DNA of 64,000 nt from a virus. The notes beneath the pieces are model-generated. The model did no database searches. It was given only the letters and a program-made list of their open reading frames with translations, and had not been told where the DNA came from. The stretch covers positions 1 to 64,000 of IMG/VR virus record IMGVR_UViG_3300028043_000001; one strand, 5' to 3'. Positions 1 through 64,000 of the stretch are shown piece by piece; the stretch's first letter is position 1, and each line of letters begins with the position of its first letter. The position numbers and the translations under genes are program-made.

Positions 1-1
1 C

Positions 2-640
2 CTCATCGGCGCGCCTCCGGGATATGTGGGCTATGAGGAGGGAGGTCAACTCACTGAGGCGGTGCGCCGCCGGCCTTATTCTGTGGTCCTCTTCGATGAA
101 ATCGAAAAGGCCCATCCGGAGGTGTTCAATGCCCTCTTGCAGATTCTGGATGATGGGCGCCTGACGGATGGTCATGGTAGGACTGTGTTCTTCAAGAACA
201 CCATCGTAATTATGACCAGCAACATCGGTAGCCAGTATATCGCTGAGGCTACAGATGAGGCTCAGATAAGAAATCGGATTCGGGAGTCGCTGCGCTCACA
301 CTTCCGGCCCGAGTTCCTGAATCGAGTGGATGACATCCTGATGTTCCATCGTCTGACCCTCGAACAGCTTCGGCAGATTGTGGACTTGCAAATGAAGCAG
401 TTGAGGAAGTTCTTGGAGGAGCGCTACATTGAGTTGGAGCTCACCGACAAGGCCAAGGATTTTCTAGCCGAGGCAGGATATGACCCGATATATGGCGCTA
501 GGCCACTCCGTCGAGCTATTCAGCGCTATGTGCAAGACAAATTGGCCCCGATGCTCCTCGAAGGCATCTTTAAGGAGAGAGACACCATCGTAGTAGATGG
601 GGACTTAGCGGAGCTTCGGTTTGAGAGAAAGGGTGAGTGA
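2..640 (+). CDS. clpB: ClpB/ClpC-type AAA+ unfoldase, C-terminal part (5' end outside window)
   Basis: The frame is open from base 2 and encodes the last part of the second AAA+ module of an Hsp100 unfoldase. Visible are the pore-loop region [13 protein letters not shown], Walker [15 protein letters not shown], sensor-1 segment [10 protein letters not shown], the [11 protein letters not shown] segment and the sensor-2 motif [13 protein letters not shown]. Walker A lies upstream of the window. ClpB disaggregates proteins with DnaK; ClpC feeds ClpP, and this fragment cannot separate the two. Base composition is visibly richer in G+C than everything downstream, and the protein looks like an ordinary bacterial chromosomal copy. 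It may be a host gene next to an inserted element, a captured gene, or an assembly join. Confidence 0.93.
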
Positions 641-645
641 GGTAG

Positions 646-795
646 GTGAGAACATTTTTTGTGTTGCTTAGCAGTGATGATATGTATTGGCCCCAGCATG
701 ATGATTTGGTGACCGCCTTTACTCATCAAGCGCGCAGTTTTACTCTTTTTGTGGCCTTCAATGGTGAGTTGTTGCCCTTAGTGAAAAGAAATTAA
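646..795 (+). CDS. Small hypothetical protein (49 aa, GTG start)
   Basis: A 49-codon frame opens with GTG six bases after the Clp stop and ends one base before the next ATG. The product begins MRTFFVLLSSDDMYW and has no recognised motif. Support is only its fit in the gap and tight spacing. The ribosome site is weak (GAGG). Confidence 0.35.
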   Translation: MRTFFVLLSSDDMYWPQHDDLVTAFTHQARSFTLFVAFNGELLPLVKRN

Positions 796-796
796 C

Positions 797-976
797 ATGC
801 ACATAATTTGGCTCATCACCAATAGTCTCCTGGCTGAGAAAGCTGCTATGGTAGGGGACGTCATAGCAGCTTTTGAACCAGGCAGGGCTGTAGTGTGGCA
901 AAGACAGTCTGAGCATAGCTGGAAAAGAGAAAGAGAAATTCTCTTACCATCTGAACCAAGGAGGAGCGACAAATGA
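797..976 (+). CDS. Small hypothetical protein (59 aa)
   Basis: This 59-residue frame starts MHIIWLITNSLLAEKAAM and ends in a lysine/arginine-rich tail. Its stop overlaps the ATG of the next gene as ATGA at 973-976, and the AAGGAGGAGC ribosome site for that gene lies inside it, which is the packing seen through the window. Function is unknown; the acidic-to-basic composition suggests a cytoplasmic protein. Confidence 0.5.
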   Translation: MHIIWLITNSLLAEKAAMVGDVIAAFEPGRAVVWQRQSEHSWKREREILLPSEPRRSDK

Positions 977-1287
977 AAGAGGAAATTCGAGAAGCTATTG
1001 ATGTGGTTAGGACCTTGAAAGAACCTGCCTTAGTCTGTGTTATGTCCTCCACGCAGGAGCCTGTTAAAGGTGGTGTGAAGGTAACTAACCACTTTGAGGG
1101 TGGTTTTTTCAATACTTCCCTGTGGGATGTGGATGAACTCATCGACGCTATCACCGCCGCACGCGACCGGAAATGTGGGTGGTTGTTTCGTCGCAATGTC
1201 AGAAAGTGGTGTAACTACCTTCTGGCTTCTCTTTTTGGCATGTTAGCGCAGGCGGTCCTCACACTTTTAAGGCAGGTGGGAGGTTGA
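973..1287 (+). CDS. Hypothetical protein ending in Gly-Gly (104 aa)
   Basis: The ATG has an excellent AAGGAGGAG site. The N-terminal half (residues 1-65) is soluble and mixed alpha/beta, and the last 35 residues hold a likely membrane-seeking segment (NYLLASLFGMLAQAVLTLL). It ends VGG, one of several small proteins here with a terminal Gly-Gly, probably by chance. No family was recognised. Confidence 0.7.
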   Translation: MKEEIREAIDVVRTLKEPALVCVMSSTQEPVKGGVKVTNHFEGGFFNTSLWDVDELIDAITAARDRKCGWLFRRNVRKWCNYLLASLFGMLAQAVLTLLRQVGG

Positions 1288-1496
1288 ATGTGTTTCTTTA
1301 TTTTGACTCATCCTTTAATGGGGGGCATGCTTTGTGGGGTGGCACATATTCGCGGTATAACTTTCTGCGTTGTCAAACTTCCGGGGGTGGAGAGATGAAG
1401 TGGTGGTATATTGTAGGTGGCGCATTGCTCATTGCAGCGTATGTTTGCTTTGCTCGGGTACCTAAACCTGTGGTTAAATTGGTTTTGGCATGTTAA
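1284..1496 (+). CDS. Small membrane protein (70 aa; alternative start gives 33 aa)
   Basis: The frame can start at TTG 1284, overlapping the previous stop, or at ATG 1395, which has the better ribosome site (GGTGGAGAG). The shorter form MKWWYIVGGALLIAAYVC is a single hydrophobic helix with a basic tail. I favour the short form, and the upstream part may be leader. It fits the series of tiny single-helix membrane peptides in this genome. Confidence 0.5.
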   Translation: MNVFLYFDSSFNGGHALWGGTYSRYNFLRCQTSGGGEMKWWYIVGGALLIAAYVCFARVPKPVVKLVLAC

Positions 1497-1537
1497 GACA
1501 ATTCCTCGTGCTGTTTATCATGTCAAGGGAGTAAAGA

Positions 1538-1759
1538 GTGCGCCTCGAGAAAAAAATCTTTACCTATCGCTGCCCTAAGTGTAAAAGGGAGGTAGATGAC
1601 CATTTCTATCCTTGGGTACTGCAGGGTTGCTATGTCGTGAAATGTAAATTATGTAGGGGCGAGTTCCTCTTGGTTAGTCAAGAGGTGTGCGAAGCTTGTG
1701 GTCGCCGCCTCGACTGCGTGATTGACTCCACAATACCACCTATGGTCTGGAGGAAATAA
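1538..1759 (+). CDS. Small zinc-ribbon protein, C-x2-C...C-x2-R-x-D-C family
   Basis: Seventy-three residues with GTG start after AAGGGAGTAAAG. It has three Cys pairs: YRCPKCKRE, VKCKLCRGEF and the C-terminal signature CEACGRRLDCVID. This is the first of about eight paralogs in the window with the same C-terminal C-x2-C-x2-R-x-D-C(hydrophobic) block. The pattern implies one or two structural zinc sites, possibly nucleic-acid or protein binding. Function is unknown. The stop overlaps the next ATG (TAATG). Confidence 0.75.
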   Translation: MRLEKKIFTYRCPKCKREVDDHFYPWVLQGCYVVKCKLCRGEFLLVSQEVCEACGRRLDCVIDSTIPPMVWRK

Positions 1760-2415
1760 TGGGTGTTGATGCTCGGATGTTTTTTAAAGTTAGGTACCCA
1801 GTTAGTAAAAGGCAAGTTGCTGATTGGGCTTACATGCTCTATGGAGCCTTCGGTGACCATGTTACCGTTTGGCATGGAGATCAGGCAAGGTTTTTTGATT
1901 GGCCTCCCCATCACTGCATGGAATTCATTGATAAGTATGAGCAGGATGGCCCCACTATTGAGCCTGAAGAGGGGGAAACTTTCATCGAGGTTCACCTTGC
2001 GGGACGCTTCTACGATAAAGGATATGAGAGGGGTCCTTTCTATGTCTTCAAGGCGATCGCTGAATGGTTGGAGGATGTTATCCCTGGCGCAGAGGTGTGG
2101 TATGGAGGGGACTCATCAGGCTGCGTGGCCTTTAGGTTTGATCGTGGAGCACGTGAAAGATTGTTTAAATACTTTTGTGACGTTGGCCACCTGCCTTACC
2201 TAGGAGTTTTTAATCGGGGTGCTAAGATGCAAGTTTGTACGTTATGCGCTAAACCCTTGATTCACACGGGGGGTGGTGTAGAGAGGTCCTTCTACTACTG
2301 TTATGGCTGCCGTGAAAAAGTGATTACTAAAAATGGTGAAGTCGTTGTGAAGTGGCACGACCACGTGGATTTTTTCGCAAAAATAAAGGAGTTGGAGGAA
2401 AGCGGCCAGGCATAA
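1759..2415 (+). CDS. Hypothetical protein with C-terminal zinc ribbon (218 aa)
   Basis: Residues 1-150 (starting MGVDARMFFKVRYPVSKRQV) resemble small conserved hypothetical proteins of phages and bacteria that begin MGVDA. Residues 155-190 form a ribbon (MQVCTLCAKPL and YYCYGCREKV). It couples to the preceding zinc-ribbon gene by a TAATG overlap. The role is unknown; the fusion of an alpha/beta domain to a ribbon may indicate substrate recognition. Confidence 0.75.
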   Translation: MGVDARMFFKVRYPVSKRQVADWAYMLYGAFGDHVTVWHGDQARFFDWPPHHCMEFIDKYEQDGPTIEPEEGETFIEVHLAGRFYDKGYERGPFYVFKAIAEWLEDVIPGAEVWYGGDSSGCVAFRFDRGARERLFKYFCDVGHLPYLGVFNRGAKMQVCTLCAKPLIHTGGGVERSFYYCYGCREKVITKNGEVVVKWHDHVDFFAKIKELEESGQA

Positions 2416-2480
2416 AATGATTGTGGTGATGGTGGAATTTTATATGCAAGTTCAGTGGCTGCGGAAGTAGGGAGAAGACT

Positions 2481-2858
2481 ATGAAAGAATACCTTAAAAT
2501 ACCTGAATTAAAAGATGGCTATTTATACCGTATTCGTGCACGTAATGGAGCCTTTGGTGTTTGGGTTGAGCAGGTAAAAGGGTTTGTCCTTTCACGAGTG
2601 AAGCTGGGAGCTAATTTCCTATTTACAGAATTCCACTGTGATACCGGAGTGCCATTTGGGACGGTTTTCCCCCTGTTGGAGATAGAGAAAAGTCCATTTG
2701 AGGGGGCGAGTGATCGACCCGACTTTCCTTTGTATGACCAAGTTCTTGAGTACCTCAACAGTTTTGAGGTGCCCTACGAGGAGGAGCGGTTGAAGGAGTT
2801 AGGAGTTGAAGACTCTCATAGGGTAAGGCTGCTTTCCTACTACAAAAAACAATGTTAG
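2481..2858 (+). CDS. Hypothetical protein (125 aa)
   Basis: ATG follows AGGGAGAAG. The protein is soluble, rich in aromatic residues, with a likely beta-rich N-terminal part (residues 1-60: DGYLYRIRARNGAFGVWVEQ) and a helical tail. No motif was recognised. The stop overlaps the start of the following small gene. Confidence 0.65.
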   Translation: MKEYLKIPELKDGYLYRIRARNGAFGVWVEQVKGFVLSRVKLGANFLFTEFHCDTGVPFGTVFPLLEIEKSPFEGASDRPDFPLYDQVLEYLNSFEVPYEEERLKELGVEDSHRVRLLSYYKKQC

Positions 2859-3007
2859 TTGTCTTTTTATTGAGTAGAGCCGCGAACATTTGCTTGCAAG
2901 GGGACAAAACCCTTTTTTTAAAATTTAAGGATCGCAGGGGTTGGACTTTAACTTTAACTCTCAGCGACTACGAAGGCGTAAGGGTTGTCGCGATTGGAGA
3001 TAAATGA
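2852..3007 (+). CDS. Small hypothetical protein (51 aa)
   Basis: A 51-codon frame begins inside the last codons of the preceding gene (ATGTTAG overlap). The product looks beta-rich (TLFLKFKDRRGWTLTLTLS). Unrecognised; kept because it fills the gap in a coupled arrangement. Confidence 0.4.
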   Translation: MLVVFLLSRAANICLQGDKTLFLKFKDRRGWTLTLTLSDYEGVRVVAIGDK

Positions 3008-3037
3008 AAGTAATTTGTAAAGAGGGGGTTACGTTAT

Positions 3038-3445
3038 ATGGGTATGTTCGATGAAATTTTATGCGAATGGCCTCTTCCTGATCCTGAAGTCCAAGACCAT
3101 GTCTTTCAAACTAAAGATTTGCTCAACATGCTCGACCGGTACACCATTACAAAGGAGGGAAGGCTGATTTGGCATAGGACAAGGCTTGAAAATGTTCCTG
3201 AAGAAGAGCGTCCTTATTGGGGAACTCCTGACTGGGAATCTCCTATTATGAGGCTTGCTGGCATGTATCGGTCGGTGCCAGTTGGAGATGTTGACCTCAA
3301 CCACCATGGTTATCTCGATTTCTATACTTCAAGGGGCAAGCCTGACACCGAGGGTGACTCAGATTATCAGTGGTACGGGTATCGGGCTAAGTTTACCGAT
3401 GGTGTGGTGGTTTCGATTGAAAGGGTGGAGAGAGGGCATGGATGA
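3038..3445 (+). CDS. Conserved phage-type hypothetical protein (MGMFDEI family, 135 aa)
   Basis: It starts MGMFDEILCEWPLPDP and contains FQTKDLLNMLDRYTI, a layout I recall from a family of short proteins common in phages and bacteria (opening MGMFD, then FQTKDL). Its biochemical role is not known. It overlaps the next gene by 8 bases. Confidence 0.75.
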   Translation: MGMFDEILCEWPLPDPEVQDHVFQTKDLLNMLDRYTITKEGRLIWHRTRLENVPEEERPYWGTPDWESPIMRLAGMYRSVPVGDVDLNHHGYLDFYTSRGKPDTEGDSDYQWYGYRAKFTDGVVVSIERVERGHG

Positions 3446-3650
3446 GAAAAAAATTGAAAAAATGGCCAGGGATTTTCATAAAGCCCTCATGAGGGCCCAG
3501 GTTCCTCACTTTATTTCTATAGCAATAGGTGATGATCAGCTCGATCTTGCGGCTGGTGATGATCCGGAACAAGTGTTTGAGATGCTCCAAGGCGCCTGTG
3601 CCGACTTCAGAGAAAAGCACCCCCAGAAATGCAAGTTCAAGTTACATTGA
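3438..3650 (+). CDS. Small hypothetical protein (70 aa)
   Basis: The ATG at 3438 sits in the end of the previous gene with GGAGAGAGGG upstream. An earlier in-frame start at 3255 would lie deep inside that gene and was not used. It is a lysine-rich helix followed by an acidic stretch (GDDQLDLAAGDDPEQVFEML). Unknown function. Confidence 0.6.
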   Translation: MDEKKIEKMARDFHKALMRAQVPHFISIAIGDDQLDLAAGDDPEQVFEMLQGACADFREKHPQKCKFKLH

Positions 3651-3802
3651 TAATCCAAACCGGAGATGACTCATTTCTCTATCGCCTCTACGTGGGGTTT
3701 TGGCGTGAGATGAGATTAGGGGCTATGGTAGAAATGGAGGTTGATTATAGGTACGGCGGGTTTTATTTACGCGGTGTTGACCTTGGGGTGCAAGCAGGGT
3801 AA
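3629..3802 (+). CDS. Small hypothetical protein (57 aa)
   Basis: The frame starts 22 bases before the previous stop and ends one base before the next ATG. The product (MQVQVTLIIQTGDDSFLYRL...) alternates hydrophobic and polar residues like a small beta sheet. Unrecognised. Confidence 0.45.
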   Translation: MQVQVTLIIQTGDDSFLYRLYVGFWREMRLGAMVEMEVDYRYGGFYLRGVDLGVQAG

Positions 3803-4250
3803 GATGAAACTTAAAATTGTGCTCATTGTTACACACCGAGACAGTTTTTATATTTGGGGTTGTGAGGATCCCTTCTTTTGTAGGAAAGCGCGAGACGGAT
3901 CTACAGTAGAGTTCAAGCAGCGTTGTCCTCGTACCATGTTTGAAATTTTGGCAGCCGGGATTGGGCGGAAGGGATAAAAACTCGAGCGCGATCTTCTCTA
4001 CTATAATACACTTTAGTGTCCCCGAAAATATGTAGAGCTGCACCCTAAACGGCTTTTTGTGTTGGCGGTGCTTGCATTGTACAATCGCAATATAGGTGAG
4101 AGGTAAATCTTCTCTAAAGTAAAAAGTCCCAGACTGTACTTCAAGATCGAGATTCTCGGCGTCAAGGATCTGCTGTATGGCATGTATTCCTGCTGGGCTG
4201 ATGGGCGCGCATAGAAGAGTGCACATAAGGACAAAAGTGAGGCACCTCAT
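3723..4250 (-). CDS. Possible secreted protein on the minus strand (175 aa)
   Basis: This is the only minus-strand frame with protein-like features: it opens with a convincing signal peptide (MRCLTFVLMCTLLCAPISPA) and its first 90 codons lie where the plus strand has no gene. Its second half is antisense to 3804-3977 and looks like a shadow. The AT-rich stretch 4255-4390 could be a divergent control region. Only a weak GGGGGTG precedes the ATG. Low confidence. Confidence 0.3.
   Translation of the reverse strand: MRCLTFVLMCTLLCAPISPAGIHAIQQILDAENLDLEVQSGTFYFREDLPLTYIAIVQCKHRQHKKPFRVQLYIFSGTLKCIIVEKIALEFLSLPPNPGCQNFKHGTRTTLLELYCRSVSRFPTKEGILTTPNIKTVSVCNNEHNFKFHLTLLAPQGQHRVNKTRRTYNQPPFLP
3804..3977 (+). 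CDS. Small hypothetical protein (57 aa)
   Basis: ATG at 3804 follows GCAGGGTAAG, so I prefer it to the longer TTG start at 3741, which would overlap the upstream gene. The product MKLKIVLIVTHRDSFYIWGC is beta-rich with three cysteines. No family recognised. A long minus-strand frame with a signal peptide overlaps it completely. Confidence 0.45.
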   Translation: MKLKIVLIVTHRDSFYIWGCEDPFFCRKARDGSTVEFKQRCPRTMFEILAAGIGRKG

Positions 4251-4392
4251 GCAACTAAATTGACACCCCCTTACTTTTTTTCAGCCAAAAAATAAGCCTT
4301 TTAAAAAGCCTAATTGAGCAATTAAAATTATTAAAGAATTAGTTTTGGGGTCTAAATGCTTCACCCTAGAGGGATTTTTAAGGAGGTAAGCA
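3978..4392 (+). other. Intergenic stretch without a plus-strand gene
   Basis: No credible plus-strand frame occurs here. Bases 3978-4250 may belong to the minus-strand signal-peptide frame. Bases 4255-4392 are AT-rich and contain the recurrent element at 4303-4333, a direct repeat of AAGCCT, and the AAGGAGGT ribosome site for the next gene. The end of this stretch is probably a promoter region. Confidence 0.6.
4303..4333 (+). promoter_or_regulatory. Recurrent AT-rich intergenic element, copy 1
   Basis: AAAAAGCCTAATTGAGCAAT continuing as TAAAATTATT nearly matches the element at 54322-54352 (about 25 of 30 positions) and resembles 5354-5378 and 21422-21448. It lies about 60 bases upstream of the gene at 4393. 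A promoter or operator is inferred. Confidence 0.5.
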
Positions 4393-4569
4393 GTGAGAAC
4401 TTTAATCACTATCCTCTTGTCTATCGCTGGTGCGCGCCTCATTTCTGCATTTATTGAGGGTTATTTCGAGAACAGGAAACGTTTATCCCGCACACTAATT
4501 GACGGAACTGAAAATTGGCAACAGGTGAGGAGGGCTTTACGGCCTCCCCAAAAAAACAATCAAGCTTAG
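4393..4569 (+). CDS. Small protein with N-terminal hydrophobic helix (58 aa)
   Basis: GTG start with a perfect AAGGAGGT site. The product MRTLITILLSIAGARLISAF is hydrophobic and then becomes strongly basic (ENRKRLSRT, VRRALRPP), as in a membrane-anchored small protein. It is the first gene after the recurrent element. Function unknown. Confidence 0.55.
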   Translation: MRTLITILLSIAGARLISAFIEGYFENRKRLSRTLIDGTENWQQVRRALRPPQKNNQA

Positions 4570-4578
4570 GAGACCTCC

Positions 4579-5127
4579 ATGCACAAAGCACAGACTAATG
4601 ATGTGGTCAAGATCAACAATAAGTTCCTAGCTCGGGCGATTGCCGTTGCACTGGCTGAGGAGTTGGACCCTGAAGGGAAATATGGTCTTGTGGCCGCCCT
4701 TCCAAAAGCAATGATGGAGGGCAAAAAAGACGACTACGATCCTGTGAGTGAAAGGGTGGTAATTGAAAACCCAGAAAAAACTGTACCTGTTAGTGTGGCC
4801 ATCGCCTTAGTTGGACAGGCTGCAGTCAAGATTGCTGAGGAGATGGAAATTGAAGACCTCGAAGCCGCGATGACCTTACGTACGTCTGCGGCAGATCTCG
4901 CGAGGAGCAGTTTGACGTGTTTGCATTGGCGCGAGCTAGCAAATCATACTGGTTGGAGTAAAAGAGACGGCAAAGTTGTAGGGGTTGCCATCTCTCATGG
5001 ACGACAGGAGAAGCTCAAGTGGGATATCCAGCGGGCGGTTTTTTCTGCCTTGGGGGTAAAAACAATCAAAGATATCCCCAAGGCGTTGGACAAATTTGCA
5101 GATGTAATGGACAAGGAAGGAAGGTGA
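4579..5127 (+). CDS. Hypothetical protein (182 aa)
   Basis: A clear TAGGAGACCTCC site precedes the ATG. The protein is mostly helical, alanine-rich and charged, with no signal peptide or membrane segment. Segments such as VSVAIALVGQAAVKIAEEME suggest amphipathic helices. No family was recognised. A 20-residue membrane peptide follows three bases after its stop. Confidence 0.7.
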   Translation: MHKAQTNDVVKINNKFLARAIAVALAEELDPEGKYGLVAALPKAMMEGKKDDYDPVSERVVIENPEKTVPVSVAIALVGQAAVKIAEEMEIEDLEAAMTLRTSAADLARSSLTCLHWRELANHTGWSKRDGKVVGVAISHGRQEKLKWDIQRAVFSALGVKTIKDIPKALDKFADVMDKEGR

Positions 5128-5130
5128 GAA

Positions 5131-5193
5131 ATGGAAGGCCTTGTGGTTATCTTTCTTGTTGGTTTAATCGTTCATGCATTTCTAACCTCTTAA
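5131..5193 (+). CDS. Tiny membrane peptide (20 aa)
   Basis: MEGLVVIFLVGLIVHAFLTS is one hydrophobic helix. A strong GGAAGGAAGGTGAGAA site sits just upstream. It belongs with the similarly tiny single-helix peptides at 21722 and 31026. Too short for homology; the translation signals are the support. Confidence 0.5.
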   Translation: MEGLVVIFLVGLIVHAFLTS

Positions 5194-5226
5194 ATATGTG
5201 AGCGTCAGTTTGTGCAGAATGGCCTA

Positions 5227-5286
5227 GGGTTAAGGGGTGGTATAAATTCGGGAGATACTGGCTATGTCTTTCGCCCACCCCTACCC
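5227..5286 (+). other. Hairpin upstream of the ubiquitin-like operon
   Basis: GGGT-TA-AGGGGTGG (5227-5240) pairs with CCACCCCT-ACCC (5275-5286): 12 base pairs with a two-base bulge, closing a 34-base loop. There is no T-run, so it is not a simple terminator. It may separate transcripts or act as a leader structure. The rest of 5194-5481 holds no gene. Confidence 0.5.
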
Positions 5287-5353
5287 TGCTTTCTGTTGGA
5301 AAAAAGGGAAACTAACCGTCCTCGTCTTATAACCGCCCTTTAAAAATTTCTAT

Positions 5354-5378
5354 CCAAAAATTAAGCAGTTAAAAATCC
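5354..5378 (+). promoter_or_regulatory. Recurrent AT-rich element, copy 2, upstream of ubiquitin-like operon
   Basis: CCAAAAATTAAGCAGTTAAA followed by AATCC resembles the elements at 4303 and 54322 (shared AATTrAGCArTTAAAA). It lies about 100 bases before the first gene of the conjugation operon and may be its promoter. Confidence 0.45.
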
Positions 5379-5481
5379 AAAATCCATCATTTAAAATTAA
5401 AAAATAAGGATGAAGAAAGAATAACCATTTGGGGTGAGGTATGCCAAGTCAAAAAGTTAAAGTAGTAGGGAGGGTCACATC

Positions 5482-6237
5482 TTGCAATCGGTTTTTGTAA
5501 AATGTAGGAGTGTGGAAGAGCGCGACCAGATGCTCGAATTTCTGGAAAGGAACTTTCATGGTTTCAGATTTGAGGGTAAACTGCTCCGAATAGAGGGCCC
5601 CACTAAGACGCCGAAGGGGCTCGGCCGCACCCGAAAGCCCTCGATAGGTTTTGACTATGTAGAAGATCTTGGTTATTACTGCGCTCGGGGCTTATGTTTA
5701 TGGATAATGAGAATGTTGGACCTTCGCGAGGTTCAGGATTACGACGGGCCAATCCCTCTCTCTTTATCTCATGCCTTCATTTATAGCCCCCCTTCGATGA
5801 CAAGAAGGAAAAGGTGGGGAGGGACTGGGTCTATGTTAGCTTCCCCGGACTATGTGAAGATCGTGGTAGGTGAGTTGGAAAGGTTAACAAATGCCTGGTT
5901 TCTGGAAAAAGGTTCTAAAGATTGCTTGCTCCCGGAGGACGAAGAAAAGGCAATTTTGAAAATTCCTGAGGTTAAGAAGATTTGCAACGGAGGCAACTAC
6001 GTAGCTATACAGTGTAAGATAGGTAGATTTGATCCCCCCTACTGGCTCTTGCTAAAGGTTCGAGGGCCGGGTTCGCGGTTTAGGATTTTTGGCCCTCGAG
6101 TACCGTTCAGCTCTTGGACGGGGTTTGTTTGCCTGGGAAATATGAATAGGGGGCTGTCTCACTATTTGCGAGAAGGGGATTTTGCTTTGGCTACTACTTT
6201 GCTGGTCAGTTTTATCAAGAAGGCTAGGAGGGAATAA
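5482..6237 (+). CDS. E2-like (ubiquitin-conjugating-fold) protein, first of two
   Basis: TTG start after AGGGAGGGTC. The C-terminal part (residues about 160-251) resembles the E2-like protein encoded at 6869: VCLGNMNRGL around Cys217, then an acidic-helical tail (HYLREGDFALATTLLVSFI), matching ICGGNLSPGM and LVMEQDFLNATAVMIRFL. In phage and plasmid E2-like families this Cys follows the last strand and is the presumed thioester site. The HPH(I/V) motif before the Cys is missing here (it reads SSWTGF), so activity is less certain than for the second copy. Residues 1-150 are unrecognised. It is the first gene of the coupled operon; its stop overlaps the next start (TAATG). Confidence 0.6.
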   Translation: MQSVFVKCRSVEERDQMLEFLERNFHGFRFEGKLLRIEGPTKTPKGLGRTRKPSIGFDYVEDLGYYCARGLCLWIMRMLDLREVQDYDGPIPLSLSHAFIYSPPSMTRRKRWGGTGSMLASPDYVKIVVGELERLTNAWFLEKGSKDCLLPEDEEKAILKIPEVKKICNGGNYVAIQCKIGRFDPPYWLLLKVRGPGSRFRIFGPRVPFSSWTGFVCLGNMNRGLSHYLREGDFALATTLLVSFIKKARRE

Positions 6238-6872
6238 TGTTTTTTGTGAAGGCTTCTTTGAAGGTTATAAAAGATAGAGGTGTTAAATTTAAAGGGGGAA
6301 GATTGGCATGTAAAAAATGTCATGATCCCATCTTGTTTGCGACCGCAAAAATGAGGCTTTTTGGTGCAAACGGCGATGGTACAGTTTTTGATTCTCACGG
6401 ATTTATTGACTTAGCCTACCTTTTTTGTTCAAAATGTGATGGTGGTGAAGTTTATTCGTGGTCAATATGGCCAGGTGGTATAGCTTACGAGAATGAAGTG
6501 GTATTAGTAGACGGAAATTTTGGGCGGCACATTCCTGAGGTAGACCCCGCAAAGGTTTTAATTGGTGACTTCATAGGGGAAAACTTGGAGGGGCTGAAGT
6601 GGCGTTGTCGTGACCTTCGAGAAGTTGAGGACTTCGATAGGGGTCTCAAGCTCTTTGTCACAAAATATAATACCCCCAAAGGTCGAGCCGAGCTAATGCG
6701 AATCGGTGAGGAGCAAGAGGAGCACCAGCGGGGTTTACGAATTTTGGCAGAATGGCAGCAACGTCGCGAGGAGATAGGAACTGCGCTAGAGACTCCTAAA
6801 AAAGGAAAAGTTACGGTTGTGGTGCAGGATGAATGTGGTTGTAAAAGGAAGATTCGTGAGGTGAAAATATGA
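6237..6872 (+). CDS. Cys-pair (treble-clef or ribbon-like) protein between two E2-like genes
   Basis: This 211-residue protein has C-x2-C at residues 25/28 (LACKKCHD) and 64/67 (LFCSKCDGG), spacing that could bind one zinc, and a third Cys cluster near the C-terminus (DECGCKRK). Residues 130-190 are helical and charged. Overlaps join it to E2-like genes on both sides (TAATG and ATGA). Its position suggests an accessory or E3-like adaptor, but that is inference; no RING pattern is complete. Confidence 0.6.
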   Translation: MFFVKASLKVIKDRGVKFKGGRLACKKCHDPILFATAKMRLFGANGDGTVFDSHGFIDLAYLFCSKCDGGEVYSWSIWPGGIAYENEVVLVDGNFGRHIPEVDPAKVLIGDFIGENLEGLKWRCRDLREVEDFDRGLKLFVTKYNTPKGRAELMRIGEEQEEHQRGLRILAEWQQRREEIGTALETPKKGKVTVVVQDECGCKRKIREVKI

Positions 6873-8011
6873 AATTTCGTGTGCAAGGAAGGGGTGACTA
6901 CCTCGAGATGTGGGATGTGATGCTTCCCCTTTTGGAGGGATTCGCTGCGAAGATCGAAAAGCACATTAACGTTCTTAACTTTCACGGCTCAAAATCATCC
7001 CCCCTAGAGGTTAAGAAGGGTGAAATCAACCTCTATTTTTGGGCTTGTCCTCCAGGGGTGGAGGCCGATAGTGGAACTCTCGAGAGGGTTTTTGGCCTCA
7101 CTCTGACTGGCGGGATGAGGGATTCTTACATACCTCAATTTGTTCCGCAAGATTATATTCAGATTCTTGATGAGGATACACCGGTTGCTTTGATCAGTAA
7201 ATCGTCCCCGGAGGTTTATGTCCTCTTCGATCTCCCTCATAGAGCCCCAGAAGAATTAACCAGGGAGGTTTTGGGTGATCTCTTGAGGCTCCTCTTGCAA
7301 GAAGCATGTATCGCAAAAGCGGAGAACCCGGAGGATGAATCTCCCGAGTCGCGGTTTGTGCAAATTTGCAATGCTTGGCGCACAAACAGGAGGAAAGAAT
7401 CTGAGTCAAAAATCCGGCGGAGTGAGCGGAGAATCAGGGAAGTACTGGAGGAATTACAAGTACAGAGACGTCGATTGGAAGAAGAAAGATTGCTCCACGC
7501 TGGTTTACTAGAATCTCTAGAACAAAGGGAGGACGAGTTTAGAAAAATGTTTAAGGGAATTTTAGAAATTAAGGGGGTAGAATGGGTTGAGGTTACTGAG
7601 AAGGGCGTGAGTGTTTTTACTGATATGATCTACCTGGATTATGCTGGGCGCTCCTATAAAATTGGGAAATTCAAAATCACCTTTGGGGAAGAGAATCCGA
7701 CGCCTGACGTTATAAACCTTTTAAATGAGAAAATTACGGGGCAGAAGTACTTCCACCACCCACATATATTTGGGGACCGTGTCCCTAAAATTTGTGGAGG
7801 GAACTTGAGCCCCGGGATGGAAAAGCTAGTTATGGAGCAGGACTTTTTGAATGCAACGGCGGTTATGATAAGATTTCTCCGCACTTTCAACCAGAGTTCC
7901 CAATATGTAGGGTGGCTGAAGAGCAATTGGGCTCCCGAGCCATTCCCGGAAAAGGGGAAGGGGAAGGTAAAGGTAAAGGTAAAGGAGAAGGTAGAGGAGG
8001 AGGACTTATGA
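6869..8011 (+). CDS. E2-like ubiquitin-conjugating-fold protein with coiled coil
   Basis: The 380-residue product has an unassigned N-terminal domain (1-165), a charged coiled coil (about 175-225) and an E2-like C-terminal domain (about 228-355). The last contains strand segments ending YFHHPHIFGD (HPHI at 297-300), the presumed thioester Cys309 in PKICGGNLS, a helix MEKLVMEQDFLNATAVMIRF, and a final FNQSSQYVGWLKSNW. HPHI...C-x-G-N followed by a helix and a YN-x-S-x-Y block fits prokaryotic E2-like proteins next to JAB and ThiF genes. The extreme C-terminus is low-complexity Lys/Gly/Val from a purine-rich tract (7947-8003). The ATGA overlap couples it to the JAMM gene. Confidence 0.75.
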   Translation: MKFRVQGRGDYLEMWDVMLPLLEGFAAKIEKHINVLNFHGSKSSPLEVKKGEINLYFWACPPGVEADSGTLERVFGLTLTGGMRDSYIPQFVPQDYIQILDEDTPVALISKSSPEVYVLFDLPHRAPEELTREVLGDLLRLLLQEACIAKAENPEDESPESRFVQICNAWRTNRRKESESKIRRSERRIREVLEELQVQRRRLEEERLLHAGLLESLEQREDEFRKMFKGILEIKGVEWVEVTEKGVSVFTDMIYLDYAGRSYKIGKFKITFGEENPTPDVINLLNEKITGQKYFHHPHIFGDRVPKICGGNLSPGMEKLVMEQDFLNATAVMIRFLRTFNQSSQYVGWLKSNWAPEPFPEKGKGKVKVKVKEKVEEEDL

Positions 8012-8592
8012 AGGCTACTGCACCACAAAGTCTGCGAGTTTTAATTCCTTTGGAGGTGAAGCATCGACTTGATCTGTACATTCAATGCAGTCCCCTTGAA
8101 ATTTCTGGGTTGGGGGAGGCAGTTTTAATTGAGGACAACGTTTTTTACATTAAAAACGTTTTTATCTTACCCCAAACAGTTTCAGCGGCGTCCACATACC
8201 TTGCTGTTCCTGCGGTAGGACAATTTTTGACCCAATTAATCCAGGAGGGGCGCGATCCCGAATTAATAAAGGTTTGGTGGCATTCACATGCTGACATGGG
8301 TTGCTTCTGGTCATCGATTGACGACTCCACAATTGAAAAATTCAAAAATGAATGGATGATTGCAATCGTGGGAAACCATCATGGGGAATATAAAGTTCGA
8401 GTTGATCTTTACTCACCGGTTCGAGTTGTCATAGACGACCTCCAATTGGAGGTCGTCGTAGATGACCCTGATGAGGAGATGAGAGCTGAGGTGGAAGCTG
8501 AAATCGCTGCGAAGGTAATTCAGGCCCCCCTTCCCCCTGCTGTGGGCTTTAATTGGAGAAAATCTAAGTGGACGGAGGGTACTTGGCTATGA
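8008..8592 (+). CDS. JAMM/JAB-family isopeptidase (deubiquitinase-like)
   Basis: The start at 8008 overlaps the E2-like stop (ATGA) after GGAGGAGG; the longer frame from 7792 lies inside that gene. The 194-residue protein has the full JAMM zinc site: Glu31 in LEISGLG, His92 and His94 in WWHSHADMG, Ser102 and Asp105 (H-S-H-x7-S-x2-D). Such enzymes cleave isopeptide bonds C-terminal to ubiquitin-like Gly-Gly. Since the local UBL already ends in Gly-Gly, removal from targets is the likelier task. The coding DNA contains a 24-base perfect palindrome (8434-8457) and a shorter inverted repeat near 8140-8165. Confidence 0.9.
   Translation: MKATAPQSLRVLIPLEVKHRLDLYIQCSPLEISGLGEAVLIEDNVFYIKNVFILPQTVSAASTYLAVPAVGQFLTQLIQEGRDPELIKVWWHSHADMGCFWSSIDDSTIEKFKNEWMIAIVGNHHGEYKVRVDLYSPVRVVIDDLQLEVVVDDPDEEMRAEVEAEIAAKVIQAPLPPAVGFNWRKSKWTEGTWL
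8434..8457 (+). repeat. 24-bp perfect palindrome inside the JAMM gene
   Basis: GACGACCTCCAA is followed directly by its reverse complement TTGGAGGTCGTC, encoding DDLQLEVV. It could form a hairpin in mRNA or a cruciform, or bind a dimeric regulator. It may be chance from codon choice. Confidence 0.6.
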
Positions 8593-9242
8593 TGGATTTC
8601 ATGAGACAGTTAGGCATCTTAGCTCCCCCAGAACATTTAAATTTCCCTGTTTCTGTGGTCGGTTGTGGGGGTATTGGTTCTCCGACAGCTTTAGTGCTCG
8701 CCAAAATGGGGTGCACTGATATAACGGTCTACGATTTCGATCATGTAGAGGAGCACAACCTGCCCAACCAACTTCACAAACTGTGCCATGTTGACCGCCC
8801 AAAGGTGGTAGCGGTGGCCAATGTTGCTAAGGAGTTTGCTGGAGTAAAGGTTAAAACCAAAGAAGAGAGCGTTGGCGGTGAGCACCAGTTATCGGGAGTG
8901 GTTATTTCGGGTGTTGATACAATGGAGGCCCGCCGCGAGATTTGGAAAGCGGTAAAATATAACCCCCAAGTTCATCTGTATATTGATGGTCGCATGGGGG
9001 CTGAAGTTTGCAGAATTTACTCAGTGTGGCCAATTGATCCCGAAGATGTGCGTCGTTATGAGGCCTCGTTATATTCTGACGAGGAGGCTTTAGAGCTGCC
9101 GTGTACAGAGAGGGCAATTATTTACAACGTCTTTGTTGTTGCGGGTTTAATTGGTAACCAGGTTAAAAAGTATGCAAAGGCGGAGCCTTTCGCAAAAGAG
9201 GTGATTTTAGACCTCGTCTCGCTCACCCTAATTACCGTTTAA
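8589..9242 (+). CDS. E1-like ThiF/MoeB-family adenylyltransferase
   Basis: ATG 8589 overlaps the JAMM stop (ATGA); GTG 8568 is the longer option. The 217-residue protein is a lone Rossmann adenylation domain: SVVGCGGIGSPTALVLAKMG (GxGGxG ATP loop), ITVYDFDHVEEHNLPNQL (Asp and Asn-x2-x-Q nucleotide contacts), YIDGRMGAE, and LPCTERAIIYN with Cys172 as candidate catalytic cysteine. E1-like enzymes adenylate the C-terminal Gly of a UBL and form a thioester. No rhodanese or C-terminal ubiquitin-fold domain is attached. In this operon it should charge the UBL encoded 17 bases downstream and pass it to the E2-like proteins. Confidence 0.9.
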   Translation: MMDFMRQLGILAPPEHLNFPVSVVGCGGIGSPTALVLAKMGCTDITVYDFDHVEEHNLPNQLHKLCHVDRPKVVAVANVAKEFAGVKVKTKEESVGGEHQLSGVVISGVDTMEARREIWKAVKYNPQVHLYIDGRMGAEVCRIYSVWPIDPEDVRRYEASLYSDEEALELPCTERAIIYNVFVVAGLIGNQVKKYAKAEPFAKEVILDLVSLTLITV

Positions 9243-9258
9243 AAAAAGGAGGAGTGGC

Positions 9259-9465
9259 ATGAAAACTGTTAAGGTTGCAAAGTTGGGAGCACCGAAGAAG
9301 GATGTCATTCTCGAGGTGCGGGCTACGATTAGAGACGTTCTCAATGAAGCAGGGTTGGATCCGGGCGGATTTGAGGTTCTTCTCAACGGCAAGGAGTCTA
9401 AACTCACCAGCTTCGTTGAGCCTGGGGATATTGTTGTTTTGGTCCCTCAAATTCGGGGAGGGTAA
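9259..9465 (+). CDS. Ubiquitin-like (beta-grasp) protein with free C-terminal Gly-Gly
   Basis: Sixty-eight residues after a strong AAAGGAGGAG site. The order of segments (strand VKVAKL, strand DVILEV, helix TIRDVLNEAG, strand GFEVLLNG, turn, strand DIVVLVPQIRGG) matches MoaD/ThiS/ubiquitin beta-grasp folds, and it ends Arg-Gly-Gly-stop. The exposed tail is what an E1 adenylates. It differs from plain ThiS/MoaD by its company of E2-like and JAMM genes. It is the last gene of the operon. Confidence 0.85.
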   Translation: MKTVKVAKLGAPKKDVILEVRATIRDVLNEAGLDPGGFEVLLNGKESKLTSFVEPGDIVVLVPQIRGG

Positions 9466-9483
9466 CTCCTCAATCATAAAAAA

Positions 9484-9538
9484 AGGAGGTTGATAGGGGG
9501 CGTCGCCTCCAAAAGCGCGCCCCCTATATCCGAACATG
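9484..9538 (+). promoter_or_regulatory. Ribosome site separated from its start codon by a hairpin
   Basis: AAAGGAGG ends about 46 bases before the ATG at 9536, which has no site of its own. Between them ATAGGGGGCG (9493-9502) pairs perfectly with CGCCCCCTAT (9518-9527), extended by CGC/GCG with one bulged base. Folding leaves about 11 unpaired bases between GGAGG and ATG, a normal spacing. A similar arrangement is known for T4 gene 38. Alternatively CCTCC in the loop could sequester GGAGG. Confidence 0.6.
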
Positions 9539-9814
9539 AGAGATTACAGTAAACCTCATATCATAGAAGAAGGCTTCGCCTTCTGTTTCTCCTGCAATAC
9601 TTATACCTTTAATCGTCATATACAGAAGGTAGGAGTTCGACGTTATCTTGATATGGAAATCATTGTACCTGAAATGGTGTACGTCTGTATGGAATGTCTT
9701 GAAGAAGTTTCTTGGTATAAAAGAGGAGATTATGATGACATGCTAGCTCTGTACCAGATCCACGCGGAGCTCCTAAAAAGGAAAAATAGATTCAGTGGCC
9801 CCGTCAATGAATAG
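9536..9814 (+). CDS. Small protein with two Cys pairs (92 aa)
   Basis: The product begins MRDYSKPHIIEEGFAFCFSC and has YVCMECLEEVSWY about 40 residues on, so one zinc site is likely. The remaining tail is helical. Its ATG depends on a ribosome site across a hairpin. A stem-loop lies after its stop. Function unknown. Confidence 0.7.
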   Translation: MRDYSKPHIIEEGFAFCFSCNTYTFNRHIQKVGVRRYLDMEIIVPEMVYVCMECLEEVSWYKRGDYDDMLALYQIHAELLKRKNRFSGPVNE

Positions 9815-9824
9815 ACTTCCGTGT

Positions 9825-9888
9825 CTTGAAACTCTCTTAAGACTTTTCTTTTTAAGTAATAGGTTTAAGTCTTAAGAGTTTTTACAAG
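9825..9888 (+). terminator. Stem-loop after the zinc-site gene, possible terminator
   Basis: CTTGAAACTCTCTTAAGACT (9825-) pairs with AAGTCTTAAGAGTTTTTACA (9867-) apart from a two-base bulge; the arms span 9825-9845 and 9867-9888. The right arm carries a run of T. It probably ends the upstream transcript. Bases 9889-9952 show no gene. Confidence 0.5.
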
Positions 9889-9952
9889 ACTAATTGACAG
9901 CAAAACAGCGGAAAAAAACTGACCACCCCATAAACTGGGAGTTGATGAAAAA

Positions 9953-10126
9953 ATGTTGCCGTTAAAATTTTTGGTGACCACGCTTTGCCTATTTCTTTCA
10001 GCAGCATTTTTAACCGCGGCCCCCGTCTTTCTAGACTTATTTGGGGATGAGGTTGCTTATATGCAATGTCTAGGTTTAAGTTTACTCCTTGCAGTAGTAG
10101 GTATATACGTTTGGGGGGTACTCTAA
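9953..10126 (+). CDS. Small two-helix membrane protein (57 aa)
   Basis: MLPLKFLVTTLCLFLSAAFL and LGLSLLLAVVGIYVWGVL are two hydrophobic helices around an acidic loop. The stop overlaps the next ATG (TAATG). Unknown function; holin-like size but without evidence of lysis. Confidence 0.5.
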   Translation: MLPLKFLVTTLCLFLSAAFLTAAPVFLDLFGDEVAYMQCLGLSLLLAVVGIYVWGVL

Positions 10127-10314
10127 TGGGCGATTTACCCGACGATGTTTTAGCGGCGTTGTTGCGCTTAGAGGCCAAACAAGTTCTCCGGGGATTTAAG
10201 TCAGGACTCTTCCCCGATATGACCCTCAAAGAGGCTCAAGCAATTCGACAATTACCCTTAGAGGTGTTAACGGAAGAATTAAAGAGGACAAAACGCAATG
10301 AAGTCCCTCAATGA
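10126..10314 (+). CDS. Small hypothetical protein (62 aa)
   Basis: The ATG at 10126 shares a base with the previous stop; the upstream extension to 10066 was rejected. The product MGDLPDDVLAALLRLEAKQV is helical with an LPLEVL tail and is basic at its end. Unrecognised. It overlaps the next zinc-ribbon gene. Confidence 0.55.
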   Translation: MGDLPDDVLAALLRLEAKQVLRGFKSGLFPDMTLKEAQAIRQLPLEVLTEELKRTKRNEVPQ

Positions 10315-10633
10315 GTGGAAAGAGCACCTTCAGGCCGAGGGGCTAATGCAACCCGGACAAGAGGGTTTTTTAGAGGTTTATGATTGCCCCTTTTGTGGTC
10401 AGGAGAACGGTTTTTGGTATGATGGCCCTCTCTTTGTTTGTGGGGCACAATGCGAACATTGCGACAAGGGGTTTTCTGGAATTATTAGTATTGAGGAAAC
10501 CTGCTCAAAATGCAATGACCGAATCGACTGCTTAACGCGGCAGCTAACTAGACCTCTAGTAGTTGCAAAAATTTTTGAGGTTCCTGATAAATATGACGTG
10601 ATACCCGGGGGGTTTTACGTTGAAGGACCGTAA
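10298..10633 (+). CDS. Zinc-ribbon protein, C-x2-R-x-D-C family (111 aa)
   Basis: Cys pairs occur as YDCPFCGQEN, CGAQCEHCDKGF and the family signature TCSKCNDRIDCL. It closely parallels the proteins at 1538, 14982, 18863, 19102 and 34237. The N-terminal 25 residues are helical. It overlaps neighbours on both sides, including another Cys-rich gene immediately after. Function unknown. Confidence 0.75.
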   Translation: MKSLNEWKEHLQAEGLMQPGQEGFLEVYDCPFCGQENGFWYDGPLFVCGAQCEHCDKGFSGIISIEETCSKCNDRIDCLTRQLTRPLVVAKIFEVPDKYDVIPGGFYVEGP

Positions 10634-10859
10634 AGTAAAATGTCCTTTTTGTGGGCAGCAGCTGCGTCTCACTGAGGAGTGGCGGCGGTCGTTTGGCTTG
10701 GATAAGCCTTGTTACTTTATGTCATGTCCTTGTCAATTAAATGCCTCACTCGAAGAGAAGTCATCTAAGGTTTTTATTGCGGTTTTTGATCGCGTTGAGT
10801 GTCTTATCTGCCAGCGTTCGCAACGATGTGAAGGAGTGCCGCGAAGACATGTGGATTGA
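10620..10859 (+). CDS. Divergent zinc-ribbon protein (79 aa)
   Basis: TTG start inside the previous gene. It has VKCPFCGQQLRL, CYFMSCPCQLN and VECLICQRSQRCEG. The last block looks like a degenerate form of the family's C-x2-C-x2-R-x-D-C signature with spacing changed (RSQRC). A tandem duplicate that has diverged is likely. Confidence 0.65.
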   Translation: MKDRKVKCPFCGQQLRLTEEWRRSFGLDKPCYFMSCPCQLNASLEEKSSKVFIAVFDRVECLICQRSQRCEGVPRRHVD

Positions 10860-11001
10860 CTGTCAGCGAAAAGTTTTTATTCTTCTCTTTGCCCCCGCTG
10901 CAAACGCCCCCTTTCCTCTCCCTGTAGTGGTGGCGAATGGCTCATCTGATCACAAAATTCATTACATATATGGGGAACTTAGAACATCAACCAGTGCATG
11001 A
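10849..11001 (+). CDS. Possible small hydrophobic protein (50 aa)
   Basis: ATG lies in the last codons of the previous gene. The product is hydrophobic in the middle (KVFILLFAPAANAPFPLPVV). It overlaps the following frame by 30-60 bases, so one of the two starts is wrong or the frame is not used. Weak support. Confidence 0.3.
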   Translation: MWIDCQRKVFILLFAPAANAPFPLPVVVANGSSDHKIHYIYGELRTSTSA

Positions 11002-11182
11002 GAAATGCTCTTCCTGTAAAAGAATCGCTGATGGCGTTTGTTCGGTTTACAGCAATCCTTCTTTATGGTGGGAAAAACGCAAACAGTGCCCTTTGGCCTC
11101 ACACCTACGTAAAGTTGTAGTTGACTACGAAGGTAAGCAACGAGCTGGCCAACAAAAACAAAAACGTAAAAAGAAAAAGTAG
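10937..11182 (+). CDS. Small Cys protein with very basic tail (81 aa)
   Basis: Segment EKCSSCKRIADGVCSVYSNP then KQCPLASH could be a compact metal site. The C-terminus is extremely basic (KQRAGQQKQKRKKKK). Start may be ATG 10937 or ATG 10970. It sits immediately before a protamine-like peptide gene with no space, so the two basic tails may share a nucleic-acid role. Confidence 0.6.
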   Translation: MAHLITKFITYMGNLEHQPVHEKCSSCKRIADGVCSVYSNPSLWWEKRKQCPLASHLRKVVVDYEGKQRAGQQKQKRKKKK

Positions 11183-11290
11183 ATGCCCTCTAAGACTGGA
11201 CTTAAGGCTTATGGTAGGGGCCGCCGCAAGAAAGGCAGCAAAAGGCGGCGAGCCCAACGACGCCGCCGCTTGAAGAAGAAAGGACGTTAG
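11183..11290 (+). CDS. Protamine-like Arg/Lys peptide (35 aa)
   Basis: MPSKTGLKAYGRGRRKKGSK followed by a run of Arg, Ala, Gln and Lys to the stop; more than half the residues are Arg or Lys. It starts directly after the previous stop. Such composition suits nonspecific DNA or RNA binding, for example condensation of packaged DNA or RNA chaperoning, but size prevents assignment. Ribosomal protein L34 or S22-like peptides are another comparison; no full match was seen. Confidence 0.55.
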   Translation: MPSKTGLKAYGRGRRKKGSKRRRAQRRRRLKKKGR

Positions 11291-11378
11291 ATTTTTAGAG
11301 CCATGAAAAATTCGTTGGCAGGCCAAATTTTTAGCCATTATAATTAAATAAAAAGATGAGTGAAAAAAGGAGTGCCCC

Positions 11379-11741
11379 ATGAAGAAAAGCAACGCAGCAC
11401 CTAATTGGTTCGAGGAGGTTCTCAAGGCCGGTGAAAGGCGGCGGGACTCCAAAGCCGAGAAGTTTCGTGGTGTCGTTCTCAACGTCCTGGCTCAAGCAGC
11501 TGATCCTGCTAATGCCACCAAAGTGGTTCGTATCAACGGCAACCCTGCCCTCAAAGTAGGGAAAATTGCTAATGCCCTTAAGAGCCTTTTCGGCGACGCT
11601 GGCAAAGAGCAAACCATGTATAATCGTTCTTACCAATGTCTCAAGAGCATGGCACCTCTTTTAAAGTCCAAAGGCTGGGAGTTCGTTGAGTATAGCGGCT
11701 GCCGCCATTTGGTGCTAGTTGAGCCCGAGAAGTTTTCATAA
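11379..11741 (+). CDS. Hypothetical protein, paralog of 13080-13481 (120 aa)
   Basis: AAAAGGAGTG precedes the ATG. The protein shares with the product of 13080 the order NWFEEVLKAGERRR, AADPAN, INGNPALKVGKIANALKSLF, YNRSYQCLK and a C-terminal HLVLVEPEKF. The central and C-terminal segments suggest a winged-helix-like or small alpha/beta domain. Two diverged copies within 2 kb point to a local duplication. A 42-base palindrome follows the stop. Confidence 0.75.
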   Translation: MKKSNAAPNWFEEVLKAGERRRDSKAEKFRGVVLNVLAQAADPANATKVVRINGNPALKVGKIANALKSLFGDAGKEQTMYNRSYQCLKSMAPLLKSKGWEFVEYSGCRHLVLVEPEKFS

Positions 11742-11753
11742 AAACCTTTTACA

Positions 11754-11795
11754 TTAAACAAATTTAGGGTGCCTAGGCACCCTAAATTTGTTTAA
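11754..11795 (+). terminator. 42-bp perfect palindrome, likely bidirectional terminator
   Basis: TTAAACAAATTTAGGGTGCC-TA... forms a perfect inverted repeat of 42 bases centred on CCTAGG, with an A-run on the left and TTTGTTT on the right. It lies between the stop at 11741 and the ATG at 11812. A terminator working on either strand is the simplest reading; a dimer-binding operator is possible. Confidence 0.65.
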
Positions 11796-11811
11796 GTGAG
11801 GTAAATCGAAT

Positions 11812-12393
11812 ATGAGCAGATGCAAACCCACCGATTTTCCCAACCACGTGCAAGATTTAGCGTTATCTCTTCTTAGGGGACTGCCTCTCAACCCGATGCA
11901 GAAAGAAGCTATAGAAGACAGCTTAGGCTTTTCGTGGTTTAAACAGGTGCAAGAAGGTGAAATCGTACTCGTCGACATTTGTGATGAGATGCCCCTCTTA
12001 GGCGCTCTCCTCCTTTTTCGAGACTCCTTTACTAGGGGGTTGGAACGCCTCTACCGTTTGAGCGATGCAGATGTCGACGCAGATCTACCTCTGGAAGTTC
12101 TCTCCATGGTACCCCTTTTGGTGAACATGAAGAATTTTCTGTTCGCCCTCTCGAAGGTGGTGTGTGCCAGATTTCCCGGCGTTCTCCCCGATGCGTTCAG
12201 GGTGAATGATCACGGCAGACTCGTACTTACCGGCACTGCAGTTGGGGTGGAAAACATTAGGATGCAAGTGAAAGCTGAACTCGCTCTTAATGAAGTCCTC
12301 GACTCTCCTCACACTGCCATCAAAGTTAAAGCTATCACTACTGATGATGCCCCCAAACCTTCAGACTCCCTTTACAGGAAGAGCCTGCACTAA
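11812..12393 (+). CDS. Hypothetical protein (193 aa)
   Basis: A soluble, leucine-rich mostly helical protein (VQDLALSLLRGLPLNPMQKE; LLGALLLFRDSFTRGLERLY). The last 20 residues are probably disordered. It has no cysteine pairs or membrane segments. It starts a transcription unit after the palindrome. Unrecognised. Confidence 0.7.
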   Translation: MSRCKPTDFPNHVQDLALSLLRGLPLNPMQKEAIEDSLGFSWFKQVQEGEIVLVDICDEMPLLGALLLFRDSFTRGLERLYRLSDADVDADLPLEVLSMVPLLVNMKNFLFALSKVVCARFPGVLPDAFRVNDHGRLVLTGTAVGVENIRMQVKAELALNEVLDSPHTAIKVKAITTDDAPKPSDSLYRKSLH

Positions 12394-12409
12394 AAAAAGG
12401 AGAGAGCAA

Positions 12410-12889
12410 TTGGGAGCTGACCTGTATATCGAGAGCGTATTCAAGCCATCGTTTGATACGTGGAGCCCAAAATTTGAAGAAGCCGTAGTCAACCGAGACC
12501 GAGCCACCACCACAGAGGAAAAAGGGAAGTGGCAGAAGAAAGTTACTCAGTACTATGAAAAAGCGTATAGCAAGGGCTACTTTCGGGACAGCTATAATAT
12601 TACCAACGTCTTGAATACCTTTGGCTTAAGTTGGTGGCAAGATGTGATTCCTCTCACCGACGACGAAGGTTACTTGCAGCCCCAGGAAGTTAATACCTTG
12701 CTAGACATGATACTCTCTCGGAACCAAAAATTGCCAACCATGGAGGAACTAAGAGAGGGCCGAGCTAAAATGGCCACCAAGAACGCTTTAGTGGGGTGGC
12801 ATGGGTATTACAGGGAAAAAGGTAAGAAGCTCATTGCTTTCCTTAAACTTGCCAAAAAACTAAATTCTCCCATAAAGGCCAGCTTATGA
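12410..12889 (+). CDS. Conserved hypothetical protein, GADLYI family (159 aa)
   Basis: TTG start with AAAAAGGAGAGAG directly upstream; the longer frame from 12290 lies inside the previous gene. LGADLYIESVFKPSF, KVTQYYEKAYSKGYFRDSYN and FGLSWWQDVIPL match, from memory, a conserved family in bacteria and phages beginning MGADLYI and containing GYFRDSYN. Its function is not established. It looks complete and soluble. Confidence 0.75.
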   Translation: MGADLYIESVFKPSFDTWSPKFEEAVVNRDRATTTEEKGKWQKKVTQYYEKAYSKGYFRDSYNITNVLNTFGLSWWQDVIPLTDDEGYLQPQEVNTLLDMILSRNQKLPTMEELREGRAKMATKNALVGWHGYYREKGKKLIAFLKLAKKLNSPIKASL

Positions 12890-13079
12890 AATACGCGAAC
12901 TAAATCTTTTGCACCTTTTAACACTAACCCCTTGAGATTCATTTAGAAATTGATTACAATTAAGGAAAAGTTCAAATTTGTTTTACTTGAGCTTGGTGGT
13001 CAATCTGGGAAAACCGCAAGGAGGTGATAGGCTTTACTTACAACCCACAAACCCTAGGAATAAAGGAATACTTTTATCC
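12890..13079 (+). other. Intergenic AT-rich region before the second paralog
   Basis: No gene was recognised. AAATTGATTACAATTAAGGA (12947-) is a weak relative of the recurrent AT-rich elements. The region probably carries a promoter for 13080. A TTG at 12978 could extend the gene upstream, but the extension has no similarity to the paralog. Confidence 0.4.
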
Positions 13080-13481
13080 ATGGAACCCAAAAATGGTGGT
13101 AATGCTCTTGACTGGTTTGAGGAAGTTTGTGCTGCTCAGGAGCGTAGTCGTGGAGGCAAGCACTCCGTCATGACAGAGTTTCGCGCTGCTCTTAAAATGA
13201 TTTTAACGAAAGCAGCCGATCCTGTCAATCGCGAGCGCATCACGTTAATTGGCAACCAACCAGCTCTACGTGTAGGTAGCGTAGCAAACAGCCTGAAACA
13301 ACTTTTTCCCTTCGCAGGCGAGGAGGCTTATAATCGTAGCTATCGGTATCTAAGGGGAATGCAAAAAACCCTGGAAGACTGGGGGTGGGTGATTGATTCC
13401 TTTGAGGATAAGAAGCATTTAGTCCTCACAGACCCCAAGAAGTTTCAGGACTCTATAAGCCCTTCACCCCCCTCTCCATAA
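13080..13481 (+). CDS. Hypothetical protein, paralog of 11379-11741 (133 aa)
   Basis: Starts MEPKNGGNALDWFEEVCAAQ and keeps the paralog's blocks: AADPVNRERI, IGNQPALRVGSVANSLKQLF, YNRSYRYLRGM and KHLVLTDPKKF. The C-terminus adds a proline-rich tail. The start at 13080 was chosen because the paralog also begins about ten residues before WFEEV. Function unknown. Confidence 0.75.
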   Translation: MEPKNGGNALDWFEEVCAAQERSRGGKHSVMTEFRAALKMILTKAADPVNRERITLIGNQPALRVGSVANSLKQLFPFAGEEAYNRSYRYLRGMQKTLEDWGWVIDSFEDKKHLVLTDPKKFQDSISPSPPSP

Positions 13482-13489
13482 CAAATTTT

Positions 13490-13600
13490 TGGGAGCCCAC
13501 TAAAAATTTTCGACGGGAGAAGTTCAAGGCGTTGGGTGGTTAGAGTGGCTCCTCCACCACCCTATAATGCGCCGCTTCTCCCGTCGTCCAGTTGGGGCTT
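13490..13600 (+). ncRNA. Structured leader or small RNA with nested stems
   Basis: CGACGGGAGAAG (13511-13522) pairs perfectly with CTTCTCCCGTCG (13575-13586). Inside, GGGTGGT (13534-13540) pairs with ACCACCC (13556-13562). Outside, AGCCC near 13493 can pair with GGGGCT near 13596. This nested design occupies the whole gap between genes and ends just before ATG 13605, so it is a candidate regulatory leader or an independent RNA. Confidence 0.55.
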
Positions 13601-13604
13601 TTTG

Positions 13605-13787
13605 ATGAAGGTTTGTGAAACCTGTATTTATTGGACTCCAGAATTTACGGGGCGCTGTTCTAAATTAGAACTTGGTGTGGGTAAGTTCTTCTTTTGTGAA
13701 CTGTATACCGCCACAAACAGTATAAACCAGGTTGAAAACCTGGGGGGTCTTGAAGGTAAGGAGGAGCCTGAGGAGGAAGGTAGGTGA
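13605..13787 (+). CDS. Small Cys-rich protein (60 aa)
   Basis: MKVCETCIYWTPEFTGRCSK then FFFCELYT gives four cysteines that could hold one metal. The tail is acidic. The ATG at 13605 was chosen because upstream codons belong to the structured RNA. No clear ribosome site; translation may depend on the leader fold. Confidence 0.6.
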   Translation: MKVCETCIYWTPEFTGRCSKLELGVGKFFFCELYTATNSINQVENLGGLEGKEEPEEEGR

Positions 13788-13790
13788 CTT

Positions 13791-13991
13791 ATGTCTCCCC
13801 AAACGCAGCTAAATCAGTTGGGCAAAAAGCACCCTCCCTCCTTGTATATCAAGCACGTTTCTCTGCCGCTGGTATCAAGGAAGAGAGCCGGAAAAGCCGT
13901 TAACTGTTTGCGGTGTCTTTTTAGTGGGGTGGAGAAGTCGACTCCACTAAAAAACTTTTGCGCCTTTTTGGAAAGCTGGCGTTGGAGGTGA
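13791..13991 (+). CDS. Small basic protein (66 aa)
   Basis: A basic protein with one Cys pair (NCLRCLF) and another Cys near the end. It starts three bases after the previous stop with GAGGAAGGTAGG upstream. Unknown. Confidence 0.5.
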   Translation: MSPQTQLNQLGKKHPPSLYIKHVSLPLVSRKRAGKAVNCLRCLFSGVEKSTPLKNFCAFLESWRWR

Positions 13992-13994
13992 GTC

Positions 13995-14231
13995 TTGTCT
14001 TTGAATCCTCGTATTGACTGGGAATCCCTTTTACACGGGAAATACGCCGGTCATACGGTGGAGTTTATGCTAAGAGATATGTATGGTGAGTTTGGTGGTG
14101 TGACAAAAATCGCAACCATCTTAGGAGTCTCTCGGGGCTCGGTTTTGAGGAAACTCAGGTCACTTAGCATTTCGGTTAATAGGAGAGGGGGCGATAACAG
14201 GAGGCAAAAAGTCTTAGCCCCTAAAAATTAG
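13995..14231 (+). CDS. Helix-turn-helix DNA-binding protein (78 aa)
   Basis: TTG start after GGTGAGTC. Residues about 36-58 (VTKIATILGVSRGSVLRKLR) form a classical helix-turn-helix in which GVSRGSV is the turn and recognition-helix start; the C-terminus is basic. A transcriptional regulator or DNA-binding adaptor is likely. The stop overlaps the next GTG. Confidence 0.7.
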   Translation: MSLNPRIDWESLLHGKYAGHTVEFMLRDMYGEFGGVTKIATILGVSRGSVLRKLRSLSISVNRRGGDNRRQKVLAPKN

Positions 14232-14680
14232 TGGCACGAGATAGGCGCTTTATCAATACCTCCAAAAATTGGGAGCAGTTAAGGTCTACCAAGCGAGGGA
14301 CTGTTCTCTATGAGCAGTGGCTTGATGAGGAGACCGTTTTTTTGGTTGTAAGGGGTACTATATGTCTTTGTGCTTACTTGGGCATCCCTCAAAAGCATCC
14401 TCTGGGGGGGCTTGATGAGGACGTAATCAGTGAGATTTTAGATGTGCGCGGAGGGATTACTTTCCAAGGTGAGGGATCTAAAATTGTCGAGCACTTCGAG
14501 GATTTTTTCTTTTATGGTTGGGGTTATGCCGAGTCTTTATTTGATCCCCACATCTTCTCGTCACTGAAAAAATATCGTGAAAAACAATGGCTCACACATA
14601 ACGTTATCCAGGATTGCCAAGAGGCAATACGAAGCTTCATGCAACACAAAAAGGAGGTTGAAAATTCATGGAACCCCTAA
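14231..14680 (+). CDS. Hypothetical protein (149 aa)
   Basis: GTG start shares a base with the previous stop. A soluble protein with a beta-rich N-terminal half (TVFLVVRGTICLCAYLGIPQ) and aromatic, helical C-terminal half. Unrecognised. The ribosome site AAGGAGG for the next gene lies in its last codons. Confidence 0.65.
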   Translation: MARDRRFINTSKNWEQLRSTKRGTVLYEQWLDEETVFLVVRGTICLCAYLGIPQKHPLGGLDEDVISEILDVRGGITFQGEGSKIVEHFEDFFFYGWGYAESLFDPHIFSSLKKYREKQWLTHNVIQDCQEAIRSFMQHKKEVENSWNP

Positions 14681-14979
14681 GACTCTCTATCCCAGGCCCC
14701 GCCTATATTGTCGTGCCTCTATCTGAGGATCCCGCACTGCGGCTTCTTTTCAATGATGTAGTGGACTTCACAAGGAGAGGCAAGCCAATTGACAGCATTG
14801 AGGACTTGGAGAGGACTTACGAGCTGGTAAATTCTTTGATTGATTTTTTAGTGGAAGACGATCTTCTCTCTCAAACCATGCTTCCCGACCCTGAAGATCC
14901 AGCGAGCCGAGAAGTTTATCATCAATTCCACACAAAACTGTTCAACGCCTTTACTGCCAATGCAACGAATTGGAATTAG
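14668..14979 (+). CDS. Hypothetical protein (103 aa)
   Basis: ATG has an ideal AAGGAGG site and overlaps the previous gene by 13 bases. The protein is acidic and helical (VVDFTRRGKPIDSIEDLERT). Unrecognised. Confidence 0.65.
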   Translation: MEPLRLSIPGPAYIVVPLSEDPALRLLFNDVVDFTRRGKPIDSIEDLERTYELVNSLIDFLVEDDLLSQTMLPDPEDPASREVYHQFHTKLFNAFTANATNWN

Positions 14980-14981
14980 AT

Positions 14982-15227
14982 ATGGCCTCCTATGCGTGGC
15001 GATGTCCCCACTGTGATAACCTATTTGAAATTAAACAGAGAACTAACACCGAGTTATGCAGGATAATCAAGTGCAGCCACTCGGTTGAGCAGAAAATGTA
15101 TATCGTTCGGTGGACTGAAGACAGTTGTGAGCTTTGCGAGAGGCGCGTTGACTGTCTTATTGATTTATATCCCCGGGTTACCTGTGAGGTAAAGACGAAT
15201 GAAAACCCTAGTCACTCTTTTGGATGA
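14982..15227 (+). CDS. Zinc-ribbon protein, C-x2-R-x-D-C family (81 aa)
   Basis: WRCPHCDNLFEIK, a single central Cys (IIKCSHS) and the signature SCELCERRVDCLID. The second Cys of the middle pair is missing, as if one knuckle has decayed. The ATG at 14982 is preferred to TTG 14970. Another member of the dispersed family. Confidence 0.72.
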   Translation: MASYAWRCPHCDNLFEIKQRTNTELCRIIKCSHSVEQKMYIVRWTEDSCELCERRVDCLIDLYPRVTCEVKTNENPSHSFG

Positions 15228-15471
15228 TGAGGGCAAGCTTGTTGCACAGCAACTCACTGAAGCTTCACCTCATTCCATCGAGGTGTCTCGCACGACGCGA
15301 GGTTACACATGGACCATAAAGAAGTATTTTGGAGAGCAGCCCCCTGAAGTCACAGTGAATGAGATTTTGGCCCTTGATAAGATTTTAAAAGAGAGGTTCT
15401 TAACTAACGACCCCTCCACCGCAATGGAGGAGTTCTTGGATGAAGCTGTTAGTGGCAAGAAGAAAAAATAA
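15199..15471 (+). CDS. Small hypothetical protein with KKKK tail (90 aa)
   Basis: GAGGTAAAGACG precedes the ATG. The N-terminal half looks like a beta hairpin (TLVTLLDDEGKLVAQQL; YTWTIKKYF), the C-terminal half is helical and ends GKKKK. No family recognised. Confidence 0.6.
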   Translation: MKTLVTLLDDEGKLVAQQLTEASPHSIEVSRTTRGYTWTIKKYFGEQPPEVTVNEILALDKILKERFLTNDPSTAMEEFLDEAVSGKKKK

Positions 15472-15487
15472 AGTCCAGGAGGCAGTT

Positions 15488-16024
15488 ATGAGAAGACGCC
15501 CTTCAAGAAAGCTCCCCGCAGTGAGAGTAAGCCCTGGAGTTCGGCTTTGGCATGTTAAGAATCTCGATCCTGGCATCCATTCAGGAGGCCATATCACTGT
15601 TGCTGCACGCATTGATCCCCTCTTCAAAACCGTTGCTCTCGGTTTTTCTTTTTGCAGTCCCACAGATGAGTTCGAAAAGCGTCAAGGAGCCCTGCGCGCT
15701 CTAGGCAGATTGTGGAAGTTTCCTATAGTAATCCGTTTTTATGACGAAAACCCCATCGTAGCGATTAAAACGTTTGTTGTCCACGTCTTCACTCAGGGCG
15801 TCAAGTTTGCTCGAGATGTATTTGCCCACCCCATTTCACGTAAGAAAGATCAACAAAGGATTGAATGGTTCCTCAAGAATGATCTCCCCAAACACCCAAC
15901 TATCGTCTCCGCCCCATATCAAGCTACAAAGAAGTTTCCAATACGCTACCCTTGGTGGTGGACCTTTTCTTTCCCCCTCCAATGGCAGCCGAAGGAGAGG
16001 GAAAAGACTGGAACTGGAGGATGA
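15488..16024 (+). CDS. Basic hypothetical protein ending Gly-Gly (178 aa)
   Basis: ATG 15488 has CCAGGAGGCA upstream; the longer start at 15440 was rejected. The N-terminus is very basic (MRRRPSRKLPAVRVSPGVRL). The middle includes GGHITVAARIDPLFKTVALG and KDQQRIEWFLKNDLPKHPTI. It ends TGTGG. No family recognised. The basic character suggests nucleic-acid binding. Confidence 0.65.
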   Translation: MRRRPSRKLPAVRVSPGVRLWHVKNLDPGIHSGGHITVAARIDPLFKTVALGFSFCSPTDEFEKRQGALRALGRLWKFPIVIRFYDENPIVAIKTFVVHVFTQGVKFARDVFAHPISRKKDQQRIEWFLKNDLPKHPTIVSAPYQATKKFPIRYPWWWTFSFPLQWQPKEREKTGTGG

Positions 16025-16029
16025 CGCTC

Positions 16030-16227
16030 ATGGCTGAGTGGTTTTTTCATAGCAAGTGTTGTAACGCGCACTGGGATTTACATTATGTCGATGGCTATTA
16101 CTCACTCGAATGCGCGAGCTGCGGAAAAGGGATAGGAGAGGCCATCAAGATTGATGGCCCACTTTTGAGGGACGTGTCATGCGAAGAATGCGGAACCAAT
16201 AAATCAGAGGAGGACAAAGAATCATGA
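16030..16227 (+). CDS. Small zinc-ribbon protein (65 aa)
   Basis: SKCCNAHW, LECASCGKGIGE and VSCEECGTN form a likely zinc ribbon. GGAGG sits nine bases before ATG 16030, which I prefer to ATG 16021. Its stop overlaps the next ATG (ATGA). Confidence 0.65.
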   Translation: MAEWFFHSKCCNAHWDLHYVDGYYSLECASCGKGIGEAIKIDGPLLRDVSCEECGTNKSEEDKES

Positions 16228-16406
16228 AGTTTGCTGTTGGTGATCGCGTTCAAATTGTTGACAAAACCTCACAGCACAACAAGGTTGGAACCGTTGTGAG
16301 GGTTGGTATCGGCAAAATCATTATCGTCGAACTCGAGGAAGGTCAAAGTTGGCCAGTCTTTGAAAACGAAATCCAAAAAGTTCCCGAAAAGATCGAGGCT
16401 TCCTAG
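16224..16406 (+). CDS. Small SH3-like or KOW-like protein (60 aa)
   Basis: MKFAVGDRVQIVDKTSQHNK then VGTVVRVGIGKIIIVELEEG resembles the beta-barrel of KOW/SH3-like domains (V-GDRV ... G-VV). Such small barrels bind RNA, DNA or proteins. A strong AGAGGAGGACA site precedes it. The assignment is by pattern only. Confidence 0.6.
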   Translation: MKFAVGDRVQIVDKTSQHNKVGTVVRVGIGKIIIVELEEGQSWPVFENEIQKVPEKIEAS

Positions 16407-16548
16407 AAGTGGGTATCTTCGTCTACGCCGCGGTGGTGCCCACAATCTTAGGCGTAAGGGGATTAAGGGATATTCAAGGAGGCTTAACTACGCCTTTTTA
16501 GAGGAGGCTTTTGAGGACTATGCCCAGCCTCAGAACGACGTTGAATAA
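16360..16548 (+). CDS. Possible small basic protein (start uncertain)
   Basis: The frame continues to 16548 through a stretch without another gene and encodes a basic segment (RSRLPRSGYLRLRRGGAHNL) followed by an acidic tail. No ATG is available; TTG 16360 lies inside the previous gene. It may be real with a non-ATG start, or a chance frame. Confidence 0.35.
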   Translation: MKTKSKKFPKRSRLPRSGYLRLRRGGAHNLRRKGIKGYSRRLNYAFLEEAFEDYAQPQNDVE

Positions 16549-16560
16549 GAAAGGAGTTCA

Positions 16561-16992
16561 ATGCAACCGGTTTTGAGTAAGGAGTTACTTTCCTTGCGAC
16601 GAGAGACCTTGAAAGCCCTCAAAGAGCTGCGTAGTGAAGGGTACATCGCGCGAGCCAACTTCGCTTGTTGTCAAGATTGTGCTGAGGCATCATTGCGTGC
16701 AATGGTGTCCACCTTCACTTCGTCGAAAGCCAAAAAAGTGAAAGGCTGTGTGTTTTGGCATCGCGGTGATGAAAGAGTATTATACGAAAAGGGTTTCCTT
16801 AGCCTTTCATACGGACCTCTATTTACAAGGGCTCATGGGTTAGTTGGCGCACCACCTTTGGAGGTTGGGCAAGTAATAATGGAGAAATTATCTAACCGAG
16901 GCCTCACAGTAGAGTGGCCCCTCAAGAACTGCAGATTTCGAATCAAGGTCTTCCCCCCTCTTTTAGAGGGGGGAAGACAGAAAGAGGAATGA
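16561..16992 (+). CDS. DUF6891-like hypothetical protein (143 aa)
   Basis: AAAGGAGTTCA precedes ATG. The block YIARANFACCQDCAEASL, followed by KGCVFWHRGDERVLYEKGFL and LSYGPL, matches my memory of a conserved bacterial family in which a CCQ-x-C motif precedes a (F/Y)(W/Y)H-x2-D segment. Function not established. The last residues overlap the next gene. Confidence 0.7.
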   Translation: MQPVLSKELLSLRRETLKALKELRSEGYIARANFACCQDCAEASLRAMVSTFTSSKAKKVKGCVFWHRGDERVLYEKGFLSLSYGPLFTRAHGLVGAPPLEVGQVIMEKLSNRGLTVEWPLKNCRFRIKVFPPLLEGGRQKEE

Positions 16993-17459
16993 GCGAACCC
17001 TACAACACGCTAAAGGGGAAAATAACTGTGACAGACTTCATCAAACGGCTGCAGACAGTGGTCAGCGAAATGCGGGAGGAAAGGGGAATCCACGTTCATG
17101 AAGAGGGAGTTGATGATGATGGTGACTACTTCTACGACTTCTTTTTCGCTGGAACGAGAGGAAACCAGTTCCACACAAGACTAATCCTTCGAAACGAGCA
17201 AGTGATCGTAGTAACTCAACTTCCCCTACGAATACCAGACACACGATTGCAGCGAGTACTTAACGCTATTCATGAGGTTAATAGCACCTTAGCGGTTGGT
17301 GCATTTACTACTGAGGAGGGTTACCTATCTCACAGATCAGGATTCAATCTCTCTCGTAAAGCGGAGGTGACGAAAGACTGTATTTACATGACATTACTTT
17401 CAAATGTAGAGCAGGCCGACCAATTCTTGCCAACCTTTTTAAGGTTGCTCAAAAAATGA
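16989..17459 (+). CDS. YbjN/type-III-chaperone-like hypothetical protein (156 aa)
   Basis: ATG overlaps the previous stop (ATGA); the longer frame from 16914 was rejected. The pattern of a beta sheet with GNQFHTRLILRNEQVIVVTQ and a C-terminal helix pair resembles YbjN-like or secretion-chaperone-like folds. Assignment is tentative. Confidence 0.6.
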   Translation: MSEPYNTLKGKITVTDFIKRLQTVVSEMREERGIHVHEEGVDDDGDYFYDFFFAGTRGNQFHTRLILRNEQVIVVTQLPLRIPDTRLQRVLNAIHEVNSTLAVGAFTTEEGYLSHRSGFNLSRKAEVTKDCIYMTLLSNVEQADQFLPTFLRLLKK

Positions 17460-17543
17460 TAATTATCTTAAAAAAAGAAAGTGCGGGGTGTTTAGTATGA
17501 TACAAATTAAATCTTAGAAAGAGGCGGGGGGGTGTTTTTAATC

Positions 17544-18026
17544 ATGAGTTTAAAGTTTGTCGAGTCAAGAGGGCTACGCAACACTGGCTCTGGTTTTAAA
17601 GTCGTAAGGCAAATTGATGAGGGGGTTTTTATTCCCTACTTTTACTACTTTTTGCGCAGCGGCTACGGAGGCCTACCACCAAGCGTTGAGGTTTCTCCTG
17701 CCCTGCGTCCCTTTGTGGTTAAAACTAGGACGGTTTATCGGTTCTTTGAAACTACAAAGGTTAAAGCGGATTGCTTTGCTCGCGCCCTTAACGGCGTTAT
17801 TTACCCAGCTGGTATTCATGCGTGGTTTGATTTAGATCACGCAGAGGAACAGTTCAAGACTTTATCGGTTTTGGACAATTACACCGGACCTCCGGATGCC
17901 CGCTTAGTGTTAGTAAAGTTTAGGTGGCAAAAACCTGTTGCCTTCGATAATACAACCCTAGTTTCAATGGCAGGTTCCCCGATTGAGGTGATTGAAACTG
18001 CTCACCTAAAAGAGGAGCTTAAATAA
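17544..18026 (+). CDS. Hypothetical protein (160 aa)
   Basis: ATG 17544 was chosen over 17532. Beta-rich protein with YFYYFLRSGYGG, a single CFARAL and GIHAWFDLDHAEEQF. The segment ARALNGVIYPAGIHAW resembles small phage proteins that begin with a GFK-hairpin, but I cannot assign it. Bases 17460-17543 before it are AT-rich without a gene. Confidence 0.65.
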   Translation: MSLKFVESRGLRNTGSGFKVVRQIDEGVFIPYFYYFLRSGYGGLPPSVEVSPALRPFVVKTRTVYRFFETTKVKADCFARALNGVIYPAGIHAWFDLDHAEEQFKTLSVLDNYTGPPDARLVLVKFRWQKPVAFDNTTLVSMAGSPIEVIETAHLKEELK

Positions 18027-18027
18027 A

Positions 18028-18444
18028 ATGGCAAGAGAAAATTCTGGTTTGTACGCGAAAATAAGACCCATTGCGTTCGCTTTGAAACCTTACTTCACTG
18101 CCAGGCAATTAATGGAAGCCTGCACAAAGGCGGGTCTACCAATCACAGAAGAGCAAGCTTCTAAGGCGTGCGTTTATTGGGTCTCAAGGGGAGATCTCAA
18201 AACAATGGGGCGCCTCAAGGTTTCTAGCAAACAACAGAGAGAGTTAACCGTTTATACCAGCGTGTCGAAACAGGGAAAACTTTTTGGTGCTCCCTCTCCC
18301 AAGCTGGTTTCTACAGAGGTACAACCCGAAAAAGTCGTCCCATTTAGGCAACGAGGAGACTTGGATTCTGCCATCAGTGAGTTTATCGCTGCTCTCGAGC
18401 GCCTCCTACGCAAGGCTCTCATCGACCCAAAAGAGGGGGCATGA
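18028..18444 (+). CDS. Winged-helix-like hypothetical protein (138 aa)
   Basis: Residues 10-60 (PYFTARQLMEACTKAGLPIT, EEQASKACVYWVSRGDLKTM) look like a winged helix in which the turn leads into a second helix. The C-terminus is helical. A DNA-binding role is possible. The stop overlaps the next ATG (ATGA). Confidence 0.6.
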   Translation: MARENSGLYAKIRPIAFALKPYFTARQLMEACTKAGLPITEEQASKACVYWVSRGDLKTMGRLKVSSKQQRELTVYTSVSKQGKLFGAPSPKLVSTEVQPEKVVPFRQRGDLDSAISEFIAALERLLRKALIDPKEGA

Positions 18445-18866
18445 GCCACGTTTATCTTGTTCCTAGCTGCGTAGAAGTCGTTGGAGGCAAAATTAAAGCA
18501 GTTTGTGGGGGATTGTGTTGTGGTGCCTTAGACTTCTCACAATTCCCTCACAAACAATGGATCGAGGGTCTTTGTCCTTACCTTGACATGGGCGTTTGCT
18601 CATGTTATAGTGAAAGGCCTTTAGCGTGCCAAGGGGCCCCTTTCTTTGATTATTCTTTTGAGGAAGTGGTGCCAATTTTTGGTCCCAACAAGTTCGGCAT
18701 TCCTTGGTGCAGCTTTAGGTTACCAATTGTTGAACATTTTGGGCTTCCATATGAAATTCTTGACAGCGGCCAAGAGTGTATCGAAAGATACGCAAAAGAG
18801 GGTCTCGGGAGATTTGAGAGATGGACCTTAAAGTGGTTCCACAAAAGAACTATTTTTTGGGAATGA
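18441..18866 (+). CDS. YkgJ-family Cys-cluster protein (metal-binding), copy 1
   Basis: The protein contains CGGLCCGALDF, CPYLDMGVCSCYSERPLACQ and GQECIERYAKEGLG, the pattern of the YkgJ (zinc/iron-chelating) family: an early C-x3-CC, then C-P-x-L...C-x-C-Y-x-x-RP-x-x-C. Two more members are encoded at 37522 and 43962. YkgJ proteins bind metal or an iron-sulfur cluster; their reaction is mostly unknown. It overlaps both neighbours by ATGA. Confidence 0.75.
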   Translation: MSHVYLVPSCVEVVGGKIKAVCGGLCCGALDFSQFPHKQWIEGLCPYLDMGVCSCYSERPLACQGAPFFDYSFEEVVPIFGPNKFGIPWCSFRLPIVEHFGLPYEILDSGQECIERYAKEGLGRFERWTLKWFHKRTIFWE

Positions 18867-19105
18867 CTCCCCATTACCCGAAACGCCATGCCTTTAGGCT
18901 GAATTGTCCTCACTGTGATTGCCAGTTTTGGTCTCTGTCAAAAGATGTATTTAGGCTACAAGCCAAGAATGGTACGTGTTTTGCGCGACACTGTCCCGTG
19001 TGCAAGGAAACTTTTATGGCGAAATTAATGGATTGCGAGGATTGTAATTACCGTATTGACTGCATTGTTTTACAAATTTCTCACCCCTTTTCTTTTCGAA
19101 AATGA
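18863..19105 (+). CDS. Zinc-ribbon protein, C-x2-R-x-D-C family (80 aa)
   Basis: ATG 18863 overlaps the previous stop. LNCPHCDCQFW, RHCPVCKETFM and DCEDCNYRIDCIV show all three Cys pairs of the family. It is immediately followed by another member, so the two are a tandem pair. Confidence 0.75.
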   Translation: MTPHYPKRHAFRLNCPHCDCQFWSLSKDVFRLQAKNGTCFARHCPVCKETFMAKLMDCEDCNYRIDCIVLQISHPFSFRK

Positions 19106-19365
19106 GTTCCTTAACAGCCTCGTGTCCACTATGCGAATGCGTTCAAAGCATCCCTCTGTCGGACACTATTGCGGCTTATTTTGAGGGCGGCCAAGGGCGC
19201 CTCTGCGTGAAGAAGGAATGTCTATGTTGTGGTACTACTTTTTTAGTTCCCGCGAAACAAGATTGTGAAAACTGCCTCAACCGCATCGATTGCCTTTTAA
19301 TCCCCCGGGGGAAAATGTTGAATTCAATATTAACAACCCGAAACCGAGTACTTGCAATTAAATAG
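19102..19365 (+). CDS. Zinc-ribbon protein, C-x2-R-x-D-C family (87 aa)
   Basis: ASCPLCECVQ, CLCCGTTFLV and DCENCLNRIDCLL. The ATG overlaps the previous gene's stop. Sequence similarity with its upstream neighbour is limited to the Cys signatures and nearby hydrophobics. Confidence 0.75.
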   Translation: MSSLTASCPLCECVQSIPLSDTIAAYFEGGQGRLCVKKECLCCGTTFLVPAKQDCENCLNRIDCLLIPRGKMLNSILTTRNRVLAIK

Positions 19366-19375
19366 GGGTAATTGT

Positions 19376-19669
19376 ATGCGCCGCGTCAGATTATATGTAG
19401 AGCACTCCTACCACAGTGTATATGATATCCCCATTCCCTCTTCCTTGATGTGTGGGAAAAGCACACTCGAAGAGTTAAGTGATAACGAGTATTTAAAGTT
19501 GCACAATTATATTGAAGATCACGCCGGCGATTTCTGGGTTGAAGAAATACCTACGGACCAGGCTCTACCCTCAGAACTTGTCCTTTTAGCCGAGTGTAAG
19601 CTGAATGAAGACGAAGAAAAATGTATGGAGTGTCGTGCACGCCTAGCGTGTTTAATTGATCATGCATAA
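19376..19669 (+). CDS. Protein with half zinc-ribbon signature (97 aa)
   Basis: ATG 19376 follows TAGGGGTAATTG. Only the C-terminal block CMECRARLACLID of the zinc-ribbon family remains; the N-terminal 70 residues are a different domain (RRVRLYVEHSYHSVYDIPIP). This suggests the C-terminal block is a portable module. Confidence 0.6.
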   Translation: MRRVRLYVEHSYHSVYDIPIPSSLMCGKSTLEELSDNEYLKLHNYIEDHAGDFWVEEIPTDQALPSELVLLAECKLNEDEEKCMECRARLACLIDHA

Positions 19670-20108
19670 GAATCCCATCAATGAAAAGCCAGTAATTGAC
19701 GAGGCTCCGCGTAGAAAAACAGGGCGCCGCAAACGGCGAAAGACTGCTTGTGCAGATTTAAGGAGAGGCTACTTCAATTGTGGTATCTGTGGCTCTGCAG
19801 ACCATGTGTATGAGGTACTAACTACCTGTGAAGTATGTAGCGCAGAGGTTTTCACCATCGAGACGCGAGACGGGTGGTGGCCTCCTAAGGGGGAGAGGCC
19901 TTGTGGCTGCCAGTACTTGAAAAAAGGCGTCTTTGTCTGTACAACGCGTAGCCGGATTAGTAGGAAAGTATGCGCGGTATGTGGTAGTATGGAGGGCCCA
20001 ACATGTCCCTCTTGCAAGAAGGGGAGAGGCGGCAGTTGTTGGACTTCACCCTATGGCGAAAAACGCTGCTCGTGCGGCTTCAGGCATCCAGGGTTTAGGA
20101 GAGAGTAG
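19662..20108 (+). CDS. Multi-cysteine protein with 15 Cys (148 aa)
   Basis: The sequence has repeated C-x2-C units (NCGICG, TTCEVC, CGCQY, KVCAVCG, PTCPSC, CSCG) after a basic N-terminus (RRKTGRRKRRK). Several zinc sites are likely, and the basic arm suggests nucleic-acid contact. Start may be ATG 19662 or TTG 19656. Confidence 0.6.
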   Translation: MHKNPINEKPVIDEAPRRKTGRRKRRKTACADLRRGYFNCGICGSADHVYEVLTTCEVCSAEVFTIETRDGWWPPKGERPCGCQYLKKGVFVCTTRSRISRKVCAVCGSMEGPTCPSCKKGRGGSCWTSPYGEKRCSCGFRHPGFRRE

Positions 20109-20110
20109 CC

Positions 20111-20260
20111 ATGGGGCGCTGGATGGCACCTTTTTTCCTTGGTATAGTTGTGGGGGAGGTTATAGCTTATAGTCTCCCCCTCAAACGCCCCGAAGAACTT
20201 CTAGCGGTGTGTTTAGTTTTTTTGTTCACCGGTTTTGTAGCTTGGGTGACTCAAAGATGA
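20111..20260 (+). CDS. Small two-helix membrane protein (49 aa)
   Basis: WMAPFFLGIVVGEVIAYSL and LLAVCLVFLFTGFVAWV are two hydrophobic helices separated by a basic-acidic loop. The stop overlaps the next ATG (ATGA). Unknown role. Confidence 0.5.
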   Translation: MGRWMAPFFLGIVVGEVIAYSLPLKRPEELLAVCLVFLFTGFVAWVTQR

Positions 20261-20430
20261 CAGTCGTTAATATTCTTTGCCCTTGGTGTAATGAATGGAA
20301 AAAAGCCACCTCTCCTCTAATTGAGATTGGGCATGGAGCTGTTAACTGGACGTGTCCCGATTGTAAGACACACTTTTCTGTGCAGATTGAATTCCTTGAA
20401 GTTCCGGATGTTGAATATATAGTAAAGTAG
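20257..20430 (+). CDS. Small zinc-ribbon protein (57 aa)
   Basis: ILCPWCNEWKK and WTCPDCKTHFSVQIEFLEV give two Cys pairs; the C-terminal R-x-D-C block is absent. The ATG overlaps the previous stop. A truncated relative of the zinc-ribbon family. Confidence 0.65.
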   Translation: MTVVNILCPWCNEWKKATSPLIEIGHGAVNWTCPDCKTHFSVQIEFLEVPDVEYIVK

Positions 20431-20457
20431 AAAGTTTTTTCGCTTTCGTTTTTTCTT

Positions 20458-20485
20458 CATCTCGTTCAATTTATAGAACGAGATG
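20458..20485 (+). promoter_or_regulatory. Hairpin containing a start codon
   Basis: CATCTCGTTC (20458-20467) and GAACGAGATG (20476-20485) are perfect complements around the loop AATTTATA. The final ATG is the start codon of the next gene, so the stem would hide the start and its weak ribosome site. It could also be an operator dyad. Confidence 0.5.
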
Positions 20486-20854
20486 AGCGTAAAGATATCC
20501 TGGCAAGAGATTGAACCCCAATTTAATCGTGCTGCCGAGCACCTCGAGGGGGTGTTTACCCAAACCATTAGGATTTGTGAGCTTTTTGAGCAACTAAATC
20601 TCGAAGTGCTAAAAACGTGTGAAACCGACGACCAGTTTTTTACTCGAACGAATGCGAGCCTTGAGGTCCTAAACTTGATAACCCAAGTTTCTAATCCTGA
20701 GGCAATCCCCGTAGAGGTTCTAGCCAGAGCCTCCTACATTTTTCTCCAAGCTAACTATATGTTGGAGATTATTTCAAGGGTCCTCGACGCGATGGCCTTC
20801 CAGTCAACAGTACCTAAACCCACAGCGTTTGATGGAGGTCACCAGTATCACTAG
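20483..20854 (+). CDS. Hypothetical helical protein (123 aa)
   Basis: Fully helical, acidic protein (QEIEPQFNRAAEHLEGVFTQ; LEVLNLITQVSNPEAIPVEV). Its start codon lies in a hairpin, implying controlled translation. It lies directly before the endolysin-like gene but nothing in its sequence indicates a lysis role. Confidence 0.65.
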   Translation: MSVKISWQEIEPQFNRAAEHLEGVFTQTIRICELFEQLNLEVLKTCETDDQFFTRTNASLEVLNLITQVSNPEAIPVEVLARASYIFLQANYMLEIISRVLDAMAFQSTVPKPTAFDGGHQYH

Positions 20855-20876
20855 GTGATGAAAGGGAGTTTTTTCG

Positions 20877-21356
20877 ATGATTTGGCCTTGTCAAGATCCG
20901 GAAGAGAACTTGTTTGAGTTCTATGGTGATCCAGGAGAGAATCAGGTTCGAGTGAAGACGCCCTACCCCCTCGTTATAGCTTGGGACACTAGTAAGACCG
21001 TTCATAGCTTTTTGTGCCATGAGCTGGTTAAGAGCTCCTTAGAGAGGATCTTCGCCCAAGCACTAAAACATTATGGCTTGGCCTCTATAACAGCCCTCGG
21101 CTTGAACATCTGGGGCGGTTGCCTGAACATTAGGCCGATGACTGGCAACCCAGATAGGCTCACTTTGCATAGTTGGGGGATAGCTCTTGACTGGCACCCA
21201 ACTCAAAACCGTTATGGCTGGAACAAGAAAAAAGCCCTCTTTGCGCAGCCTATATATAATGCGTGGTGGGACATTTGGGAAGCTGAAGGCTGGACTTCTC
21301 TAGGTAGGGCCATCGATAACGACTGGATGCATGTACAGGCAGCGAGTTTATTGTAG
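20877..21356 (+). CDS. M15-family peptidase, endolysin-like (159 aa)
   Basis: Residues 80-159 contain GGCLNIRPM, the zinc motif LTLHSWGIALDWHP (His98 and Asp105 of the S/T-x-H-x6-D pattern) and C-terminal NDWMHVQAA (third zinc ligand His). This matches D-Ala-D-Ala carboxypeptidase or L-Ala-D-Glu peptidase (VanY-like, M15) enzymes that phages use to cut peptidoglycan. No signal peptide is visible, so it would need a holin or membrane damage. Size is typical for small phage endolysins. Confidence 0.85.
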   Translation: MIWPCQDPEENLFEFYGDPGENQVRVKTPYPLVIAWDTSKTVHSFLCHELVKSSLERIFAQALKHYGLASITALGLNIWGGCLNIRPMTGNPDRLTLHSWGIALDWHPTQNRYGWNKKKALFAQPIYNAWWDIWEAEGWTSLGRAIDNDWMHVQAASLL

Positions 21357-21421
21357 TCATTCTAAAAAACCTTCCAACAACCCCTTTTTTCAAAAGAGCC
21401 AAAAAAATCAATTGATTTACC

Positions 21422-21448
21422 CAATTTCAATCAATTAAAATATATTAT
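21422..21448 (+). promoter_or_regulatory. Recurrent AT-rich element, copy 3
   Basis: CAATTTCAATCAATTAAAAT followed by ATATTAT resembles the other copies, with ATCAATTGAT, a 10-base palindrome, just upstream. It lies about 35 bases before ATG 21482 in a 120-base gap that otherwise holds no gene. Confidence 0.4.
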
Positions 21449-21481
21449 CTTCTAAATATATCACACGAATAAGGGGGTTCT

Positions 21482-21670
21482 ATGGGAAAGAAAAACTATA
21501 GACTTCCCCAAGAATTTGACAAACCAAGGCTTAGAAAATGTGGGTTTTGGTATGCTGTAGAAATATATGGTAAGCCAAAGAAAGGTAGGGGGAACTTAAA
21601 AAGTGTTGAATCTGCTTTTCTTGACAACATTGTCGCTGATTTTTTAAAGAAGGGAAAGAAGGCTAAATGA
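21482..21670 (+). CDS. Small basic protein (62 aa)
   Basis: AAGGGGGTT lies upstream. MGKKNYRLPQEFDKPRLRKC is followed by FWYAVEIYGKPKKGRGNLKS and a lysine-rich tail. Probably nucleic-acid binding by charge; no family recognised. Confidence 0.6.
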   Translation: MGKKNYRLPQEFDKPRLRKCGFWYAVEIYGKPKKGRGNLKSVESAFLDNIVADFLKKGKKAK

Positions 21671-21721
21671 CAGCGCGATTATATAAAACCGCGTTATTGC
21701 CCGCTTAAGGAGGTTTAGATA

Positions 21722-21793
21722 ATGGGTTGGGGTCTAATTATATTTTTGATTTTGGTGGTCTTGTGGACTTACTGGAAAGAGGACCAGCTTTGA
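21722..21793 (+). CDS. Tiny membrane peptide (23 aa)
   Basis: MGWGLIIFLILVVLWTYWKE is a single hydrophobic helix with charged end. AAGGAGG lies ten bases upstream. It matches the pattern of peptides at 5131 and 31026. Confidence 0.5.
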   Translation: MGWGLIIFLILVVLWTYWKEDQL

Positions 21794-21845
21794 GCTACTT
21801 AGATGGCAAACCCAAAAGAATTCCAAGATAAAAAGGATGATGACG

Positions 21846-22127
21846 ATGCCAAAGGTTAAGGTTTATAAAATTGTTAAGACCATTACAGACGATGGTTTAT
21901 TCGAAATTGACAATCCCGATGTTCTTGGACACGAGCTCCTAAAAGTTGTAGACAATGTCGACGTGAACTTCCGCACGAAGAGTGGAATCGAACATTCCAA
22001 ACTTTGTGCGTCAGTCCAAGACATGCAATGGAATACCACCTTCTTTATTCCCCTTGAACTAATCGCCGAATCCCACGAAATTGTCATTCCCGACGCTACC
22101 CCTGAGCAGCCAAGTAGAAGGAGATAA
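21846..22127 (+). CDS. Hypothetical protein (93 aa)
   Basis: Three in-frame ATGs occur at 21837, 21840 and 21846; the last has best spacing to AAAAGGA. The protein is beta-rich and acidic (VKVYKIVKTITDDGLFEIDN; WNTTFFIPLELIAESHEIVI). Unrecognised. Confidence 0.6.
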   Translation: MPKVKVYKIVKTITDDGLFEIDNPDVLGHELLKVVDNVDVNFRTKSGIEHSKLCASVQDMQWNTTFFIPLELIAESHEIVIPDATPEQPSRRR

Positions 22128-22130
22128 CTT

Positions 22131-22367
22131 GTGGGCATGGTTCGTTGCTTAGAGTGTGGCAAGATTTTGGAAAGTAAGTCACGCCACGACTTCCAATCTT
22201 GTGGTTGCCCTAACAATACCTTTGTGGATGGTGGTGAAGACTACCTTAGATGTGGTGGTAAAGATTTATCAAAGGTGCAAGTCATCACAACCGAAGAGCA
22301 GCTCGTTCGAGGAGGAAGCCTCTCGGACTCCATTGCAACCTACTCTAAAAATAAAAAGAAGGAGTGA
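22131..22367 (+). CDS. Small zinc-site protein, DUF7695-like (78 aa)
   Basis: GTG start after AGAAGGAGATAA. VRCLECGKILESKSRHDFQS followed by CGCPNNTFVDGGEDYLRCGG matches, from memory, a widespread small-protein family in phages and bacteria with C-x2-C-x-K-x-I-x-S and HDF-x-C-x-C motifs. One zinc site is likely. Function unknown. Confidence 0.7.
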   Translation: MGMVRCLECGKILESKSRHDFQSCGCPNNTFVDGGEDYLRCGGKDLSKVQVITTEEQLVRGGSLSDSIATYSKNKKKE

Positions 22368-22372
22368 AGACC

Positions 22373-22600
22373 ATGGGTGAGTTGAGAATTTTGGACCCCA
22401 CACACGGCGACCTTAAGGTCATTTGGGATCCCAACAACGAAAACGAGGTTGAAGCAGCCCGCAACCAGTTTAACGAGCTACTCAGAAAAGGCCACCAAGC
22501 TTTTGCTGTTGACAAGGTGGGTGAAAAAGCCAAGGAAGTTAAAAGGTTTGACCCCGAAATGGGTAAGGTAATTCTCTCACCTCCAGTAAAAGGAGGCTAA
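22373..22600 (+). CDS. Small conserved protein with C-terminal Gly-Gly (75 aa)
   Basis: ATG 22373 follows AAGGAGTGAAG. Predicted order is hairpin (LRILDP, LKVIWDP), helix (EVEAARNQFNELLRKG), strand (HQAFAVD) and a final strand ending SPPVKGG. I recall homologs in several bacterial phyla with the same FDP-x2-G-x-(I/V) and PP-x-x-GG ending. The layout and terminal Gly-Gly invite comparison with beta-grasp ubiquitin-like proteins, but it may be unrelated. It is followed by the gene that often accompanies it. Confidence 0.7.
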   Translation: MGELRILDPTHGDLKVIWDPNNENEVEAARNQFNELLRKGHQAFAVDKVGEKAKEVKRFDPEMGKVILSPPVKGG

Positions 22601-22603
22601 CCC

Positions 22604-23227
22604 GTGGCTAATTGCACCAGTAGTTATATGTTGAGTTCTTGGGCAGGCAACACAGCCACCACGAATGACACAGTGTGGTACGGATGGAATACTTTTGACT
22701 CCACTACCTCTTCTTCTATTGACACCTACACTACGTGGACTAACTGGAATCTAACATTTACCACAAGTGATGTGTGGGTTACTTGGGTCTCCTATCCGAC
22801 GTTCCCCCAGGCAGTTGAATCTGAAGAGGAGTTACAAGCTCGACAGCAACGTGAGGAGGAATTGAGGCGCGAGCGGGAGGCAGAGAATGCGCTACGAGAG
22901 CAGGCTGAGGCTGCCGCCGAAGAGCTTCTTGAAGACCTCATTGGCGAGAAGGAAATGGAAGTGTTCAGGTCTACTGGGCGGATGTTGGTCAAAGGTAAGG
23001 AGTTTGACTATCTACTCCATCGCGGTGGTGCTGTACAGCGCGTGGAGAAAGACAAGATCGTCGACCTGTGCATCCATTTGCCCTACAAGGCAAAGTATGT
23101 CGATCTCGACAATGTTATCGCGCTTAAATGTTTCATTCAAGGTTGTGAAAAGGATTTCAATAAGCAGGCACATTCCCGCGGTTCTAGACCCAGGCCTGTG
23201 GAACTTCCTCTAGCCGCGAATGGTTAA
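22604..23227 (+). CDS. Conserved hypothetical protein with Trp/Thr repeats and coiled coil (207 aa)
   Basis: GTG start after AAAAGGAGGC. Residues 1-65 are Thr/Ser/Trp-rich with recurring x-W-x-x-W units (VWYGWN, TTWTNWN, DVWVTWVSY). Residues 70-110 are a highly charged coiled coil. Residues 115-190 form a compact domain with STGRMLVKGKEFDYLLHRGG, DLCIHLP and LIALKCF-like segment, which I recall from conserved phage and planctomycete proteins paired with the preceding Gly-Gly protein. Function unknown; repeats suggest a structural or surface role. Confidence 0.7.
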   Translation: MANCTSSYMLSSWAGNTATTNDTVWYGWNTFDSTTSSSIDTYTTWTNWNLTFTTSDVWVTWVSYPTFPQAVESEEELQARQQREEELRREREAENALREQAEAAAEELLEDLIGEKEMEVFRSTGRMLVKGKEFDYLLHRGGAVQRVEKDKIVDLCIHLPYKAKYVDLDNVIALKCFIQGCEKDFNKQAHSRGSRPRPVELPLAANG

Positions 23228-23232
23228 ACTTG

Positions 23233-23580
23233 TGGGCGGAATAACGAAGCTGCACAAAAGCTACCCGCTGTGACCTACCGCCTCTAATGAGGGGAGGTGA
23301 ACTGCCGCTTTGTGTAGATAAGTACGGGTTAATACCCGGATTCCGCCCTTCAGATTTCGAGTTGGGTGCTATAGAGCCTGGGATAGTAGGAGAGGTGCTT
23401 TCTTACTATCCCAAGTCAACTTTAACAACGAAGAGCGTCACTGAGGAAAATAAGCCTCGATGGTGCGCACCACCTAGGTGAAGGTTCCCCACGCGATGCT
23501 GTGAGCGTCACTCTATGCGTTAGGAGGTAATCATCTCAAGGGGAGCTCTTCCGCCGTAAACCCAAATATCGACGGAGGAG
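23233..23580 (+). ncRNA. Large structured RNA candidate (about 350 nt)
   Basis: The gap between genes contains many perfect stems: GGGCGGAAT (23233-23241) with ATTCCGCCC (23340-23348) closing a junction; CCTC-TAAT-GAGG; CGGGT-TAAT-ACCCG; TGGGATAGTA with TACTATCCCA (about 23379-23413) inside an AGTTG/CAACT helix; the 12-base palindrome TGGTGCGCACCA; CACCTAGGTG; GTGA-GCG-TCAC. Two loops are the same TAAT. GC content is higher than in neighbouring genes. It does not look like tmRNA, RNase P RNA or a tRNA array. A 64-codon frame at 23287-23481 is judged a by-product. Confidence 0.6.
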
Positions 23581-23585
23581 AGACA

Positions 23586-23990
23586 ATGATTGGGTTTCTT
23601 TTAGTGGGGATTCTTTTGTTGAGTCCCATAAGGGCTGAGAGTTGCAGCATAGTTCCGATCGGCAAAATAAATGTTACATCGTACACGTACTACAAAAATT
23701 CTAAAAACATTACCGCCTCCGGCAAGAAAGTCCGAAGCGGTCACATTGCGTTGAGCCCCGATATCAGAAAGCAATTTAAGCCAAAGTTTGGCGACAAGAT
23801 TTTCTTGGAAGGTTTTGGGCTTTTTGAGTATCAAGACCACATGCCAAATCAATGGCGTCGGAGGGCAGACATTTTTATCGCGGATAGGTCAACATGCTTT
23901 CGGTTTGGTTTGAAAAAAGGTGTTGTTGCCTATCTTGTGCGGCGTGAAGCAATGCACCAACCTGAAGAGGAGGGAGGACGAACAAATTAA
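23586..23990 (+). CDS. Secreted 3D/double-psi-barrel domain protein (134 aa)
   Basis: GGAGGAGAGACA precedes the ATG. MIGFLLVGILLLSPIRAESC is a signal peptide. The mature part INVTSYTYYKNSKNITASGK, SGHIALSPDI, FGDKIFLEGFG, ADIFIADRSTCFRFG fits the 3D (Asp-Asp-Asp) double-psi beta barrel found in cell-wall lytic enzymes and resuscitation factors. It may act on peptidoglycan in the periplasm. One of the three canonical Asp positions reads DHMPNQW, another ADIFIAD. Confidence 0.7.
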   Translation: MIGFLLVGILLLSPIRAESCSIVPIGKINVTSYTYYKNSKNITASGKKVRSGHIALSPDIRKQFKPKFGDKIFLEGFGLFEYQDHMPNQWRRRADIFIADRSTCFRFGLKKGVVAYLVRREAMHQPEEEGGRTN

Positions 23991-24198
23991 GAGGACACCT
24001 TTCCCAGTGTGTGTGTTTTGTGGTGACTACTACGAAGAAGAGTGTCACTTCTGTGAGCTACGAGCCGACTGCAAAGCGGTTAATTATATTGACCACTGTC
24101 TCCTACCAGATACTGTATGCCCCTCGTGTTGGGAGATAATCAAAGACAAAACCCCTGGGACACGCGAAGAATTTCGCCAATATTTGAATGAGAATTGA
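23920..24198 (+). CDS. Small Cys-rich protein (start uncertain)
   Basis: VCVFCGDYYEEECHFCELRADC resembles a rearranged form of the zinc-ribbon family signature (C-x2-C-x3-R-x-D-C), followed by VCPSCWEII. The open frame begins inside the previous gene; the best ribosome site (GGAGGGAGGACG, about 23971) has no ATG after it, so ATT or a GTG near 24007 may be used. The protein is real by its Cys pattern, but its N-terminus is unclear. Confidence 0.6.
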   Translation: MLLPILCGVKQCTNLKRREDEQIKRTPFPVCVFCGDYYEEECHFCELRADCKAVNYIDHCLLPDTVCPSCWEIIKDKTPGTREEFRQYLNEN

Positions 24199-24211
24199 AG
24201 GGAGATAATAC

Positions 24212-24859
24212 ATGAAGCTTGTTGAGGAGTTCTGTTCAATTCAAGGGGAGTCGTCGTATGTGGGTAGACCCTGTTATTTTGTTCGAGCTCACGGATGTAA
24301 TTTAGATTGTCAGTGGCCATGTGATACCTTGTATGCGAGAGATGAGAAAACTTTTTACGATTCTCCCATCGAACAGATAGTGAAAAGATGCCGCCAGAAT
24401 CTAGTGCCATTAGTACAACTTACTGGTGGTGAGCCCCTATTACAAATTGATGAGGCGGCAGACTTGTGCCGCAAATTGGCAGATTTCAAAACGGTTTTGG
24501 TGGAGACTAATGGCACCATCTCTATAAAGCCCTTCAAAAATGCACCTAAAAACGTTGTTTTAGTTGTTGATTGCAAAACACCCTCGTCCGGAATGCACAT
24601 TTATTTGGAAAAATTTGTTGTAAACATTCCTCATCTTCGGAAGGTTGATCAAGTTAAGTTCGTAGTTGGTAACAGGGATGATTTTGATTTTGCAAGAGGC
24701 ATAGTCGAAAAATTTAGTCTCAGCGACAAGGTCAGCGAAGTCCTTATCTCACCAGTTTTTGGCATGATAGAACCCACTAGGCTTGCTGAATGGTTGCTTA
24801 GTGAACTTCCCGCGGCAAGATTTCAAATCCAACTTCATAAACTGTTAAACGTGCGTTAG
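24212..24859 (+). CDS. queE: QueE-like 7-carboxy-7-deazaguanine synthase (radical SAM)
   Basis: QueE makes the 7-deazaguanine ring from 6-carboxytetrahydropterin. Visible are the N-terminal VEEFCSIQGESSYVGRPC, a Cys triad at 29, 33 and 37 (HGCNLDCQWPCDT), the LTGGEPLLQ glycine motif, LVETNGTI, and VDCKTPSSG. The usual triad is C-x3-C-x2-C; here it is C-x3-C-x3-C because of an extra Pro. Length of 215 is normal. A strong GGGAGATAATAC site precedes it. With FolE2, QueD and the DpdA-like protein elsewhere in the window it completes most of a deazaguanine route. Confidence 0.85.
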   Translation: MKLVEEFCSIQGESSYVGRPCYFVRAHGCNLDCQWPCDTLYARDEKTFYDSPIEQIVKRCRQNLVPLVQLTGGEPLLQIDEAADLCRKLADFKTVLVETNGTISIKPFKNAPKNVVLVVDCKTPSSGMHIYLEKFVVNIPHLRKVDQVKFVVGNRDDFDFARGIVEKFSLSDKVSEVLISPVFGMIEPTRLAEWLLSELPAARFQIQLHKLLNVR

Positions 24860-24867
24860 GAGGTTAC

Positions 24868-25095
24868 ATGAAAGAGAAGGATGTCATGAATGTGATTTTC
24901 GCGGCTGACATAATGGCTGCTACTTTACAACACTTTTTAGACACTTTCACCAACATCCTAACTGATGAACAACGCGTTGTTATTGAAAACACTATCATTG
25001 ATCTTACCGAACCCTACATAAACGAAGCAGAAGGCGAATGCACTCTGCGCTATCAATTGCACAGCATGTTAGATGCGAGTGGTAAAACTCACTAA
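24868..25095 (+). CDS. Small hypothetical protein (75 aa)
   Basis: AGGAGGTTAC precedes the ATG. Helical, acidic protein (AATLQHFLDTFTNILTDEQR). It follows queE by eight bases. Unrecognised. Confidence 0.65.
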   Translation: MKEKDVMNVIFAADIMAATLQHFLDTFTNILTDEQRVVIENTIIDLTEPYINEAEGECTLRYQLHSMLDASGKTH

Positions 25096-25129
25096 CCCAT
25101 CCAAAAATTAACCTTGTGGAGGATTTTGT

Positions 25130-25810
25130 ATGACCTTGCAGAACTACTCTCACATCGCACTCGTTCTCGACCGCTCAGGCTCAATGTCTATGGTAAAAAG
25201 TGACGCCATTGGTGGCTACAACGAGTTCATCCGCAGCCAACAAACTGTTCCTGGAAAAGCCACGTTCACGTTAACTCAGTTCGATGACAAGTATGATGTC
25301 GTGCAAGAATTTGTCGACCTTAAAGACGCCCGAATTCTGGATGACGACAATTTTCAGCCCCGCGGTTTAACTCGCCTTCTCGACGCAATCGGCAAGACCC
25401 TGAATTTGGTAGGAGAGCGGCTCGACAAACTCCCTGAAGATCAGCGCCCTGAGAAGGTGGTTTTTGCTATCTTAACTGATGGCCACGAAAACGATAGCCA
25501 GGAATACACTGAAATTATTATTCGCGAGATGATTGCACACCAGGAAACTGTGTATAACTGGCAAGTTCTCTTCTTATCCTCCGACATCCGAGCCGAAGCT
25601 GATGCTTTAAAGTATGGCATCAGCCCACAGGCCACTTTAAGCTTTTCTAAGACTGGGGATGGCATGACAGCGGCCTTTGCGGGCCTAGCTGAAGCAACTA
25701 CCTTGTATAGGGTGGGAGCGTCGACTAAGGCGATGTTTGATCCCGCCGTCAAAGCCGAGCAACTCCGGCAAAGACTAAAAGAAGACAAAGAACAGAAGCA
25801 GAAAAAGTAA
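25130..25810 (+). CDS. von Willebrand factor A domain protein (226 aa)
   Basis: The MIDAS motif D-x-S-x-S is at residues 14-18 (LVLDRSGSMS); RGLTRLLDAIGK supplies the Thr, and AILTDGHEND the second Asp. VWA domains bind metal and mediate protein contacts. There is no signal peptide. A lysine-rich coiled tail ends it. GTGGAGGATTTTG precedes the start. It stands directly before a zincin-like metallopeptidase gene; a functional pair is possible but unproven. Confidence 0.85.
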   Translation: MTLQNYSHIALVLDRSGSMSMVKSDAIGGYNEFIRSQQTVPGKATFTLTQFDDKYDVVQEFVDLKDARILDDDNFQPRGLTRLLDAIGKTLNLVGERLDKLPEDQRPEKVVFAILTDGHENDSQEYTEIIIREMIAHQETVYNWQVLFLSSDIRAEADALKYGISPQATLSFSKTGDGMTAAFAGLAEATTLYRVGASTKAMFDPAVKAEQLRQRLKEDKEQKQKK

Positions 25811-25830
25811 ACTCTTAAAGGGAGGAAGCC

Positions 25831-26328
25831 ATGGTTGAGAATCCTGTTGATCTGTTTACGGAAATTCTGAAACCAAAGAGAAGGACGGCGGAATATCAAG
25901 ACGCCCCCGAAGTGCAAGAAATTGCCACCAACCTGATTTCCTCGTTGGAAATGGTTGATGCGCGGGACGCTCGAATAAAGTACCTTTTCAAGGTTTCCGA
26001 GAAACCCCAAAAGTTTGCAGGACGATGCCACAAGGCGGATAAAAAGTGGCACCACTTAACAGGAATTGACTTTGTAATTGAGGTTTGGGATGAGTGGTGG
26101 AGACGTGCCACTCCAGAGTCTCGCGAAGCTCTTGTGTACCACGAACTTTTACACATTGGCAAAGGCGAGACCAGAACCGGCAAAGTGAAGTGGTTTATCG
26201 TCGACCATCCAGTTGAATCCTTCTTTGAGGAGGTTAAACGCTACGGACCTTGGAGCCCACAGCTCCAAGAAATCGCGAGCCTTCTCCAACCCTCACCCGA
26301 AGCTGAGAGAGCGTCTTATGAAGATTAA
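25831..26328 (+). CDS. Phage-type putative metallopeptidase (165 aa)
   Basis: LVYHELLHIG supplies H-E-x2-H (His104, Glu105, His108), and DHPVESFFEEVKRYGPW has the conserved His126 and the (F/E)-x-F-x-x-E-V segment of the phage putative metallopeptidase family. N-terminal residues 27-70 match the family's A-x-I-x-Y-L-F-K region. AAAGGGAGGAAGCC precedes the start. The substrate is unknown. Confidence 0.8.
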   Translation: MVENPVDLFTEILKPKRRTAEYQDAPEVQEIATNLISSLEMVDARDARIKYLFKVSEKPQKFAGRCHKADKKWHHLTGIDFVIEVWDEWWRRATPESREALVYHELLHIGKGETRTGKVKWFIVDHPVESFFEEVKRYGPWSPQLQEIASLLQPSPEAERASYED

Positions 26329-26563
26329 GGAGATCCGAGTTGACCTCGAGAAAAGCCTGTCGGTAAACTTTAACTCAGTGCGTTTGCGGATTGGCTTTTC
26401 GAGCGAATTTGAGGGCGCGTCCTTAGAGGAGCTTGATCATGCGGTAGTTGTCCAAAAAGAGCATATTGAAAAGCTCCTCGACAACCAGATTCTAAAATCA
26501 GTACAAGCCCTCCCTCGGCTGAAGAAGAAGGCCGAATCTTTAAGCGAGGACATTCCCTACTAA
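26318..26563 (+). CDS. Small hypothetical protein (81 aa)
   Basis: ATG 26318 overlaps the metallopeptidase stop; the frame extension to 26213 was rejected. Mostly helical with a beta start (KIKEIRVDLEKSLSVNFNSV). Segment NFNSVRLRIGF is amphipathic. Unknown. Confidence 0.6.
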   Translation: MKIKEIRVDLEKSLSVNFNSVRLRIGFSSEFEGASLEELDHAVVVQKEHIEKLLDNQILKSVQALPRLKKKAESLSEDIPY

Positions 26564-26743
26564 ATGCCTTTGTTTCACTGCACAAAATGTCATCATGAGT
26601 GGGAATCTGTTGCCCAGAAAAGCAAGTGTGGTTGGTGTGGAGCAAGAGGCTTTATCATCGGAGAGACCAGCTTCGAGATAATGGGCAAAAGAGAGGACTT
26701 TTGGGCCTTAATTAAACAACGGATCAGGAGGGAAGATGTATAG
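26564..26743 (+). CDS. Small zinc-ribbon protein (59 aa)
   Basis: MPLFHCTKCHHEWESVAQKS then KCGWCGARGFIIG is a rubredoxin-like or ribbon motif with two C-x2-C knuckles. It starts directly after the previous stop and overlaps the next ATG. Confidence 0.6.
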   Translation: MPLFHCTKCHHEWESVAQKSKCGWCGARGFIIGETSFEIMGKREDFWALIKQRIRREDV

Positions 26744-26987
26744 TGTCAATGCAGAACGCCTTGGTGAAGAGTGGCGCGATTGTACACCAATTTATGTGCG
26801 CGCGCAGTTACCAGATGGCACATGGGTTGCAGCTAATTTAGCGCAGCTAACCAAAGAAAGCCTCTTGGCCTGGTTGCGCTCAGACGGCACCCAAAATCCC
26901 CTTGCCGAAAACGTAGTTGGTATCCTATGTGGTTATGATCACATCGTAGAAATGGAGAGGACCACAGGAGAAGCTCCCCCCGAATAA
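26736..26987 (+). CDS. Small hypothetical protein (83 aa)
   Basis: CAGGAGGGAAG precedes the ATG. Segments IYVRAQLPDGTWVAANLAQL and LTKESLLAWLRSDG resemble small phage proteins with a beta sheet plus helix. Unrecognised. It is the last gene before the sigma-factor promoter. Confidence 0.6.
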   Translation: MYSVNAERLGEEWRDCTPIYVRAQLPDGTWVAANLAQLTKESLLAWLRSDGTQNPLAENVVGILCGYDHIVEMERTTGEAPPE

Positions 26988-27011
26988 TCTCATCTCACCG
27001 AAATCTGGGCG

Positions 27012-27050
27012 TTGACAGAAAGATTTACTTTATAGTATACTTTCTGTCAA
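27012..27050 (+). promoter_or_regulatory. Sigma70-type promoter within an 11-bp inverted repeat
   Basis: TTGACA (27012-27017) and TATACT (27036-27041) are separated by 18 bases. The -35 box lies in the left arm TTGACAGAAAG of a perfect inverted repeat whose right arm CTTTCTGTCAA (27040-27050) begins within the -10 box. This places a dimer-binding operator over the promoter of the sigma-factor gene. Confidence 0.7.
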
Positions 27051-27076
27051 ATTAAACAATTGGGAGGAGTTCGCCA

Positions 27077-27700
27077 ATGGCCCAGATAAGGCAAGATGTA
27101 GCAATAGGGGAAGAGAATAAACTGGTTCTAGAGAACCAAGGCTTCGTCTACAGCATGGCTAACAAGTACGCCAGTTCAGGAGTCCCTTATGGGGATCTAG
27201 TCAATGCGGGGCTGCTAGGCCTAGTGATTGCATCCAAACGATTTGATCCCTCCCGCGGGTCAAAATTTATTTCTTTTGCCACAAGCTTCGTGCAACATGA
27301 AATGATACGCACGATACGTGAAACCCGATTCCCTTGTCGCGTTCCTCTGAGTCTTAATGCTATCGTGAACAAAATCAGAAGGGGGGAGGGAGATGAAGAC
27401 TCCCCCGAATTTGCAGCCATCTTACCCCTACTCAGGACGCCAGAGAGGGAAAGTTTTCATGGCGTGGAGGAGGGCCTCGAAGAAGTTTTAGTCAACCGCC
27501 TTTCAATTTCTCAAGCACTTGACCACCTCGATAATCGCACCCGCAATTTAATTACTAGGTTTGCGGGAATCAACTGCGAACCTTTAGGAATCTCGGAGTT
27601 GGCGGCCGAGTTTAAATTATCCAAACAACGTGTACGTAGCCTAATAAGTCAGGGTTTTTTGGCTATGCGTCGCGCTTTAAGCGACTTTTCCAAAAGTTAA
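27077..27700 (+). CDS. Sigma-70 family RNA polymerase sigma factor (207 aa)
   Basis: Region 2 is clear: NKLVLENQGFVYSMANKYAS, YGDLVNAGLLGLVIASKRFD, SKFISFATSFVQHEMIRTIR. Region 4 follows near residues 145-203 (SQALDHLDNRTRNLITRFAG; ISELAAEFKLSKQRVRSLIS). Region 3 is short and region 1.1 absent. It redirects host core polymerase to its own promoters, presumably the phage's AT-rich elements. A strong GGGAGGAG site precedes it, and the promoter lies in a dyad, so its timing is probably regulated. Confidence 0.9.
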   Translation: MAQIRQDVAIGEENKLVLENQGFVYSMANKYASSGVPYGDLVNAGLLGLVIASKRFDPSRGSKFISFATSFVQHEMIRTIRETRFPCRVPLSLNAIVNKIRRGEGDEDSPEFAAILPLLRTPERESFHGVEEGLEEVLVNRLSISQALDHLDNRTRNLITRFAGINCEPLGISELAAEFKLSKQRVRSLISQGFLAMRRALSDFSKS

Positions 27701-27762
27701 CCTTAACGGCAGCACGACCTCTTAGGGGGCAAAACATTTCTTTAGGGTAAGGAGGAAAACGT

Positions 27763-28296
27763 ATGGGCAAGTTGTTTACGGTTATCTTTTCGTTTCTTTT
27801 ACTGGCAGGCTGCGCCACAAAGTTCGACGTTAAGGTGCTACCAACCGAGATCCTCGGGGTACCTGCCGCTTCTGTCCAAGAAGAAAGTAAGAATCCTTGG
27901 ACACACAACCGTTCTCAAACCACTCTCGTTGTCAAAGACAAGGAGGGCAACTTAAAGGTTCTGGCCTCCTCTCACCACGGCAACGATGGCGTGATGCAGA
28001 AGGGCACGGCTGGTTTCATGACCAATACTCCTATTGGAGTCGGTTTGGGAACTATGTATCTTGGTCGCGCTCCTGACACCACTTCTGTAAGCACCAATGT
28101 GCAAGGAACGTCTGGAGCAGTCACTGGCCCATCTATTTCTGGAGCTTTCACTGGGCCTTCTACCTCCATTTCTGGAGCTATCACTGGGCCTTCTACCTCC
28201 ATTTCTGGAGCCACGTCAACATCTGGCGCTGTTTCGGGTGCAGTATCCAGCTCTGCATCGACCAGTGGTAACTTTAGCCCCATTACGGGATTCTAA
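27763..28296 (+). CDS. Lipoprotein with Ser/Gly/Ala repeats (177 aa)
   Basis: FLLLAGCATKFD is a lipobox with Cys18 as the lipidation site. The C-terminal half has near-identical 11-residue repeats (SISGAFTGPST, SISGAITGPST) and then Ser/Gly/Ala stretches. AAGGAGGAAAACG precedes the ATG. It is probably an envelope protein; the repeats could form an extended stalk. Confidence 0.75.
   Translation: MGKLFTVIFSFLLLAGCATKFDVKVLPTEILGVPAASVQEESKNPWTHNRSQTTLVVKDKEGNLKVLASSHHGNDGVMQKGTAGFMTNTPIGVGLGTMYLGRAPDTTSVSTNVQGTSGAVTGPSISGAFTGPSTSISGAITGPSTSISGATSTSGAVSGAVSSSASTSGNFSPITGF
28111..28212 (+). repeat. Tandem 33-bp coding repeat in lipoprotein gene
   Basis: Unit TCTGGAGC(T)(T/A)TCACTGG occurs at 28111, 28138, 28171 and partly 28204; the two middle units of 33 bases differ by one base. 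It encodes SGAxTGPSTSI. Such repeats change copy number easily. Confidence 0.75.
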
Positions 28297-28314
28297 AAAC
28301 TTCTAACTTTCATC

Positions 28315-28397
28315 GCGCTGAGGGCTTGGTGTCAAGCACTGGCGAATAGTTGGCAGGGCTGCAGAGAAGCGGTCCGCAGCGGCCAAGCCCAAAGCGC
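28315..28397 (+). ncRNA. Structured RNA before the beta-helix gene
   Basis: GCGCT-GA-GGGCTTGG (28315-28329) pairs with CCAAGCCC-AA-AGCGC (28383-28397): 13 pairs around a tandem GA/AA mismatch. An inner GCTGC/GCAGC stem is also possible. The element ends about 20 bases before the GTG start at 28417 and fills the gap between lipoprotein and spike genes. A regulatory leader or small RNA is likely. Confidence 0.55.
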
Positions 28398-28416
28398 ACA
28401 TAGAAAGGAGAAGCTC

Positions 28417-30975
28417 GTGTTTTTCTGGGTTTTAATTATCTCTCTGGCTTCCTTACTTCTCACGCCTATGGCAGGGTGGGGAAAAGATTGGTATATCCGC
28501 CCCTATGTAGATGGCGGCTATGGAGATAATTCCGGCACCTCATATGATAACGCCTTTGTCTTAGGGCCCAAGGCTGTGGTGGCAGTCGATCCGGACACAG
28601 ACGTTTTTAGTTTAATGCATATCAACGATAATTCACCTATTACATTTTCTTCAACTGGAACACTACCAACCCCACTAGTAGCGGGAACGGTTTATTATGC
28701 AATCATGACAACTGGAAGCACCTTCAAGGTTTCAGCTACCAAGGGGCCGGGGCCTAGTATTGACATAATTGATACTGGTACTGGCACTCTGACGTGCTCT
28801 GTGGGAATGAGGCGGGATGCTGGTGGGCCGACGATAGGGGATATCGTATATATCTGTGGCACGCATGGAGTTGATGATTCACAAGGTAACTACATCAGGA
28901 ATTTTCTAACCCTTTATCCCATCGATGGTGTAATCTTTGATGGGAACTACCCGGCTGACCCTGCAATTATTCATGGTACGCTCACCGTGTTAAAAAACTC
29001 ATCGAGTTGGGTGGACACCGGAGTTAATGGGGTATATAAGGCACTACTTATCTATAACGCAACAAGTTGGATTGTGGAAAACGGCACTCCTTTTACTACA
29101 ACAGCGCCAGTATGTGAAAAAGATCCTGACGCTACTGAACTTAACCTTTTCAAGCCAGGTTGGTGGTGTGGTAATGGAACTTGGATTTGGATAAAACCTC
29201 TCAATGGGCAGGCTCCAAGTAATAATAGCTACAGGTTAATGTGGAGCTATAAGAATGTTGATCTGACTGACTGTAGCAATGTCACAGTAAAGAATCTTAC
29301 TATTCATTTTGGCAGAGTTGTTCTTTCAAACACAAATAATTGTACCATAGATGGGCTAAAGATAGACTATTTTGGTGCTGAGGGAATCTCTGCTGTCAAT
29401 TCAAACAATAATTTAATTAAAAACTGCACCATAGAGCAGGGCGGCAACGGTATTTACTTTCATTATGATTATACTAATCGCCTTGACTGTAATAACAATA
29501 CAATAGATAATTGTACTATAAAATACATCGATCCCTCTAGAATGATTTGGGTTCCGGATAACCATGCTATTGGTATTCAAGGTGGGAGTGGCAATGTCGT
29601 CAAGAACTGTTACATTGACTGGGCGGCAACTGGCATCACGCTCTATACGGACACTTTTTATGGCAAGGCGCAAAGTATTGAAATGAGTGGCAATTTTGCA
29701 ATAAATATGTGGGTCGCGGGTTACCTCCGTGACATTGACTACATGACTAATACGAACCCATGTATTGTCTATCGTAAAGGCCATACTTTCACGAGTTTTG
29801 GAATTGATGGTACAGTGCAATTAAAGTTTCAGGATATCACTCAGTCTGGTTGGTCTGCTCTCAATGGCAATACCTACACTGCTACTGTCCTTGACAAGAA
29901 CCGCCTATCCATACCCGTAGATGCCTCTGGATGGCCGGCCTACGATCCTGACACAGACCCAGGCAAAAACATTTGTCCCAAGACCCCATCGATCTACGGG
30001 GTTGCCTATGATCACCACGGTGGCAATTGTGAGTATCCCGTAACCTTCAAAGCCTATAATAATATTGCCGTTAATTGCGATTATGCTGGCATTTGGCCGA
30101 CCACGGTAAAAAATGGAGAAGGTTCCTTTGAGATTTATAACAACATTGTTTACAACAGTAACGCTGGTATCCATATTGGAGGATCAAGTTTTTTTACTCC
30201 CCCTTGGAGAGTAAAGAACAACATTGTCATGAATCCAAGGGACAGTGGAACTGGAGCAGTGCCCCCGTGTTTTATCCATGCATATCTTCACCAGCCAAGT
30301 TCTGCTTGGGATGTTGAATGTGATAACAATAATTATTATTCAGACGATTACTTGGAAACTCCAATCTACTTTTATGAATATGGTAGTTTTCCTCACCTAA
30401 TTACACTTGCCGAATGGAAATCTAAGATATTCAAAAACGGCTTCGGCCCCGATAGTCGAAGCTTAAACAGTGATCCTAAGTTTGTTAATTATAGTGGTAC
30501 CTTTAAAAAGGCTAATGATTTTATAGCCGATCTTTCTTCACCTATCATCCACGCCGGAGTTGATGTGGGTTTGACCAAGGATTTTTTGGGCAACCCAGTT
30601 TATCTCCCTCCCGATATTGGATGTTACAATAATGTCTTAGCAACAAACACAACTACGAAGGCAACTGCAAAGGACATCACTTGGAAGACTGAGGGTGGTA
30701 AAAGGGGTAATTCCCATCTGTTGGTCACTGTTTGGGTAGCAAATACCCTGGGAGGCGTGTTGTCTGGTGCCAACGTTACACTGGAACTCACTTGTCCTAA
30801 TGGGAAGAAGAAGATTTACACCGGCACTACCGGCTCCACTGGCACCGTAACTTTCAAGTATTCTAATGCTCCTAATGGCACTTACAAGGCCACCGTCATA
30901 AAAATCGATGCTTCGGCTTTGGGGCTTGAATGGGACGGAGTAATGTATTCAGAAACCGCGACTAAACCTATGTGA
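28417..30975 (+). CDS. Secreted parallel beta-helix protein, spike- or lyase-like (852 aa)
   Basis: GTG start with GAAAGGAGAAG. MFFWVLIISLASLLLTPMAG is a signal peptide. Residues about 180-640 hold degenerate Asn-rich turns (NCTIDGLKIDYFG, NLIKNCTIEQGGNGIYF, NNTIDNCTI) of right-handed parallel beta-helix proteins such as pectate lyases and tail spikes. Residues 60-110 are a small beta-rich insert, and residues 750-850 form an Ig-like domain (TVWVANTLGGVLSGANVTLE). A signal peptide is unusual for a virion spike, so it may be secreted by the infected cell to modify polysaccharide. Catalytic residues were not located. Confidence 0.8.
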   Translation: MFFWVLIISLASLLLTPMAGWGKDWYIRPYVDGGYGDNSGTSYDNAFVLGPKAVVAVDPDTDVFSLMHINDNSPITFSSTGTLPTPLVAGTVYYAIMTTGSTFKVSATKGPGPSIDIIDTGTGTLTCSVGMRRDAGGPTIGDIVYICGTHGVDDSQGNYIRNFLTLYPIDGVIFDGNYPADPAIIHGTLTVLKNSSSWVDTGVNGVYKALLIYNATSWIVENGTPFTTTAPVCEKDPDATELNLFKPGWWCGNGTWIWIKPLNGQAPSNNSYRLMWSYKNVDLTDCSNVTVKNLTIHFGRVVLSNTNNCTIDGLKIDYFGAEGISAVNSNNNLIKNCTIEQGGNGIYFHYDYTNRLDCNNNTIDNCTIKYIDPSRMIWVPDNHAIGIQGGSGNVVKNCYIDWAATGITLYTDTFYGKAQSIEMSGNFAINMWVAGYLRDIDYMTNTNPCIVYRKGHTFTSFGIDGTVQLKFQDITQSGWSALNGNTYTATVLDKNRLSIPVDASGWPAYDPDTDPGKNICPKTPSIYGVAYDHHGGNCEYPVTFKAYNNIAVNCDYAGIWPTTVKNGEGSFEIYNNIVYNSNAGIHIGGSSFFTPPWRVKNNIVMNPRDSGTGAVPPCFIHAYLHQPSSAWDVECDNNNYYSDDYLETPIYFYEYGSFPHLITLAEWKSKIFKNGFGPDSRSLNSDPKFVNYSGTFKKANDFIADLSSPIIHAGVDVGLTKDFLGNPVYLPPDIGCYNNVLATNTTTKATAKDITWKTEGGKRGNSHLLVTVWVANTLGGVLSGANVTLELTCPNGKKKIYTGTTGSTGTVTFKYSNAPNGTYKATVIKIDASALGLEWDGVMYSETATKPM

Positions 30976-31025
30976 GTAGGGCAACTGTAAAGCAGTCCAC
31001 TTTGCTAAAGAATTGGAGGATTTTG

Positions 31026-31100
31026 ATGGAAGTCCTACTTATCATCGCGTGTGTAGTACTGGTAGTAATACTGTTCATCGCATACCAATTTTCAGAGTAG
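31026..31100 (+). CDS. Tiny membrane peptide (24 aa)
   Basis: MEVLLIIACVVLVVILFIAY is one hydrophobic helix with a short polar tail. TTGGAGGATTTTG precedes it. Third of the tiny single-helix peptides. Confidence 0.5.
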   Translation: MEVLLIIACVVLVVILFIAYQFSE

Positions 31101-31185
31101 ACATTTGGTCTCTACCTGTTCAAAGAGAAGCCTTTCTTTCCCGCAGCTATGATTTCACCCGCTGGTGACCCTTGGCGAGGATGAG

Positions 31186-31299
31186 ATGGAAAAAGATTAT
31201 GGAATCAGTAAAATAGCCCGTGAATTAGGCGTGCCCCGCCGACAGGTGCATCAAAAAGTAAAGGTGTGTCAAAATCCCTATGTTAACTTTAAAACGTAG
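31186..31299 (+). CDS. Mini helix-turn-helix protein (37 aa)
   Basis: MEKDYGISKIARELGVPRRQ followed by VHQKVK is a compact helix-turn-helix (ISKIARELGV turn RRQVHQKV). GGCGAGGATGAG precedes the ATG. Too short to stand alone with certainty; it overlaps the next gene start. A DNA-binding peptide or remnant of a larger regulator. Confidence 0.45.
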   Translation: MEKDYGISKIARELGVPRRQVHQKVKVCQNPYVNFKT

Positions 31300-31468
31300 A
31301 GGCCGTAAAAGCAAGGAACCATCAGTAGAAATAGTCGAAATGAAAGTTCTCGCATGGATATGCCCTGTTTGCAATACGTCCCGCCTTCTTCGCAAGAAAC
31401 CAACACGCAGATTATATCGGTGTAATCGGTGTGAAAAATGCTATAGGTTAAAAATACCTGGGCCTTGA
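31280..31468 (+). CDS. Small basic zinc-ribbon protein (62 aa)
   Basis: LKRRGRKSKEPS at the start resembles an AT-hook-like basic arm; WICPVCNTSRLLRKK and YRCNRCEKCYRL give a zinc ribbon. Likely DNA or RNA binding. No R-x-D-C block. Confidence 0.6.
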   Translation: MLTLKRRGRKSKEPSVEIVEMKVLAWICPVCNTSRLLRKKPTRRLYRCNRCEKCYRLKIPGP

Positions 31469-31479
31469 AGGAGGAAAAG

Positions 31480-31710
31480 ATGATGAGTGACCCATATTCT
31501 GCTTTAAAGAAACATTACGATGAAACGTGGGAAAAAAATTTTCGATTACATGAAGAAATCCGGCGCCTCCGGGTGTTGCTTGGGGAGTGCTGGGAATGGT
31601 TAGAGTATGTTGCTCATGGCAATAACAGATGGCCAAGACGGGAGGGTGCACCCAGCGGTTTTGAGTTATTAACTAAACTTCAAGAGTTCAAGCCAGAGGA
31701 GGAGCCATGA
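31480..31710 (+). CDS. Small module-sharing protein A (76 aa)
   Basis: AAGGAGGAAAAG precedes ATG 31480. The C-terminal half (LLGECWEWLEYV ... LLTKLQEFKPEEEP) is nearly repeated in the product of 31932 (LLGECWEFFYAY ... MLKKIQEFKPKEKP). The N-terminal half is a helix. Function unknown. Confidence 0.65.
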   Translation: MMSDPYSALKKHYDETWEKNFRLHEEIRRLRVLLGECWEWLEYVAHGNNRWPRREGAPSGFELLTKLQEFKPEEEP

Positions 31711-31892
31711 CCGACAAACAACAAAAGGCACTTGCCTTTGGAATTTTTATGACCCTTTCTGGGCTGCAAAAACTTGTAAATACAAGGTCAACTTGCGATC
31801 ATCTTCCTGAAATAAGAGCTTGGAGAGAAGTAGCAGACGAAGCCAAAATGGGCCTTTTCACTAACTTTGGCCCTTGGAAGGAAAAGCCATGA
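31707..31892 (+). CDS. Small hypothetical protein (61 aa)
   Basis: ATGA overlap with the previous gene. The product is helical (MTDKQQKALAFGIFMTLSGL). Unrecognised. Confidence 0.55.
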   Translation: MTDKQQKALAFGIFMTLSGLQKLVNTRSTCDHLPEIRAWREVADEAKMGLFTNFGPWKEKP

Positions 31893-31945
31893 CCAACGCC
31901 GAGCTTGATGCAAAAAAGGAGGTGATGCCAAGTGAGAAGTCTTGA
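31889..31945 (+). CDS. Possible 18-residue peptide linking two genes
   Basis: MTNAELDAKKEVMPSEKS starts by ATGA overlap and ends after the next GTG. Its AAAAAGGAGG is the ribosome site for 31932. It may serve only as a translational coupler. Confidence 0.25.
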   Translation: MTNAELDAKKEVMPSEKS

Positions 31946-32264
31946 CGACTTATCCCATTCTGGGCAGCCAGGGAAGCACGAAGAGGAGGGCGGGGGCTGT
32001 CCTTTCTGTGGGGCTGAAGATGGGGGTCTGTTGAATTTCGGCTGCGGCACTTATGCTATTACCATTCCTCTTTACGATAAGGAGTGTGAGTGGATACGGC
32101 ATGAAGATTGCTACTTGCGCCAAATCGCCCAACTCCAAGGATTGCTTGGGGAGTGCTGGGAATTTTTCTATGCGTATGAAAACAATCTGCCAATTCCATT
32201 CAATACATGGCCGAGTGAAATGCTAAAGAAAATCCAAGAGTTCAAGCCAAAGGAGAAGCCATGA
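31932..32264 (+). CDS. Small module-sharing protein B (110 aa)
   Basis: GTG start after AAGGAGGTGATG. It joins a GGGCPFCGAEDGG knuckle and HEDCYLRQIAQLQGLL (shared with 32628) to the LLGECWEF...IQEFKPKEKP tail (shared with 31480). This looks like recombination among small genes. One metal site is likely. Confidence 0.65.
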   Translation: MRSLDDLSHSGQPGKHEEEGGGCPFCGAEDGGLLNFGCGTYAITIPLYDKECEWIRHEDCYLRQIAQLQGLLGECWEFFYAYENNLPIPFNTWPSEMLKKIQEFKPKEKP

Positions 32265-32635
32265 TCGACGGCAACCTTAACCACAAGATGGCCGAGATTA
32301 TGGGATGGGAAATCAGAATAAGGGACTATCCACGTCCCGGTCATAATTGGTTATACGATGCTGAGGGAAACGAAGTAATGGCTCTTTATGAGTGGCACCC
32401 CTCCACCTACATCGCCCAAGCTATGATGGTGGTGGATAGGCTTATTGATAGATATGAAATGTATGTCACTCTAGTTAGTCACTGGGAAGGCTGTCGCTGG
32501 ACTTGCTTCATATTCCCAGATCCTTATTCCGAGGAAGGAAAGGTTAAAGGCAAGAATAAGACTCTTGAAAGAGCTATTTGCCTCGCCGCAGCCGAGGTGT
32601 GGGAGAAGATGAAAGGAGGAGTACCTAGTGAGTAA
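32261..32635 (+). CDS. Phage ABA-sandwich domain protein (124 aa)
   Basis: NHKMAEIMGWEIRIRDYPRP, DAEGNEVMALYEWHPSTYIA, the amphipathic helix AMMVVDRLIDRYEM and ERAICLAAAEVWEK fit the phage ABA sandwich family, in which a C-terminal AICLAA helix is typical. The family is frequent in phages and its role is unknown. ATGA overlap upstream. Confidence 0.7.
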   Translation: MIDGNLNHKMAEIMGWEIRIRDYPRPGHNWLYDAEGNEVMALYEWHPSTYIAQAMMVVDRLIDRYEMYVTLVSHWEGCRWTCFIFPDPYSEEGKVKGKNKTLERAICLAAAEVWEKMKGGVPSE

Positions 32636-33173
32636 AGACGACTTGGGATTGCTAAGGACAGACCCAATTTTAAATGAAATGGCAAAAACAACGAGGGAAG
32701 CATGGAAAGAGGTGGGTGGGAGCTGTCCTTTCTGTGGGGCACCCAAAAGAATTTATTCCGACCCATATGACTACCCCTCGGACTTTGATTGCGGAACAAT
32801 TTTAAATCTGCGTGGACAGACTAAGCGGGGGGAAGATTGCTATGAGCGACAGATTGCTCAGCAGGCTGAGCGAATCAAAAGCCTTGAAGAACGTCTCTCA
32901 CAGTATGAAGGTGAGGACTTTAACGTTGCCACCATTGATGAGCTTAGAGGTACAAGAATAAAACAATGGCGTGAAATAAAAAGCCTAAACGAAAAACTTG
33001 CTGTATGGCGCACCAGCCTTGAGCTAGTCAAGGCTCTTGCAGGTATAAGTGTAACCCACTTAGCGTGGGCAGGATGGCAGGAAAAGATAGCTGAATTTCT
33101 TGAGAACCTTAAAACCGTAGGGGAGGACATGAGCCATGGAACTAAACCCTCGAACAATTCTTACAGCGATTAA
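32628..33173 (+). CDS. Cys-knuckle and coiled-coil protein C (181 aa)
   Basis: GTG start overlaps the previous gene. GGSCPFCGAPKRI then GEDCYERQIAQQAERIKSLE shares the knuckle-linker of 31932 but continues into a coiled coil (residues 75-125) and a helical C-terminus. The C-terminal codons overlap the next gene by 38 bases. Confidence 0.65.
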   Translation: MSKDDLGLLRTDPILNEMAKTTREAWKEVGGSCPFCGAPKRIYSDPYDYPSDFDCGTILNLRGQTKRGEDCYERQIAQQAERIKSLEERLSQYEGEDFNVATIDELRGTRIKQWREIKSLNEKLAVWRTSLELVKALAGISVTHLAWAGWQEKIAEFLENLKTVGEDMSHGTKPSNNSYSD

Positions 33174-34236
33174 GGCCAATGAGGAACAAGTCACAACCCC
33201 TTCTATCATTAGCAACTTACGGCGTGTTGCTAAGTACTTAACTAATGAGTGCCAACTTAAACCCGACGTTGACATCGAAAGTCTTGCCTCACAGTGTAAG
33301 TCAGTAGTAAGCACCGTGAAGCGCTATATTAAGGTTTTTCGGGATGCATTCCTATACGTCACAGAACCTGAAACTCACACAAACCTCGTTGAGAAAGCCC
33401 GTAAAGGTTCTCAAACTGGTGCCGGGATTCTCAGTTTGCTGGGAAGAGACATCACCAGTTTAGAGAAATACGAATCCTTCCAGAGACAGCATCTGCGGCA
33501 ATTTTTACCTAAAGGTAGGGTTGGTAGGCCTCCCAAAGCGAAGCTTGAGGTTAAAAGGAGGGTACCTTTAGTTAAGGTAGCTCCCGTTAGAGAATGGAGA
33601 TCTCTCACTCAAATCGAGGATGAGAATCGAGAGCTGCGCGGCGAAGTCAAGACCCTCAACACAACTCGAAGAAATTTAATGGGAACTATTGAGGACCTCA
33701 AAAGACAGCTTAGCGCTGCACAGGGTAAGGCCTCCCACACACTGGATTTCGAGACTCTTATAAACTCGGGTATTCCTCAACCCCTCAAAGGTGCTGACCT
33801 CGCTGAGCAACTTTCAAGGTTCTTTTCTGAACTGAGCAAGTTTTCAGGACAGTCAGCAAGATGTGTAGAACTTGCAAACAGGCTCCGCGAGCTCAGCCAC
33901 CCAGAACCTGTAATTGATTTACCTTCTACGGCAGTTTGGCAGCAGAAGGGGTGGGCGACGATTGAGCTTTCTGAGGAGGCTATGCGGGAGTTCAAAGCTC
34001 TTAGCCCCACCCAAAAAGAGCTCCTAAGGAATGCCTTAAGGCACCTCTCTTTGGATATAAGACACCCATCGTTGCACACTAAAAAGCCCTACGCCCCAGT
34101 CAGTGGTATCCCTACTGAGGCCTACTACAGCAGAGCGTCAAGCAAAATTCGCTTCTATTGGACCGCTAAAGGAGCCGCAGGGATGTGGGAGGATGTGATT
34201 CTATCTATTCATCGAATCGAAGTGAAGCGAGGCTAA
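33136..34236 (+). CDS. DNA-binding protein with AT-hook, coiled coil and RelE-like C-terminal domain (366 aa)
   Basis: GGGGAGGACATGAGCC precedes ATG. Residues 1-125 are helical with a basic AT-hook-like KGRVGRPPKAK (about 126-136). Residues 155-200 are a coiled coil. The last 95 residues (ELSEEAMREFKALSPTQKEL, SLDIRHPSLHTKKPY, YYSRASSKIRFYWTAKG, DVILSIHRIEVKRG) follow the RelE/ParE toxin-fold order, including the F-x-L...P and final strand I-x-x-I. Whether it is a nuclease is unknown. The fusion is unusual. Confidence 0.6.
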   Translation: MELNPRTILTAIKANEEQVTTPSIISNLRRVAKYLTNECQLKPDVDIESLASQCKSVVSTVKRYIKVFRDAFLYVTEPETHTNLVEKARKGSQTGAGILSLLGRDITSLEKYESFQRQHLRQFLPKGRVGRPPKAKLEVKRRVPLVKVAPVREWRSLTQIEDENRELRGEVKTLNTTRRNLMGTIEDLKRQLSAAQGKASHTLDFETLINSGIPQPLKGADLAEQLSRFFSELSKFSGQSARCVELANRLRELSHPEPVIDLPSTAVWQQKGWATIELSEEAMREFKALSPTQKELLRNALRHLSLDIRHPSLHTKKPYAPVSGIPTEAYYSRASSKIRFYWTAKGAAGMWEDVILSIHRIEVKRG

Positions 34237-34638
34237 ATGTACAAAAAAATTACAGTCTATGCCCGCCTTGAGGAGTTAAGGAGTTATCGACTCACTAGAG
34301 GAGGTGACCACGCTTTTAGAGTGCTCTTTTGTAATACGGATCACTTTAGGTGTCCCTCGTGTAATACCCTCATCGCTTTGAGGGTGTCATATAAACCTAA
34401 CGCAGGTTTTCGGTCATCAGTATGTGCAGAGTGTGGTTCTCGTTATTGCCTACAATTCCTCGAGGACTCGTGCGGCTTATGCCGCCACCGCACTGTCGAT
34501 TGCCTACTTAAAGTTCAGGTCAAATTGGAATTAGTGCACTCCCACTCTCGTCATGAAGGCTTGTATCTCATCTCTCGTGGATTGTGGCCCCTTTCGCGTA
34601 TACAAGAGGAGATCGAAAGAATGAGACAGAGAATTTAA
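34237..34638 (+). CDS. Zinc-ribbon protein, C-x2-R-x-D-C family, longer form (133 aa)
   Basis: FRCPSCNTLIAL, SSVCAECGSRYCL and SCGLCRHRTVDCLL. An extra residue breaks the last motif (R-x-T-V-D-C). N-terminal 35 and C-terminal 40 residues are additional. The gene starts right after the previous stop. Confidence 0.7.
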   Translation: MYKKITVYARLEELRSYRLTRGGDHAFRVLFCNTDHFRCPSCNTLIALRVSYKPNAGFRSSVCAECGSRYCLQFLEDSCGLCRHRTVDCLLKVQVKLELVHSHSRHEGLYLISRGLWPLSRIQEEIERMRQRI

Positions 34639-34743
34639 GAATGAGGAGTCCGTTTTGGTTTGGCTCTGGAGAGTTTAATGTTAAGTTGATGGAACGCATT
34701 GTAGTATAAACCAAAAAAATTTTTACCCTTGTAGGGACCTCGA

Positions 34744-35016
34744 GTGGAAATTGATACGACAAATATTGTTTATTCGTTAGATGAAGTGTGTTTCATTTTT
34801 CGTATTGGCAAACGGAAGTTGAAAGAATTGATTCGTGAAGGTAAAATTAAAGCAATTTCATTTAGTAAAAGGCATTGGGTTATTCCACGCAGCGAAGTAG
34901 AACGCTGGTTAGGAAGTGATTTACGTTTCGTTGATTTGGCTGGACTTGGCAAGAAACCACCCAAACCTAAACAGAAACGAGATGTGGTAAGGTTTTTGAA
35001 AAGGCGAGTACAATGA
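34744..35016 (+). CDS. Excisionase-type helix-turn-helix protein (90 aa)
   Basis: GTG start. VYSLDEVCFIFRIGKRKLKE, LIREGKIKAIS and HWVIPRSEVERWLGSD match the MerR-like HTH_17 excisionase fold, in which the helix-turn-helix is followed by the wing and an R-x-x-W-L helix. It may regulate the replication genes downstream. No integrase is visible. The preceding gap has an imperfect -10-like TATAA. Confidence 0.75.
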   Translation: MEIDTTNIVYSLDEVCFIFRIGKRKLKELIREGKIKAISFSKRHWVIPRSEVERWLGSDLRFVDLAGLGKKPPKPKQKRDVVRFLKRRVQ

Positions 35017-36374
35017 GCAGAATTCACATTGAAAATATTTTTTGCCGTTTTGAGGGAACCCCACCGGAAGAGCTGTTAAAGCTTCTATCTTATGTAGACA
35101 AGCAACGCTCATTTCAGAATTACCACTTTACTGGTACTTACGCCCCAGCTGTCAAAACTCTGTTCTCGCGCAGAAGTAACTCCTTCCCCACCGGCCTTCT
35201 ACCTCTCGTACAAGACAAGTTTCCTGAGTGGGAGTACATTGACAAACGCGAGCAGGAAGAAATCGAATGGCTCCCTTATCCTGAGGAGTTATCTTACAAA
35301 AGTGGTCATCAGCTCGAAGCCGTACGTATTATGCAAGAAAAGAGAAGGGGTACGATTGATGGTGTCACTGCGATGGGGAAAACCTTCATTGAAGCTGGCT
35401 TCGCCGCAATTTTTCCTGCTAACACGCTTATCCTTTGTCATCGACGCGAGATCTTCAATACAATTGTCGATCGATGTCAAACCCTTTGTGGAGACGACAA
35501 CGTGGGAATTATCGCGAGTGGCAAGACTAAAATCGCTCGTGTGGTGGTGGGGATGGTTGGAAGTGTGGCATCTCGAATTCGCCAACTAACCAAGTACCTG
35601 AATAGCGTGGAAGCTATTCTTGTTGATGAAGCTCACCATATTAGTATGGGGTCACAATATGCGAAAATCTTGGCAAAATGTGGACGTGCAAGTTTTCGTT
35701 TTGGTCTTACCGGAACACCATACCGCGAGTCTGGCGATACTATTGCGATATTTGCTTTTACTGGGCCGGTTATCTACTCCTACCAGTATGAGGTCGCTCT
35801 TGCAGATGACGTTGTGGTGCCCATTGAAGTCTACGTAAGCCCAGTCAACTCTATAATCCGAGACATGCCATTACTAGAAAACTTTAGGCATGTTTATGAG
35901 AGTGGCATTGTTAGGAATGGGCAACGAAACGACATGATAGTCAAAATCGCACGGAGGCTTTACGAAAAAGGTGAAAACGTGCTTATCCTTGTGTGGCGTA
36001 AAGTCCATGGCAGAATCATTAGTAAAATGCTCGAAGACGTCCCTCATTGTTATCTTCATGGGGATTCAAGAGATAGGGATATCGAGCGATCCCGCTTTGA
36101 GAACGGCGATAATTCTGTTCTTATCGCTTCCTCTATTTATGACGAAGGTACTGATATCACCAACGTCAGGAATATCATTGTAGCTTCGGCATTCAAGTCC
36201 TTACGCATTACTGCACAGCGCGTCGGCAGAGGCATGCGTCCGCATGAGGGGAAGGCAGTGTGCCGGGTTTTTGATTTCATGGACTTATCCCATGATACTT
36301 TACTCAAGCATTCAAGAAAACGTTTAGGTTACTATAAGAAAATGAAATTTACTATTAAGGAGCTTGTGATTTAG
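35013..36374 (+). CDS. UvsW-like SF2 DNA/RNA helicase (453 aa)
   Basis: Motifs: Q-like GHQLEAV (98-104), Walker A TAMGKT (119-124), DEAH at 205-208, TGTPYR near 235, a second RecA domain with HGDSRD and ITAQRVGRGMRP (motif VI, near 405). T4 UvsW unwinds branched DNA and R-loops for recombination-dependent replication. Length is close to phage helicases of this class. The N-terminal 95 residues are an accessory domain. It overlaps the excisionase-like gene. Confidence 0.88.
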   Translation: MSRIHIENIFCRFEGTPPEELLKLLSYVDKQRSFQNYHFTGTYAPAVKTLFSRRSNSFPTGLLPLVQDKFPEWEYIDKREQEEIEWLPYPEELSYKSGHQLEAVRIMQEKRRGTIDGVTAMGKTFIEAGFAAIFPANTLILCHRREIFNTIVDRCQTLCGDDNVGIIASGKTKIARVVVGMVGSVASRIRQLTKYLNSVEAILVDEAHHISMGSQYAKILAKCGRASFRFGLTGTPYRESGDTIAIFAFTGPVIYSYQYEVALADDVVVPIEVYVSPVNSIIRDMPLLENFRHVYESGIVRNGQRNDMIVKIARRLYEKGENVLILVWRKVHGRIISKMLEDVPHCYLHGDSRDRDIERSRFENGDNSVLIASSIYDEGTDITNVRNIIVASAFKSLRITAQRVGRGMRPHEGKAVCRVFDFMDLSHDTLLKHSRKRLGYYKKMKFTIKELVI

Positions 36375-36455
36375 TAGTTGTCAAGTCCCTAAACCTTTAA
36401 AAAACACATACAACTGTGATTGTAATTCAAATAATCTGTCAACTTTAGAGGTAAT

Positions 36456-37445
36456 ATGAGCAGAGAAGACATTATAAAACGGTTTGGCAAGATACTTGCA
36501 GAGCATGGCCCTCTGCTTTCCACTGAATACGATAGGCTAGACATTCCCGACAAACCTTCGAGGAGGCTTTTGTTCGCTCATTGTGGGTCGTGGCAAAATG
36601 CGGTTAAGGAAGCAACACAGACTTGCAACTTAAAACTTGAGCCCCGAGAAGTTGAGTCCTCCCCCCATCCCGAAGTCTTGCGGCTGATGCAGCAAGTTGA
36701 GGATCTCAAGAAATCCTTACAAACATCGAAGTTACACTTGCATGGCACCGAGTTTAAGTTTGGGGTTATTTCTGATACTCATATCGGCAGCTTGTTTTGT
36801 GATTATGGTTTGCTCGATGTCGCTTATGAGACTTTCGCTGCTAGGGATGTTAAAATTGTACTCCATGCTGGAGATCTTTTGGATGGTCAAAAAGTTTATA
36901 AGGGGCACGACTTTGAAGTTGAGACCTCTGGAGCCGACAGCCAAATCAATTTGTGTGTGGACAGATATCCTCGTCATGATGGGATAACTACCTATTTTAT
37001 CAATGGTAACCACGACCGCTCTTTTTGGAAAAGATCAGGGATCGACGTGGGTCCCAAAATTACTACGAAGCGTCCCGACATTGTTTATCTGGGTTATCAG
37101 GAAGAAGATATCACCCTTGGGGACGAGCCTCAGAATGTCGTGGTTAGGTTGTTTCACCCGGAGGGCTCAGGGTCGGCTTATGCACTGTCCTACTTAGCCC
37201 AACGTTATGTCTCAGAACTATCCAACGTTAACAAACCTCACCTTCTCATTCATGGCCACACCCACAAGTTCAATTACATGTATTACCAGAATGTTTTCAT
37301 TTTACAAGCTGGTGCTTTGCAGAAACAGACACCCTTTATGAGAGGCAGAAAACTAGCCAGCCATCAAGGTTTTTCAATCGTCGATCTCGTCGTGACGAAA
37401 AAGGGTGTTGCAAGCATGAAGGTCGAATTTTTTCCGTGTTATTAA
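36456..37445 (+). CDS. Calcineurin-like phosphoesterase with N-terminal DNA-binding-like domain (329 aa)
   Basis: Metal motifs are complete: GVISDTHIGS (Asp107, His109), LHAGDLLDG, INGNHDRSF (about 184-187) and LIHGHTHK (about 262-268). Residues 1-60 include FAHCGSWQNAVKEAT, like the homing-endonuclease-associated repeat, suggesting DNA contact. Phage proteins of this class cut nucleic acids or nucleotides; the substrate is unknown. GTCAACTTTAGAGGTAAT precedes it. Confidence 0.82.
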   Translation: MSREDIIKRFGKILAEHGPLLSTEYDRLDIPDKPSRRLLFAHCGSWQNAVKEATQTCNLKLEPREVESSPHPEVLRLMQQVEDLKKSLQTSKLHLHGTEFKFGVISDTHIGSLFCDYGLLDVAYETFAARDVKIVLHAGDLLDGQKVYKGHDFEVETSGADSQINLCVDRYPRHDGITTYFINGNHDRSFWKRSGIDVGPKITTKRPDIVYLGYQEEDITLGDEPQNVVVRLFHPEGSGSAYALSYLAQRYVSELSNVNKPHLLIHGHTHKFNYMYYQNVFILQAGALQKQTPFMRGRKLASHQGFSIVDLVVTKKGVASMKVEFFPCY

Positions 37446-37521
37446 GAGGTTAGCCAAAACTCTTCTTCACATAGAGCAGCTTGCCCAAACGGGACAAATT
37501 GGATTGTGGGGAGGGAGTTTG

Positions 37522-37965
37522 TTGGAGTACATAGTTCGTGACTGCAGCAACTGCGGGGGGTGGTGTTGTCGTTGCCTTGTTACGGCTGGGGAGTATCAGC
37601 CTTTTTGGAATTCTGTAACCCCACAGCAGGTTTCATTTTATAATCCGTGGCTACCAAGTAGCGTCGATCTCGAGAAGCATCAGTGGGCGACATGCCGTTT
37701 ATTGACAAGCCGGGGGATTTGCATTGATTACGCTGATCGTCCCAACTATTGCCGAAGTTTTCCTAATTTTGAATTGTTCTTGGAGGAGTATTTGAGTGGC
37801 CTTGCATTCTTTTACTGTCCATGGTGCTACTATCGGGCCGTAATTTTGGAGATGCAAGGTATTCCTTTTTTATTTTGTGAAACTGGTGATGAATGTCTCG
37901 AGCGTTACCTGCAAGACTTCAAAGATGACCCGACGTTAGCACAACAGTTTTTAGGCCCGTTTTAG
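37522..37965 (+). CDS. YkgJ-family Cys-cluster protein, copy 2 (about 148 aa)
   Basis: TTG start just after GGGGAGGGAG; TTG 37504 is a longer option. DCSNCGGWCCRCLVT, CRLLTSRGICIDYADRPNYC and CPWCYYRA show the YkgJ cluster, and CETGDECLERYL resembles the tail of the 18441 protein (GQECIERY). The shared tail implies duplication within this genome. Confidence 0.7.
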   Translation: MEYIVRDCSNCGGWCCRCLVTAGEYQPFWNSVTPQQVSFYNPWLPSSVDLEKHQWATCRLLTSRGICIDYADRPNYCRSFPNFELFLEEYLSGLAFFYCPWCYYRAVILEMQGIPFLFCETGDECLERYLQDFKDDPTLAQQFLGPF

Positions 37966-37978
37966 TTTTGAGGCTGAA

Positions 37979-38365
37979 TTGAAAGTTGAGTTTGTCTCTT
38001 TAGCTGAACTCGATGAATTTATTGGCTGGGATAATTCTGCCAACGCCCCCGAATTTGTTTTCTTAGTTGAGTATCAACATGCTTGGAAGGAGTTCTTCAA
38101 TGCTTATATGTGCCCCATCCAAGTTAAACCACAATCCTTTGAGAGTTCAAAAAATTTTTGTCAGCGAGTTGGCCTTCCTTTTAGGTGGTTTTTAAGGTGG
38201 AGTATTCAAATTCTTGAACACTTCCCCCGACCTTGGGAGCTCAACCTCCATTGGCTACAAGCAGAAGTTGAGCAGATTTGGCTCGACGCCCAAAACGTAA
38301 AAGTTCTTAAAGGGGTTGACCCATCATGGCAACTGCCGAAGATACTCAAAGCTCATCACTTTTAA
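37979..38365 (+). CDS. Hypothetical protein (128 aa)
   Basis: TTG start. Soluble, aromatic-rich (ELNLHWLQAEVEQIWLDAQN) and overlapping the DnaB-like gene by 40 bases. Its position before the helicase suggests a helicase-loading or small replication factor, but no motif supports that. Confidence 0.55.
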   Translation: MKVEFVSLAELDEFIGWDNSANAPEFVFLVEYQHAWKEFFNAYMCPIQVKPQSFESSKNFCQRVGLPFRWFLRWSIQILEHFPRPWELNLHWLQAEVEQIWLDAQNVKVLKGVDPSWQLPKILKAHHF

Positions 38366-39606
38366 TTTCAGACGCCCTAATTGTGAGTGCGTCGATTCAC
38401 CCTTCGCTTGCGGCACAAATTTTGCCCAAGTTTAGTGCCGCGTGGGTAAACACGCCCGAGCTTCGTCTTGTTTTTCAAAACGCTCAAGCATTCTTCACGA
38501 AGTTTCGTACACCTCCAACCCCTGAGAGTCTTTTAGAGTTTATCCGTTTAGAAGGAAAAGTTTCGGAGATTCAAATTGAAAAACTTGAAACTTTTATTCG
38601 AAATCTGCCCACGATTACCCAACCTGACTTCTTTGCTTATCAACTGGAGAAGGTTCTACAAAGTAAGGTTTTGCAAAAGGTAATTCGTGATGCCGCAGTT
38701 CTTCACCAACAAGGACAGTACGATGACATTTTTCGTTTGTTTCAAAGGGCACGAACTGACGTATCCCTTCGGCACGAAAATGCAGGATCTTTTTGGGATG
38801 ACTGGGAGCTCCGTGATATTTCTCTGCTCGGAGAACCCAACCCAACAGGTTTTCCCTCTCTGGACTCACTACTCAAGGGTGGTATTTTTCCCAAAGAAAT
38901 GATGTTGGTAATAGGAGCGAAGTCAGCTGGCAAGTCCTGGTTTGCCTCCTGGGTCGCAAAGTCTGCCTTGTTTTTCAATAAATTTTACGTAGTGGTAACT
39001 ATGGAGATGTCACGTACCGATCTCCTGAAGCGTATTGATTGTGCAATTACAAACTTTGATTTCGATTTATACCATGAGAGACGCGACGCGATTCGTGACA
39101 TTATTATGTCCAAGAGAGAAGAACTGCAGGGTAATGTTTACATCGTTGAGTATCCTTCTGGGTTTCCTACCGTGTCAATCATCGAAAATGAAGTGTTGGA
39201 TATTGAGCAAAGGGTGGGACGCAAAGTCGACTGCGTGCTAATCGATTATCTTGACCTCATGAGAGGTACAGTAGTAGGGGATGGTGAAGAAGCCCGCCGA
39301 TTCGGACTTATTGCGGCTGCTGTAGAGATTCGTGGCATGTGTAGTCGAAATCAATGTAGCGCAATTGTGCTTAAACAGTCCAATGCTTTAGGGAAGAAGA
39401 GGCCATTTATAGAGGCGGAAAATTCCGCTGAAGCGTATGGCGCTGCGTGGGCCCCCGATTTTATCGTTTCAATAAATGAAGTTATCAACCGCCCTGATTT
39501 AAGGCGTTTGTATGTGGCAGATTCGAGACGCACAATGAAAAAGGTAGCCATTCCCTACCACGTCGACTTTAGTAGGGCTCAGTGGACCGAGCATGGAGGT
39601 TTCTAA
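38326..39606 (+). CDS. dnaB: DnaB-like replicative helicase (426 aa)
   Basis: The RecA core holds Walker A GAKSAGKSW (197-205), Walker B VDCVLIDYLDLM (about 301-312), and GMCSRNQCSAIVLKQSNALG including the sensor Gln. The N-terminal 150 residues correspond to the DnaB helical N-domain but are shorter. It lies one gene before the primase, as in many phage replication modules. Unwinds DNA at the fork as a hexamer. Confidence 0.88.
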   Translation: MATAEDTQSSSLLISDALIVSASIHPSLAAQILPKFSAAWVNTPELRLVFQNAQAFFTKFRTPPTPESLLEFIRLEGKVSEIQIEKLETFIRNLPTITQPDFFAYQLEKVLQSKVLQKVIRDAAVLHQQGQYDDIFRLFQRARTDVSLRHENAGSFWDDWELRDISLLGEPNPTGFPSLDSLLKGGIFPKEMMLVIGAKSAGKSWFASWVAKSALFFNKFYVVVTMEMSRTDLLKRIDCAITNFDFDLYHERRDAIRDIIMSKREELQGNVYIVEYPSGFPTVSIIENEVLDIEQRVGRKVDCVLIDYLDLMRGTVVGDGEEARRFGLIAAAVEIRGMCSRNQCSAIVLKQSNALGKKRPFIEAENSAEAYGAAWAPDFIVSINEVINRPDLRRLYVADSRRTMKKVAIPYHVDFSRAQWTEHGGF

Positions 39607-39685
39607 AAAAGCAATGGCAACCATTAAAATTTGTGACTGTTGTGATTAAAGAGCGGATCGTGTAGCAAAAAAAAAAAGAGAAAAA

Positions 39686-40522
39686 ATGAAGTACCCTTAC
39701 TTAACCACTGGCTCCGAAGAGCTTCGTTTTTGTTGTCCAAAGTGTGGTGATACTAAATATCACCTTTACTACAATCCCCACAAAGCGGAAGGAGGGGGCC
39801 TTTATCATTGTTTTCGCTGCAATTACTCTGGTAGGGGATTTCCTCTTGAACTTTCATCCCTGTCTTTGCCCCCAATTCCGCAAACCTATCAGGAGAAGAA
39901 AAAGCAACGAGCCTTTTCGTGGCACCCTATTTCCGCACACCCCCAAAGTGTTATGGAGGCTGTTGCACTTGATTACTTACAAAATACTCGACATTTATCA
40001 ATTGAAACTATTCAAGACTACCAACTCAGTTGGAGTCCTGAATTACCTCTTACAATAGTTTTTCCAATCATAATGAATGGTGAACCTCAAGCACTACAGG
40101 TTAGACACTTAACCAAGTCTTTTGCAAAGTACGTTTTCCACCCCGCGAAACCTGGTGACGATCTCAAGAAGAAGGTTTTGCTGTATAATTTCGACAAGGT
40201 AAAAGAAGGAGTGAGTACTCTTTATGTAGTTGAAGGTATTTTTGACGTCCTATGTTCCGATTCTAGTTGCACAGTTTGTACATTTGGCAAGAGGGTATCA
40301 CTTGAACAAGCCGAGCTACTTCGTTCGATCCCTAAAAAGAAGTTAGTTTTGGCATATGACACCGATGTCAAATTAAAGGAGCTTCGCCTTTCGGTGGAAA
40401 GGCTTGAAGCGTTCGAGCCGGTTTATATCAAGAAACTCCCTAGAGGTCAAGACCCCGCAGACCTCGGCCCAGAATTTATAGGACAACCCGAGTTCGAGTT
40501 CTTCGAATTTATCTCAAGCTGA
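39686..40522 (+). CDS. DNA primase with zinc ribbon and Toprim domain (278 aa)
   Basis: RFCCPKCGDTKYHLYY and HCFRCNYSGRG form the CHC2-type zinc ribbon (C17, C20, C42, C45). Toprim motifs are LYVVEGIFDVL (Glu) and VLAYDTDV (D-x-D). It is small, close to phage primases without a helicase domain. A run of A precedes the start GAGAAAAAATG. With DnaB it would prime lagging-strand synthesis. Confidence 0.85.
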   Translation: MKYPYLTTGSEELRFCCPKCGDTKYHLYYNPHKAEGGGLYHCFRCNYSGRGFPLELSSLSLPPIPQTYQEKKKQRAFSWHPISAHPQSVMEAVALDYLQNTRHLSIETIQDYQLSWSPELPLTIVFPIIMNGEPQALQVRHLTKSFAKYVFHPAKPGDDLKKKVLLYNFDKVKEGVSTLYVVEGIFDVLCSDSSCTVCTFGKRVSLEQAELLRSIPKKKLVLAYDTDVKLKELRLSVERLEAFEPVYIKKLPRGQDPADLGPEFIGQPEFEFFEFISS

Positions 40523-40535
40523 AAGGAGTTGTACC

Positions 40536-41255
40536 ATGCTCACAAAAATTGCTTTAGAAACTCCCCTTTCTTGTCCTGACTTGGGGTTTAGGTATGGTGA
40601 CTATTTGTTCGTTTTGGGTCATCTTTGGTCAAACCCAGTCTACCGAGAAGCTGTGCTTTATTGGCAGCGGACTGGAAAGCCAGTTTACCTTGATAACTCA
40701 GCGTTTGAGCTTTCGACCTCAATCTCAAACACCGATTATTTCCAAGTCATTGGGGAGCTACGCCCAGACATAATTGTCGTTCCCGACGCAGTGGGTCAGT
40801 TTAAGGAGACTGTGAGGTTAGCCCGCTCCTTTTTTACTGAAATTTCAGGATCTGCTTTTATGCGGCACCGTTTTATGATAGTCCCCCAAGGCAAAGATAA
40901 CCGAGAAAGGATGAAGTGCTATCACGCATTAAAAGGAATGGGGTTTCCTTTTCACATGATTGGGTTACCTAGACATGCTTACCCTTACAGGGTGGAGCTT
41001 CTCTACAATCTAATGAAGTTTACTAATAAGTCCAACATGCTTTTCCACTTCCTGGGAGTTCCCGACCCTAAGGAGCTGAATGGTATTTCTCCACTGTTGC
41101 ATTCTTTAGATACGTCGTGGGTGGCAAAAGATGCGATTGGTAAAGGGGGCTTTGATTCCCTTAACTTTGAGGCTGATGAGGTTGAGGAGAGTGCTTTCTT
41201 GTCGTCGCTAGAGAAGCTGGTTAATGCCTTGCAAGAAGGAGATGAAGGTGAGTGA
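40536..41255 (+). CDS. dpdA: DpdA-like 7-deazaguanine DNA transglycosylase (TGT superfamily, 239 aa)
   Basis: AAAGGAGTTGTACC precedes ATG. The TIM-barrel pattern is YLDNSAFELSTSI, LRPDIIVVPDAVG (candidate catalytic Asp), FMIVPQGKDNRERM, FHMIGLPR and FHFLGVPDP, fitting the short phage DpdA group related to tRNA-guanine transglycosylase. Such enzymes exchange guanine for a 7-deazaguanine base in DNA. FolE2, QueD and QueE are encoded in the same window, supporting the call. The substrate base (preQ0 or a carboxyl form) cannot be read from sequence. Confidence 0.78.
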   Translation: MLTKIALETPLSCPDLGFRYGDYLFVLGHLWSNPVYREAVLYWQRTGKPVYLDNSAFELSTSISNTDYFQVIGELRPDIIVVPDAVGQFKETVRLARSFFTEISGSAFMRHRFMIVPQGKDNRERMKCYHALKGMGFPFHMIGLPRHAYPYRVELLYNLMKFTNKSNMLFHFLGVPDPKELNGISPLLHSLDTSWVAKDAIGKGGFDSLNFEADEVEESAFLSSLEKLVNALQEGDEGE

Positions 41256-43653
41256 CGCTGATACTTTAATCGCGAAGCTTTTAACTCATTGTGCTCCTAA
41301 CTCTATCGTACCCGCCCAGATTCCCACTTCAGAGTTTTCGGGAATTGCTTTCGTAGGGATAGCTCCTGCCAGCCAAGAAATCTTGGAGGGCAAGCCTTTT
41401 GTCGGACCTTCAGGGAAGGTTTTTGATGCTTGTCTAAACGCGGTTGGCATTGACCGCTCAAGATGTTGGGTAGGAAATTTATGTCCCGTACGCCTCTCCC
41501 AAGATAGAGGCCTCTCGCGCTACGAGGTGCAGGTTTTACGAGAGCCCCTAATTGCAGCTCTGAAGAAACTGCAACCGCGCCTAATTGTAACTTTAGGTGC
41601 AGAACCAACACGCGCGTTCTTCATTGAGAGAGACGTGGAAATAATGCTTCTGCGTTCACACATTTTTGAGTCAGAAGATCTTCCTGGTACCTCTATCATG
41701 CCCACAATCCATCCTGCCTACGCCCTGCGCCAAAATCTTGCTTTGGGGGCTTACTTACTAAACGACTTTCTAATTGCAAAGAAGTTTTTAGAGGGTGTAC
41801 CTCGATACAAACCTTGGACTTACGAAGAAATTACCACTATTGCCCAGCTTCAAGAAGTCTTCTGGACCTTTAAAGATCAACTTACAGCCCTCGATTCTGA
41901 AGCCACTAGCGTTAACCCGTTTAAGGCCTCTCCTTTTATGGTGAGTTTTGCCTTCGAGAGTGATCCCAATCATAGTTATGTTATTCATACACCTCACGAA
42001 AATTACGTCCCGCAACTAGGTGCTCCGGAGCTTCTTGATGGTAGGAGTAGTGCAACGCCAATTGAAAAAGTGTTGCCCATCTTAAAGGCACACAATCCCC
42101 GTACAGTAGTCCAGAACATGCTCTACGACTTTGTCCTCCTTTCTAGGTTTGGTTATTCTCCTAACGTTTACGCAGATTCTATGTACGCTTTTTCCTTACT
42201 CGATGAAAACTGCCCTAGAGGCCTCGAGACTTTAGGTAGTTTTTTTGGGGGAATTGCTCCATACTCTATTGATTATAACTCCTGTGACTTAACGATGTGG
42301 AAGCCCTACGCAGCCTGCGATGCCGTAAATGCTTTGAGAGTGTGGCAGTCTTTCGAGCCCCGTTTTATAGAGCCTCATATGAAGTGGCTGTTGTGGGACT
42401 ACATGCTTCCCCTACTCCACGAGTTAGCCCGAATGGCAATTCGAGGTTTGCATATTGACACAACGAAGCTTGCAGAGGTGGGCGCGAAGGTACAAGACGA
42501 TATACGAAAAAAGGTTTCAATGATGCACATGATTGCGGGGTATGAGTTTAATCACCGCTCAGGCGATCAGTTAACACCTGTCTTTGAAAAACTACGTATT
42601 CCCATCCTTGGCAAATCGCGGAAAACAAAGAAACCCTCTTTTCGTAAGGAGTTACTTGAGAGACTTAAAGACCGTTACCCTTTTGTGGAGCTGTTACTAG
42701 AAACCAAGAAGATGGAAAAAATGTATTCGTCTTACATTAAAAATGTCCACCAGTTTCTTGATGATGAGAACTGTGTACACCCCAACTTTGATATCAAGAA
42801 AACAGGACGCCTATCTGCTTCAGAACCCGCAGTACAAACATTGCCGAGAAATTCGGTTATTTTGGAACTATACAGCGCTCGACCCGGCCACGTATTTATA
42901 AAATGTGACTACAGTGCCGCCGAGTTACGTTGGCTAGGCTTTTTGGCGGGTGAGGAAAGGTGGCTTAATCCAGCGGCTGATCTTCATGTTTCTAATGCTT
43001 CCTTCTTTTATCAAGTAGAGCCTGGACAGGTTACTCCAACAATGCGCACGGAGGTTAAGTTTTTGGGGTTTGGTAAGGTCTATGGTTCTAGCGTGGAGAC
43101 TCTTGCGAAGCAGCTGAACTGCAGCATCGCACAAGCCCAGCAACTCGAGGACAAGTTTTTCAAAACCTTCCCCAAAATTAAGGCGTATATGGAGCGGTGC
43201 AAAAAGATCGCTCTAACAGAAGGATGTTTAACCAATTACTTTGGGCTCAGCCGCCGATTCTCATATGACATTATTTTTGGAGGACCTAGTGATGAGGAGA
43301 GGATCGTTAGAGAAGCCTATAATTTTGGACCCCAATCGACTGTTGCGATGTGGACAAACCTTACTCTGGTCAAAATTCAGCAATGGTTTCGCCACCACTT
43401 ACCCGGTTCCCACATAGTTTTACAGATTCACGATGCCATAGTTGCCGAAGTGCCCGTAGAGGAGATCTATGTTGCAATGAAGGCCATGTGGACTATAATG
43501 AGGCGCACAATCGATGTCAAGTCGAAGTTCTTTTTGCCCGTCGATGTTTCTATCGGACCTAACCTTCTACGTCAAGTCAAAGTCATTCCGTTTTATGAGG
43601 AGGATTTCGATGTCGCCTACTCCCAAACTTCTAAAAGTGCTAGAGCAGTTTAA
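41242..43653 (+). CDS. polA: Uracil-DNA glycosylase / DNA polymerase A fusion (803 aa)
   Basis: Residues 1-175 are a family-4-like UDG (VGIAPASQEILEGKPFVG; IMPTIHPAYALR). Residues 190-390 are a 3'-5' exonuclease with LDSEATS, QNMLYDF and YAACDA intact. Residues 395-803 are a PolA polymerase: motif A CDYSAAELRW, motif B MRTEVKFLGFGKVYG, motif C IHDAIVAEV (Ala where Glu is usual). The UDG domain is known on polymerases of SPO1-like phages. ATG 41242 with AAGAAGGAG is preferred to 41224. Main replicative polymerase. Confidence 0.9.
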   Translation: MKVSDADTLIAKLLTHCAPNSIVPAQIPTSEFSGIAFVGIAPASQEILEGKPFVGPSGKVFDACLNAVGIDRSRCWVGNLCPVRLSQDRGLSRYEVQVLREPLIAALKKLQPRLIVTLGAEPTRAFFIERDVEIMLLRSHIFESEDLPGTSIMPTIHPAYALRQNLALGAYLLNDFLIAKKFLEGVPRYKPWTYEEITTIAQLQEVFWTFKDQLTALDSEATSVNPFKASPFMVSFAFESDPNHSYVIHTPHENYVPQLGAPELLDGRSSATPIEKVLPILKAHNPRTVVQNMLYDFVLLSRFGYSPNVYADSMYAFSLLDENCPRGLETLGSFFGGIAPYSIDYNSCDLTMWKPYAACDAVNALRVWQSFEPRFIEPHMKWLLWDYMLPLLHELARMAIRGLHIDTTKLAEVGAKVQDDIRKKVSMMHMIAGYEFNHRSGDQLTPVFEKLRIPILGKSRKTKKPSFRKELLERLKDRYPFVELLLETKKMEKMYSSYIKNVHQFLDDENCVHPNFDIKKTGRLSASEPAVQTLPRNSVILELYSARPGHVFIKCDYSAAELRWLGFLAGEERWLNPAADLHVSNASFFYQVEPGQVTPTMRTEVKFLGFGKVYGSSVETLAKQLNCSIAQAQQLEDKFFKTFPKIKAYMERCKKIALTEGCLTNYFGLSRRFSYDIIFGGPSDEERIVREAYNFGPQSTVAMWTNLTLVKIQQWFRHHLPGSHIVLQIHDAIVAEVPVEEIYVAMKAMWTIMRRTIDVKSKFFLPVDVSIGPNLLRQVKVIPFYEEDFDVAYSQTSKSARAV

Positions 43654-43685
43654 ACCTTGGTGACTCGAACAAATTGAGAGGAAAT

Positions 43686-43958
43686 ATGATAAACCTTCTA
43701 CTAGTCGTGGTACTCCTTCTCAATGGCTGTTCTGGGGTTTGGAGACTAAACGAGAAGCCTATTGTTCTTGAAGATGGCTCCTCAATTACTGTAGTTCGTG
43801 CAACTGCAAAGCAAGTCTTAGGGTTGGGAGGATCTTTAACTGCACTGTATTTATTCCAACACAAGGATGGAGATAGTAAGTTAATCCGAGCCGATTCAAG
43901 CTCTGCGGCTAGTGCTTTAGAAAATCTCAAACTCGTGGCGGGTAAGGCGGCCCCTTAA
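43686..43958 (+). CDS. Small lipoprotein (90 aa)
   Basis: ATG 43686 with GAGAGGAAAT. MINLLLVVVLLLNGCSGVWR is a lipoprotein signal with NGC lipobox (Cys15). The remaining 70 residues are soluble, ending in Ser/Ala. It could be an outer-membrane lipoprotein of the infected cell or an o-spanin; partner i-spanin not found nearby. Confidence 0.7.
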   Translation: MINLLLVVVLLLNGCSGVWRLNEKPIVLEDGSSITVVRATAKQVLGLGGSLTALYLFQHKDGDSKLIRADSSSAASALENLKLVAGKAAP

Positions 43959-43961
43959 AAA

Positions 43962-44240
43962 ATGGCTTGGTTGCGTTTCGGAGAGTGTTGTAGGTGTGGG
44001 CGCTGTTGTTACCTGAAAAATCTTCTTGATTCTCCAGTTCACCAAAAAACTAGTTGCAATGTTAAATCAGATGATGTAAAATGTAAGCATCTACGATTTG
44101 AGAAGGGGCTCGCGATTTGTGAACTTTTTGACTCAACAGAAAGGCCCCTCGCATGTGGCCTTCACCCTAGCAGCCCCGACTCGTTAACCCCTAATTGCGG
44201 GTATTTCTTTATGTGGATTAATCGTTTCGACGATTCCTAA
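43962..44240 (+). CDS. YkgJ-family Cys-cluster protein, copy 3 (92 aa)
   Basis: FGECCRCGRCCYLKNLL, KTSCNVKSDDVKCKHL, AICELFDSTERPLACGLHP show the complete cluster (C-x2-C-x2-CC ... C-x-L ... RP-x-x-C-x-x-HP). It is a compact form compared with 18441 and 37522. Likely binds zinc or iron-sulfur. It lies directly before queD. Confidence 0.75.
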   Translation: MAWLRFGECCRCGRCCYLKNLLDSPVHQKTSCNVKSDDVKCKHLRFEKGLAICELFDSTERPLACGLHPSSPDSLTPNCGYFFMWINRFDDS

Positions 44241-44251
44241 AGGAGACTAAA

Positions 44252-44650
44252 ATGTATAGTATTACGCGTGAAGCAACGTTTGAGTATGCCCACCGGCTGC
44301 TCGATCATAAGGGAAAGTGTCGCTACATTCATGGTCATAGTGGGAAGGCGATAGTCACTGTATTTTCTGAGTCTCTAGATAATGAGGGTATGGTCCTTGA
44401 CTTCTCAGTATTGAAGGAGCGTATGAATAGCGTGCTCGATGAGTGGGATCATGCAATCATTCTACAGAAAGACGACCCTCTTGTTCCCCTATTACAAACT
44501 CTCGACCAACGCGTCTTTGTGTTACCAGGTTCTCCTACTGCAGAAAATTTGGCCCACTTTCTATACTTTAAGTTACATACTATGGGCTTGAACGTTGAAA
44601 GCGTAACAATTTATGAAACAGAAAAAAATTGTGCAACAATGAGGTTTTAG
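44252..44650 (+). CDS. queD: QueD-like 6-carboxytetrahydropterin synthase (132 aa)
   Basis: Zinc His14 in FEYAHRLLDH and His27/His29 in YIHGHSGK, catalytic Cys23 in GKCRY, then EGMVLDFSVLKERM, WDHAIIL and SPTAENLAHFLYF are the QueD/PTPS pattern. It converts dihydroneopterin triphosphate, FolE2's product, to 6-carboxytetrahydropterin, QueE's substrate. AAAGGAGACTAAA precedes it. Length is normal. Confidence 0.88.
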   Translation: MYSITREATFEYAHRLLDHKGKCRYIHGHSGKAIVTVFSESLDNEGMVLDFSVLKERMNSVLDEWDHAIILQKDDPLVPLLQTLDQRVFVLPGSPTAENLAHFLYFKLHTMGLNVESVTIYETEKNCATMRF

Positions 44651-44651
44651 T

Positions 44652-44975
44652 ATGGACTTCAATACGTTTGATCGGCTGCTACCAATTTTGAGGCAGCAGG
44701 CAATGGTTAACGGCAGCGTTTTTCTTTTGGTGTCCCTTTTGTTTGCGGTTGTAGGTGTGGGGGGTGTTTACGTCTTACGAGCATTCTTTCAATCGAAAAA
44801 CAAAAAGGAGGACAACTGGTTTGCCTTTTCGGGCACGGCCCTAATACTTGTAGGTATTGCAGGCTTTTTAGTTTTTTTAAGTTTGGGGTTGCCGAGGCTC
44901 TTGAATCCCACCTTCTACGGCTTAGAGCAGTACTTTGACTTCTTGAAGGCTGCAAAAGGAGTATATCAGCCATAA
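44652..44975 (+). CDS. Small membrane protein (107 aa)
   Basis: Two hydrophobic helices (FLLVSLLFAVVGVGGVYVLR and ALILVGIAGFLVFLSLGLP) around a basic loop KNKKEDNW. It follows queD by one base. Unknown function. Confidence 0.65.
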   Translation: MDFNTFDRLLPILRQQAMVNGSVFLLVSLLFAVVGVGGVYVLRAFFQSKNKKEDNWFAFSGTALILVGIAGFLVFLSLGLPRLLNPTFYGLEQYFDFLKAAKGVYQP

Positions 44976-45395
44976 ATGGCAAAAGTAAGGTCGAATATTC
45001 GCTCTAATAAGGCTGCAGGCAGAGAACTACAAAATTGGACTTGTAAACAATTTTCGGGCGCTCTCGAGACACCTTGGGGTACTGCTGACGACCTCGAAAT
45101 TCGTCCGCGCCCGGGAGGCCAGGGGGGAGTTGATATTATCTTTTCAGTAAGGCTGAAAGCCTTACTATCAAGGTTAGGCATCCCACACTCGGTTGAGTGT
45201 AAGAACCACAAAACATGGAACGTGCAAAAGGCCATCATCCAGGCTAGAAACAATAGCTCGACTGGGAAAGACTGGGCGTTGATAATGAAACGGCGTTCTC
45301 AGCAAAAAGCCGAGAAAATTGAACCCGTTATAGTTATGGACGCGTCAGTATTTTTTGAGTTGCTGGGGAGTTTGCATGGCAAAAGTAAAAACTAA
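44976..45395 (+). CDS. PD-(D/E)xK nuclease, Holliday-resolvase-like (139 aa)
   Basis: GQGGVDIIFS supplies the Asp, HSVECKNHKTW the E-x-K, and KAIIQARNN plus KIEPVIVMDA the following helix-strand, as in small phage resolvase-like or VRR-type nucleases. It begins directly after the previous stop. It may resolve junctions with UvsW. Confidence 0.75.
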   Translation: MAKVRSNIRSNKAAGRELQNWTCKQFSGALETPWGTADDLEIRPRPGGQGGVDIIFSVRLKALLSRLGIPHSVECKNHKTWNVQKAIIQARNNSSTGKDWALIMKRRSQQKAEKIEPVIVMDASVFFELLGSLHGKSKN

Positions 45396-45858
45396 AAAGG
45401 CGCCTCGTGTAGCTGTTAGTGCTGCTGAGCTGGATTTCGATAAGTTGTTTGAGGTAGCGCTAGCGCCTCCCCCAAAGAGAGAGAAAAAGGCTCGTGGGAA
45501 AGCAAAACAAACTCCTGCTGCCCCTAAAAAGATTGATGGTGAAAAACGCGATTTAATTAAACGCATAAAGAAAATTTACCGCGATAACGAGTTTCCGAGT
45601 GTTACAGATTTGACCAGCTTTACTCCAGAGCAGCTACGTAATCATCTAAACCGCCTGCAATGGGGTCTTATTGAGTGGATGACCCGCAAGGGGATTGTAC
45701 CCGATCCTCCTGACGAGTATCCTGTTAAAGGGTTTCGTTGCGAGACCTCTTTCCATAGAGTCTGGACAAACTCTTCAATCTGCCAGTCACGCACTTATTA
45801 CCCCTCGCTATATCCTGCCTGCGGGCGATGCATAAAATGGGAGGAGGAACGTGGTTAA
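45376..45858 (+). CDS. Basic protein with C-terminal Cys cluster (160 aa)
   Basis: ATG 45376 after GGGGAG. Residues 1-65 are Lys/Ala/Pro rich and probably disordered. Residues 65-115 are helical (IKRIKKIYRDNEFPSVTDLT). The tail has CETSFHRVW, SICQSRTYY and ACGRCIKW. Nucleic-acid binding is suggested by charge. Its start MAKVKTKK resembles that of the upstream nuclease MAKVRSN. Confidence 0.6.
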   Translation: MAKVKTKKAPRVAVSAAELDFDKLFEVALAPPPKREKKARGKAKQTPAAPKKIDGEKRDLIKRIKKIYRDNEFPSVTDLTSFTPEQLRNHLNRLQWGLIEWMTRKGIVPDPPDEYPVKGFRCETSFHRVWTNSSICQSRTYYPSLYPACGRCIKWEEERG

Positions 45859-46099
45859 AGTGATACCGATTCCCCCGATGTTTTCGTTGGAGATGCCTAG
45901 CCTTAACCTTGTCCACAATCTATCTCCCTTCTCTACCATAAAACCCAAAAAGATTTCAACCGAGCCATTCCCGGTCGATTCTTCAATGATCTGGATTGCT
46001 TTAATCAAGGATTTGTGTGGCTTGTTTTTAAAGGAAGATCTATTTTTACATCAAAAGTGTCCAACGTGTGGGAGGGAATTTGATGAAAGAGAAATTTGA
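45851..46099 (+). CDS. Small hypothetical protein with C-terminal Cys pair (82 aa)
   Basis: GTG start overlaps the previous gene. It is hydrophobic and proline-rich, ending HQKCPTCGREFDEREI. A four-Cys site is not complete. Unknown. Confidence 0.55.
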   Translation: MVKVIPIPPMFSLEMPSLNLVHNLSPFSTIKPKKISTEPFPVDSSMIWIALIKDLCGLFLKEDLFLHQKCPTCGREFDEREI

Positions 46100-46451
46100 G
46101 CGCCAAGCCAATGATCTATCCCCCAATCTCTTGCCGGACTCTTTCAGTGTGTTCACAAGGGTGAGCTTGCGTGTGATGTTCGACTTACTAACCGAGGTTT
46201 CCGGCAAATTACCTGGGGACTCCTTGATGCTCGATCTCTTAGCTCGATTTGAGATAGCCTTTAGGAGGATATTTCCTAACGCTGAGCCTCCGCGTCTCGA
46301 ATCTTTTAAAGCGTCGCTGTGGCGGATGCTTATAGAAGCTCATTATGTGGCTCCCCTTGATAATCCAGCTGACCTTCAAAAGAAGCTCCACACCAAAGAA
46401 GGTCCAATTTTTTATGGCACAGTTTCACCCAGGAGGAGGCCAAAACGATGA
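46083..46451 (+). CDS. Helical hypothetical protein (122 aa)
   Basis: ATG 46083 after GGGAGGGAATT. Mostly helical with MLDLLARFEIAFRRIFPN. Overlaps neighbours on both sides. Unrecognised. Confidence 0.6.
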   Translation: MKEKFERQANDLSPNLLPDSFSVFTRVSLRVMFDLLTEVSGKLPGDSLMLDLLARFEIAFRRIFPNAEPPRLESFKASLWRMLIEAHYVAPLDNPADLQKKLHTKEGPIFYGTVSPRRRPKR

Positions 46452-46678
46452 TTTTTTCGCGTGATGATATTGTTGCAGCTCTCGACCTTGTTGACGACCT
46501 CGAGGAGCTTTGTGCAGATCTGATTGAGACAGCATCTATGGTAACTCATACTGGCGACGTCACAGAGCTAGAAGTTCTTCTCGAAGAGTTGGGTGAATTT
46601 ATTGAGTCAAGTAGCTGGGGAGACCGAAAAGTCTGGAAAGATTTTTTTAGTCTCAGTGATGAAGAGGAGAGCGAGTGA
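46448..46678 (+). CDS. Acidic helical protein (76 aa)
   Basis: Very acidic (LDLVDDLEELCADLIETASM; LEELGEFIESSSWGDRKVW). ATGA overlap at start and GTGA at end. Possible DNA-mimic or inhibitor by charge, but no evidence beyond composition. Confidence 0.6.
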   Translation: MIFSRDDIVAALDLVDDLEELCADLIETASMVTHTGDVTELEVLLEELGEFIESSSWGDRKVWKDFFSLSDEEESE

Positions 46679-47487
46679 AAACATGCAAACTCCTTGTTGG
46701 TGGACTTTGCGTAGGAGACACGTTTCATTTTACGTCTCTTCTCAACCGTTTAATGGACAACGAGGGTGTCACCCAATTTATCTGGATGACTGGAACCTTC
46801 GCGCGACAGGCAGTCGAGTTTATGGGACGCTGTTTTCCTATTGAGCCCATTTTCCTTTTTGATACGGACAAACCTTTAAACATTAACAATATTGTTGAGT
46901 TTAAGGAAGTTCGTAAAAAAGAGTTCGAAGCGATCGAAGCTGACTTAAGCATCGACGACCAGAATCTCGGTTTTAACTTTAGCGGCGTGGAGTATGATTC
47001 TCCCGAGCTGCGTTTTCGCAATCTTGAGCAGTTCTACGATCCTAGTGAGCCCCAGTGCTTGATTGTCCACCCTCAATCACGCAACAATTGGAAAAATGTT
47101 AGTGCCCTCCTGAAAATTGATTGGCCCATGTTCGGTCTACCAGTATACACCGCGGGCGCTCCGGATGAGGTGCTAATCCCCAATACAATTGATTTTCGAG
47201 GTAAGACTTTTGTAGAACTGGCTCCCAAAGTTTTGGCTGCTGCTGTGGTAGTCAGCATACACTCTGCGGTTGCGTGTTTTACCTTTTATACTCCCACTAA
47301 CCTCGTAACTTGTCATCCTGGTGAAGGGGATTACTTGACTTTTAGCCATTTTAAATCAAACGCTCTAGACATCCTAACTCCTCCTGGCGAAGATATAAAG
47401 AAGCCAAATTCAGTGAAGATCGTTGAGGCTATAGAGTACTTTCTTAACAACCAGGGTAGCCAAAATGTGCCATCAATCGGTTCGTGA
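46675..47487 (+). CDS. GT-B glycosyltransferase-like protein, heptosyltransferase type (270 aa)
   Basis: GTG start overlaps the previous stop. LLVGGLCVGDTFHFTSLLNR resembles the N-terminal Gly-rich loop of GT9 heptosyltransferases, and LIVHPQSRNNWKNVSALL with IHSAVACFTFYT the donor-binding half. It is shorter than typical GT9 enzymes. It may add sugar to lipopolysaccharide or a phage product. Confidence 0.6.
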   Translation: MKTCKLLVGGLCVGDTFHFTSLLNRLMDNEGVTQFIWMTGTFARQAVEFMGRCFPIEPIFLFDTDKPLNINNIVEFKEVRKKEFEAIEADLSIDDQNLGFNFSGVEYDSPELRFRNLEQFYDPSEPQCLIVHPQSRNNWKNVSALLKIDWPMFGLPVYTAGAPDEVLIPNTIDFRGKTFVELAPKVLAAAVVVSIHSAVACFTFYTPTNLVTCHPGEGDYLTFSHFKSNALDILTPPGEDIKKPNSVKIVEAIEYFLNNQGSQNVPSIGS

Positions 47488-48028
47488 CTTTGGTGACCGC
47501 ATCCTAACTTGGGAAAGGGTTGCAGGTAAGACAATTCTTGAGGTGGGCTCACTAGATATAAACGGTAGTTTACGAGAGTTTTGTTTGCAGCGAGGCTGCA
47601 AGTCCTATCTAGGAGTTGATTTAGAAGAGGGTCCAGGAGTTGATAAGATCGTAGATGCTATTACCTTAGTTGATGAGTTTGGCTTTTGTGCGTTCGATAT
47701 TGTGATTGCTACTGAGCTCATCGAGCACACTCAAAATTGGCAAGCCGTGATTAATAACATTAAAAACGTTTGTAAAGAGGGCGGTTTTATTCTAGTTACA
47801 ACCCGCTCTCCTGGATTTCCACTACACCACCCCCCAGACTGTTGGCGGTTTACCGCTGATGAGTTCTTCAACATTTTCTCAGATTTGGACATTAAAATAC
47901 TCGCGCAAGATGAGCAAGTTCCTGGCGTGTTTATTTTTGCGGAAAAGCCTAACAACTTTCTTAATACAGATCTCAGCAATATCCATCCTTTAAAAGTCGA
48001 GGACCAGGAGGAACAAAATGAACCTTAG
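47465..48028 (+). CDS. SAM-dependent methyltransferase (187 aa)
   Basis: Class I pattern: TILEVGSLDINGSLREF (motif I), YLGVDLEEGPGVD, FDIVIATELIEHTQNW and GGFILVTTRSPGFPLHHPPD. This is the Methyltransf_11-like fold often seen with glycosyltransferases. It overlaps the glycosyltransferase gene by 23 bases. Substrate unknown. Confidence 0.78.
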   Translation: MCHQSVRDFGDRILTWERVAGKTILEVGSLDINGSLREFCLQRGCKSYLGVDLEEGPGVDKIVDAITLVDEFGFCAFDIVIATELIEHTQNWQAVINNIKNVCKEGGFILVTTRSPGFPLHHPPDCWRFTADEFFNIFSDLDIKILAQDEQVPGVFIFAEKPNNFLNTDLSNIHPLKVEDQEEQNEP

Positions 48029-48860
48029 TGGCCTGCGAGTTTCTAAAAAGGACGACAGGGATTTCTCTCCGGAGACTCCTGAAGTTGAGTCAATTTTGTG
48101 GAGCAAGGTTGCTCCGCTTGCACTCGAGAAGTCTGCCAGCCTCGAGGAATGGTTTTCACCTCTAGAGGACCAAGAACAACTTGGTGCGTGCACGGCACAT
48201 GCTGTCGTGGCACTGTTTGAGTACTACGATCGCCGCGCTTTTAATAATCAGTACAGCGATCTTTCCCGCCTATTCCTTTACAAAGTCACTCGTAATCTAT
48301 TAGGCCTGACCGGCGACTCCGGCGCTGATCTACGTTCTGCGATGCGCGCTACACATCGGATCGGAATCTGCCCAGAGAAATATTATCCATACAACATTGA
48401 AAAGTTTGACTGGGAACCTGATTCTTTTCACTACGCGCTCGCTAGGAATCATCGCGCTACCCACTACGTTCGCCTCGACAAAGATCAGAACGTGGAGGCA
48501 ACCCTAACAAGGGTGAAAGCCTTCATTCGTGCAGGGCTACCAAGCTGTTTCGGTTTTTTGTGTTATGAATCTCTGGATGATGTTGGCTCAAGTGGCAATG
48601 TGCCTTTCCCCGGTGAGAGTGAACAAATTGTTGGAGGCCACGCAATCGTCGCTGCAGGATACGACGACGAGAGAGTAATTACTCACCCATCGACTGGTGA
48701 TCAAACTGTTGGCGCGATAAAGTTCCCCAACTCGTGGGGTACTGAATGGGGTAGCGAAGGTTGGGGTTGGTTACCCTACTCCTACATTTTAAAGAATCGT
48801 GCCTTCGATTTTTGGGTTCTCCTGAGAACCGACGCAGTGAGGTTTTTAGAATGGGATTAG
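48018..48860 (+). CDS. Papain-like (C1 family) cysteine protease (280 aa)
   Basis: Oxyanion Gln52 and catalytic Cys58 lie in DQEQLGACTAHA; GGHAIVAAGYD supplies the His and FPNSWGTEWGSEGWGWLPY the Asn. No signal peptide or clear propeptide is present; the first 45 residues are polar. It may cleave host or virion proteins. It overlaps the methyltransferase gene. Confidence 0.85.
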   Translation: MNLSGLRVSKKDDRDFSPETPEVESILWSKVAPLALEKSASLEEWFSPLEDQEQLGACTAHAVVALFEYYDRRAFNNQYSDLSRLFLYKVTRNLLGLTGDSGADLRSAMRATHRIGICPEKYYPYNIEKFDWEPDSFHYALARNHRATHYVRLDKDQNVEATLTRVKAFIRAGLPSCFGFLCYESLDDVGSSGNVPFPGESEQIVGGHAIVAAGYDDERVITHPSTGDQTVGAIKFPNSWGTEWGSEGWGWLPYSYILKNRAFDFWVLLRTDAVRFLEWD

Positions 48861-49063
48861 GAGAGAACTTTAAGGACTTTATCGTTTGTTGTCATCTCAA
48901 GGACTGCAAGTACAACGATGGCCTGGGTTGCTGTACCCTTGAAGGCGTCCAGGCTTCTCAATGTACAGTTCAGGGACGAAACCGTTATACAAGAGTACTT
49001 CATCCAAAAGAGCAAAACCCCAAAACAAAAGTAAGTTTTTTACCTAAAAGGGAAAGGAGGTGA
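48851..49063 (+). CDS. Small Cys-rich protein (70 aa)
   Basis: ATG 48851 overlaps the protease stop. FIVCCHLKDCKYNDGLGCCT and ASQCTVQG have six cysteines in a pattern of short metal-binding proteins (C-x3-C-x6-CC). Unknown role. Confidence 0.6.
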   Translation: MGLGENFKDFIVCCHLKDCKYNDGLGCCTLEGVQASQCTVQGRNRYTRVLHPKEQNPKTKVSFLPKRERR

Positions 49064-49071
49064 CAAGACAA

Positions 49072-49488
49072 ATGGCTAAGAGAGTTTTCACATGGATCGT
49101 TCTCCTAACTTTCTGCGCAACCTCAACTTTCTCGTGCAGCCCAAAATTTGCGGACAAGTGGGATAACTTCATTCGGATTGCTTGCGACAGATATGAAGAG
49201 TTCCACCCAAAAATTGAGAATGGGTTGAACACGTTGCAGGATGTTCTCAATTTGATCGTGAGTGGTTGGCCTGAAAGCGCCACTGAGGTAGCCGGCTTTA
49301 TTTTAGCGGCGCAGATTGTAATTGCGGGTCTCACAAAGGTTTTGTCTTTTATTGCCAAAACCTGTCCGGAGAAGGCTGACGTTGAGGCGACCGAAAAAAT
49401 TTGTAGGCAGGTTCTAGTGAGTCCTGTTGTCCAAATGGCGATGAAACAGGCTAAAATTAACATTGCTAGGAAAGCCACAAAGAAATAA
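49072..49488 (+). CDS. Lipoprotein (138 aa)
   Basis: ATG 49072 with GGAAAGGAGG. MAKRVFTWIVLLTFCATSTF ends in SCSPKF, a plausible lipobox with Cys. The mature part is helical with a hydrophobic segment (AGFILAAQIVIAGLTKVLSF). Located in the envelope; directly before the outer-membrane barrel gene. Confidence 0.72.
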   Translation: MAKRVFTWIVLLTFCATSTFSCSPKFADKWDNFIRIACDRYEEFHPKIENGLNTLQDVLNLIVSGWPESATEVAGFILAAQIVIAGLTKVLSFIAKTCPEKADVEATEKICRQVLVSPVVQMAMKQAKINIARKATKK

Positions 49489-49508
49489 ACAACACTAGGA
49501 GAAATGGT

Positions 49509-50207
49509 ATGAAAAAAGTTTTACTTGCTACACTACTCATCTGCTTTTTAGCCGCACCAGTGAGTGCCGGCGTTTGGATTGGGGGTCATTTTGGTCCGAA
49601 CTGGACGGGGGATTCGGATGTTAACTTTAAAGCACCCCCCTTAAAGGGGACTTTGAATGGTGTCACCACTAATGCTGGCTATCTTGCGGGGTTGATAGTT
49701 GGCTATGACTTCGATCAACGCCACGGATTTCCTGCATGGACTGAGTACTTTGGAGTTGCCCTTGATTTCTCGTACAACCCCTTCAATCAATCTGCCCAGA
49801 TTGTTGGAGGTACGTTTATTCCGCCCTTCATTAATGCTGCACAATTACCACAGATCGAAGGGTACCAGGTAGCCCTGTCATTTTTGTTGAAGGGGCAATA
49901 CCCGTGTTTAAAGAGCGCTGCATTTCCCAAGGGCAGACTTTTCCCTTATCTTATGGTTGGTCCGGCTGTTGTGTGGACTACCTCTTTTGCTAACACGATT
50001 GCTTCACAGTCGTCCACCAATGTTGGAATCGTGACTGAGGTAGGGCTGCAGTACTTCATTGTTCCTAATCTCGCTGCAAGTGCTGGGTTTCGTTACCGCC
50101 ATGTTTGGGGGCCAACTTTTGATTTCAGGCGCGACATTAATTATGTTCACGCCAACACATCTACTGACCAATACACCGTGCTCCTGAGGCTGTCGTACCA
50201 CTTTTAA
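49509..50207 (+). CDS. Outer-membrane beta-barrel protein (232 aa)
   Basis: MKKVLLATLLICFLAAPVSA is a signal peptide. The mature part alternates glycine and aromatic strands (VWIGGHFGPNW, YLAGLIVGYDFD, FGVALDFSYN, AASAGFRYRHVW) and ends LLRLSYHF with the terminal Phe of BAM-inserted proteins, like OmpW/OmpX-type eight-strand barrels. Odd for a virus: it would alter the host outer membrane, perhaps to block superinfection. CTAGGAGAAATGGT precedes the start; a terminator follows. Confidence 0.85.
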   Translation: MKKVLLATLLICFLAAPVSAGVWIGGHFGPNWTGDSDVNFKAPPLKGTLNGVTTNAGYLAGLIVGYDFDQRHGFPAWTEYFGVALDFSYNPFNQSAQIVGGTFIPPFINAAQLPQIEGYQVALSFLLKGQYPCLKSAAFPKGRLFPYLMVGPAVVWTTSFANTIASQSSTNVGIVTEVGLQYFIVPNLAASAGFRYRHVWGPTFDFRRDINYVHANTSTDQYTVLLRLSYHF

Positions 50208-50214
50208 GGTGGGT

Positions 50215-50254
50215 ATTTGGGACACAGTATTCACTGTGTCCCAAATGTTTTTTT
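50215..50254 (+). terminator. Rho-independent terminator after the barrel gene
   Basis: ATTTGGGACACAGT (50215-50228) pairs perfectly with ACTGTGTCCCAAAT (50233-50246) around ATTC, followed by GTTTTTTTG. It is a textbook terminator ending the 46-50 kb transcript. Confidence 0.9.
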
Positions 50255-50279
50255 GTTGTTGGGAAGCTGGAGAGGTGAA

Positions 50280-51221
50280 ATGGAATTTCCTGTTCTCCTT
50301 ACTGGGGACCTCCACGTCTCTCACCGCAACTTACATTTGTTCAAGATTTTTTCCGGACAGGTAGAGGCTTTAGCTCCCGACTTTCGGTCGATTGTCATTA
50401 TTGGTGATCTATTCGATAGTCAAGACGCCACTAAGTGGGAAGCCATTTTAACTGTTTATGAATTTCTGGCTTGGCTTTACACCCAAAATAAATCGATCTA
50501 TCTTCTTTCAGGCACTCACGACACCCTGTTTTTAAATCGAACTGAATCTACCCTTTCAATTTTTAGTCCCCTTGCAAACGTGATCCGAGTTCGTACGGAG
50601 TTTGAATGCTGTACGTGGCTCCCCCATTCAAGGGATTTAAACAGAGACGTTGAATTTTTAGAAGCTGCTACAAACATAGATGCCTGTTTTTCACATCACA
50701 TGGTTAGAGGATTGCAAATTGGTAACTTTGTCGTCCCCGCAGGTTTGCCTTTGGAGCTGCTGCAAAAGTTTGATTGGGCTTTTAATGGACATATTCATCA
50801 ACCCCAAGTGAGTGGCACATTTTTCAATGTAGGCTCCCCGTGGCAGCACTCTTTTGCTGAGGCTAATCAAAACAAGTATTTGTGGTTGTGGGATAGACAC
50901 TCTGTAAAGCCTCTTGCATCGGAGGTAGAGCCACAGTTTTTTAGTGGCTCATTCTCGGAGCTTCGGGGTTTAAATTTAGAGGGTAAAAGTGTCAGAGTTT
51001 TTTTAGAACAAACGGACGACCTCGAAAGAGTTGTTGAGTTCCTTACCTCCGCTGGTGCTCTTAGGTGGGAGCTGTGTTCCCCAACTCTTCAGCCACTCGA
51101 CGTGTCCCCTTTAAATGAATCCTACCAGTTAGAGGACTTGGTTGAAAGGTGGGCGAACGCGAAAAACTTATCTGCAGACGAAACTTCATTGGGCAAAACA
51201 TTTCTTAAGGGGATGTCATGA
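50280..51221 (+). CDS. sbcD: SbcD/Mre11-like nuclease subunit (gp47-like, 313 aa)
   Basis: ATG 50280 after GGAGAGGTGAA. Metal motifs: LLTGDLHVSHRN, IIGDLFDSQ, LLSGTHDTLF (Thr replaces the usual Asn), CFSHHMVRG and FNGHIHQP. Mre11-type subunits work with the ATPase encoded next to resect DNA ends. Overlap of four bases with the partner supports co-translation. Confidence 0.85.
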   Translation: MEFPVLLTGDLHVSHRNLHLFKIFSGQVEALAPDFRSIVIIGDLFDSQDATKWEAILTVYEFLAWLYTQNKSIYLLSGTHDTLFLNRTESTLSIFSPLANVIRVRTEFECCTWLPHSRDLNRDVEFLEAATNIDACFSHHMVRGLQIGNFVVPAGLPLELLQKFDWAFNGHIHQPQVSGTFFNVGSPWQHSFAEANQNKYLWLWDRHSVKPLASEVEPQFFSGSFSELRGLNLEGKSVRVFLEQTDDLERVVEFLTSAGALRWELCSPTLQPLDVSPLNESYQLEDLVERWANAKNLSADETSLGKTFLKGMS

Positions 51222-52930
51222 TAATTTTTCGGCGTGTTGCGGCCCGCAATTTTCGCTCCTTCGAAACTTTTGATCTGCCTCTCGACGCCTTCGGAATGGT
51301 TTTAGTACAGGGAATCATTGAGGGAGGGTCGGCGTTGGAGTCAAATGGTGCTGGCAAGTCTTCCCTTTTTGCAGCAATTTCTTGGGCCTTGTTTGGTAAA
51401 TTTTTTCATGTAGGCGGGGCATTAGTTTCAGGTGAACAGGTTATAAAAAGGGGTAGCAGCGGTGGTTGCTGCGTTACCCTCGAGCTTTTTAAAGGAGACG
51501 ATCAGGTTGTTATCAATCGTTTTCGCGGTGACAAGCAGTATGGTAACAAAATCGTCGTTAGCGTAAACGGGGTTGATCGCACGCCCTCCTCTAATTTTAA
51601 AACTCAAGAGCTGATTGAAGAGGTGCTGGGTATTACGTTTGAATTATTTGCAAACCTCGTTTATATTAATGAAACATCGATGCGCAGCTCTTTCGTTTTA
51701 GAGGCCGACACTCAAAGGAAAAAGCTATTAGTAAGTGCGCTGCCCCACTTGGAACAGTTTGGTGAAGCCCGCGAGGAGGTTAAACGCAATCTCGATTTCT
51801 ATCACAAACACAAAGCTGAACACAAGAGCCAGATTAACGCACTGCTCGAAGCTTCGCGAGAGTTGCAAAACAGTACTCCCCCAAGTCCCGATTCAATTTA
51901 CATCCAACTTCACTCTTTGAAGGAGCGGTTTACAGATTTAAGTGATCGTTTCGTCCTTGCTAACTCAATTGTGCTCAAACTACCTTCACAGGAGCAATGT
52001 GAGTCACAACTCCGAGCCAAGATTAGGGAGGTAGCTACTGCTGAGGCAGCCATTAAGTTTCATGAAAAAGAGGTTAGTAATTGGAAAGCTTTGCACAACG
52101 CGTGCTATGTTTGTTCACAACCCATTTCGCCCGACTTCAAAGAAACTCAAATTCAAGTCCTTGGGCGTACTATTACGGAGTTGCTCGATGAACTTGGTCA
52201 ACTTCAAAGGGAAGAGGAACAGCTTCGCAGTTTTTGTGGACAACACCAGAGCCTCCTGAAGATAAAAGAGAGTAAAGAAGGACTCATGCAATCTATTACG
52301 CAGTTGCAACAGGTAGCTGCCGAGATAGAGCAAACCCAGTTGAAACTAGCTCGGCAAAAACAATCCCTAGAAAGAAGGATTGAAAACTTGCAAGAAGTTT
52401 CACGGATCGTTGATTCGTATAGTCAGACCTTTCAGGTCTGGCTCGACGGTTTTGGTCCTCGGGGTGTGATGTCGTTTGCTCTTGAACACGTCGTTGCAAT
52501 TCTAACCAAGAAGTCGGAAGAGTGGTTAAAGAAGTTGTGGGCTGAGGGAGCTGCTGCGACGTTTGGTTTAGCAGGCGATGACTCTTCAAAAATTGAAGCA
52601 AAGTTGTTTTTAAATCAACACGAGGTTAACCTCCTCTCCCTAAGTTCTGGAGAAACCCGTAGAGTGTGTCTTGCGATTTGTTTTAGTCTTCGAGAGACTT
52701 TACAAGCTTTAACGGGGTGGAGTTCAAATTTGCTGATATTAGACGAAATTAATGCTGGTTTAGATCCTTCTGGAAGTGAGCAAGTTATAAAACACTTAAA
52801 ATCGGCGTATGGGACCAACTCTAGCATTTTTGTGATTTCCCACCTCCCAACTCCCAGCCGCCTTTTTGACGAGCATTTACTCGTGCATTACCGGGGAAAT
52901 TCTTCAACGCTTGAGTGGCACACAAAGTAA
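51218..52930 (+). CDS. sbcC: SbcC/Rad50-like ATPase (gp46-like, 570 aa)
   Basis: Walker A LESNGAGKSSLFAAISWALF near the N-terminus, a coiled coil interrupted by a zinc-hook CYVCSQPI (about 297-304), signature LSLSSGETRRVCLAICF, Walker B LLILDEINAGLD and final ISHLP. Much shorter coiled coil than bacterial SbcC, as in T4 gp46. Functions with SbcD in end processing and recombination. Confidence 0.88.
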   Translation: MIIFRRVAARNFRSFETFDLPLDAFGMVLVQGIIEGGSALESNGAGKSSLFAAISWALFGKFFHVGGALVSGEQVIKRGSSGGCCVTLELFKGDDQVVINRFRGDKQYGNKIVVSVNGVDRTPSSNFKTQELIEEVLGITFELFANLVYINETSMRSSFVLEADTQRKKLLVSALPHLEQFGEAREEVKRNLDFYHKHKAEHKSQINALLEASRELQNSTPPSPDSIYIQLHSLKERFTDLSDRFVLANSIVLKLPSQEQCESQLRAKIREVATAEAAIKFHEKEVSNWKALHNACYVCSQPISPDFKETQIQVLGRTITELLDELGQLQREEEQLRSFCGQHQSLLKIKESKEGLMQSITQLQQVAAEIEQTQLKLARQKQSLERRIENLQEVSRIVDSYSQTFQVWLDGFGPRGVMSFALEHVVAILTKKSEEWLKKLWAEGAAATFGLAGDDSSKIEAKLFLNQHEVNLLSLSSGETRRVCLAICFSLRETLQALTGWSSNLLILDEINAGLDPSGSEQVIKHLKSAYGTNSSIFVISHLPTPSRLFDEHLLVHYRGNSSTLEWHTK

Positions 52931-52959
52931 GAGGGAATTTCAACTTGAGGAGCAGATAT

Positions 52960-54291
52960 ATGGACAGAAGGAATTTTACTTTGCAGATCTTGATCGGTAG
53001 TTTAATTTCTTCCCCGGAATTTCTGGTCCGCAGAGAAGAGAACTACCTTTATGTGGAAGACATTTTACAGCCCCACATAGAGTATCAAATGTGGAAAGTA
53101 CGCCATTGGAAGCAGTACGGCGAAATTACCAATGACGCTATGTGGGATGCAGGTATTATTGCCTTCGTTATTCCAGAAGCCGTTGCTGAGTTTATCGATT
53201 GTGAACGAATTTCGACAGGACAGACTGGGCATCTACTTTCCCTCCTCAACGATCTTGGACTAGCAGTTTGGTTTATGGAAACAAGTTCGTGGCAGGATGA
53301 TCAACTTGAACTTCCCTTACCTATTGACTGGTTTCAGTTTGCTCAATCCGCGGAGCGCCTCTTCAACCCCTTCGATGTTGTGTTACCCTCCAAGCCTGAA
53401 ATTTATGTTACCTTCGACGACGACAGTGCTATGAAGTTAAAAGAGGCCATCTTTCCGTTCGTTGTGCCATCTAAAAGAACCAAGTTTGGGAAGTATCTCT
53501 TAGAACTGCACGACATCTCAAAGTCAGTTTCGAAAACCCAAATGCAAATTCAAAAGGTTGGCATCCGCCAAGTTCCTATACCATTAACTATTCATCTCAG
53601 ATCTGAGCCCTTCCAAACCATTGCAACCGCGTCGGTGTATACTAATCTGCAGCCCGAGGTGATGGGCTCCCACCTCAGCCGCCTTGTTGAAGTTTTAAAC
53701 TCGGTTTCCTCTCAACCTTTAGCCACCGACTTGCAAACTATGCAGTCTTTATTGAGCGTCCTTCAAGAGCGCTTAAAAGCAACGAACGCTTACCTCAAAC
53801 TTAGGTTCCCAATCTTGATTGCACAAGAAGCACCTGTCTCGAAAATTAAAGGAATGGTGCACTACGACTGCACTCTCTCCGGCGAGATAGTTGATGGGGA
53901 CTTGAAAGTTTTAAAGACGATACGAGTGCCCTACGTTTCTTCTTGTATTTGCTCAAAAACGATCAGCTTATTTAACGCTCACAATCAGAGGAGTTTTGCT
54001 GATGTAACCCTGATGTTGAGAGAGTGCGACTATGCTTTTGAGGATATCATCGAGATCGTAGAGGGCTGCTGCTCGGCACCGATTCGGGCGCTCCTGAAAA
54101 GAGAGGATGAAAAATTCATCACCGAGGCTTGTTTTGATTATGCTGGCTTTGTTGAGTCCATCTGTCGCCAGATTGCAGATAACGTTGCTGCTCTAGATGT
54201 GAGGGGCTGGCTGGTTGTTTGTGAACATCTGGAGAGTATCCACCAACACAACGCGGTTGCGTTGATTCGAGGTGGTGAGTATATCCCCTAA
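52960..54291 (+). CDS. folE2: FolE2-like GTP cyclohydrolase IB with long N-terminal extension (443 aa)
   Basis: ATG 52960 has TTGAGGAGC; GTG 52915 is a longer option inside sbcC. Residues 195-440 match FolE2: KVGIRQVPIPLTI, FQTIATASVY, GSHLSRLVEVLN, EAPVSKIKGMVHYDC, PYVSSCICSKTISLFNAHNQ, LKREDEKFITEACFD and LESIHQHNAVA, including candidate zinc Cys and His residues. FolE2 starts pterin and 7-deazaguanine synthesis from GTP. Residues 1-190 are an added domain not seen in ordinary FolE2 (about 260-300 aa). It is the upstream enzyme for QueD. Confidence 0.85.
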   Translation: MDRRNFTLQILIGSLISSPEFLVRREENYLYVEDILQPHIEYQMWKVRHWKQYGEITNDAMWDAGIIAFVIPEAVAEFIDCERISTGQTGHLLSLLNDLGLAVWFMETSSWQDDQLELPLPIDWFQFAQSAERLFNPFDVVLPSKPEIYVTFDDDSAMKLKEAIFPFVVPSKRTKFGKYLLELHDISKSVSKTQMQIQKVGIRQVPIPLTIHLRSEPFQTIATASVYTNLQPEVMGSHLSRLVEVLNSVSSQPLATDLQTMQSLLSVLQERLKATNAYLKLRFPILIAQEAPVSKIKGMVHYDCTLSGEIVDGDLKVLKTIRVPYVSSCICSKTISLFNAHNQRSFADVTLMLRECDYAFEDIIEIVEGCCSAPIRALLKREDEKFITEACFDYAGFVESICRQIADNVAALDVRGWLVVCEHLESIHQHNAVALIRGGEYIP

Positions 54292-54321
54292 AAAAATTAA
54301 GGTCATAAATTTTCGCCTTGA

Positions 54322-54352
54322 AAAAAGCCAAATTAAGCAATTAAAATTACTT
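54322..54352 (+). promoter_or_regulatory. Recurrent AT-rich element, copy 4
   Basis: AAAAAGCCAAATTAAGCAAT followed by TAAAATTACTT closely matches the copy at 4303. It lies about 30 bases before the start at 54380 in a short gap. Promoter or operator inferred. Confidence 0.55.
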
Positions 54353-54379
54353 AATAAGTAGAATACTTTAGGAGCGAGA

Positions 54380-54601
54380 ATGGAGTGGTTGTATTTTTTG
54401 GGAGTAGTGCTTCTATTTGGAAGTCTGTTCTCAATAGGTTGGGTTGTAAGAAGGAGGCACTCCAAGAACGCAAGAGAGTTAGTCCACCCCCACAAACTTG
54501 GGGACAGTTTTGACATCGAAGGAATGCGCAACCAGTTAGCGCGGCTAGACAATGAGCTTAAAAGGCTGCATGAAGTGCTTGGGGGAGATGAAAAGAAATG
54601 A
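54380..54601 (+). CDS. Small membrane-anchored protein (73 aa)
   Basis: MEWLYFLGVVLLFGSLFSIG is a transmembrane helix followed by VVRRRHSKN and a coiled C-terminal helix (MRNQLARLDNELKRLHEVLG). TTAGGAGCGAG precedes the start. Spanin-like in layout but without other evidence. Confidence 0.65.
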   Translation: MEWLYFLGVVLLFGSLFSIGWVVRRRHSKNARELVHPHKLGDSFDIEGMRNQLARLDNELKRLHEVLGGDEKK

Positions 54602-54777
54602 GAGAGACATGTATTGCATGTGGTGAAAAATTTACGAAGTTTGGCTACGAAGCATCAACTGACCCACTATGCTTCAAATGCAGGGAGAAGTTGGAAGAGG
54701 AACAACAGGATAGCCGCACCCAAAGAAGAGGATGGACACATCCTCTTTCATTTTTGTTTGGTGATGACATGTGGTAG
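54598..54777 (+). CDS. Small zinc-knuckle protein (59 aa)
   Basis: MRETCIACGEKFTKFGYEAS followed by LCFKCREKLEEEQQ gives two Cys pairs. ATGA overlap upstream. The other frame over this region is judged a shadow. Confidence 0.6.
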   Translation: MRETCIACGEKFTKFGYEASTDPLCFKCREKLEEEQQDSRTQRRGWTHPLSFLFGDDMW

Positions 54778-54791
54778 GAGGAAAAAAAGTC

Positions 54792-55004
54792 GTGTCTTTT
54801 GAAGATAAAACTTTTTCCATGCAAGAATTTCTAAAGAACCTTGCGAAGCAACTATTTGGACGCGAGATTGATGGTATACATTGCGTTGTTTGCGGGTCGG
54901 CAGTTGAGGGACCCCACAATTTTCGCGACGAGCTTTCTTGGAAGGAGTGGCAAATTTCCTTTCTGTGCCAAGCATGTCAAGATGAAACTTTCGGAAAGCA
55001 ATGA
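54792..55004 (+). CDS. Conserved small phage protein with two Cys pairs (70 aa)
   Basis: GTG 54792 follows AGGAGGAAAAAAAGTC. HCVVCGSAV and FRDELSWKEWQISFLCQACQ, with the FRD-x-LS-x-(K/R)E-(W/F)-x-IS-x-x-CQ-x-CQD pattern, match a widespread phage family of unknown function that probably binds zinc. Confidence 0.75.
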   Translation: MSFEDKTFSMQEFLKNLAKQLFGREIDGIHCVVCGSAVEGPHNFRDELSWKEWQISFLCQACQDETFGKQ

Positions 55005-55022
55005 GAACAAATTTTCAAAGAG

Positions 55023-55415
55023 ATGCGCAATCAAGAACTTAGAGTTACAATGTTCGCGATAGATGACGGCACCTTCCAGGAAATGACATTGGCTGCTCCC
55101 AAACTCTGCGCCTTAACACAAGTTGCAGAATTAGCCGTCCAAAGAGTAGACCAACCGCCCCCCGAAAGTAAATCTTTACGCCCCAACCTCTACATCCAAG
55201 TTGAAGTAGCTCTAGGTGATAAATGTGTGCGTTGTTGGTACTCCTCTCCAAGTGTTGGTAGTGATTTACACCATCCTCAACTTTGTGGTCGTTGTCTCCA
55301 AATTGTGGCCCCTCAAGGAGGGTTAATTAGTGATTGGCAAAAGAGTAAAAATAGCGAACCGATTTGCCTCAAGGATCTGGGAAAAATATCACCGGAATCA
55401 TTTAATTGGATTTGA
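55023..55415 (+). CDS. Protein with IleRS-type (FPG) zinc finger (130 aa)
   Basis: Residues about 68-93 read KCVRCWYSSPSVGSDLHHPQ LCGRC, the C-x2-C-W...G-x-x-x-x-HP-x-LC-x-RC arrangement of the zinc finger at the C-terminus of isoleucyl-tRNA synthetase and FPG glycosylases. The N-terminal part is a small beta domain. It may bind tRNA or DNA. Confidence 0.65.
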   Translation: MRNQELRVTMFAIDDGTFQEMTLAAPKLCALTQVAELAVQRVDQPPPESKSLRPNLYIQVEVALGDKCVRCWYSSPSVGSDLHHPQLCGRCLQIVAPQGGLISDWQKSKNSEPICLKDLGKISPESFNWI

Positions 55416-55611
55416 AACTCTTGAAGAGATTGAGGAAAACTTACCTCCAGTGGGAGCGTATAGAAAAACCAAAGTGTTTTGCTCTTGTCCCTACTGTTGC
55501 GGGAACCCTCGTCGTGGCAAAGGAAGCTTAAAGGATAGACTAACCAAACAGGAGTTACAAGCTCTCGAGGACGAGGTTATTCAGTTCCAGGAAGGAATAG
55601 GAGTCTTTTAA
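55330..55611 (+). CDS. Small Cys-motif protein (93 aa)
   Basis: GTG start after CAAGGAGGGTTAA, overlapping the previous gene by 86 bases. VFCSCPYCCGNPRRGKGSLK followed by DRLTKQELQ resembles phage proteins with CSCPMCGNPR and a basic helix. The overlap is long but the ribosome site is strong. Confidence 0.6.
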   Translation: MIGKRVKIANRFASRIWEKYHRNHLIGFETLEEIEENLPPVGAYRKTKVFCSCPYCCGNPRRGKGSLKDRLTKQELQALEDEVIQFQEGIGVF

Positions 55612-55618
55612 AGGGTAA

Positions 55619-55876
55619 GTGACATTGAAAGATGAGTGGTGGAAACTTATTCTTTCGATAGCTGGTGCGGCAATTTTATTCCTACTCCATCAGAATCAAC
55701 AGTTTCTTGAGAAGGAGTTGGATCGAAATAAAGTCCAAAACTCAGCTCAATGGCGGACCTCCGCTGAAGTAGAGAGAAGTCTGGTTCGGGAAATTGCAGC
55801 TTTAAAGGAAAAAGTTGCCTTTATTGATGGCTACCACGCAGGCCTTCGAGAGAGTAAAGTAACAACAAAGAAGTAG
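55619..55876 (+). CDS. Membrane-anchored coiled-coil protein, i-spanin-like (85 aa)
   Basis: WWKLILSIAGAAILFLLHQN is an N-terminal membrane helix; the rest is a periplasmic-type coiled coil (FLEKELDRNKVQNSAQWRTS). Layout fits an inner-membrane spanin, but no overlapping lipoprotein gene is present. GTG 55619 or TTG 55625. Confidence 0.55.
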   Translation: MTLKDEWWKLILSIAGAAILFLLHQNQQFLEKELDRNKVQNSAQWRTSAEVERSLVREIAALKEKVAFIDGYHAGLRESKVTTKK

Positions 55877-55880
55877 ATTT

Positions 55881-56072
55881 ATGACACCTATAACTGAGCT
55901 TCCCTTCAAGCCGCATGGCTGGTGGCGACGAGTTTGGCAAACGCTGCTAGTCTTTTTCGGATTGGCGAGCCTTGCAACTGGAGGCCTCCTAAAATATCGT
56001 AGGCGCCCGTTGCTGATTTTCACTGCAGCTGTCGTCGCAGGTGCAGTTTTAGTTTGGTGGGTATGGGAATAA
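55881..56072 (+). CDS. Small two-helix membrane protein (63 aa)
   Basis: WQTLLVFFGLASLATGGLL and LLIFTAAVVAGAVLVWWVW are hydrophobic helices separated by KYRRRP. Holin-like topology. The stop overlaps the next gene. Confidence 0.6.
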   Translation: MTPITELPFKPHGWWRRVWQTLLVFFGLASLATGGLLKYRRRPLLIFTAAVVAGAVLVWWVWE

Positions 56073-56449
56073 TTGAGTATCTTATATTGTTGTGGGAAAG
56101 ACGTAGACTCAGAAAGATAGTCGAGCAGTTGCATCGGAGGCGAGATTATGAAAAAAGGGAGGCATCGACGGTGACCACGGTAAAAACCAAAAATGAGAGA
56201 GCTGAGGCTATGGCGTTTTTACTATCAGCGCGTGGCAACTTCATTGTCTCACAAGCGCTGGTGCTAGCAATAAGGACAATCAAGTCCCGACCAAAAACTT
56301 TTCAAGAACCCTCAAACGTGGCAGATATGGAATATCTGCTAGACACCCTATTCCCGATCTATAAAGCTGTTGAAGCTTCACAACATGTGGCTAACAAGCA
56401 TCACCCCCTTACCGACGAAACGCTCGCTAAAATTTACAATGAAGAGTAG
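56063..56449 (+). CDS. Hypothetical helical protein (128 aa)
   Basis: ATG 56063 in the previous gene's end. MGIIEYLILLWERRRLRKIV begins with an amphipathic helix, then a basic stretch and a helical C-terminal domain (ALVLAIRTIKSRPKTFQEPS). The tail segment YLLDTLFPIYKAVEASQHV resembles phage helical proteins. Unrecognised. Confidence 0.6.
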   Translation: MGIIEYLILLWERRRLRKIVEQLHRRRDYEKREASTVTTVKTKNERAEAMAFLLSARGNFIVSQALVLAIRTIKSRPKTFQEPSNVADMEYLLDTLFPIYKAVEASQHVANKHHPLTDETLAKIYNEE

Positions 56450-56505
56450 GGCCTTTTTTCCAACTCTTCCAAATCGAACAAGGTATTCAACGAAGGGTAG
56501 ATAAA

Positions 56506-56820
56506 ATGGGTTTTTGGGATTGGCTTTTTGGCTCATCGGAAACCCTGGACCGAATCGAGGACAGGGTTACCCATATTCAACAACAAATTCAACTTTTGGA
56601 GGAAAGGCAGATGTTGGAGTTCGAAGCACTAAAAGCGGCAGTGGCGGAGCAGACCACGGTAATCAACAGCGCAATCGTCCTTTTGAACGAGCTCGAGGAT
56701 CGTCTCGAGGCAATGAAGGACGCCCCAACCCCGCAGGATGTCCAAAATCTCTTGGATACGGTGATAGCCGACAAAGAGGCTCTTGCGGCAGCTGTCGCAG
56801 AGAACACCCCTGGCGCCTAA
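56506..56820 (+). CDS. Coiled-coil phage protein (104 aa)
   Basis: MGFWDWLFGSSETLDRIEDR then an extended coiled coil (QLLEERQMLEFEALKAAVAE) and TPQDVQNLLDTVIADKEALA. The Trp-rich N-terminus and coil suggest a structural or membrane-associated role. A hairpin follows the stop. Confidence 0.65.
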   Translation: MGFWDWLFGSSETLDRIEDRVTHIQQQIQLLEERQMLEFEALKAAVAEQTTVINSAIVLLNELEDRLEAMKDAPTPQDVQNLLDTVIADKEALAAAVAENTPGA

Positions 56821-56828
56821 TCTTAAAT

Positions 56829-56854
56829 AAGGGAGGATCTCCGGATCCTCCCTT
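56829..56854 (+). terminator. Hairpin terminator after the coiled-coil gene
   Basis: AAGGGAGGATC (56829-56839) pairs with GATCCTCCCTT (56844-56854) around TCCG. A weak T-rich tail (TTCATTTAAA) follows. It separates the small membrane genes from the glycosyltransferase cluster. Confidence 0.75.
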
Positions 56855-56875
56855 CATTTAAAGGGTTAAGCTAAG

Positions 56876-57544
56876 TTGGAAGAATTTGGCATCGTTGTAC
56901 TCACCTTTAACCGCCTTGAGCGTCTACAGTCGTGTTTAGACCACATCTTCTCACGCACAAAAGCCTCCTTTAAACTTTACGTAGTCGATAATTACTCAAC
57001 TGATGGCACACAAGAGTATCTCGAGGGTTTCAGTGCCAACCAAAAGCTCGTCTATATTAGGATGGATTCGAATGTTGGGGTCTTAGCTCGAAACGTAGCG
57101 TTTCGTCAAATTACTGCACCCTTTATTGCCCAGATCGATGATGACGTTACTGTTGACCCTGATTGGGACTCAAAATGCTTGCAGTTAATGAACAGCGATT
57201 CCCAAATCGGTTTGATTTGTCATCAAGGAGCCCGTATCAAGGAGTGGCCCCATTTTGAGGTCCAGCATGAAGATTGCTTTGTTGATTGCGCTACCGGGTT
57301 TTTTATGTGCTTCAGAAACGTTGGCCTGTTGTTTGATGAGAACATTGAAAGATTTTGGTGTGAGGATCTAGACTTATCACTACAATTTAAAGAAAAGGGT
57401 TACCGCATTTTTTGCACACCAACGTTGTGTAGCCATGCAAGTGCCCGTGATATCCCTATCGACCTGGATCTTTATAATAGGAACCATGATTACGTTTTTA
57501 AAAAGTGGGCTTCAAGATTAGCAAGCCTGGGGCTCGAGGCTTAG
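56876..57544 (+). CDS. GT2-family glycosyltransferase (222 aa)
   Basis: TTG start. FGIVVLTFNRLERLQSCLDH, YVVDNYSTDGTQEYL, NVGVLARNVAF, AQIDDDVTVDPDW (DxD) and RFWCEDLDLSLQFKEKGYRI are the GT-A fold motifs. First gene of a cluster of glycosyltransferases and methyltransferases. Sugar and acceptor unknown. Confidence 0.85.
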   Translation: MEEFGIVVLTFNRLERLQSCLDHIFSRTKASFKLYVVDNYSTDGTQEYLEGFSANQKLVYIRMDSNVGVLARNVAFRQITAPFIAQIDDDVTVDPDWDSKCLQLMNSDSQIGLICHQGARIKEWPHFEVQHEDCFVDCATGFFMCFRNVGLLFDENIERFWCEDLDLSLQFKEKGYRIFCTPTLCSHASARDIPIDLDLYNRNHDYVFKKWASRLASLGLEA

Positions 57545-57546
57545 AC

Positions 57547-57822
57547 GTGTTTAACTTTTTTGTGCTTGTAAACCAGCAGTCCGAGGCTCTCAAAACCATC
57601 GTAGACTCCCTGCTAACGTTTGGGGTGAGGTGCTCTGAGCTTCCTCGGGTGTGGGTATGGGACTTATTGCACTCAACTCCCCACACACGAATTCTAACCT
57701 TCGGTGCAAGACGCACGAAGCTTCCCGAACGTACTCCCCTTGAGTTCGTCGATGACGAAGGAAGAAGGTGGAAAGTGGGGCCCGTAATTTCACAAAAAAG
57801 ACATGGAATACAGCAATCTTAA
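57547..57822 (+). CDS. Small hypothetical protein (91 aa)
   Basis: GTG 57547 follows the previous stop; the upstream extension was not used. VFNFFVLVNQQSEALKTIVD is followed by a Trp-rich middle and a basic end. Unrecognised. It overlaps the next ATG by 20 bases. Confidence 0.5.
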   Translation: MFNFFVLVNQQSEALKTIVDSLLTFGVRCSELPRVWVWDLLHSTPHTRILTFGARRTKLPERTPLEFVDDEGRRWKVGPVISQKRHGIQQS

Positions 57823-58381
57823 GGCGGTTGAAAATATTTTTGGTTGGCTTGAACCTTTAGAGGGTGAGTGTCTTTACCGTTTAGCTCAGGAATGTTCAAA
57901 GGGAGTGATTGTTGAGGTAGGTTCCTTTAAAGGGAGGTCAACTGCATGTCTTGGTTTAGGCTCCCTTGCCGGGTTTAAAGTTAAAATTTATGCGGTAGAT
58001 CATTTCCAGCCCTACTTCGACGTGATCTTGCAAACTGTTTTTGACTACACTCTTGAAGAATTTTGTACTAACATGCACAGCTTGGGTCTTGGAGAAATTG
58101 TTATTCCAATTGTAGCTTCGTCAAAAGAAGCTTTTAAAACCTTCGAGCACGACATCGGGGTTCTGTTTATAGACGCGTGCCACAACTTTGACGAAGTTAC
58201 ACATGATATAGTCTCCTGGTCGACAAAGTTACTTCCAGGCGGAATTATTGCTGTACATGACTGCGCGCCTGGAGGGAATTGGGTTGAGCCTCAACGTGCT
58301 TTTAATCAACTTGTAAAAGAGTCCCCGCAGTTCCAGTTTCTTGGATTTGTGGGTTCAATTGGAGTGGCAAGAAAAAAATGA
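57803..58381 (+). CDS. SAM-dependent methyltransferase, Methyltransf_24-like (192 aa)
   Basis: GVIVEVGSFKGRSTACLGLG (motif I), IYAVDHFQPYFD, GVLFIDACHNFDEVTHDIVS and GGIIAVHDCAPGG fit the family linked to sugar or glycan O-methylation. Complete length. ATGA-like overlap with the next gene. Confidence 0.82.
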   Translation: MEYSNLKAVENIFGWLEPLEGECLYRLAQECSKGVIVEVGSFKGRSTACLGLGSLAGFKVKIYAVDHFQPYFDVILQTVFDYTLEEFCTNMHSLGLGEIVIPIVASSKEAFKTFEHDIGVLFIDACHNFDEVTHDIVSWSTKLLPGGIIAVHDCAPGGNWVEPQRAFNQLVKESPQFQFLGFVGSIGVARKK

Positions 58382-59064
58382 ATCCAGCTTTTAAAGAGGA
58401 GTTTGAGTATTGGGAGGAATGGCTCAAAACGCGGGGAAAATGTCAGGATTTGTTTCCTCACGAGTATGAGGAGCGCCTCGATCCTTACCTTCCCCTCCAA
58501 TTTGAGATTGAAAAGCTTCTCCCGAGGGAATCACGAGTTGCACGCATTCTCGACGTAGGATCTGGTCCGCTAACACACGTTGGTAAATTTCATCCAAATA
58601 TTACTCTTGAGGTGGTTGCACTTGATGCACTTGCAGATGAGTACAATCAGCTCCTAGAGACTTGCGGTGTTATTCCTCCGATAATGGTGGTTAAAGGAGA
58701 TGCCGAAAAACTGCTCTCCTATTTTAACCCCGACTTTTTCGATGTTGTGTGTTTTCGTAATAGTTTTGATCACTGCCCTCGACCTTTGCCTTCCTTCGTT
58801 GCAGCCCTTTCAGTAGCTAAAACGGGGGGCTATGTGTTCTTACAGCATGAGGAGTTTGAAGGACAAAAAGCTGAGTATACCGGCTTGCACCAGTGGGATT
58901 TATACTCACGCGACGGCAGTTTTTTTGTTAGTGATAAAGTGGGTAACACTTTTAATTTCTCATTACTATTTCAGGGCGTGGCTCAGCTCGAGTGCTCGTA
59001 TGATGTTTTTGGGTGGTTGGTAGTAACGGCAAAGAAAATCGTTACGGGAGTTGTTAATGTATAG
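58378..59064 (+). CDS. SAM-dependent methyltransferase (228 aa)
   Basis: RILDVGSGPLTHVGKFHPNI, VVALDALADEYNQL, DFFDVVCFRNSFDHCPRPL and GGYVFLQHEEFEGQKAEYTG. The pattern is class I, with a long C-terminal sheet. The second of four methyltransferase-like genes in the cluster. Confidence 0.8.
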   Translation: MNPAFKEEFEYWEEWLKTRGKCQDLFPHEYEERLDPYLPLQFEIEKLLPRESRVARILDVGSGPLTHVGKFHPNITLEVVALDALADEYNQLLETCGVIPPIMVVKGDAEKLLSYFNPDFFDVVCFRNSFDHCPRPLPSFVAALSVAKTGGYVFLQHEEFEGQKAEYTGLHQWDLYSRDGSFFVSDKVGNTFNFSLLFQGVAQLECSYDVFGWLVVTAKKIVTGVVNV

Positions 59065-60256
59065 ACATCCAATTGGTAAACTTAGTAAAGGGGCAGTTCT
59101 TGATATAGGTTTGAAGTGTCCCCACAGTTGTGCCTTCTGTTACTATTCATATTTGAATGGTGAAGATGAGCAGTTTTACGGCATCCGTCACTCATCTTTT
59201 CGCACTCCCCAAGAATGCACCGCAATTTTAGACCTCCTCAAGCAATCAAAGTTTCTTAACTTTGATATCACTGGTGGCGAACCAGTAGTCCATCCAGGTA
59301 TTGTTGAGATTGTTCAACATTCGACCGAGCTCAGCCTAGCATCTCGCCTGATTACTCTAGGCCAGTTTTTGTTTGTTGATAATTTAATTGATAGGTTATT
59401 AGACGCAGGATTAACAAATTTCCTTTTCTCTGTCCACTCTCCCAATAACAAGACTGCTCAAAGTTTGACGGGCGCAAAGCTAACCAAAATTTTAGAGGCT
59501 TTTGACTTCCTGGACGCCCTTGATTTTTCTTACTGCACAAACACCGTTATTACTGATTTCAATTTTAAAGACTTGCCTGCCCTCGCTTCCTTATTTACCC
59601 AGCACAACGTTTACCACTCCAGCTTCATTTACATGAATCCCCACTACGGCTGGCAAGATCTGTCAAGAACGGATACCCTCTTTAAGTTGCTCGCGAGACA
59701 CTCCGATATTCAACCATTTATAGTTGAGGCGGTGCAGATCTTGGAAGCCAGCAAGATCGCGGTCAACTTAAGATATGCTCCAATGTGTACTGTGAAAGGT
59801 GTAGAGAAGAATATGGTCGGCGTTGTAGGAGTACGCTACGACCCCTACGAGTGGATGAATCAAGGTGGACATCTTGGTGGAGACCCAACCTCTTGCGCAA
59901 CCCCTAACAGGATCGTAGAAGGTGATGTGGAGCCTAATTTCCGCCTGGAGCGGTTTTCTGCCCCTATTCAATTCCTTGACTTTGCAGTTATTGGTAGACG
60001 CAGTGATTTAAGGTATTTTCCTTTACAATGTGGTGAATGTGGTATGATCGAAGTATGTGATGGCGTCCATGGTCGTTATTTGCAAAAGTTTGGTGCAGCA
60101 GAATTTTCCCCCTTTCCCGAGAGGGAATTAGGCTTTCCCATTCATGCAGCGAGGGCACAATATTTACCTCCCTTCATTGTTAAAACCGAGCAATTTGAGA
60201 ACATGAAGGCACTTCTGACCGCGGAGTTCGACGAGTGTACCCTAGAGTCTCCGTAA
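59057..60256 (+). CDS. Radical SAM protein with C-terminal Cys cluster (399 aa)
   Basis: ATG 59057 overlaps the previous stop; TTG 59051 is an alternative. DIGLKCPHSCAFCYYSYLNG has the C-x3-C-x2-C cluster site; DITGGEPVVHPG the GGE motif. A C-terminal CGECGMIEVCDGVH may bind a second iron-sulfur cluster, as in SPASM-type proteins. Neighbours suggest sugar or glycan modification. Confidence 0.85.
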   Translation: MYRHPIGKLSKGAVLDIGLKCPHSCAFCYYSYLNGEDEQFYGIRHSSFRTPQECTAILDLLKQSKFLNFDITGGEPVVHPGIVEIVQHSTELSLASRLITLGQFLFVDNLIDRLLDAGLTNFLFSVHSPNNKTAQSLTGAKLTKILEAFDFLDALDFSYCTNTVITDFNFKDLPALASLFTQHNVYHSSFIYMNPHYGWQDLSRTDTLFKLLARHSDIQPFIVEAVQILEASKIAVNLRYAPMCTVKGVEKNMVGVVGVRYDPYEWMNQGGHLGGDPTSCATPNRIVEGDVEPNFRLERFSAPIQFLDFAVIGRRSDLRYFPLQCGECGMIEVCDGVHGRYLQKFGAAEFSPFPERELGFPIHAARAQYLPPFIVKTEQFENMKALLTAEFDECTLESP

Positions 60257-61719
60257 TTATTCCATGCTTTAACTACGGATTGTTTCTCACTAACGCAATT
60301 CAGAGTGCCCTGTTGCAAACTTTGCCAAACTTTGAGGTCATTGTGGTTAACGATGGCAGCACTGACAACTCCTTAGAAGTAGCTCAGGGTTTTGAGTCAG
60401 ACGCTCGTGTCAAGGTAGTGGACCAACCAAATAGTGGCACGCCTGCTATTTCCCGAAACAGGGGCGCTCTTCATGCACAAGGTGATTATTTCGTTTTCCT
60501 CGATGCGGACGATATCCTTGAACCCGATGCTCTGAGAGAGTGGTCTACTTTCCTCAATCAACACCCCGAAATTTCTTTGGTCTACTCTGATCGCTTTGAC
60601 TTGCACAGCGATGGCTCAAAACACTACATCCATTTTCTGGATTGGAATACTGAGCGACTCAAAATTCCCCTCAACTTGTTTTCATATTGTAACATGATGC
60701 GTCGCAGTTTGTGGGAGGCGATCGGGGGTTTCCGTACAAACGTTCATGGGGTTGAGGATTGGGATGCCTGGGTAGCAATGGTCTCTCGAGGGCTTGTCGG
60801 ATATAGAATTCCGAAGCCGTTATTTACTTATCGAGTAAAAGAGGTAGGGGTTTTTCAGGATGTTGTACGTAATGAAGAGTTAAAAAAAGCACTCGTTATT
60901 GTGAATAACGCCGAGTTGTTTTCGGAAGAGGGCATCAAAGCTGCCAAAAACGTAATACCGAGAAACGTTGTGCAGCCCCTTGTTTCAATAATTATTACGA
61001 CCTTCAATAGACCTGAGCTAGTAAAAAGAGCAATTTGTAGTGCTCTCACTCAGACATACCGGAACATCGAAGTTATCGTTGTAAATGATGCGGGGTGTGA
61101 CATTAGCCCCCTAATTGAGTCTATCAATCGGAGTAATTTAAAATATATTACTCACGAGACTAACATTGGAATATTATCGGTTACGCGTAATAGTGGAATT
61201 GCCCAGGCCAAAGGTAAGTACATTGGGTTTCTCGACGACGATGACTTCCTGTATCCCCACCACGTAGAGTTTTTAGTGGAAGCTTTAGAAGCAGACTCCT
61301 CTCTTGGAGCTGCTTATTCGGACGGTATTTTTAGTGAGGTTGATTTTGTGAACAACATTCCCGTTATTAGAAACCAGTTTCGCACCCAGCATATCGATTG
61401 GCGGTCGAATATCTTTTTCGAAAATAATATAAGCCCCGTGACTGCATTTTTAGTTAGGAGAGAAGTTCTCGACGAAGTGGGCCTTTTTGATCCTCGACTA
61501 GGCATCAACGAGGATTGGGAACTTTGGATCCGTATCGAAAAGAACTTTCCCTTCAAGAGAGTCCCCAGAACTACCTTTGAAGTGGTTATTCCTGTTGAAA
61601 GTTGGAATTCCCCTACACGTAAACTTGTCCGCGAAAAGTTTTTACTGGGGGCAGCTCAAATCTTTAGGGAGGAGCATGGTAAGGATTTGGAGTATGTTTT
61701 AAAAATGTATGGTATGTAG
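60235..61719 (+). CDS. Tandem GT2 glycosyltransferase (two GT-A domains, 494 aa)
   Basis: Domain 1 (about 1-220): SVIIPCFNYGLFLTNAIQSA, VVNDGSTDNS, FLDADDILEPDA. Domain 2 (about 245-480): VSIIITTFNRPELVKRAICS, VVNDAGCD, FLDDDDFLYPHH and NEDWELWIRIEK. Both have DxD-type motifs. Two-domain enzymes often add alternating sugars, as in chondroitin or hyaluronan synthases. GTG start overlaps the radical SAM gene. Confidence 0.85.
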   Translation: MYPRVSVIIPCFNYGLFLTNAIQSALLQTLPNFEVIVVNDGSTDNSLEVAQGFESDARVKVVDQPNSGTPAISRNRGALHAQGDYFVFLDADDILEPDALREWSTFLNQHPEISLVYSDRFDLHSDGSKHYIHFLDWNTERLKIPLNLFSYCNMMRRSLWEAIGGFRTNVHGVEDWDAWVAMVSRGLVGYRIPKPLFTYRVKEVGVFQDVVRNEELKKALVIVNNAELFSEEGIKAAKNVIPRNVVQPLVSIIITTFNRPELVKRAICSALTQTYRNIEVIVVNDAGCDISPLIESINRSNLKYITHETNIGILSVTRNSGIAQAKGKYIGFLDDDDFLYPHHVEFLVEALEADSSLGAAYSDGIFSEVDFVNNIPVIRNQFRTQHIDWRSNIFFENNISPVTAFLVRREVLDEVGLFDPRLGINEDWELWIRIEKNFPFKRVPRTTFEVVIPVESWNSPTRKLVREKFLLGAAQIFREEHGKDLEYVLKMYGM

Positions 61720-61730
61720 GTAGAAGTTTA

Positions 61731-62279
61731 ATGACTCCTCAAGAGGTATGGCAAGTATACTGTGGTAAGCAGCCCGTGATTGATATTGGGTGTGGATGGC
61801 ACATAGTATTTAGTTTCGATTATGTCAGATTCGACAAAGCAAGTCAGATATTGAGTCAAAAAACATGTGTTAATCACTACGGCGATTTTCATGACATGTC
61901 CAACTTCGCAGACAACACGTTTGCTTTTGTCAACGCAACGCATGTTATTGAACACGCCGAATTTCCTGAAAGGGCCTTGAGCGAGTGGCTACGTATCTTA
62001 CAAGCCGGCGGCGTGATCAATTTGACGTGGCCCGACTTAGATGTAGGGGATCGAGGCAAGATTGAGGAGTTAAAGAAAGCAGTGGATAGAGGAGACTTAG
62101 AGACATACCGAGCATTGGGAGGCGACTTAGCTTGGGTTTCTTTAGATAAAGATGGCAAGAAAATGTTAGATGTCCACTACAACAGAATTACTTTAAATGA
62201 CATGAAAAAATATTTAGGTGAAAAGGTTGTGGTACTCGCTGAGGGTATTGAATTTCTAATTGCAAGGAAGGTTTATTAA
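61731..62279 (+). CDS. SAM-dependent methyltransferase (182 aa)
   Basis: VIDIGCGWHIVFSFDYVRFD, NHYGDFHDMSNFADNTFAFV, NATHVIEHAEFPERALSEWL and GGVINLTWPDLDV. Methyltransf_11-like, with an HVIEH motif after the SAM site. The next gene follows in the same frame after the TAA stop. Confidence 0.78.
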   Translation: MTPQEVWQVYCGKQPVIDIGCGWHIVFSFDYVRFDKASQILSQKTCVNHYGDFHDMSNFADNTFAFVNATHVIEHAEFPERALSEWLRILQAGGVINLTWPDLDVGDRGKIEELKKAVDRGDLETYRALGGDLAWVSLDKDGKKMLDVHYNRITLNDMKKYLGEKVVVLAEGIEFLIARKVY

Positions 62280-62306
62280 CTTTATGTCTTTAGGAGTGAA
62301 CAAAAT

Positions 62307-63257
62307 ATAAGACCGCTTAAAATTTTTGGTGTTGCAGCAAACCACCGAAAGTATGGTGGTAAGGGGGGTGTTGAAAAATTCCACCACCACTTAAAAGAGG
62401 CTATAAATGCCGAGCCTCTTTTACCGCAAGAAGTTGTTGGTGCTCTCGAAAGATTTTCGGCCGAGAGTTTGCTTTTCGTAGTTGACGGTGGGCACGGCAT
62501 TGACATTCCTCACTACATTCCTTTAATTTCTGTTTGTCATGGAACTTGGGTTGCTTTGTGGGCAAGGGCAGACTGGCAGCCTGAACATCTTGGTTTTGAC
62601 GAAGAATGTTATGAACCTTCTCAACTACAAATGTACGGCAGGCGCGGTCAACCTGGAAGGCCAAACATGCTCCCCGTCGCAGTTTCCGCCGGCGCAAAGA
62701 GGGAGCTCGTTATGTATCATAATCGCCACGACGCGGTTACGATTTGCAATGGCGTTAGCACTCGAGAATTCTGCCCACTTCCTAAGCATACCGACAGGGC
62801 CCGGCCGATCATAATTCACGCCGCGGCAGATTGGCGGAAAGGGATTTATATTATTCCCAAACTCCAGGAGAGGTTGCCTCATTTTGATTTCCAATATTTG
62901 AATGCTGAAATTGGAGAAGAACCCGCAAAGTTTGCACGAGGTGACATGTTTGTGCACATCTCGTGCTCTGAAGGTAACGCTTATGCATGTCTCGAGGCGA
63001 TGAGCTGCAATTTGCCAATGGTGGTGACAAATGTCGGTCTATTTGAAAGTGACGTTGATAGTTCTATTGTTGGTCGTGTTATACCGTATGTATCAACAGT
63101 TGAGGAAATCTGTCAAGCAATTGAGGAAGTGTGGGAAACCAGAGAAAAATTCAATCCCCGAGAATGGATTTTAAGCAATGCCACATTCGAGCATTTTAGA
63201 GATAATTGGCATAGTTTAATTGAAAATCTCGAACAACTTGGATTAAAAAGGAATTAG
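62307..63257 (+). CDS. GT4-like glycosyltransferase with non-standard start (about 316 aa)
   Basis: The conserved fold continues upstream of the first usual start (TTG 62469): IFGVAANHRKYGGKGGVEKF is the N-terminal glycine loop of a GT-B enzyme. No ATG, GTG or TTG exists between the previous in-frame TAA (62277-62279) and this segment. AGGAG at 62292-62296 is spaced ten bases from ATA 62307, so AUA initiation is the simplest reading. C-terminal motif HISCSEGNAYACLEAMSCNL is the GT4 donor site. Alternatives are readthrough of TAA, a frameshift from ATG 62284, or a sequence error. Confidence 0.7.
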   Translation: MRPLKIFGVAANHRKYGGKGGVEKFHHHLKEAINAEPLLPQEVVGALERFSAESLLFVVDGGHGIDIPHYIPLISVCHGTWVALWARADWQPEHLGFDEECYEPSQLQMYGRRGQPGRPNMLPVAVSAGAKRELVMYHNRHDAVTICNGVSTREFCPLPKHTDRARPIIIHAAADWRKGIYIIPKLQERLPHFDFQYLNAEIGEEPAKFARGDMFVHISCSEGNAYACLEAMSCNLPMVVTNVGLFESDVDSSIVGRVIPYVSTVEEICQAIEEVWETREKFNPREWILSNATFEHFRDNWHSLIENLEQLGLKRN

Positions 63258-63261
63258 GAAA

Positions 63262-63924
63262 ATGGTATTTGTAGCAGATGGATTGGCGGCTAAAAGTATT
63301 CGTGCTATTTTTCATGGCTACCGTCCTTTTAAAATTGTTGAAACTGGTACTTTTCTTGGTCTTGGATCTACCCGAATTATAGCTGAGGCTATAAGAGATT
63401 ACAGCATCAACGCGCAATTTTACTCAATAGAGTGTAATCCCTCTTTCTTTAACGGAGCCACTAACAACTTGAAATCTTTGGGGTTAAGCATTTTTGTTGA
63501 ACTAATTAATGGGTTATCAGTTCCCCATTCTAGGTTACTCCCGCGCGAGGAAATCGTTGAGTGGCTCTCAAAACAACCCGCTGACTTATTTGACGACCTG
63601 CAAAGAGAAAGAAAGGCAGTTAACTACGTTGAAGAGACTTCATTTAATGTTCCTGACGACCAGCTCCGAGTTGTCCTAGAGAAGTTTAATTTTCGCCCCG
63701 ACTTCGTTTTACTAGACAGTGCAGGCTATTTAGGAAACGTTGAGTTTAACTACCTTCTAAGTTTATTAAAAGGTCCCACCTTTATAGTTTTAGATGATGC
63801 TATGCACCACGTAAAACATTTTGAAAATTGGCAGTTCATGTTGAATAATCCCAAACAGTTTAAACAAATGTTTACCGTTGACGAACGCTATGGTGTCGTT
63901 GGCTTCCACTACAATCCTGACTAA
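63262..63924 (+). CDS. SAM-methyltransferase-like protein (220 aa)
   Basis: FKIVETGTFLGLGSTRIIAE is motif I; AQFYSIECNPSFFNGATNNL has the acidic residue after strand 2; PDFVLLDSAGYLGNVEFNYL and TFIVLDDAMHHVKHFENWQF follow. It resembles family-24-like methyltransferases but lacks a clear catalytic signature. Last gene of the window. Confidence 0.7.
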   Translation: MVFVADGLAAKSIRAIFHGYRPFKIVETGTFLGLGSTRIIAEAIRDYSINAQFYSIECNPSFFNGATNNLKSLGLSIFVELINGLSVPHSRLLPREEIVEWLSKQPADLFDDLQRERKAVNYVEETSFNVPDDQLRVVLEKFNFRPDFVLLDSAGYLGNVEFNYLLSLLKGPTFIVLDDAMHHVKHFENWQFMLNNPKQFKQMFTVDERYGVVGFHYNPD

Positions 63925-64000
63925 AAAAATTTTCTTCCCTCAAGGACCTGGAATTGAGATTTTTTGGGGTTAACAAAATTTGGAGTTGAAAAATTTTTGA
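63925..64000 (+). other. AT-rich end of window without a gene
   Basis: Seventy-six bases, mainly A and T with several T-runs. No frame or strong hairpin was seen. Probably a gap or start of the next control region. Confidence 0.6.

Follow-up and report, generated by a model that had tools for sequence, protein, structure and literature searches.

Ubiquitin-like conjugation in prokaryotes is discussed as an anti-phage defence, represented by the BIL and CBASS systems, or as plasmid baggage. In the BIL system (BilABCD), the E1, BilD, is a long protein of two domains that includes a Cys domain, a CEHH motif marks BilB, the tag BilA is a di-UBL, and the JAMM protein matures the ubiquitin-like protein (UBL) (PMC11354881). 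According to the work of Hor 2024, as relayed in PMC13288928, BIL conjugates its UBL and thereby interferes with virion assembly. The CBASS protein Cap2 unites E1 and E2 in one polypeptide, and its tag is cGAS (PMC10097602). UBL-like and JAB domains are found in the phage tail proteins TAPI/TAPK (PMC1779556).

Layout and products of the operon

Reading of the open reading frames in the bacterial virus record IMGVR_UViG_3300028043_000001, whose first 64,000 nucleotides form the window analysed here, placed a six-gene operon on the + strand at 5482-9465, with the following features:

Gene A: 5482-6237, + strand; TTG start, 251 aa; putative divergent second E2-like protein
Gene B: 6237-6872, + strand; 211 aa; CxxC-pair protein
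Gene C: 6869-8011, + strand; 380 aa; predicted E2 ubiquitin-conjugating-like enzyme
E2 domain of gene C: 7478-7930, + strand; aa 204-354; HPH at 297-299; putative catalytic Cys309 at codon 7793-7795
Gene D: 8008-8592, + strand; ATG start, 194 aa; predicted JAMM isopeptidase
Gene E: 8589-9242, + strand; 217 aa; predicted E1-like adenylyltransferase
Gene F: 9259-9465, + strand; 68 aa; predicted ubiquitin-like beta-grasp protein ending Ile-Arg-Gly67-Gly68

The joins are as originally described, namely TAATG at 6235-6239 and ATGA at 6869, 8008 and 8589, with gene F starting behind a ribosome site (AAAGGAGGAGTGGC-ATG). The claim that the operon is preceded by its own control elements was not borne out, as the 11 promoter-like sites counted in 4300-10000 do not exceed chance (7.7 +/- 2.4 expected). 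The operon is situated within a region of small genes, and its GC content and codon usage equal those of the remaining phage (r 0.92). Searching the record identified the carrier as a tailed phage with terminase (1e-61), portal (6e-77) and head protease (6e-26) genes; neither a tyrosine integrase nor a large serine recombinase was found in this possibly incomplete record, in line with the apparently lytic type that had been proposed.

Gene E is the sole operon product to score over a curated Pfam cut-off (ThiF, E = 4e-20). It displays the adenylation residues GxGGIGS, D49, D51, N57, Q61, K72, D110 and R115, and its catalytic residues fall in columns conserved across 67 phage E1s, Cys172 (codon 9102-9104) being kept in 65 of these proteins. 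As first proposed, its product is predicted to be an E1-like adenylyltransferase, with ATP-site and catalytic Cys residues intact. Gene D contains every residue of the reported E/HxH/S/D site (E31, H92-S-H94, then seven residues, S102 and D105). Alone, it matched Prok-JAB under the Pfam curated cut-off (E = 0.005); as a profile together with four relatives, it matched RPN11 (6e-6), CSN5 (9e-6) and JAMM1 (6e-5), pointing to a JAMM isopeptidase with an intact site.

Gene F, which matched SAMP2 (E = 0.001) and ThiS (E = 0.012) under the curated cut-offs, belongs to a phage UBL family of 25 matches recovered by a family search. The family alignment supports the 68-residue beta-grasp protein originally described, but the significance given to its Arg-Gly-Gly end was over-read: the relatives end mostly in K-G-N, and also in K-G-E, K-G-A or K-G-G-C, most of them being devoid of a terminal GG, so the conserved glycine lines up with Gly67 and not with the terminal Gly68. 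We regard gene F as a predicted beta-grasp-like UBL with a C-terminal Gly. Two IMG/VR loci (L010 and L011) harbor tandem UBLs.

No family was found for gene C by direct search of Pfam, NCBIfam, PHROGs and PADLOC, nor for genes A and B in these collections, and single-sequence searches of IMG/VR returned no relative of genes C and B and no close one of gene A. The gene C family nevertheless comprises 40 phage matches, and the Cys is present in every match covering that site; across a 37-member E2 alignment, C309 and G311 are invariant and P298/H299 are conserved at 90% or above. The protein consists of an N-terminal region, a long coil and the C-terminal E2 domain. Cropping was required, since the full-length AF2 model had a poor N-terminus and its fold search was uninformative. 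The cropped domain (aa 204-354; pLDDT 83.7, pTM 0.76) was modelled in the order helix, beta strands, HPH/C, helices, which corresponds to E2 topology. By Foldseek, the best PDB match was a bacterial E2 and was not significant; the best matches (all at E > 0.1, those to E2s at 0.17 and above) include the bacterial E2 8tz0_C, UbcH10, UbcH7 and Atg10, and 6 of the best 22 among 350,542 PDB chains are E2 or E2-like. No PDB or viral fold matched at E <= 0.001, and comparison of the E2 profile with PDB sequences was uninformative (UBE2W only, E = 0.5). Taken together, the invariant Cys309, the modelled topology and the non-significant fold match suggest that the gene C product is probably an E2. When three E2 proteins of the HPH type were compared by tblastn with 50,697 phage records, nothing matched, so this type of E2 seems absent from cultured phages.

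The C-terminal ~85 aa of gene A are homologous to the E2 domain of gene C (BLASTP 8e-7; E2-family HMM 4e-6), and gene A appears to be its divergent paralogue. In the alignment it keeps Cys217 (codon 6130-6132) and has GPR where His-Pro-His is lost. The notion of two E2-like proteins thus applies unequally, with HPH...C complete in gene C and only the Cys-x-Gly part kept in gene A. Gene B corresponds to the predicted Cys-pair protein, with CxxC at C25/C28 and C64/C67 and a CGC close to the C-terminus; it had no relative in the phage family or IMG/VR searches, and is possibly a zinc-binding accessory protein.

Recurrence of the module among phages

The distribution of the module was assessed on distinct E1 loci having at least 6 kb on both sides (n = 29). 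Within these, (i) a JAMM gene is adjacent in 28, (ii) an E2 in 26, (iii) a UBL in 27, and (iv) E1, JAMM, E2 and UBL occur together in 25. Conversely, 67 of 70 JAMM matches and 44 of 45 E2 matches lie at an E1. Distances among the E1s run parallel to those among the E2s and the JAMMs (r 0.74-0.88), with none of 2000 permutations reaching such values. The carriers amount to dozens of other phages, relatives of the crAss gut phages included: publicly available ones are crAss-like and Flavobacterium phages (FpV4, Dulem virus 41, bajarodcaudo virus 1), and IMG/VR phages carry further modules of the lineage (L006-L015 and L040-L063). All share with the present operon the conserved E1 residues, an adjacent JAMM, a CxG E2-like protein and a UBL-like protein. 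The crAss-like group differs in two proteins, one of them carrying HSH...CxG and the other being a UBL that continues past K-S-G into a fused C-terminal extension, whereas the operon described here encodes its 68-aa UBL as a separate protein, together with two E2-like proteins and the gene B product. In the public carriers, the E1 is annotated as 'thiamine biosynthesis protein', 'ThiF' or 'E1 enzyme family'.

Since gene sets of this kind are found in dozens of phages, the operon is not a product of chance; from these sequence comparisons, it appears to belong to a lineage widespread among phages rather than to be an isolated oddity. Ubiquitin-like tagging, so far known chiefly from defence operons of bacteria and from plasmids, thus seems to be in the possession of viruses as well. 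Searches of the open PMC literature found no description of a phage E1/E2/JAMM/UBL system, although a passing mention in subscription papers is possible, and the 2021 survey of crAss-like phages (PMC7886860) is silent on ubiquitin, ThiF and JAB. If many phage groups do keep a distinct lineage of this kind together as one unit, phages themselves would run such a pathway, and how E2-dependent conjugation evolved could be tested directly, as could a possible mechanism of phage takeover. Cultured phages of Flavobacterium and Bacteroides that carry the crAss-like version provide laboratory access.

Proposed cycle, role and alternatives

As originally predicted, UBL, E1, E2 and JAMM are all present in the phage with the catalytic residues for conjugation and deconjugation, and the operon quite probably encodes such a cycle, conjugation by its products being likely. 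Judging from the intact active sites and from homology, the E1 (gene E) would adenylate the UBL (gene F) at its C-terminal glycine, and the UBL would move to Cys172 of the E1 and next to Cys309 of the E2 (gene C), perhaps with the assistance of the second E2-like protein (gene A) and the zinc-like gene B product. The UBL would then be attached to target proteins through their amino groups, and the JAMM (gene D) would take it off again; in relatives with residues past the conserved glycine, the JAMM probably also matures the UBL. Against such a cycle stand the scores of the UBL and JAMM, which taken alone fall under the Pfam cut-offs, the lack of an HPH motif in gene A and of a relative of gene B, and the fact that no E3 was recognised.

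Most likely, the cycle would modify proteins of the host or of the phage early in infection or while DNA is replicated. The genes neighbouring the relatives' modules (primase, DNA polymerase, uracil-DNA glycosylase, exonuclease, SNF2 helicase) make a part in early takeover or in replication more likely than one in virion maturation. More tentatively, and with slightly less than an even balance in its favour, we propose a separate old phage lineage, spanning crAss-like and many uncultured tailed phages, that tags host or phage proteins in replication; some members (this operon, L010 and L011) would use a two-E2 relay, and for Lys-Gly-Asn UBLs either the JAMM would trim a single residue or the E1 would activate the Asn end. 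MccB activates the Asn end of microcin C7.

Exclusion of rival phages, one of the functions first suggested, or blunting of host defence, in which competitor or host virion or defence proteins would be tagged in a reversal of BIL/CBASS-like logic, is possible though rather unlikely. The bacterial relatives do act against phages (PMC10097602; PMC11354881) and PADLOC E1-E2 models match the E1 part, but only that part, no PADLOC model having matched the E2, JAMM or UBL of the operon. Furthermore, the operon contains no effector or CD-NTase, and the module is common to many phage groups, where it lies beside replication genes and in no obvious accessory defence island.

We consider improbable a sulfur-carrier or cofactor route, whereby gene F would be a ThiS/MoaD/Urm1-like carrier, gene E its adenylyltransferase and gene D a product-releasing JAMM, as in CysO/Mec+. 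SAMP and Urm1 have a known dual use, and the closest curated models are indeed ThiS/SAMP2/MoaD for the UBL and ThiF/MoeB for the E1. However, the E2 found in nearly all full loci and the rarity of a GG end among the relatives' UBLs speak against this route, as does the absence from the phage record of rhodanese and Aminotran_5 (cysteine desulfurase family). Gene E is, in addition, devoid of the CxxC pairs of E. coli ThiF/MoeB, and phage E1s stand apart from ThiF, MoeB and PRTRC in the E1 tree, which tells against activation of the ThiF/MoeB type.

Equally improbable is that the cycle matures or decorates virion proteins of the phage itself, an idea for which the reported action of BIL on virion assembly (Hor 2024 via PMC13288928) and the TAPI/TAPK proteins of phage tails (PMC1779556) offer precedents. 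This became the least favoured of the functions first suggested, since more than 60 kb separate the operon (5-9 kb) from the packaging and head genes (terminase, portal and head protease, at about 71-87 kb) and replication-type genes adjoin the relatives' modules.

Comparison with known systems

Capture of the PRTRC plasmid system by the phage is very improbable, for although the E2-JAMM-E1 gene order is shared and the E1s (hhalign 4e-27) and, weakly, the JAMMs (7e-4) are homologous, the UBL and E2 align with PRTRC C (E 0.83) and PRTRC B (E 0.35) at the Cys motif only, gene E scores 39.9 bits with the PRTRC_ThiF model against a cut-off of 144.75, ParB_N is absent from the phage record, and the phage E1s form a separate branch. 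The likeness to PRTRC resides in the component set (C as UBL, B as E2, A as JAMM and ThiF as E1) and in a Lys/Arg-Gly near the UBL end.

With BIL, the operon has UBL, E2, JAMM and E1 in common; it falls outside that system by the size of its E1 (217 aa), by its E2 motif, where C309 is followed by GGN without the CEHH spacing, and by its single UBL. The CBASS Cap2/Cap3 and 6A-MBL E1-E2 systems share E1, E2 and JAMM activities with the phage set but unite E1 and E2 in a single protein, whereas here E1 and E2 are separate genes, the tag is a beta-grasp protein and the operon has no CD-NTase or MBL partner, which sets it apart from both CBASS type II and 6A-MBL. The archaeal SAMP/UbaA/HvJAMM1 system, which requires no E2, resembles the phage operon in its minimal ThiF-type E1, its JAMM and its small UBL.

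Operon and host genome

The original prediction of a complete phage-borne ubiquitin-like conjugation operon named six genes, all of which were found in place:

5482-6237, + strand, gene A, TTG start, divergent E2-like protein
6237-6872, + strand, gene B, CxxC protein
6869-8011, + strand, gene C, E2-like protein
8008-8592, + strand, gene D, JAMM protein
8589-9242, + strand, gene E, E1-like protein
9259-9465, + strand, gene F, ubiquitin-like protein (UBL)

As predicted, the genes are joined by TAATG (A/B) and ATGA (B/C, C/D and D/E), and a strong AAAGGAGG site lies upstream of F. The operon start proposed at 5354 includes AT-rich non-coding DNA, and the operon's supposed own control elements were not borne out, since promoter-like matches in the region are no more than chance. 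From GC content (46.4% versus 45.3%) and codon usage (r = 0.92 versus the phage's large genes), there is no sign of recent import. Just 3' of the operon, window positions 9536-9814 encode a small Cys-rich protein with two CxxC pairs and weak PHROG matches to function-unknown families.

The host genome is that of a tailed phage. The window itself encodes a DNA polymerase, a DnaB-type helicase and SbcC; the rest of the 116,436-base IMG/VR record encodes a terminase large subunit (1e-61), a portal (6e-77) and a head maturation protease (6e-26). Neither a tyrosine integrase nor a large serine recombinase was detected, leaving no sign of lysogeny in this record, which may be incomplete. Outside the window, an ORF of more than 4,134 residues (L071:33-12437; record 104033-116436) runs past the record end. 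Several glycosyltransferase-like proteins (window 60235-61719; L070:12234-14651) possibly modify phage DNA or the host surface.

Predicted conjugation proteins

Protein E is, by its sequence, a predicted E1-like adenylyltransferase, as had been proposed: it matches ThiF (4e-20), G25, G27, D49, D51, N57, K72 and D110 are invariant in phage E1s (n = 67), and 65 of the 67 retain C172. The JAMM site of D is likewise complete (E31, H92, H94, S102, D105), and a profile built from D and four relatives matched RPN11, CSN5 and JAMM1 in a PDB search. F belongs to a family of small phage UBLs and resembles SAMP2 and ThiS, with scores under curated cut-offs.

C matched no database family, while an iterated HMM search across related loci gave 40 matches; an alignment of 37 sequences shows no variation at C309 and G311 and very little at P298-H299. 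The AlphaFold2 model of residues 204-354 (pLDDT 83.7, pTM 0.76) shows a helix, beta strands, a His-Pro-His loop, the Cys and helices, following one another as they do in the E2 fold. Its top Foldseek PDB match was 8tz0_C (E = 0.17), the E2 component from an E1-E2-Ubl complex of bacterial origin, and UbcH10, UbcH7 and Atg10 were among the first 22; these model-based matches are supportive of the predicted E2 fold, but none fell below 0.001. The last ~85 residues of A are common to C (BLASTP 8e-7; family HMM 4e-6), and A retains Cys-Leu-Gly-Asn but not His-Pro-His. B carries two CxxC pairs, and has no relative in the HMM search of related loci or in the IMG/VR search.

Relatives and UBL tails

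Relatives comprise 63 loci from an IMG/VR scan with an E1 alignment, crAss-like and Flavobacterium phage records, and ten contigs from GTDB genomes, nearly all metagenome-assembled. Among E1s flanked on each side by 6 kb or more (29 of 62 distinct), 28 had an adjacent JAMM, 26 an E2-like protein, 27 a UBL and 25 all three, counts that apply to this E1 clade, through which all loci were collected, and not to every phage E1. Conversely, 67 of 70 JAMM matches and 44 of 45 E2 matches lie beside an E1. The E1, E2 and JAMM distance matrices correlate, though genes within one phage have a common history anyway.

Two E2 types were found: (i) HPH/NPH...CxG, in the window and relatives L002, L006-L015 and L040-L063, and (ii) HSH...CxG, typical of crAss-like and Flavobacterium phages. 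Between the two types, the profiles could be aligned nowhere but at this motif (hhalign P = 0.011; reversed control 0.75). In the E1 tree, a branch (97/91) parts phage E1s from PRTRC, ThiF and MoeB, and the HSH group forms a clade (100/99); the window E1 is deep-branching, nearest to that of contig L073 (46% over 107 columns). That contig stops within its E1, directly upstream of which lies a RadC-type JAB protein (L073:4555-5049; 3e-41). The window's E2-JAMM-E1-UBL order recurs in L010, L011 and L012. L010 and L011 also have a pair of E2-like proteins, of which one shows HPH or APH and the other a degraded motif; the window is therefore not the only locus with paired E2s.

One subgroup of the UBL module appears to carry a reverse transcriptase 3' of E1. 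It was detected in L002 (4029-5165; RVT_1 4e-23, also scoring with PADLOC RT_II-A models), L042 and L058, and is assigned from size and place only for the ~380-aa ORFs after E1 in L040, L044, L045, L048, L050, L051, L054, L056, L059 and L063. Also 3' of the module, the L002:5462-8284 product (Pfam RdRP 5e-10, DWDGD motif) resembles YonO/QDE-1 RNA polymerases; similar ~945-aa ORFs occur in L042, L045, L050, L054 and L056.

Stand-alone UBL relatives most commonly end in K-G-N, others in K-G-N-K, K-G-N-G, K-G-N-L, K-G-E, K-G-A or K-G-G-C; a second class ends in A-D-N-A-A or A-D-G-A-R, and crAss-like UBLs continue past K-S-G. From these tails, the conserved glycine corresponds to window Gly67, and the final residue is variable. 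Two UBL domains are fused in L011:4720-5223 (each domain ending in K-G-N) and in L010:7772-8263 (each ending in Ser-Ala-Ala), which suggests polyprotein processing and, in L010, a non-glycine end. Extra UBL-like paralogues with other tails lie next to the main UBL in some loci (L033:5990-6205; L035:6228-6617; L043:3286-3504 and 3516-3770).

The tails may belong to precursors trimmed by the JAMM protein, as BilC acts on BilA (PMC11354881). Alternatively, the terminal residue itself may be activated. MccB, matched as an E1 relative (1.6e-4), activates a C-terminal Asn, so this could apply to the KGN members. The window UBL, with Gly-Gly, fits the classical route, trimmed or not.

Proposed cycle, role and known systems

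From the observed gene content, residues and linkage we infer each chemical step of the most likely cycle: F would be adenylated by E, passed to C172 of E and then to C309 of C, and finally joined to a target lysine, from which D would remove it, with A and B as putative accessory proteins. A sulfur-carrier role for F and E is disfavoured by the lack of rhodanese and Aminotran_5 matches across the 116,436-base record. Neighbours in relatives include primase, uracil-DNA glycosylase, exonuclease, dUTPase, DNA polymerase A and SNF2 helicase, and the window operon lies in a small-gene region far from the head genes; by inference only, this context makes early takeover or replication a likelier role than virion maturation.

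In the open-access literature, to which the search was confined, we found no description of a phage-owned E1/E2/JAMM/UBL set. A 2006 paper (PMC1779556) described bacterial operons with UBL, JAMM, E1 and E2, as well as UBL/JAB domains in tail proteins of phages, and BIL and CBASS are characterised systems (PMC11354881, PMC10097602). The features tested exclude PRTRC, BIL and CBASS as the identity of the window operon, which we file as a phage lineage of ubiquitin-like conjugation.
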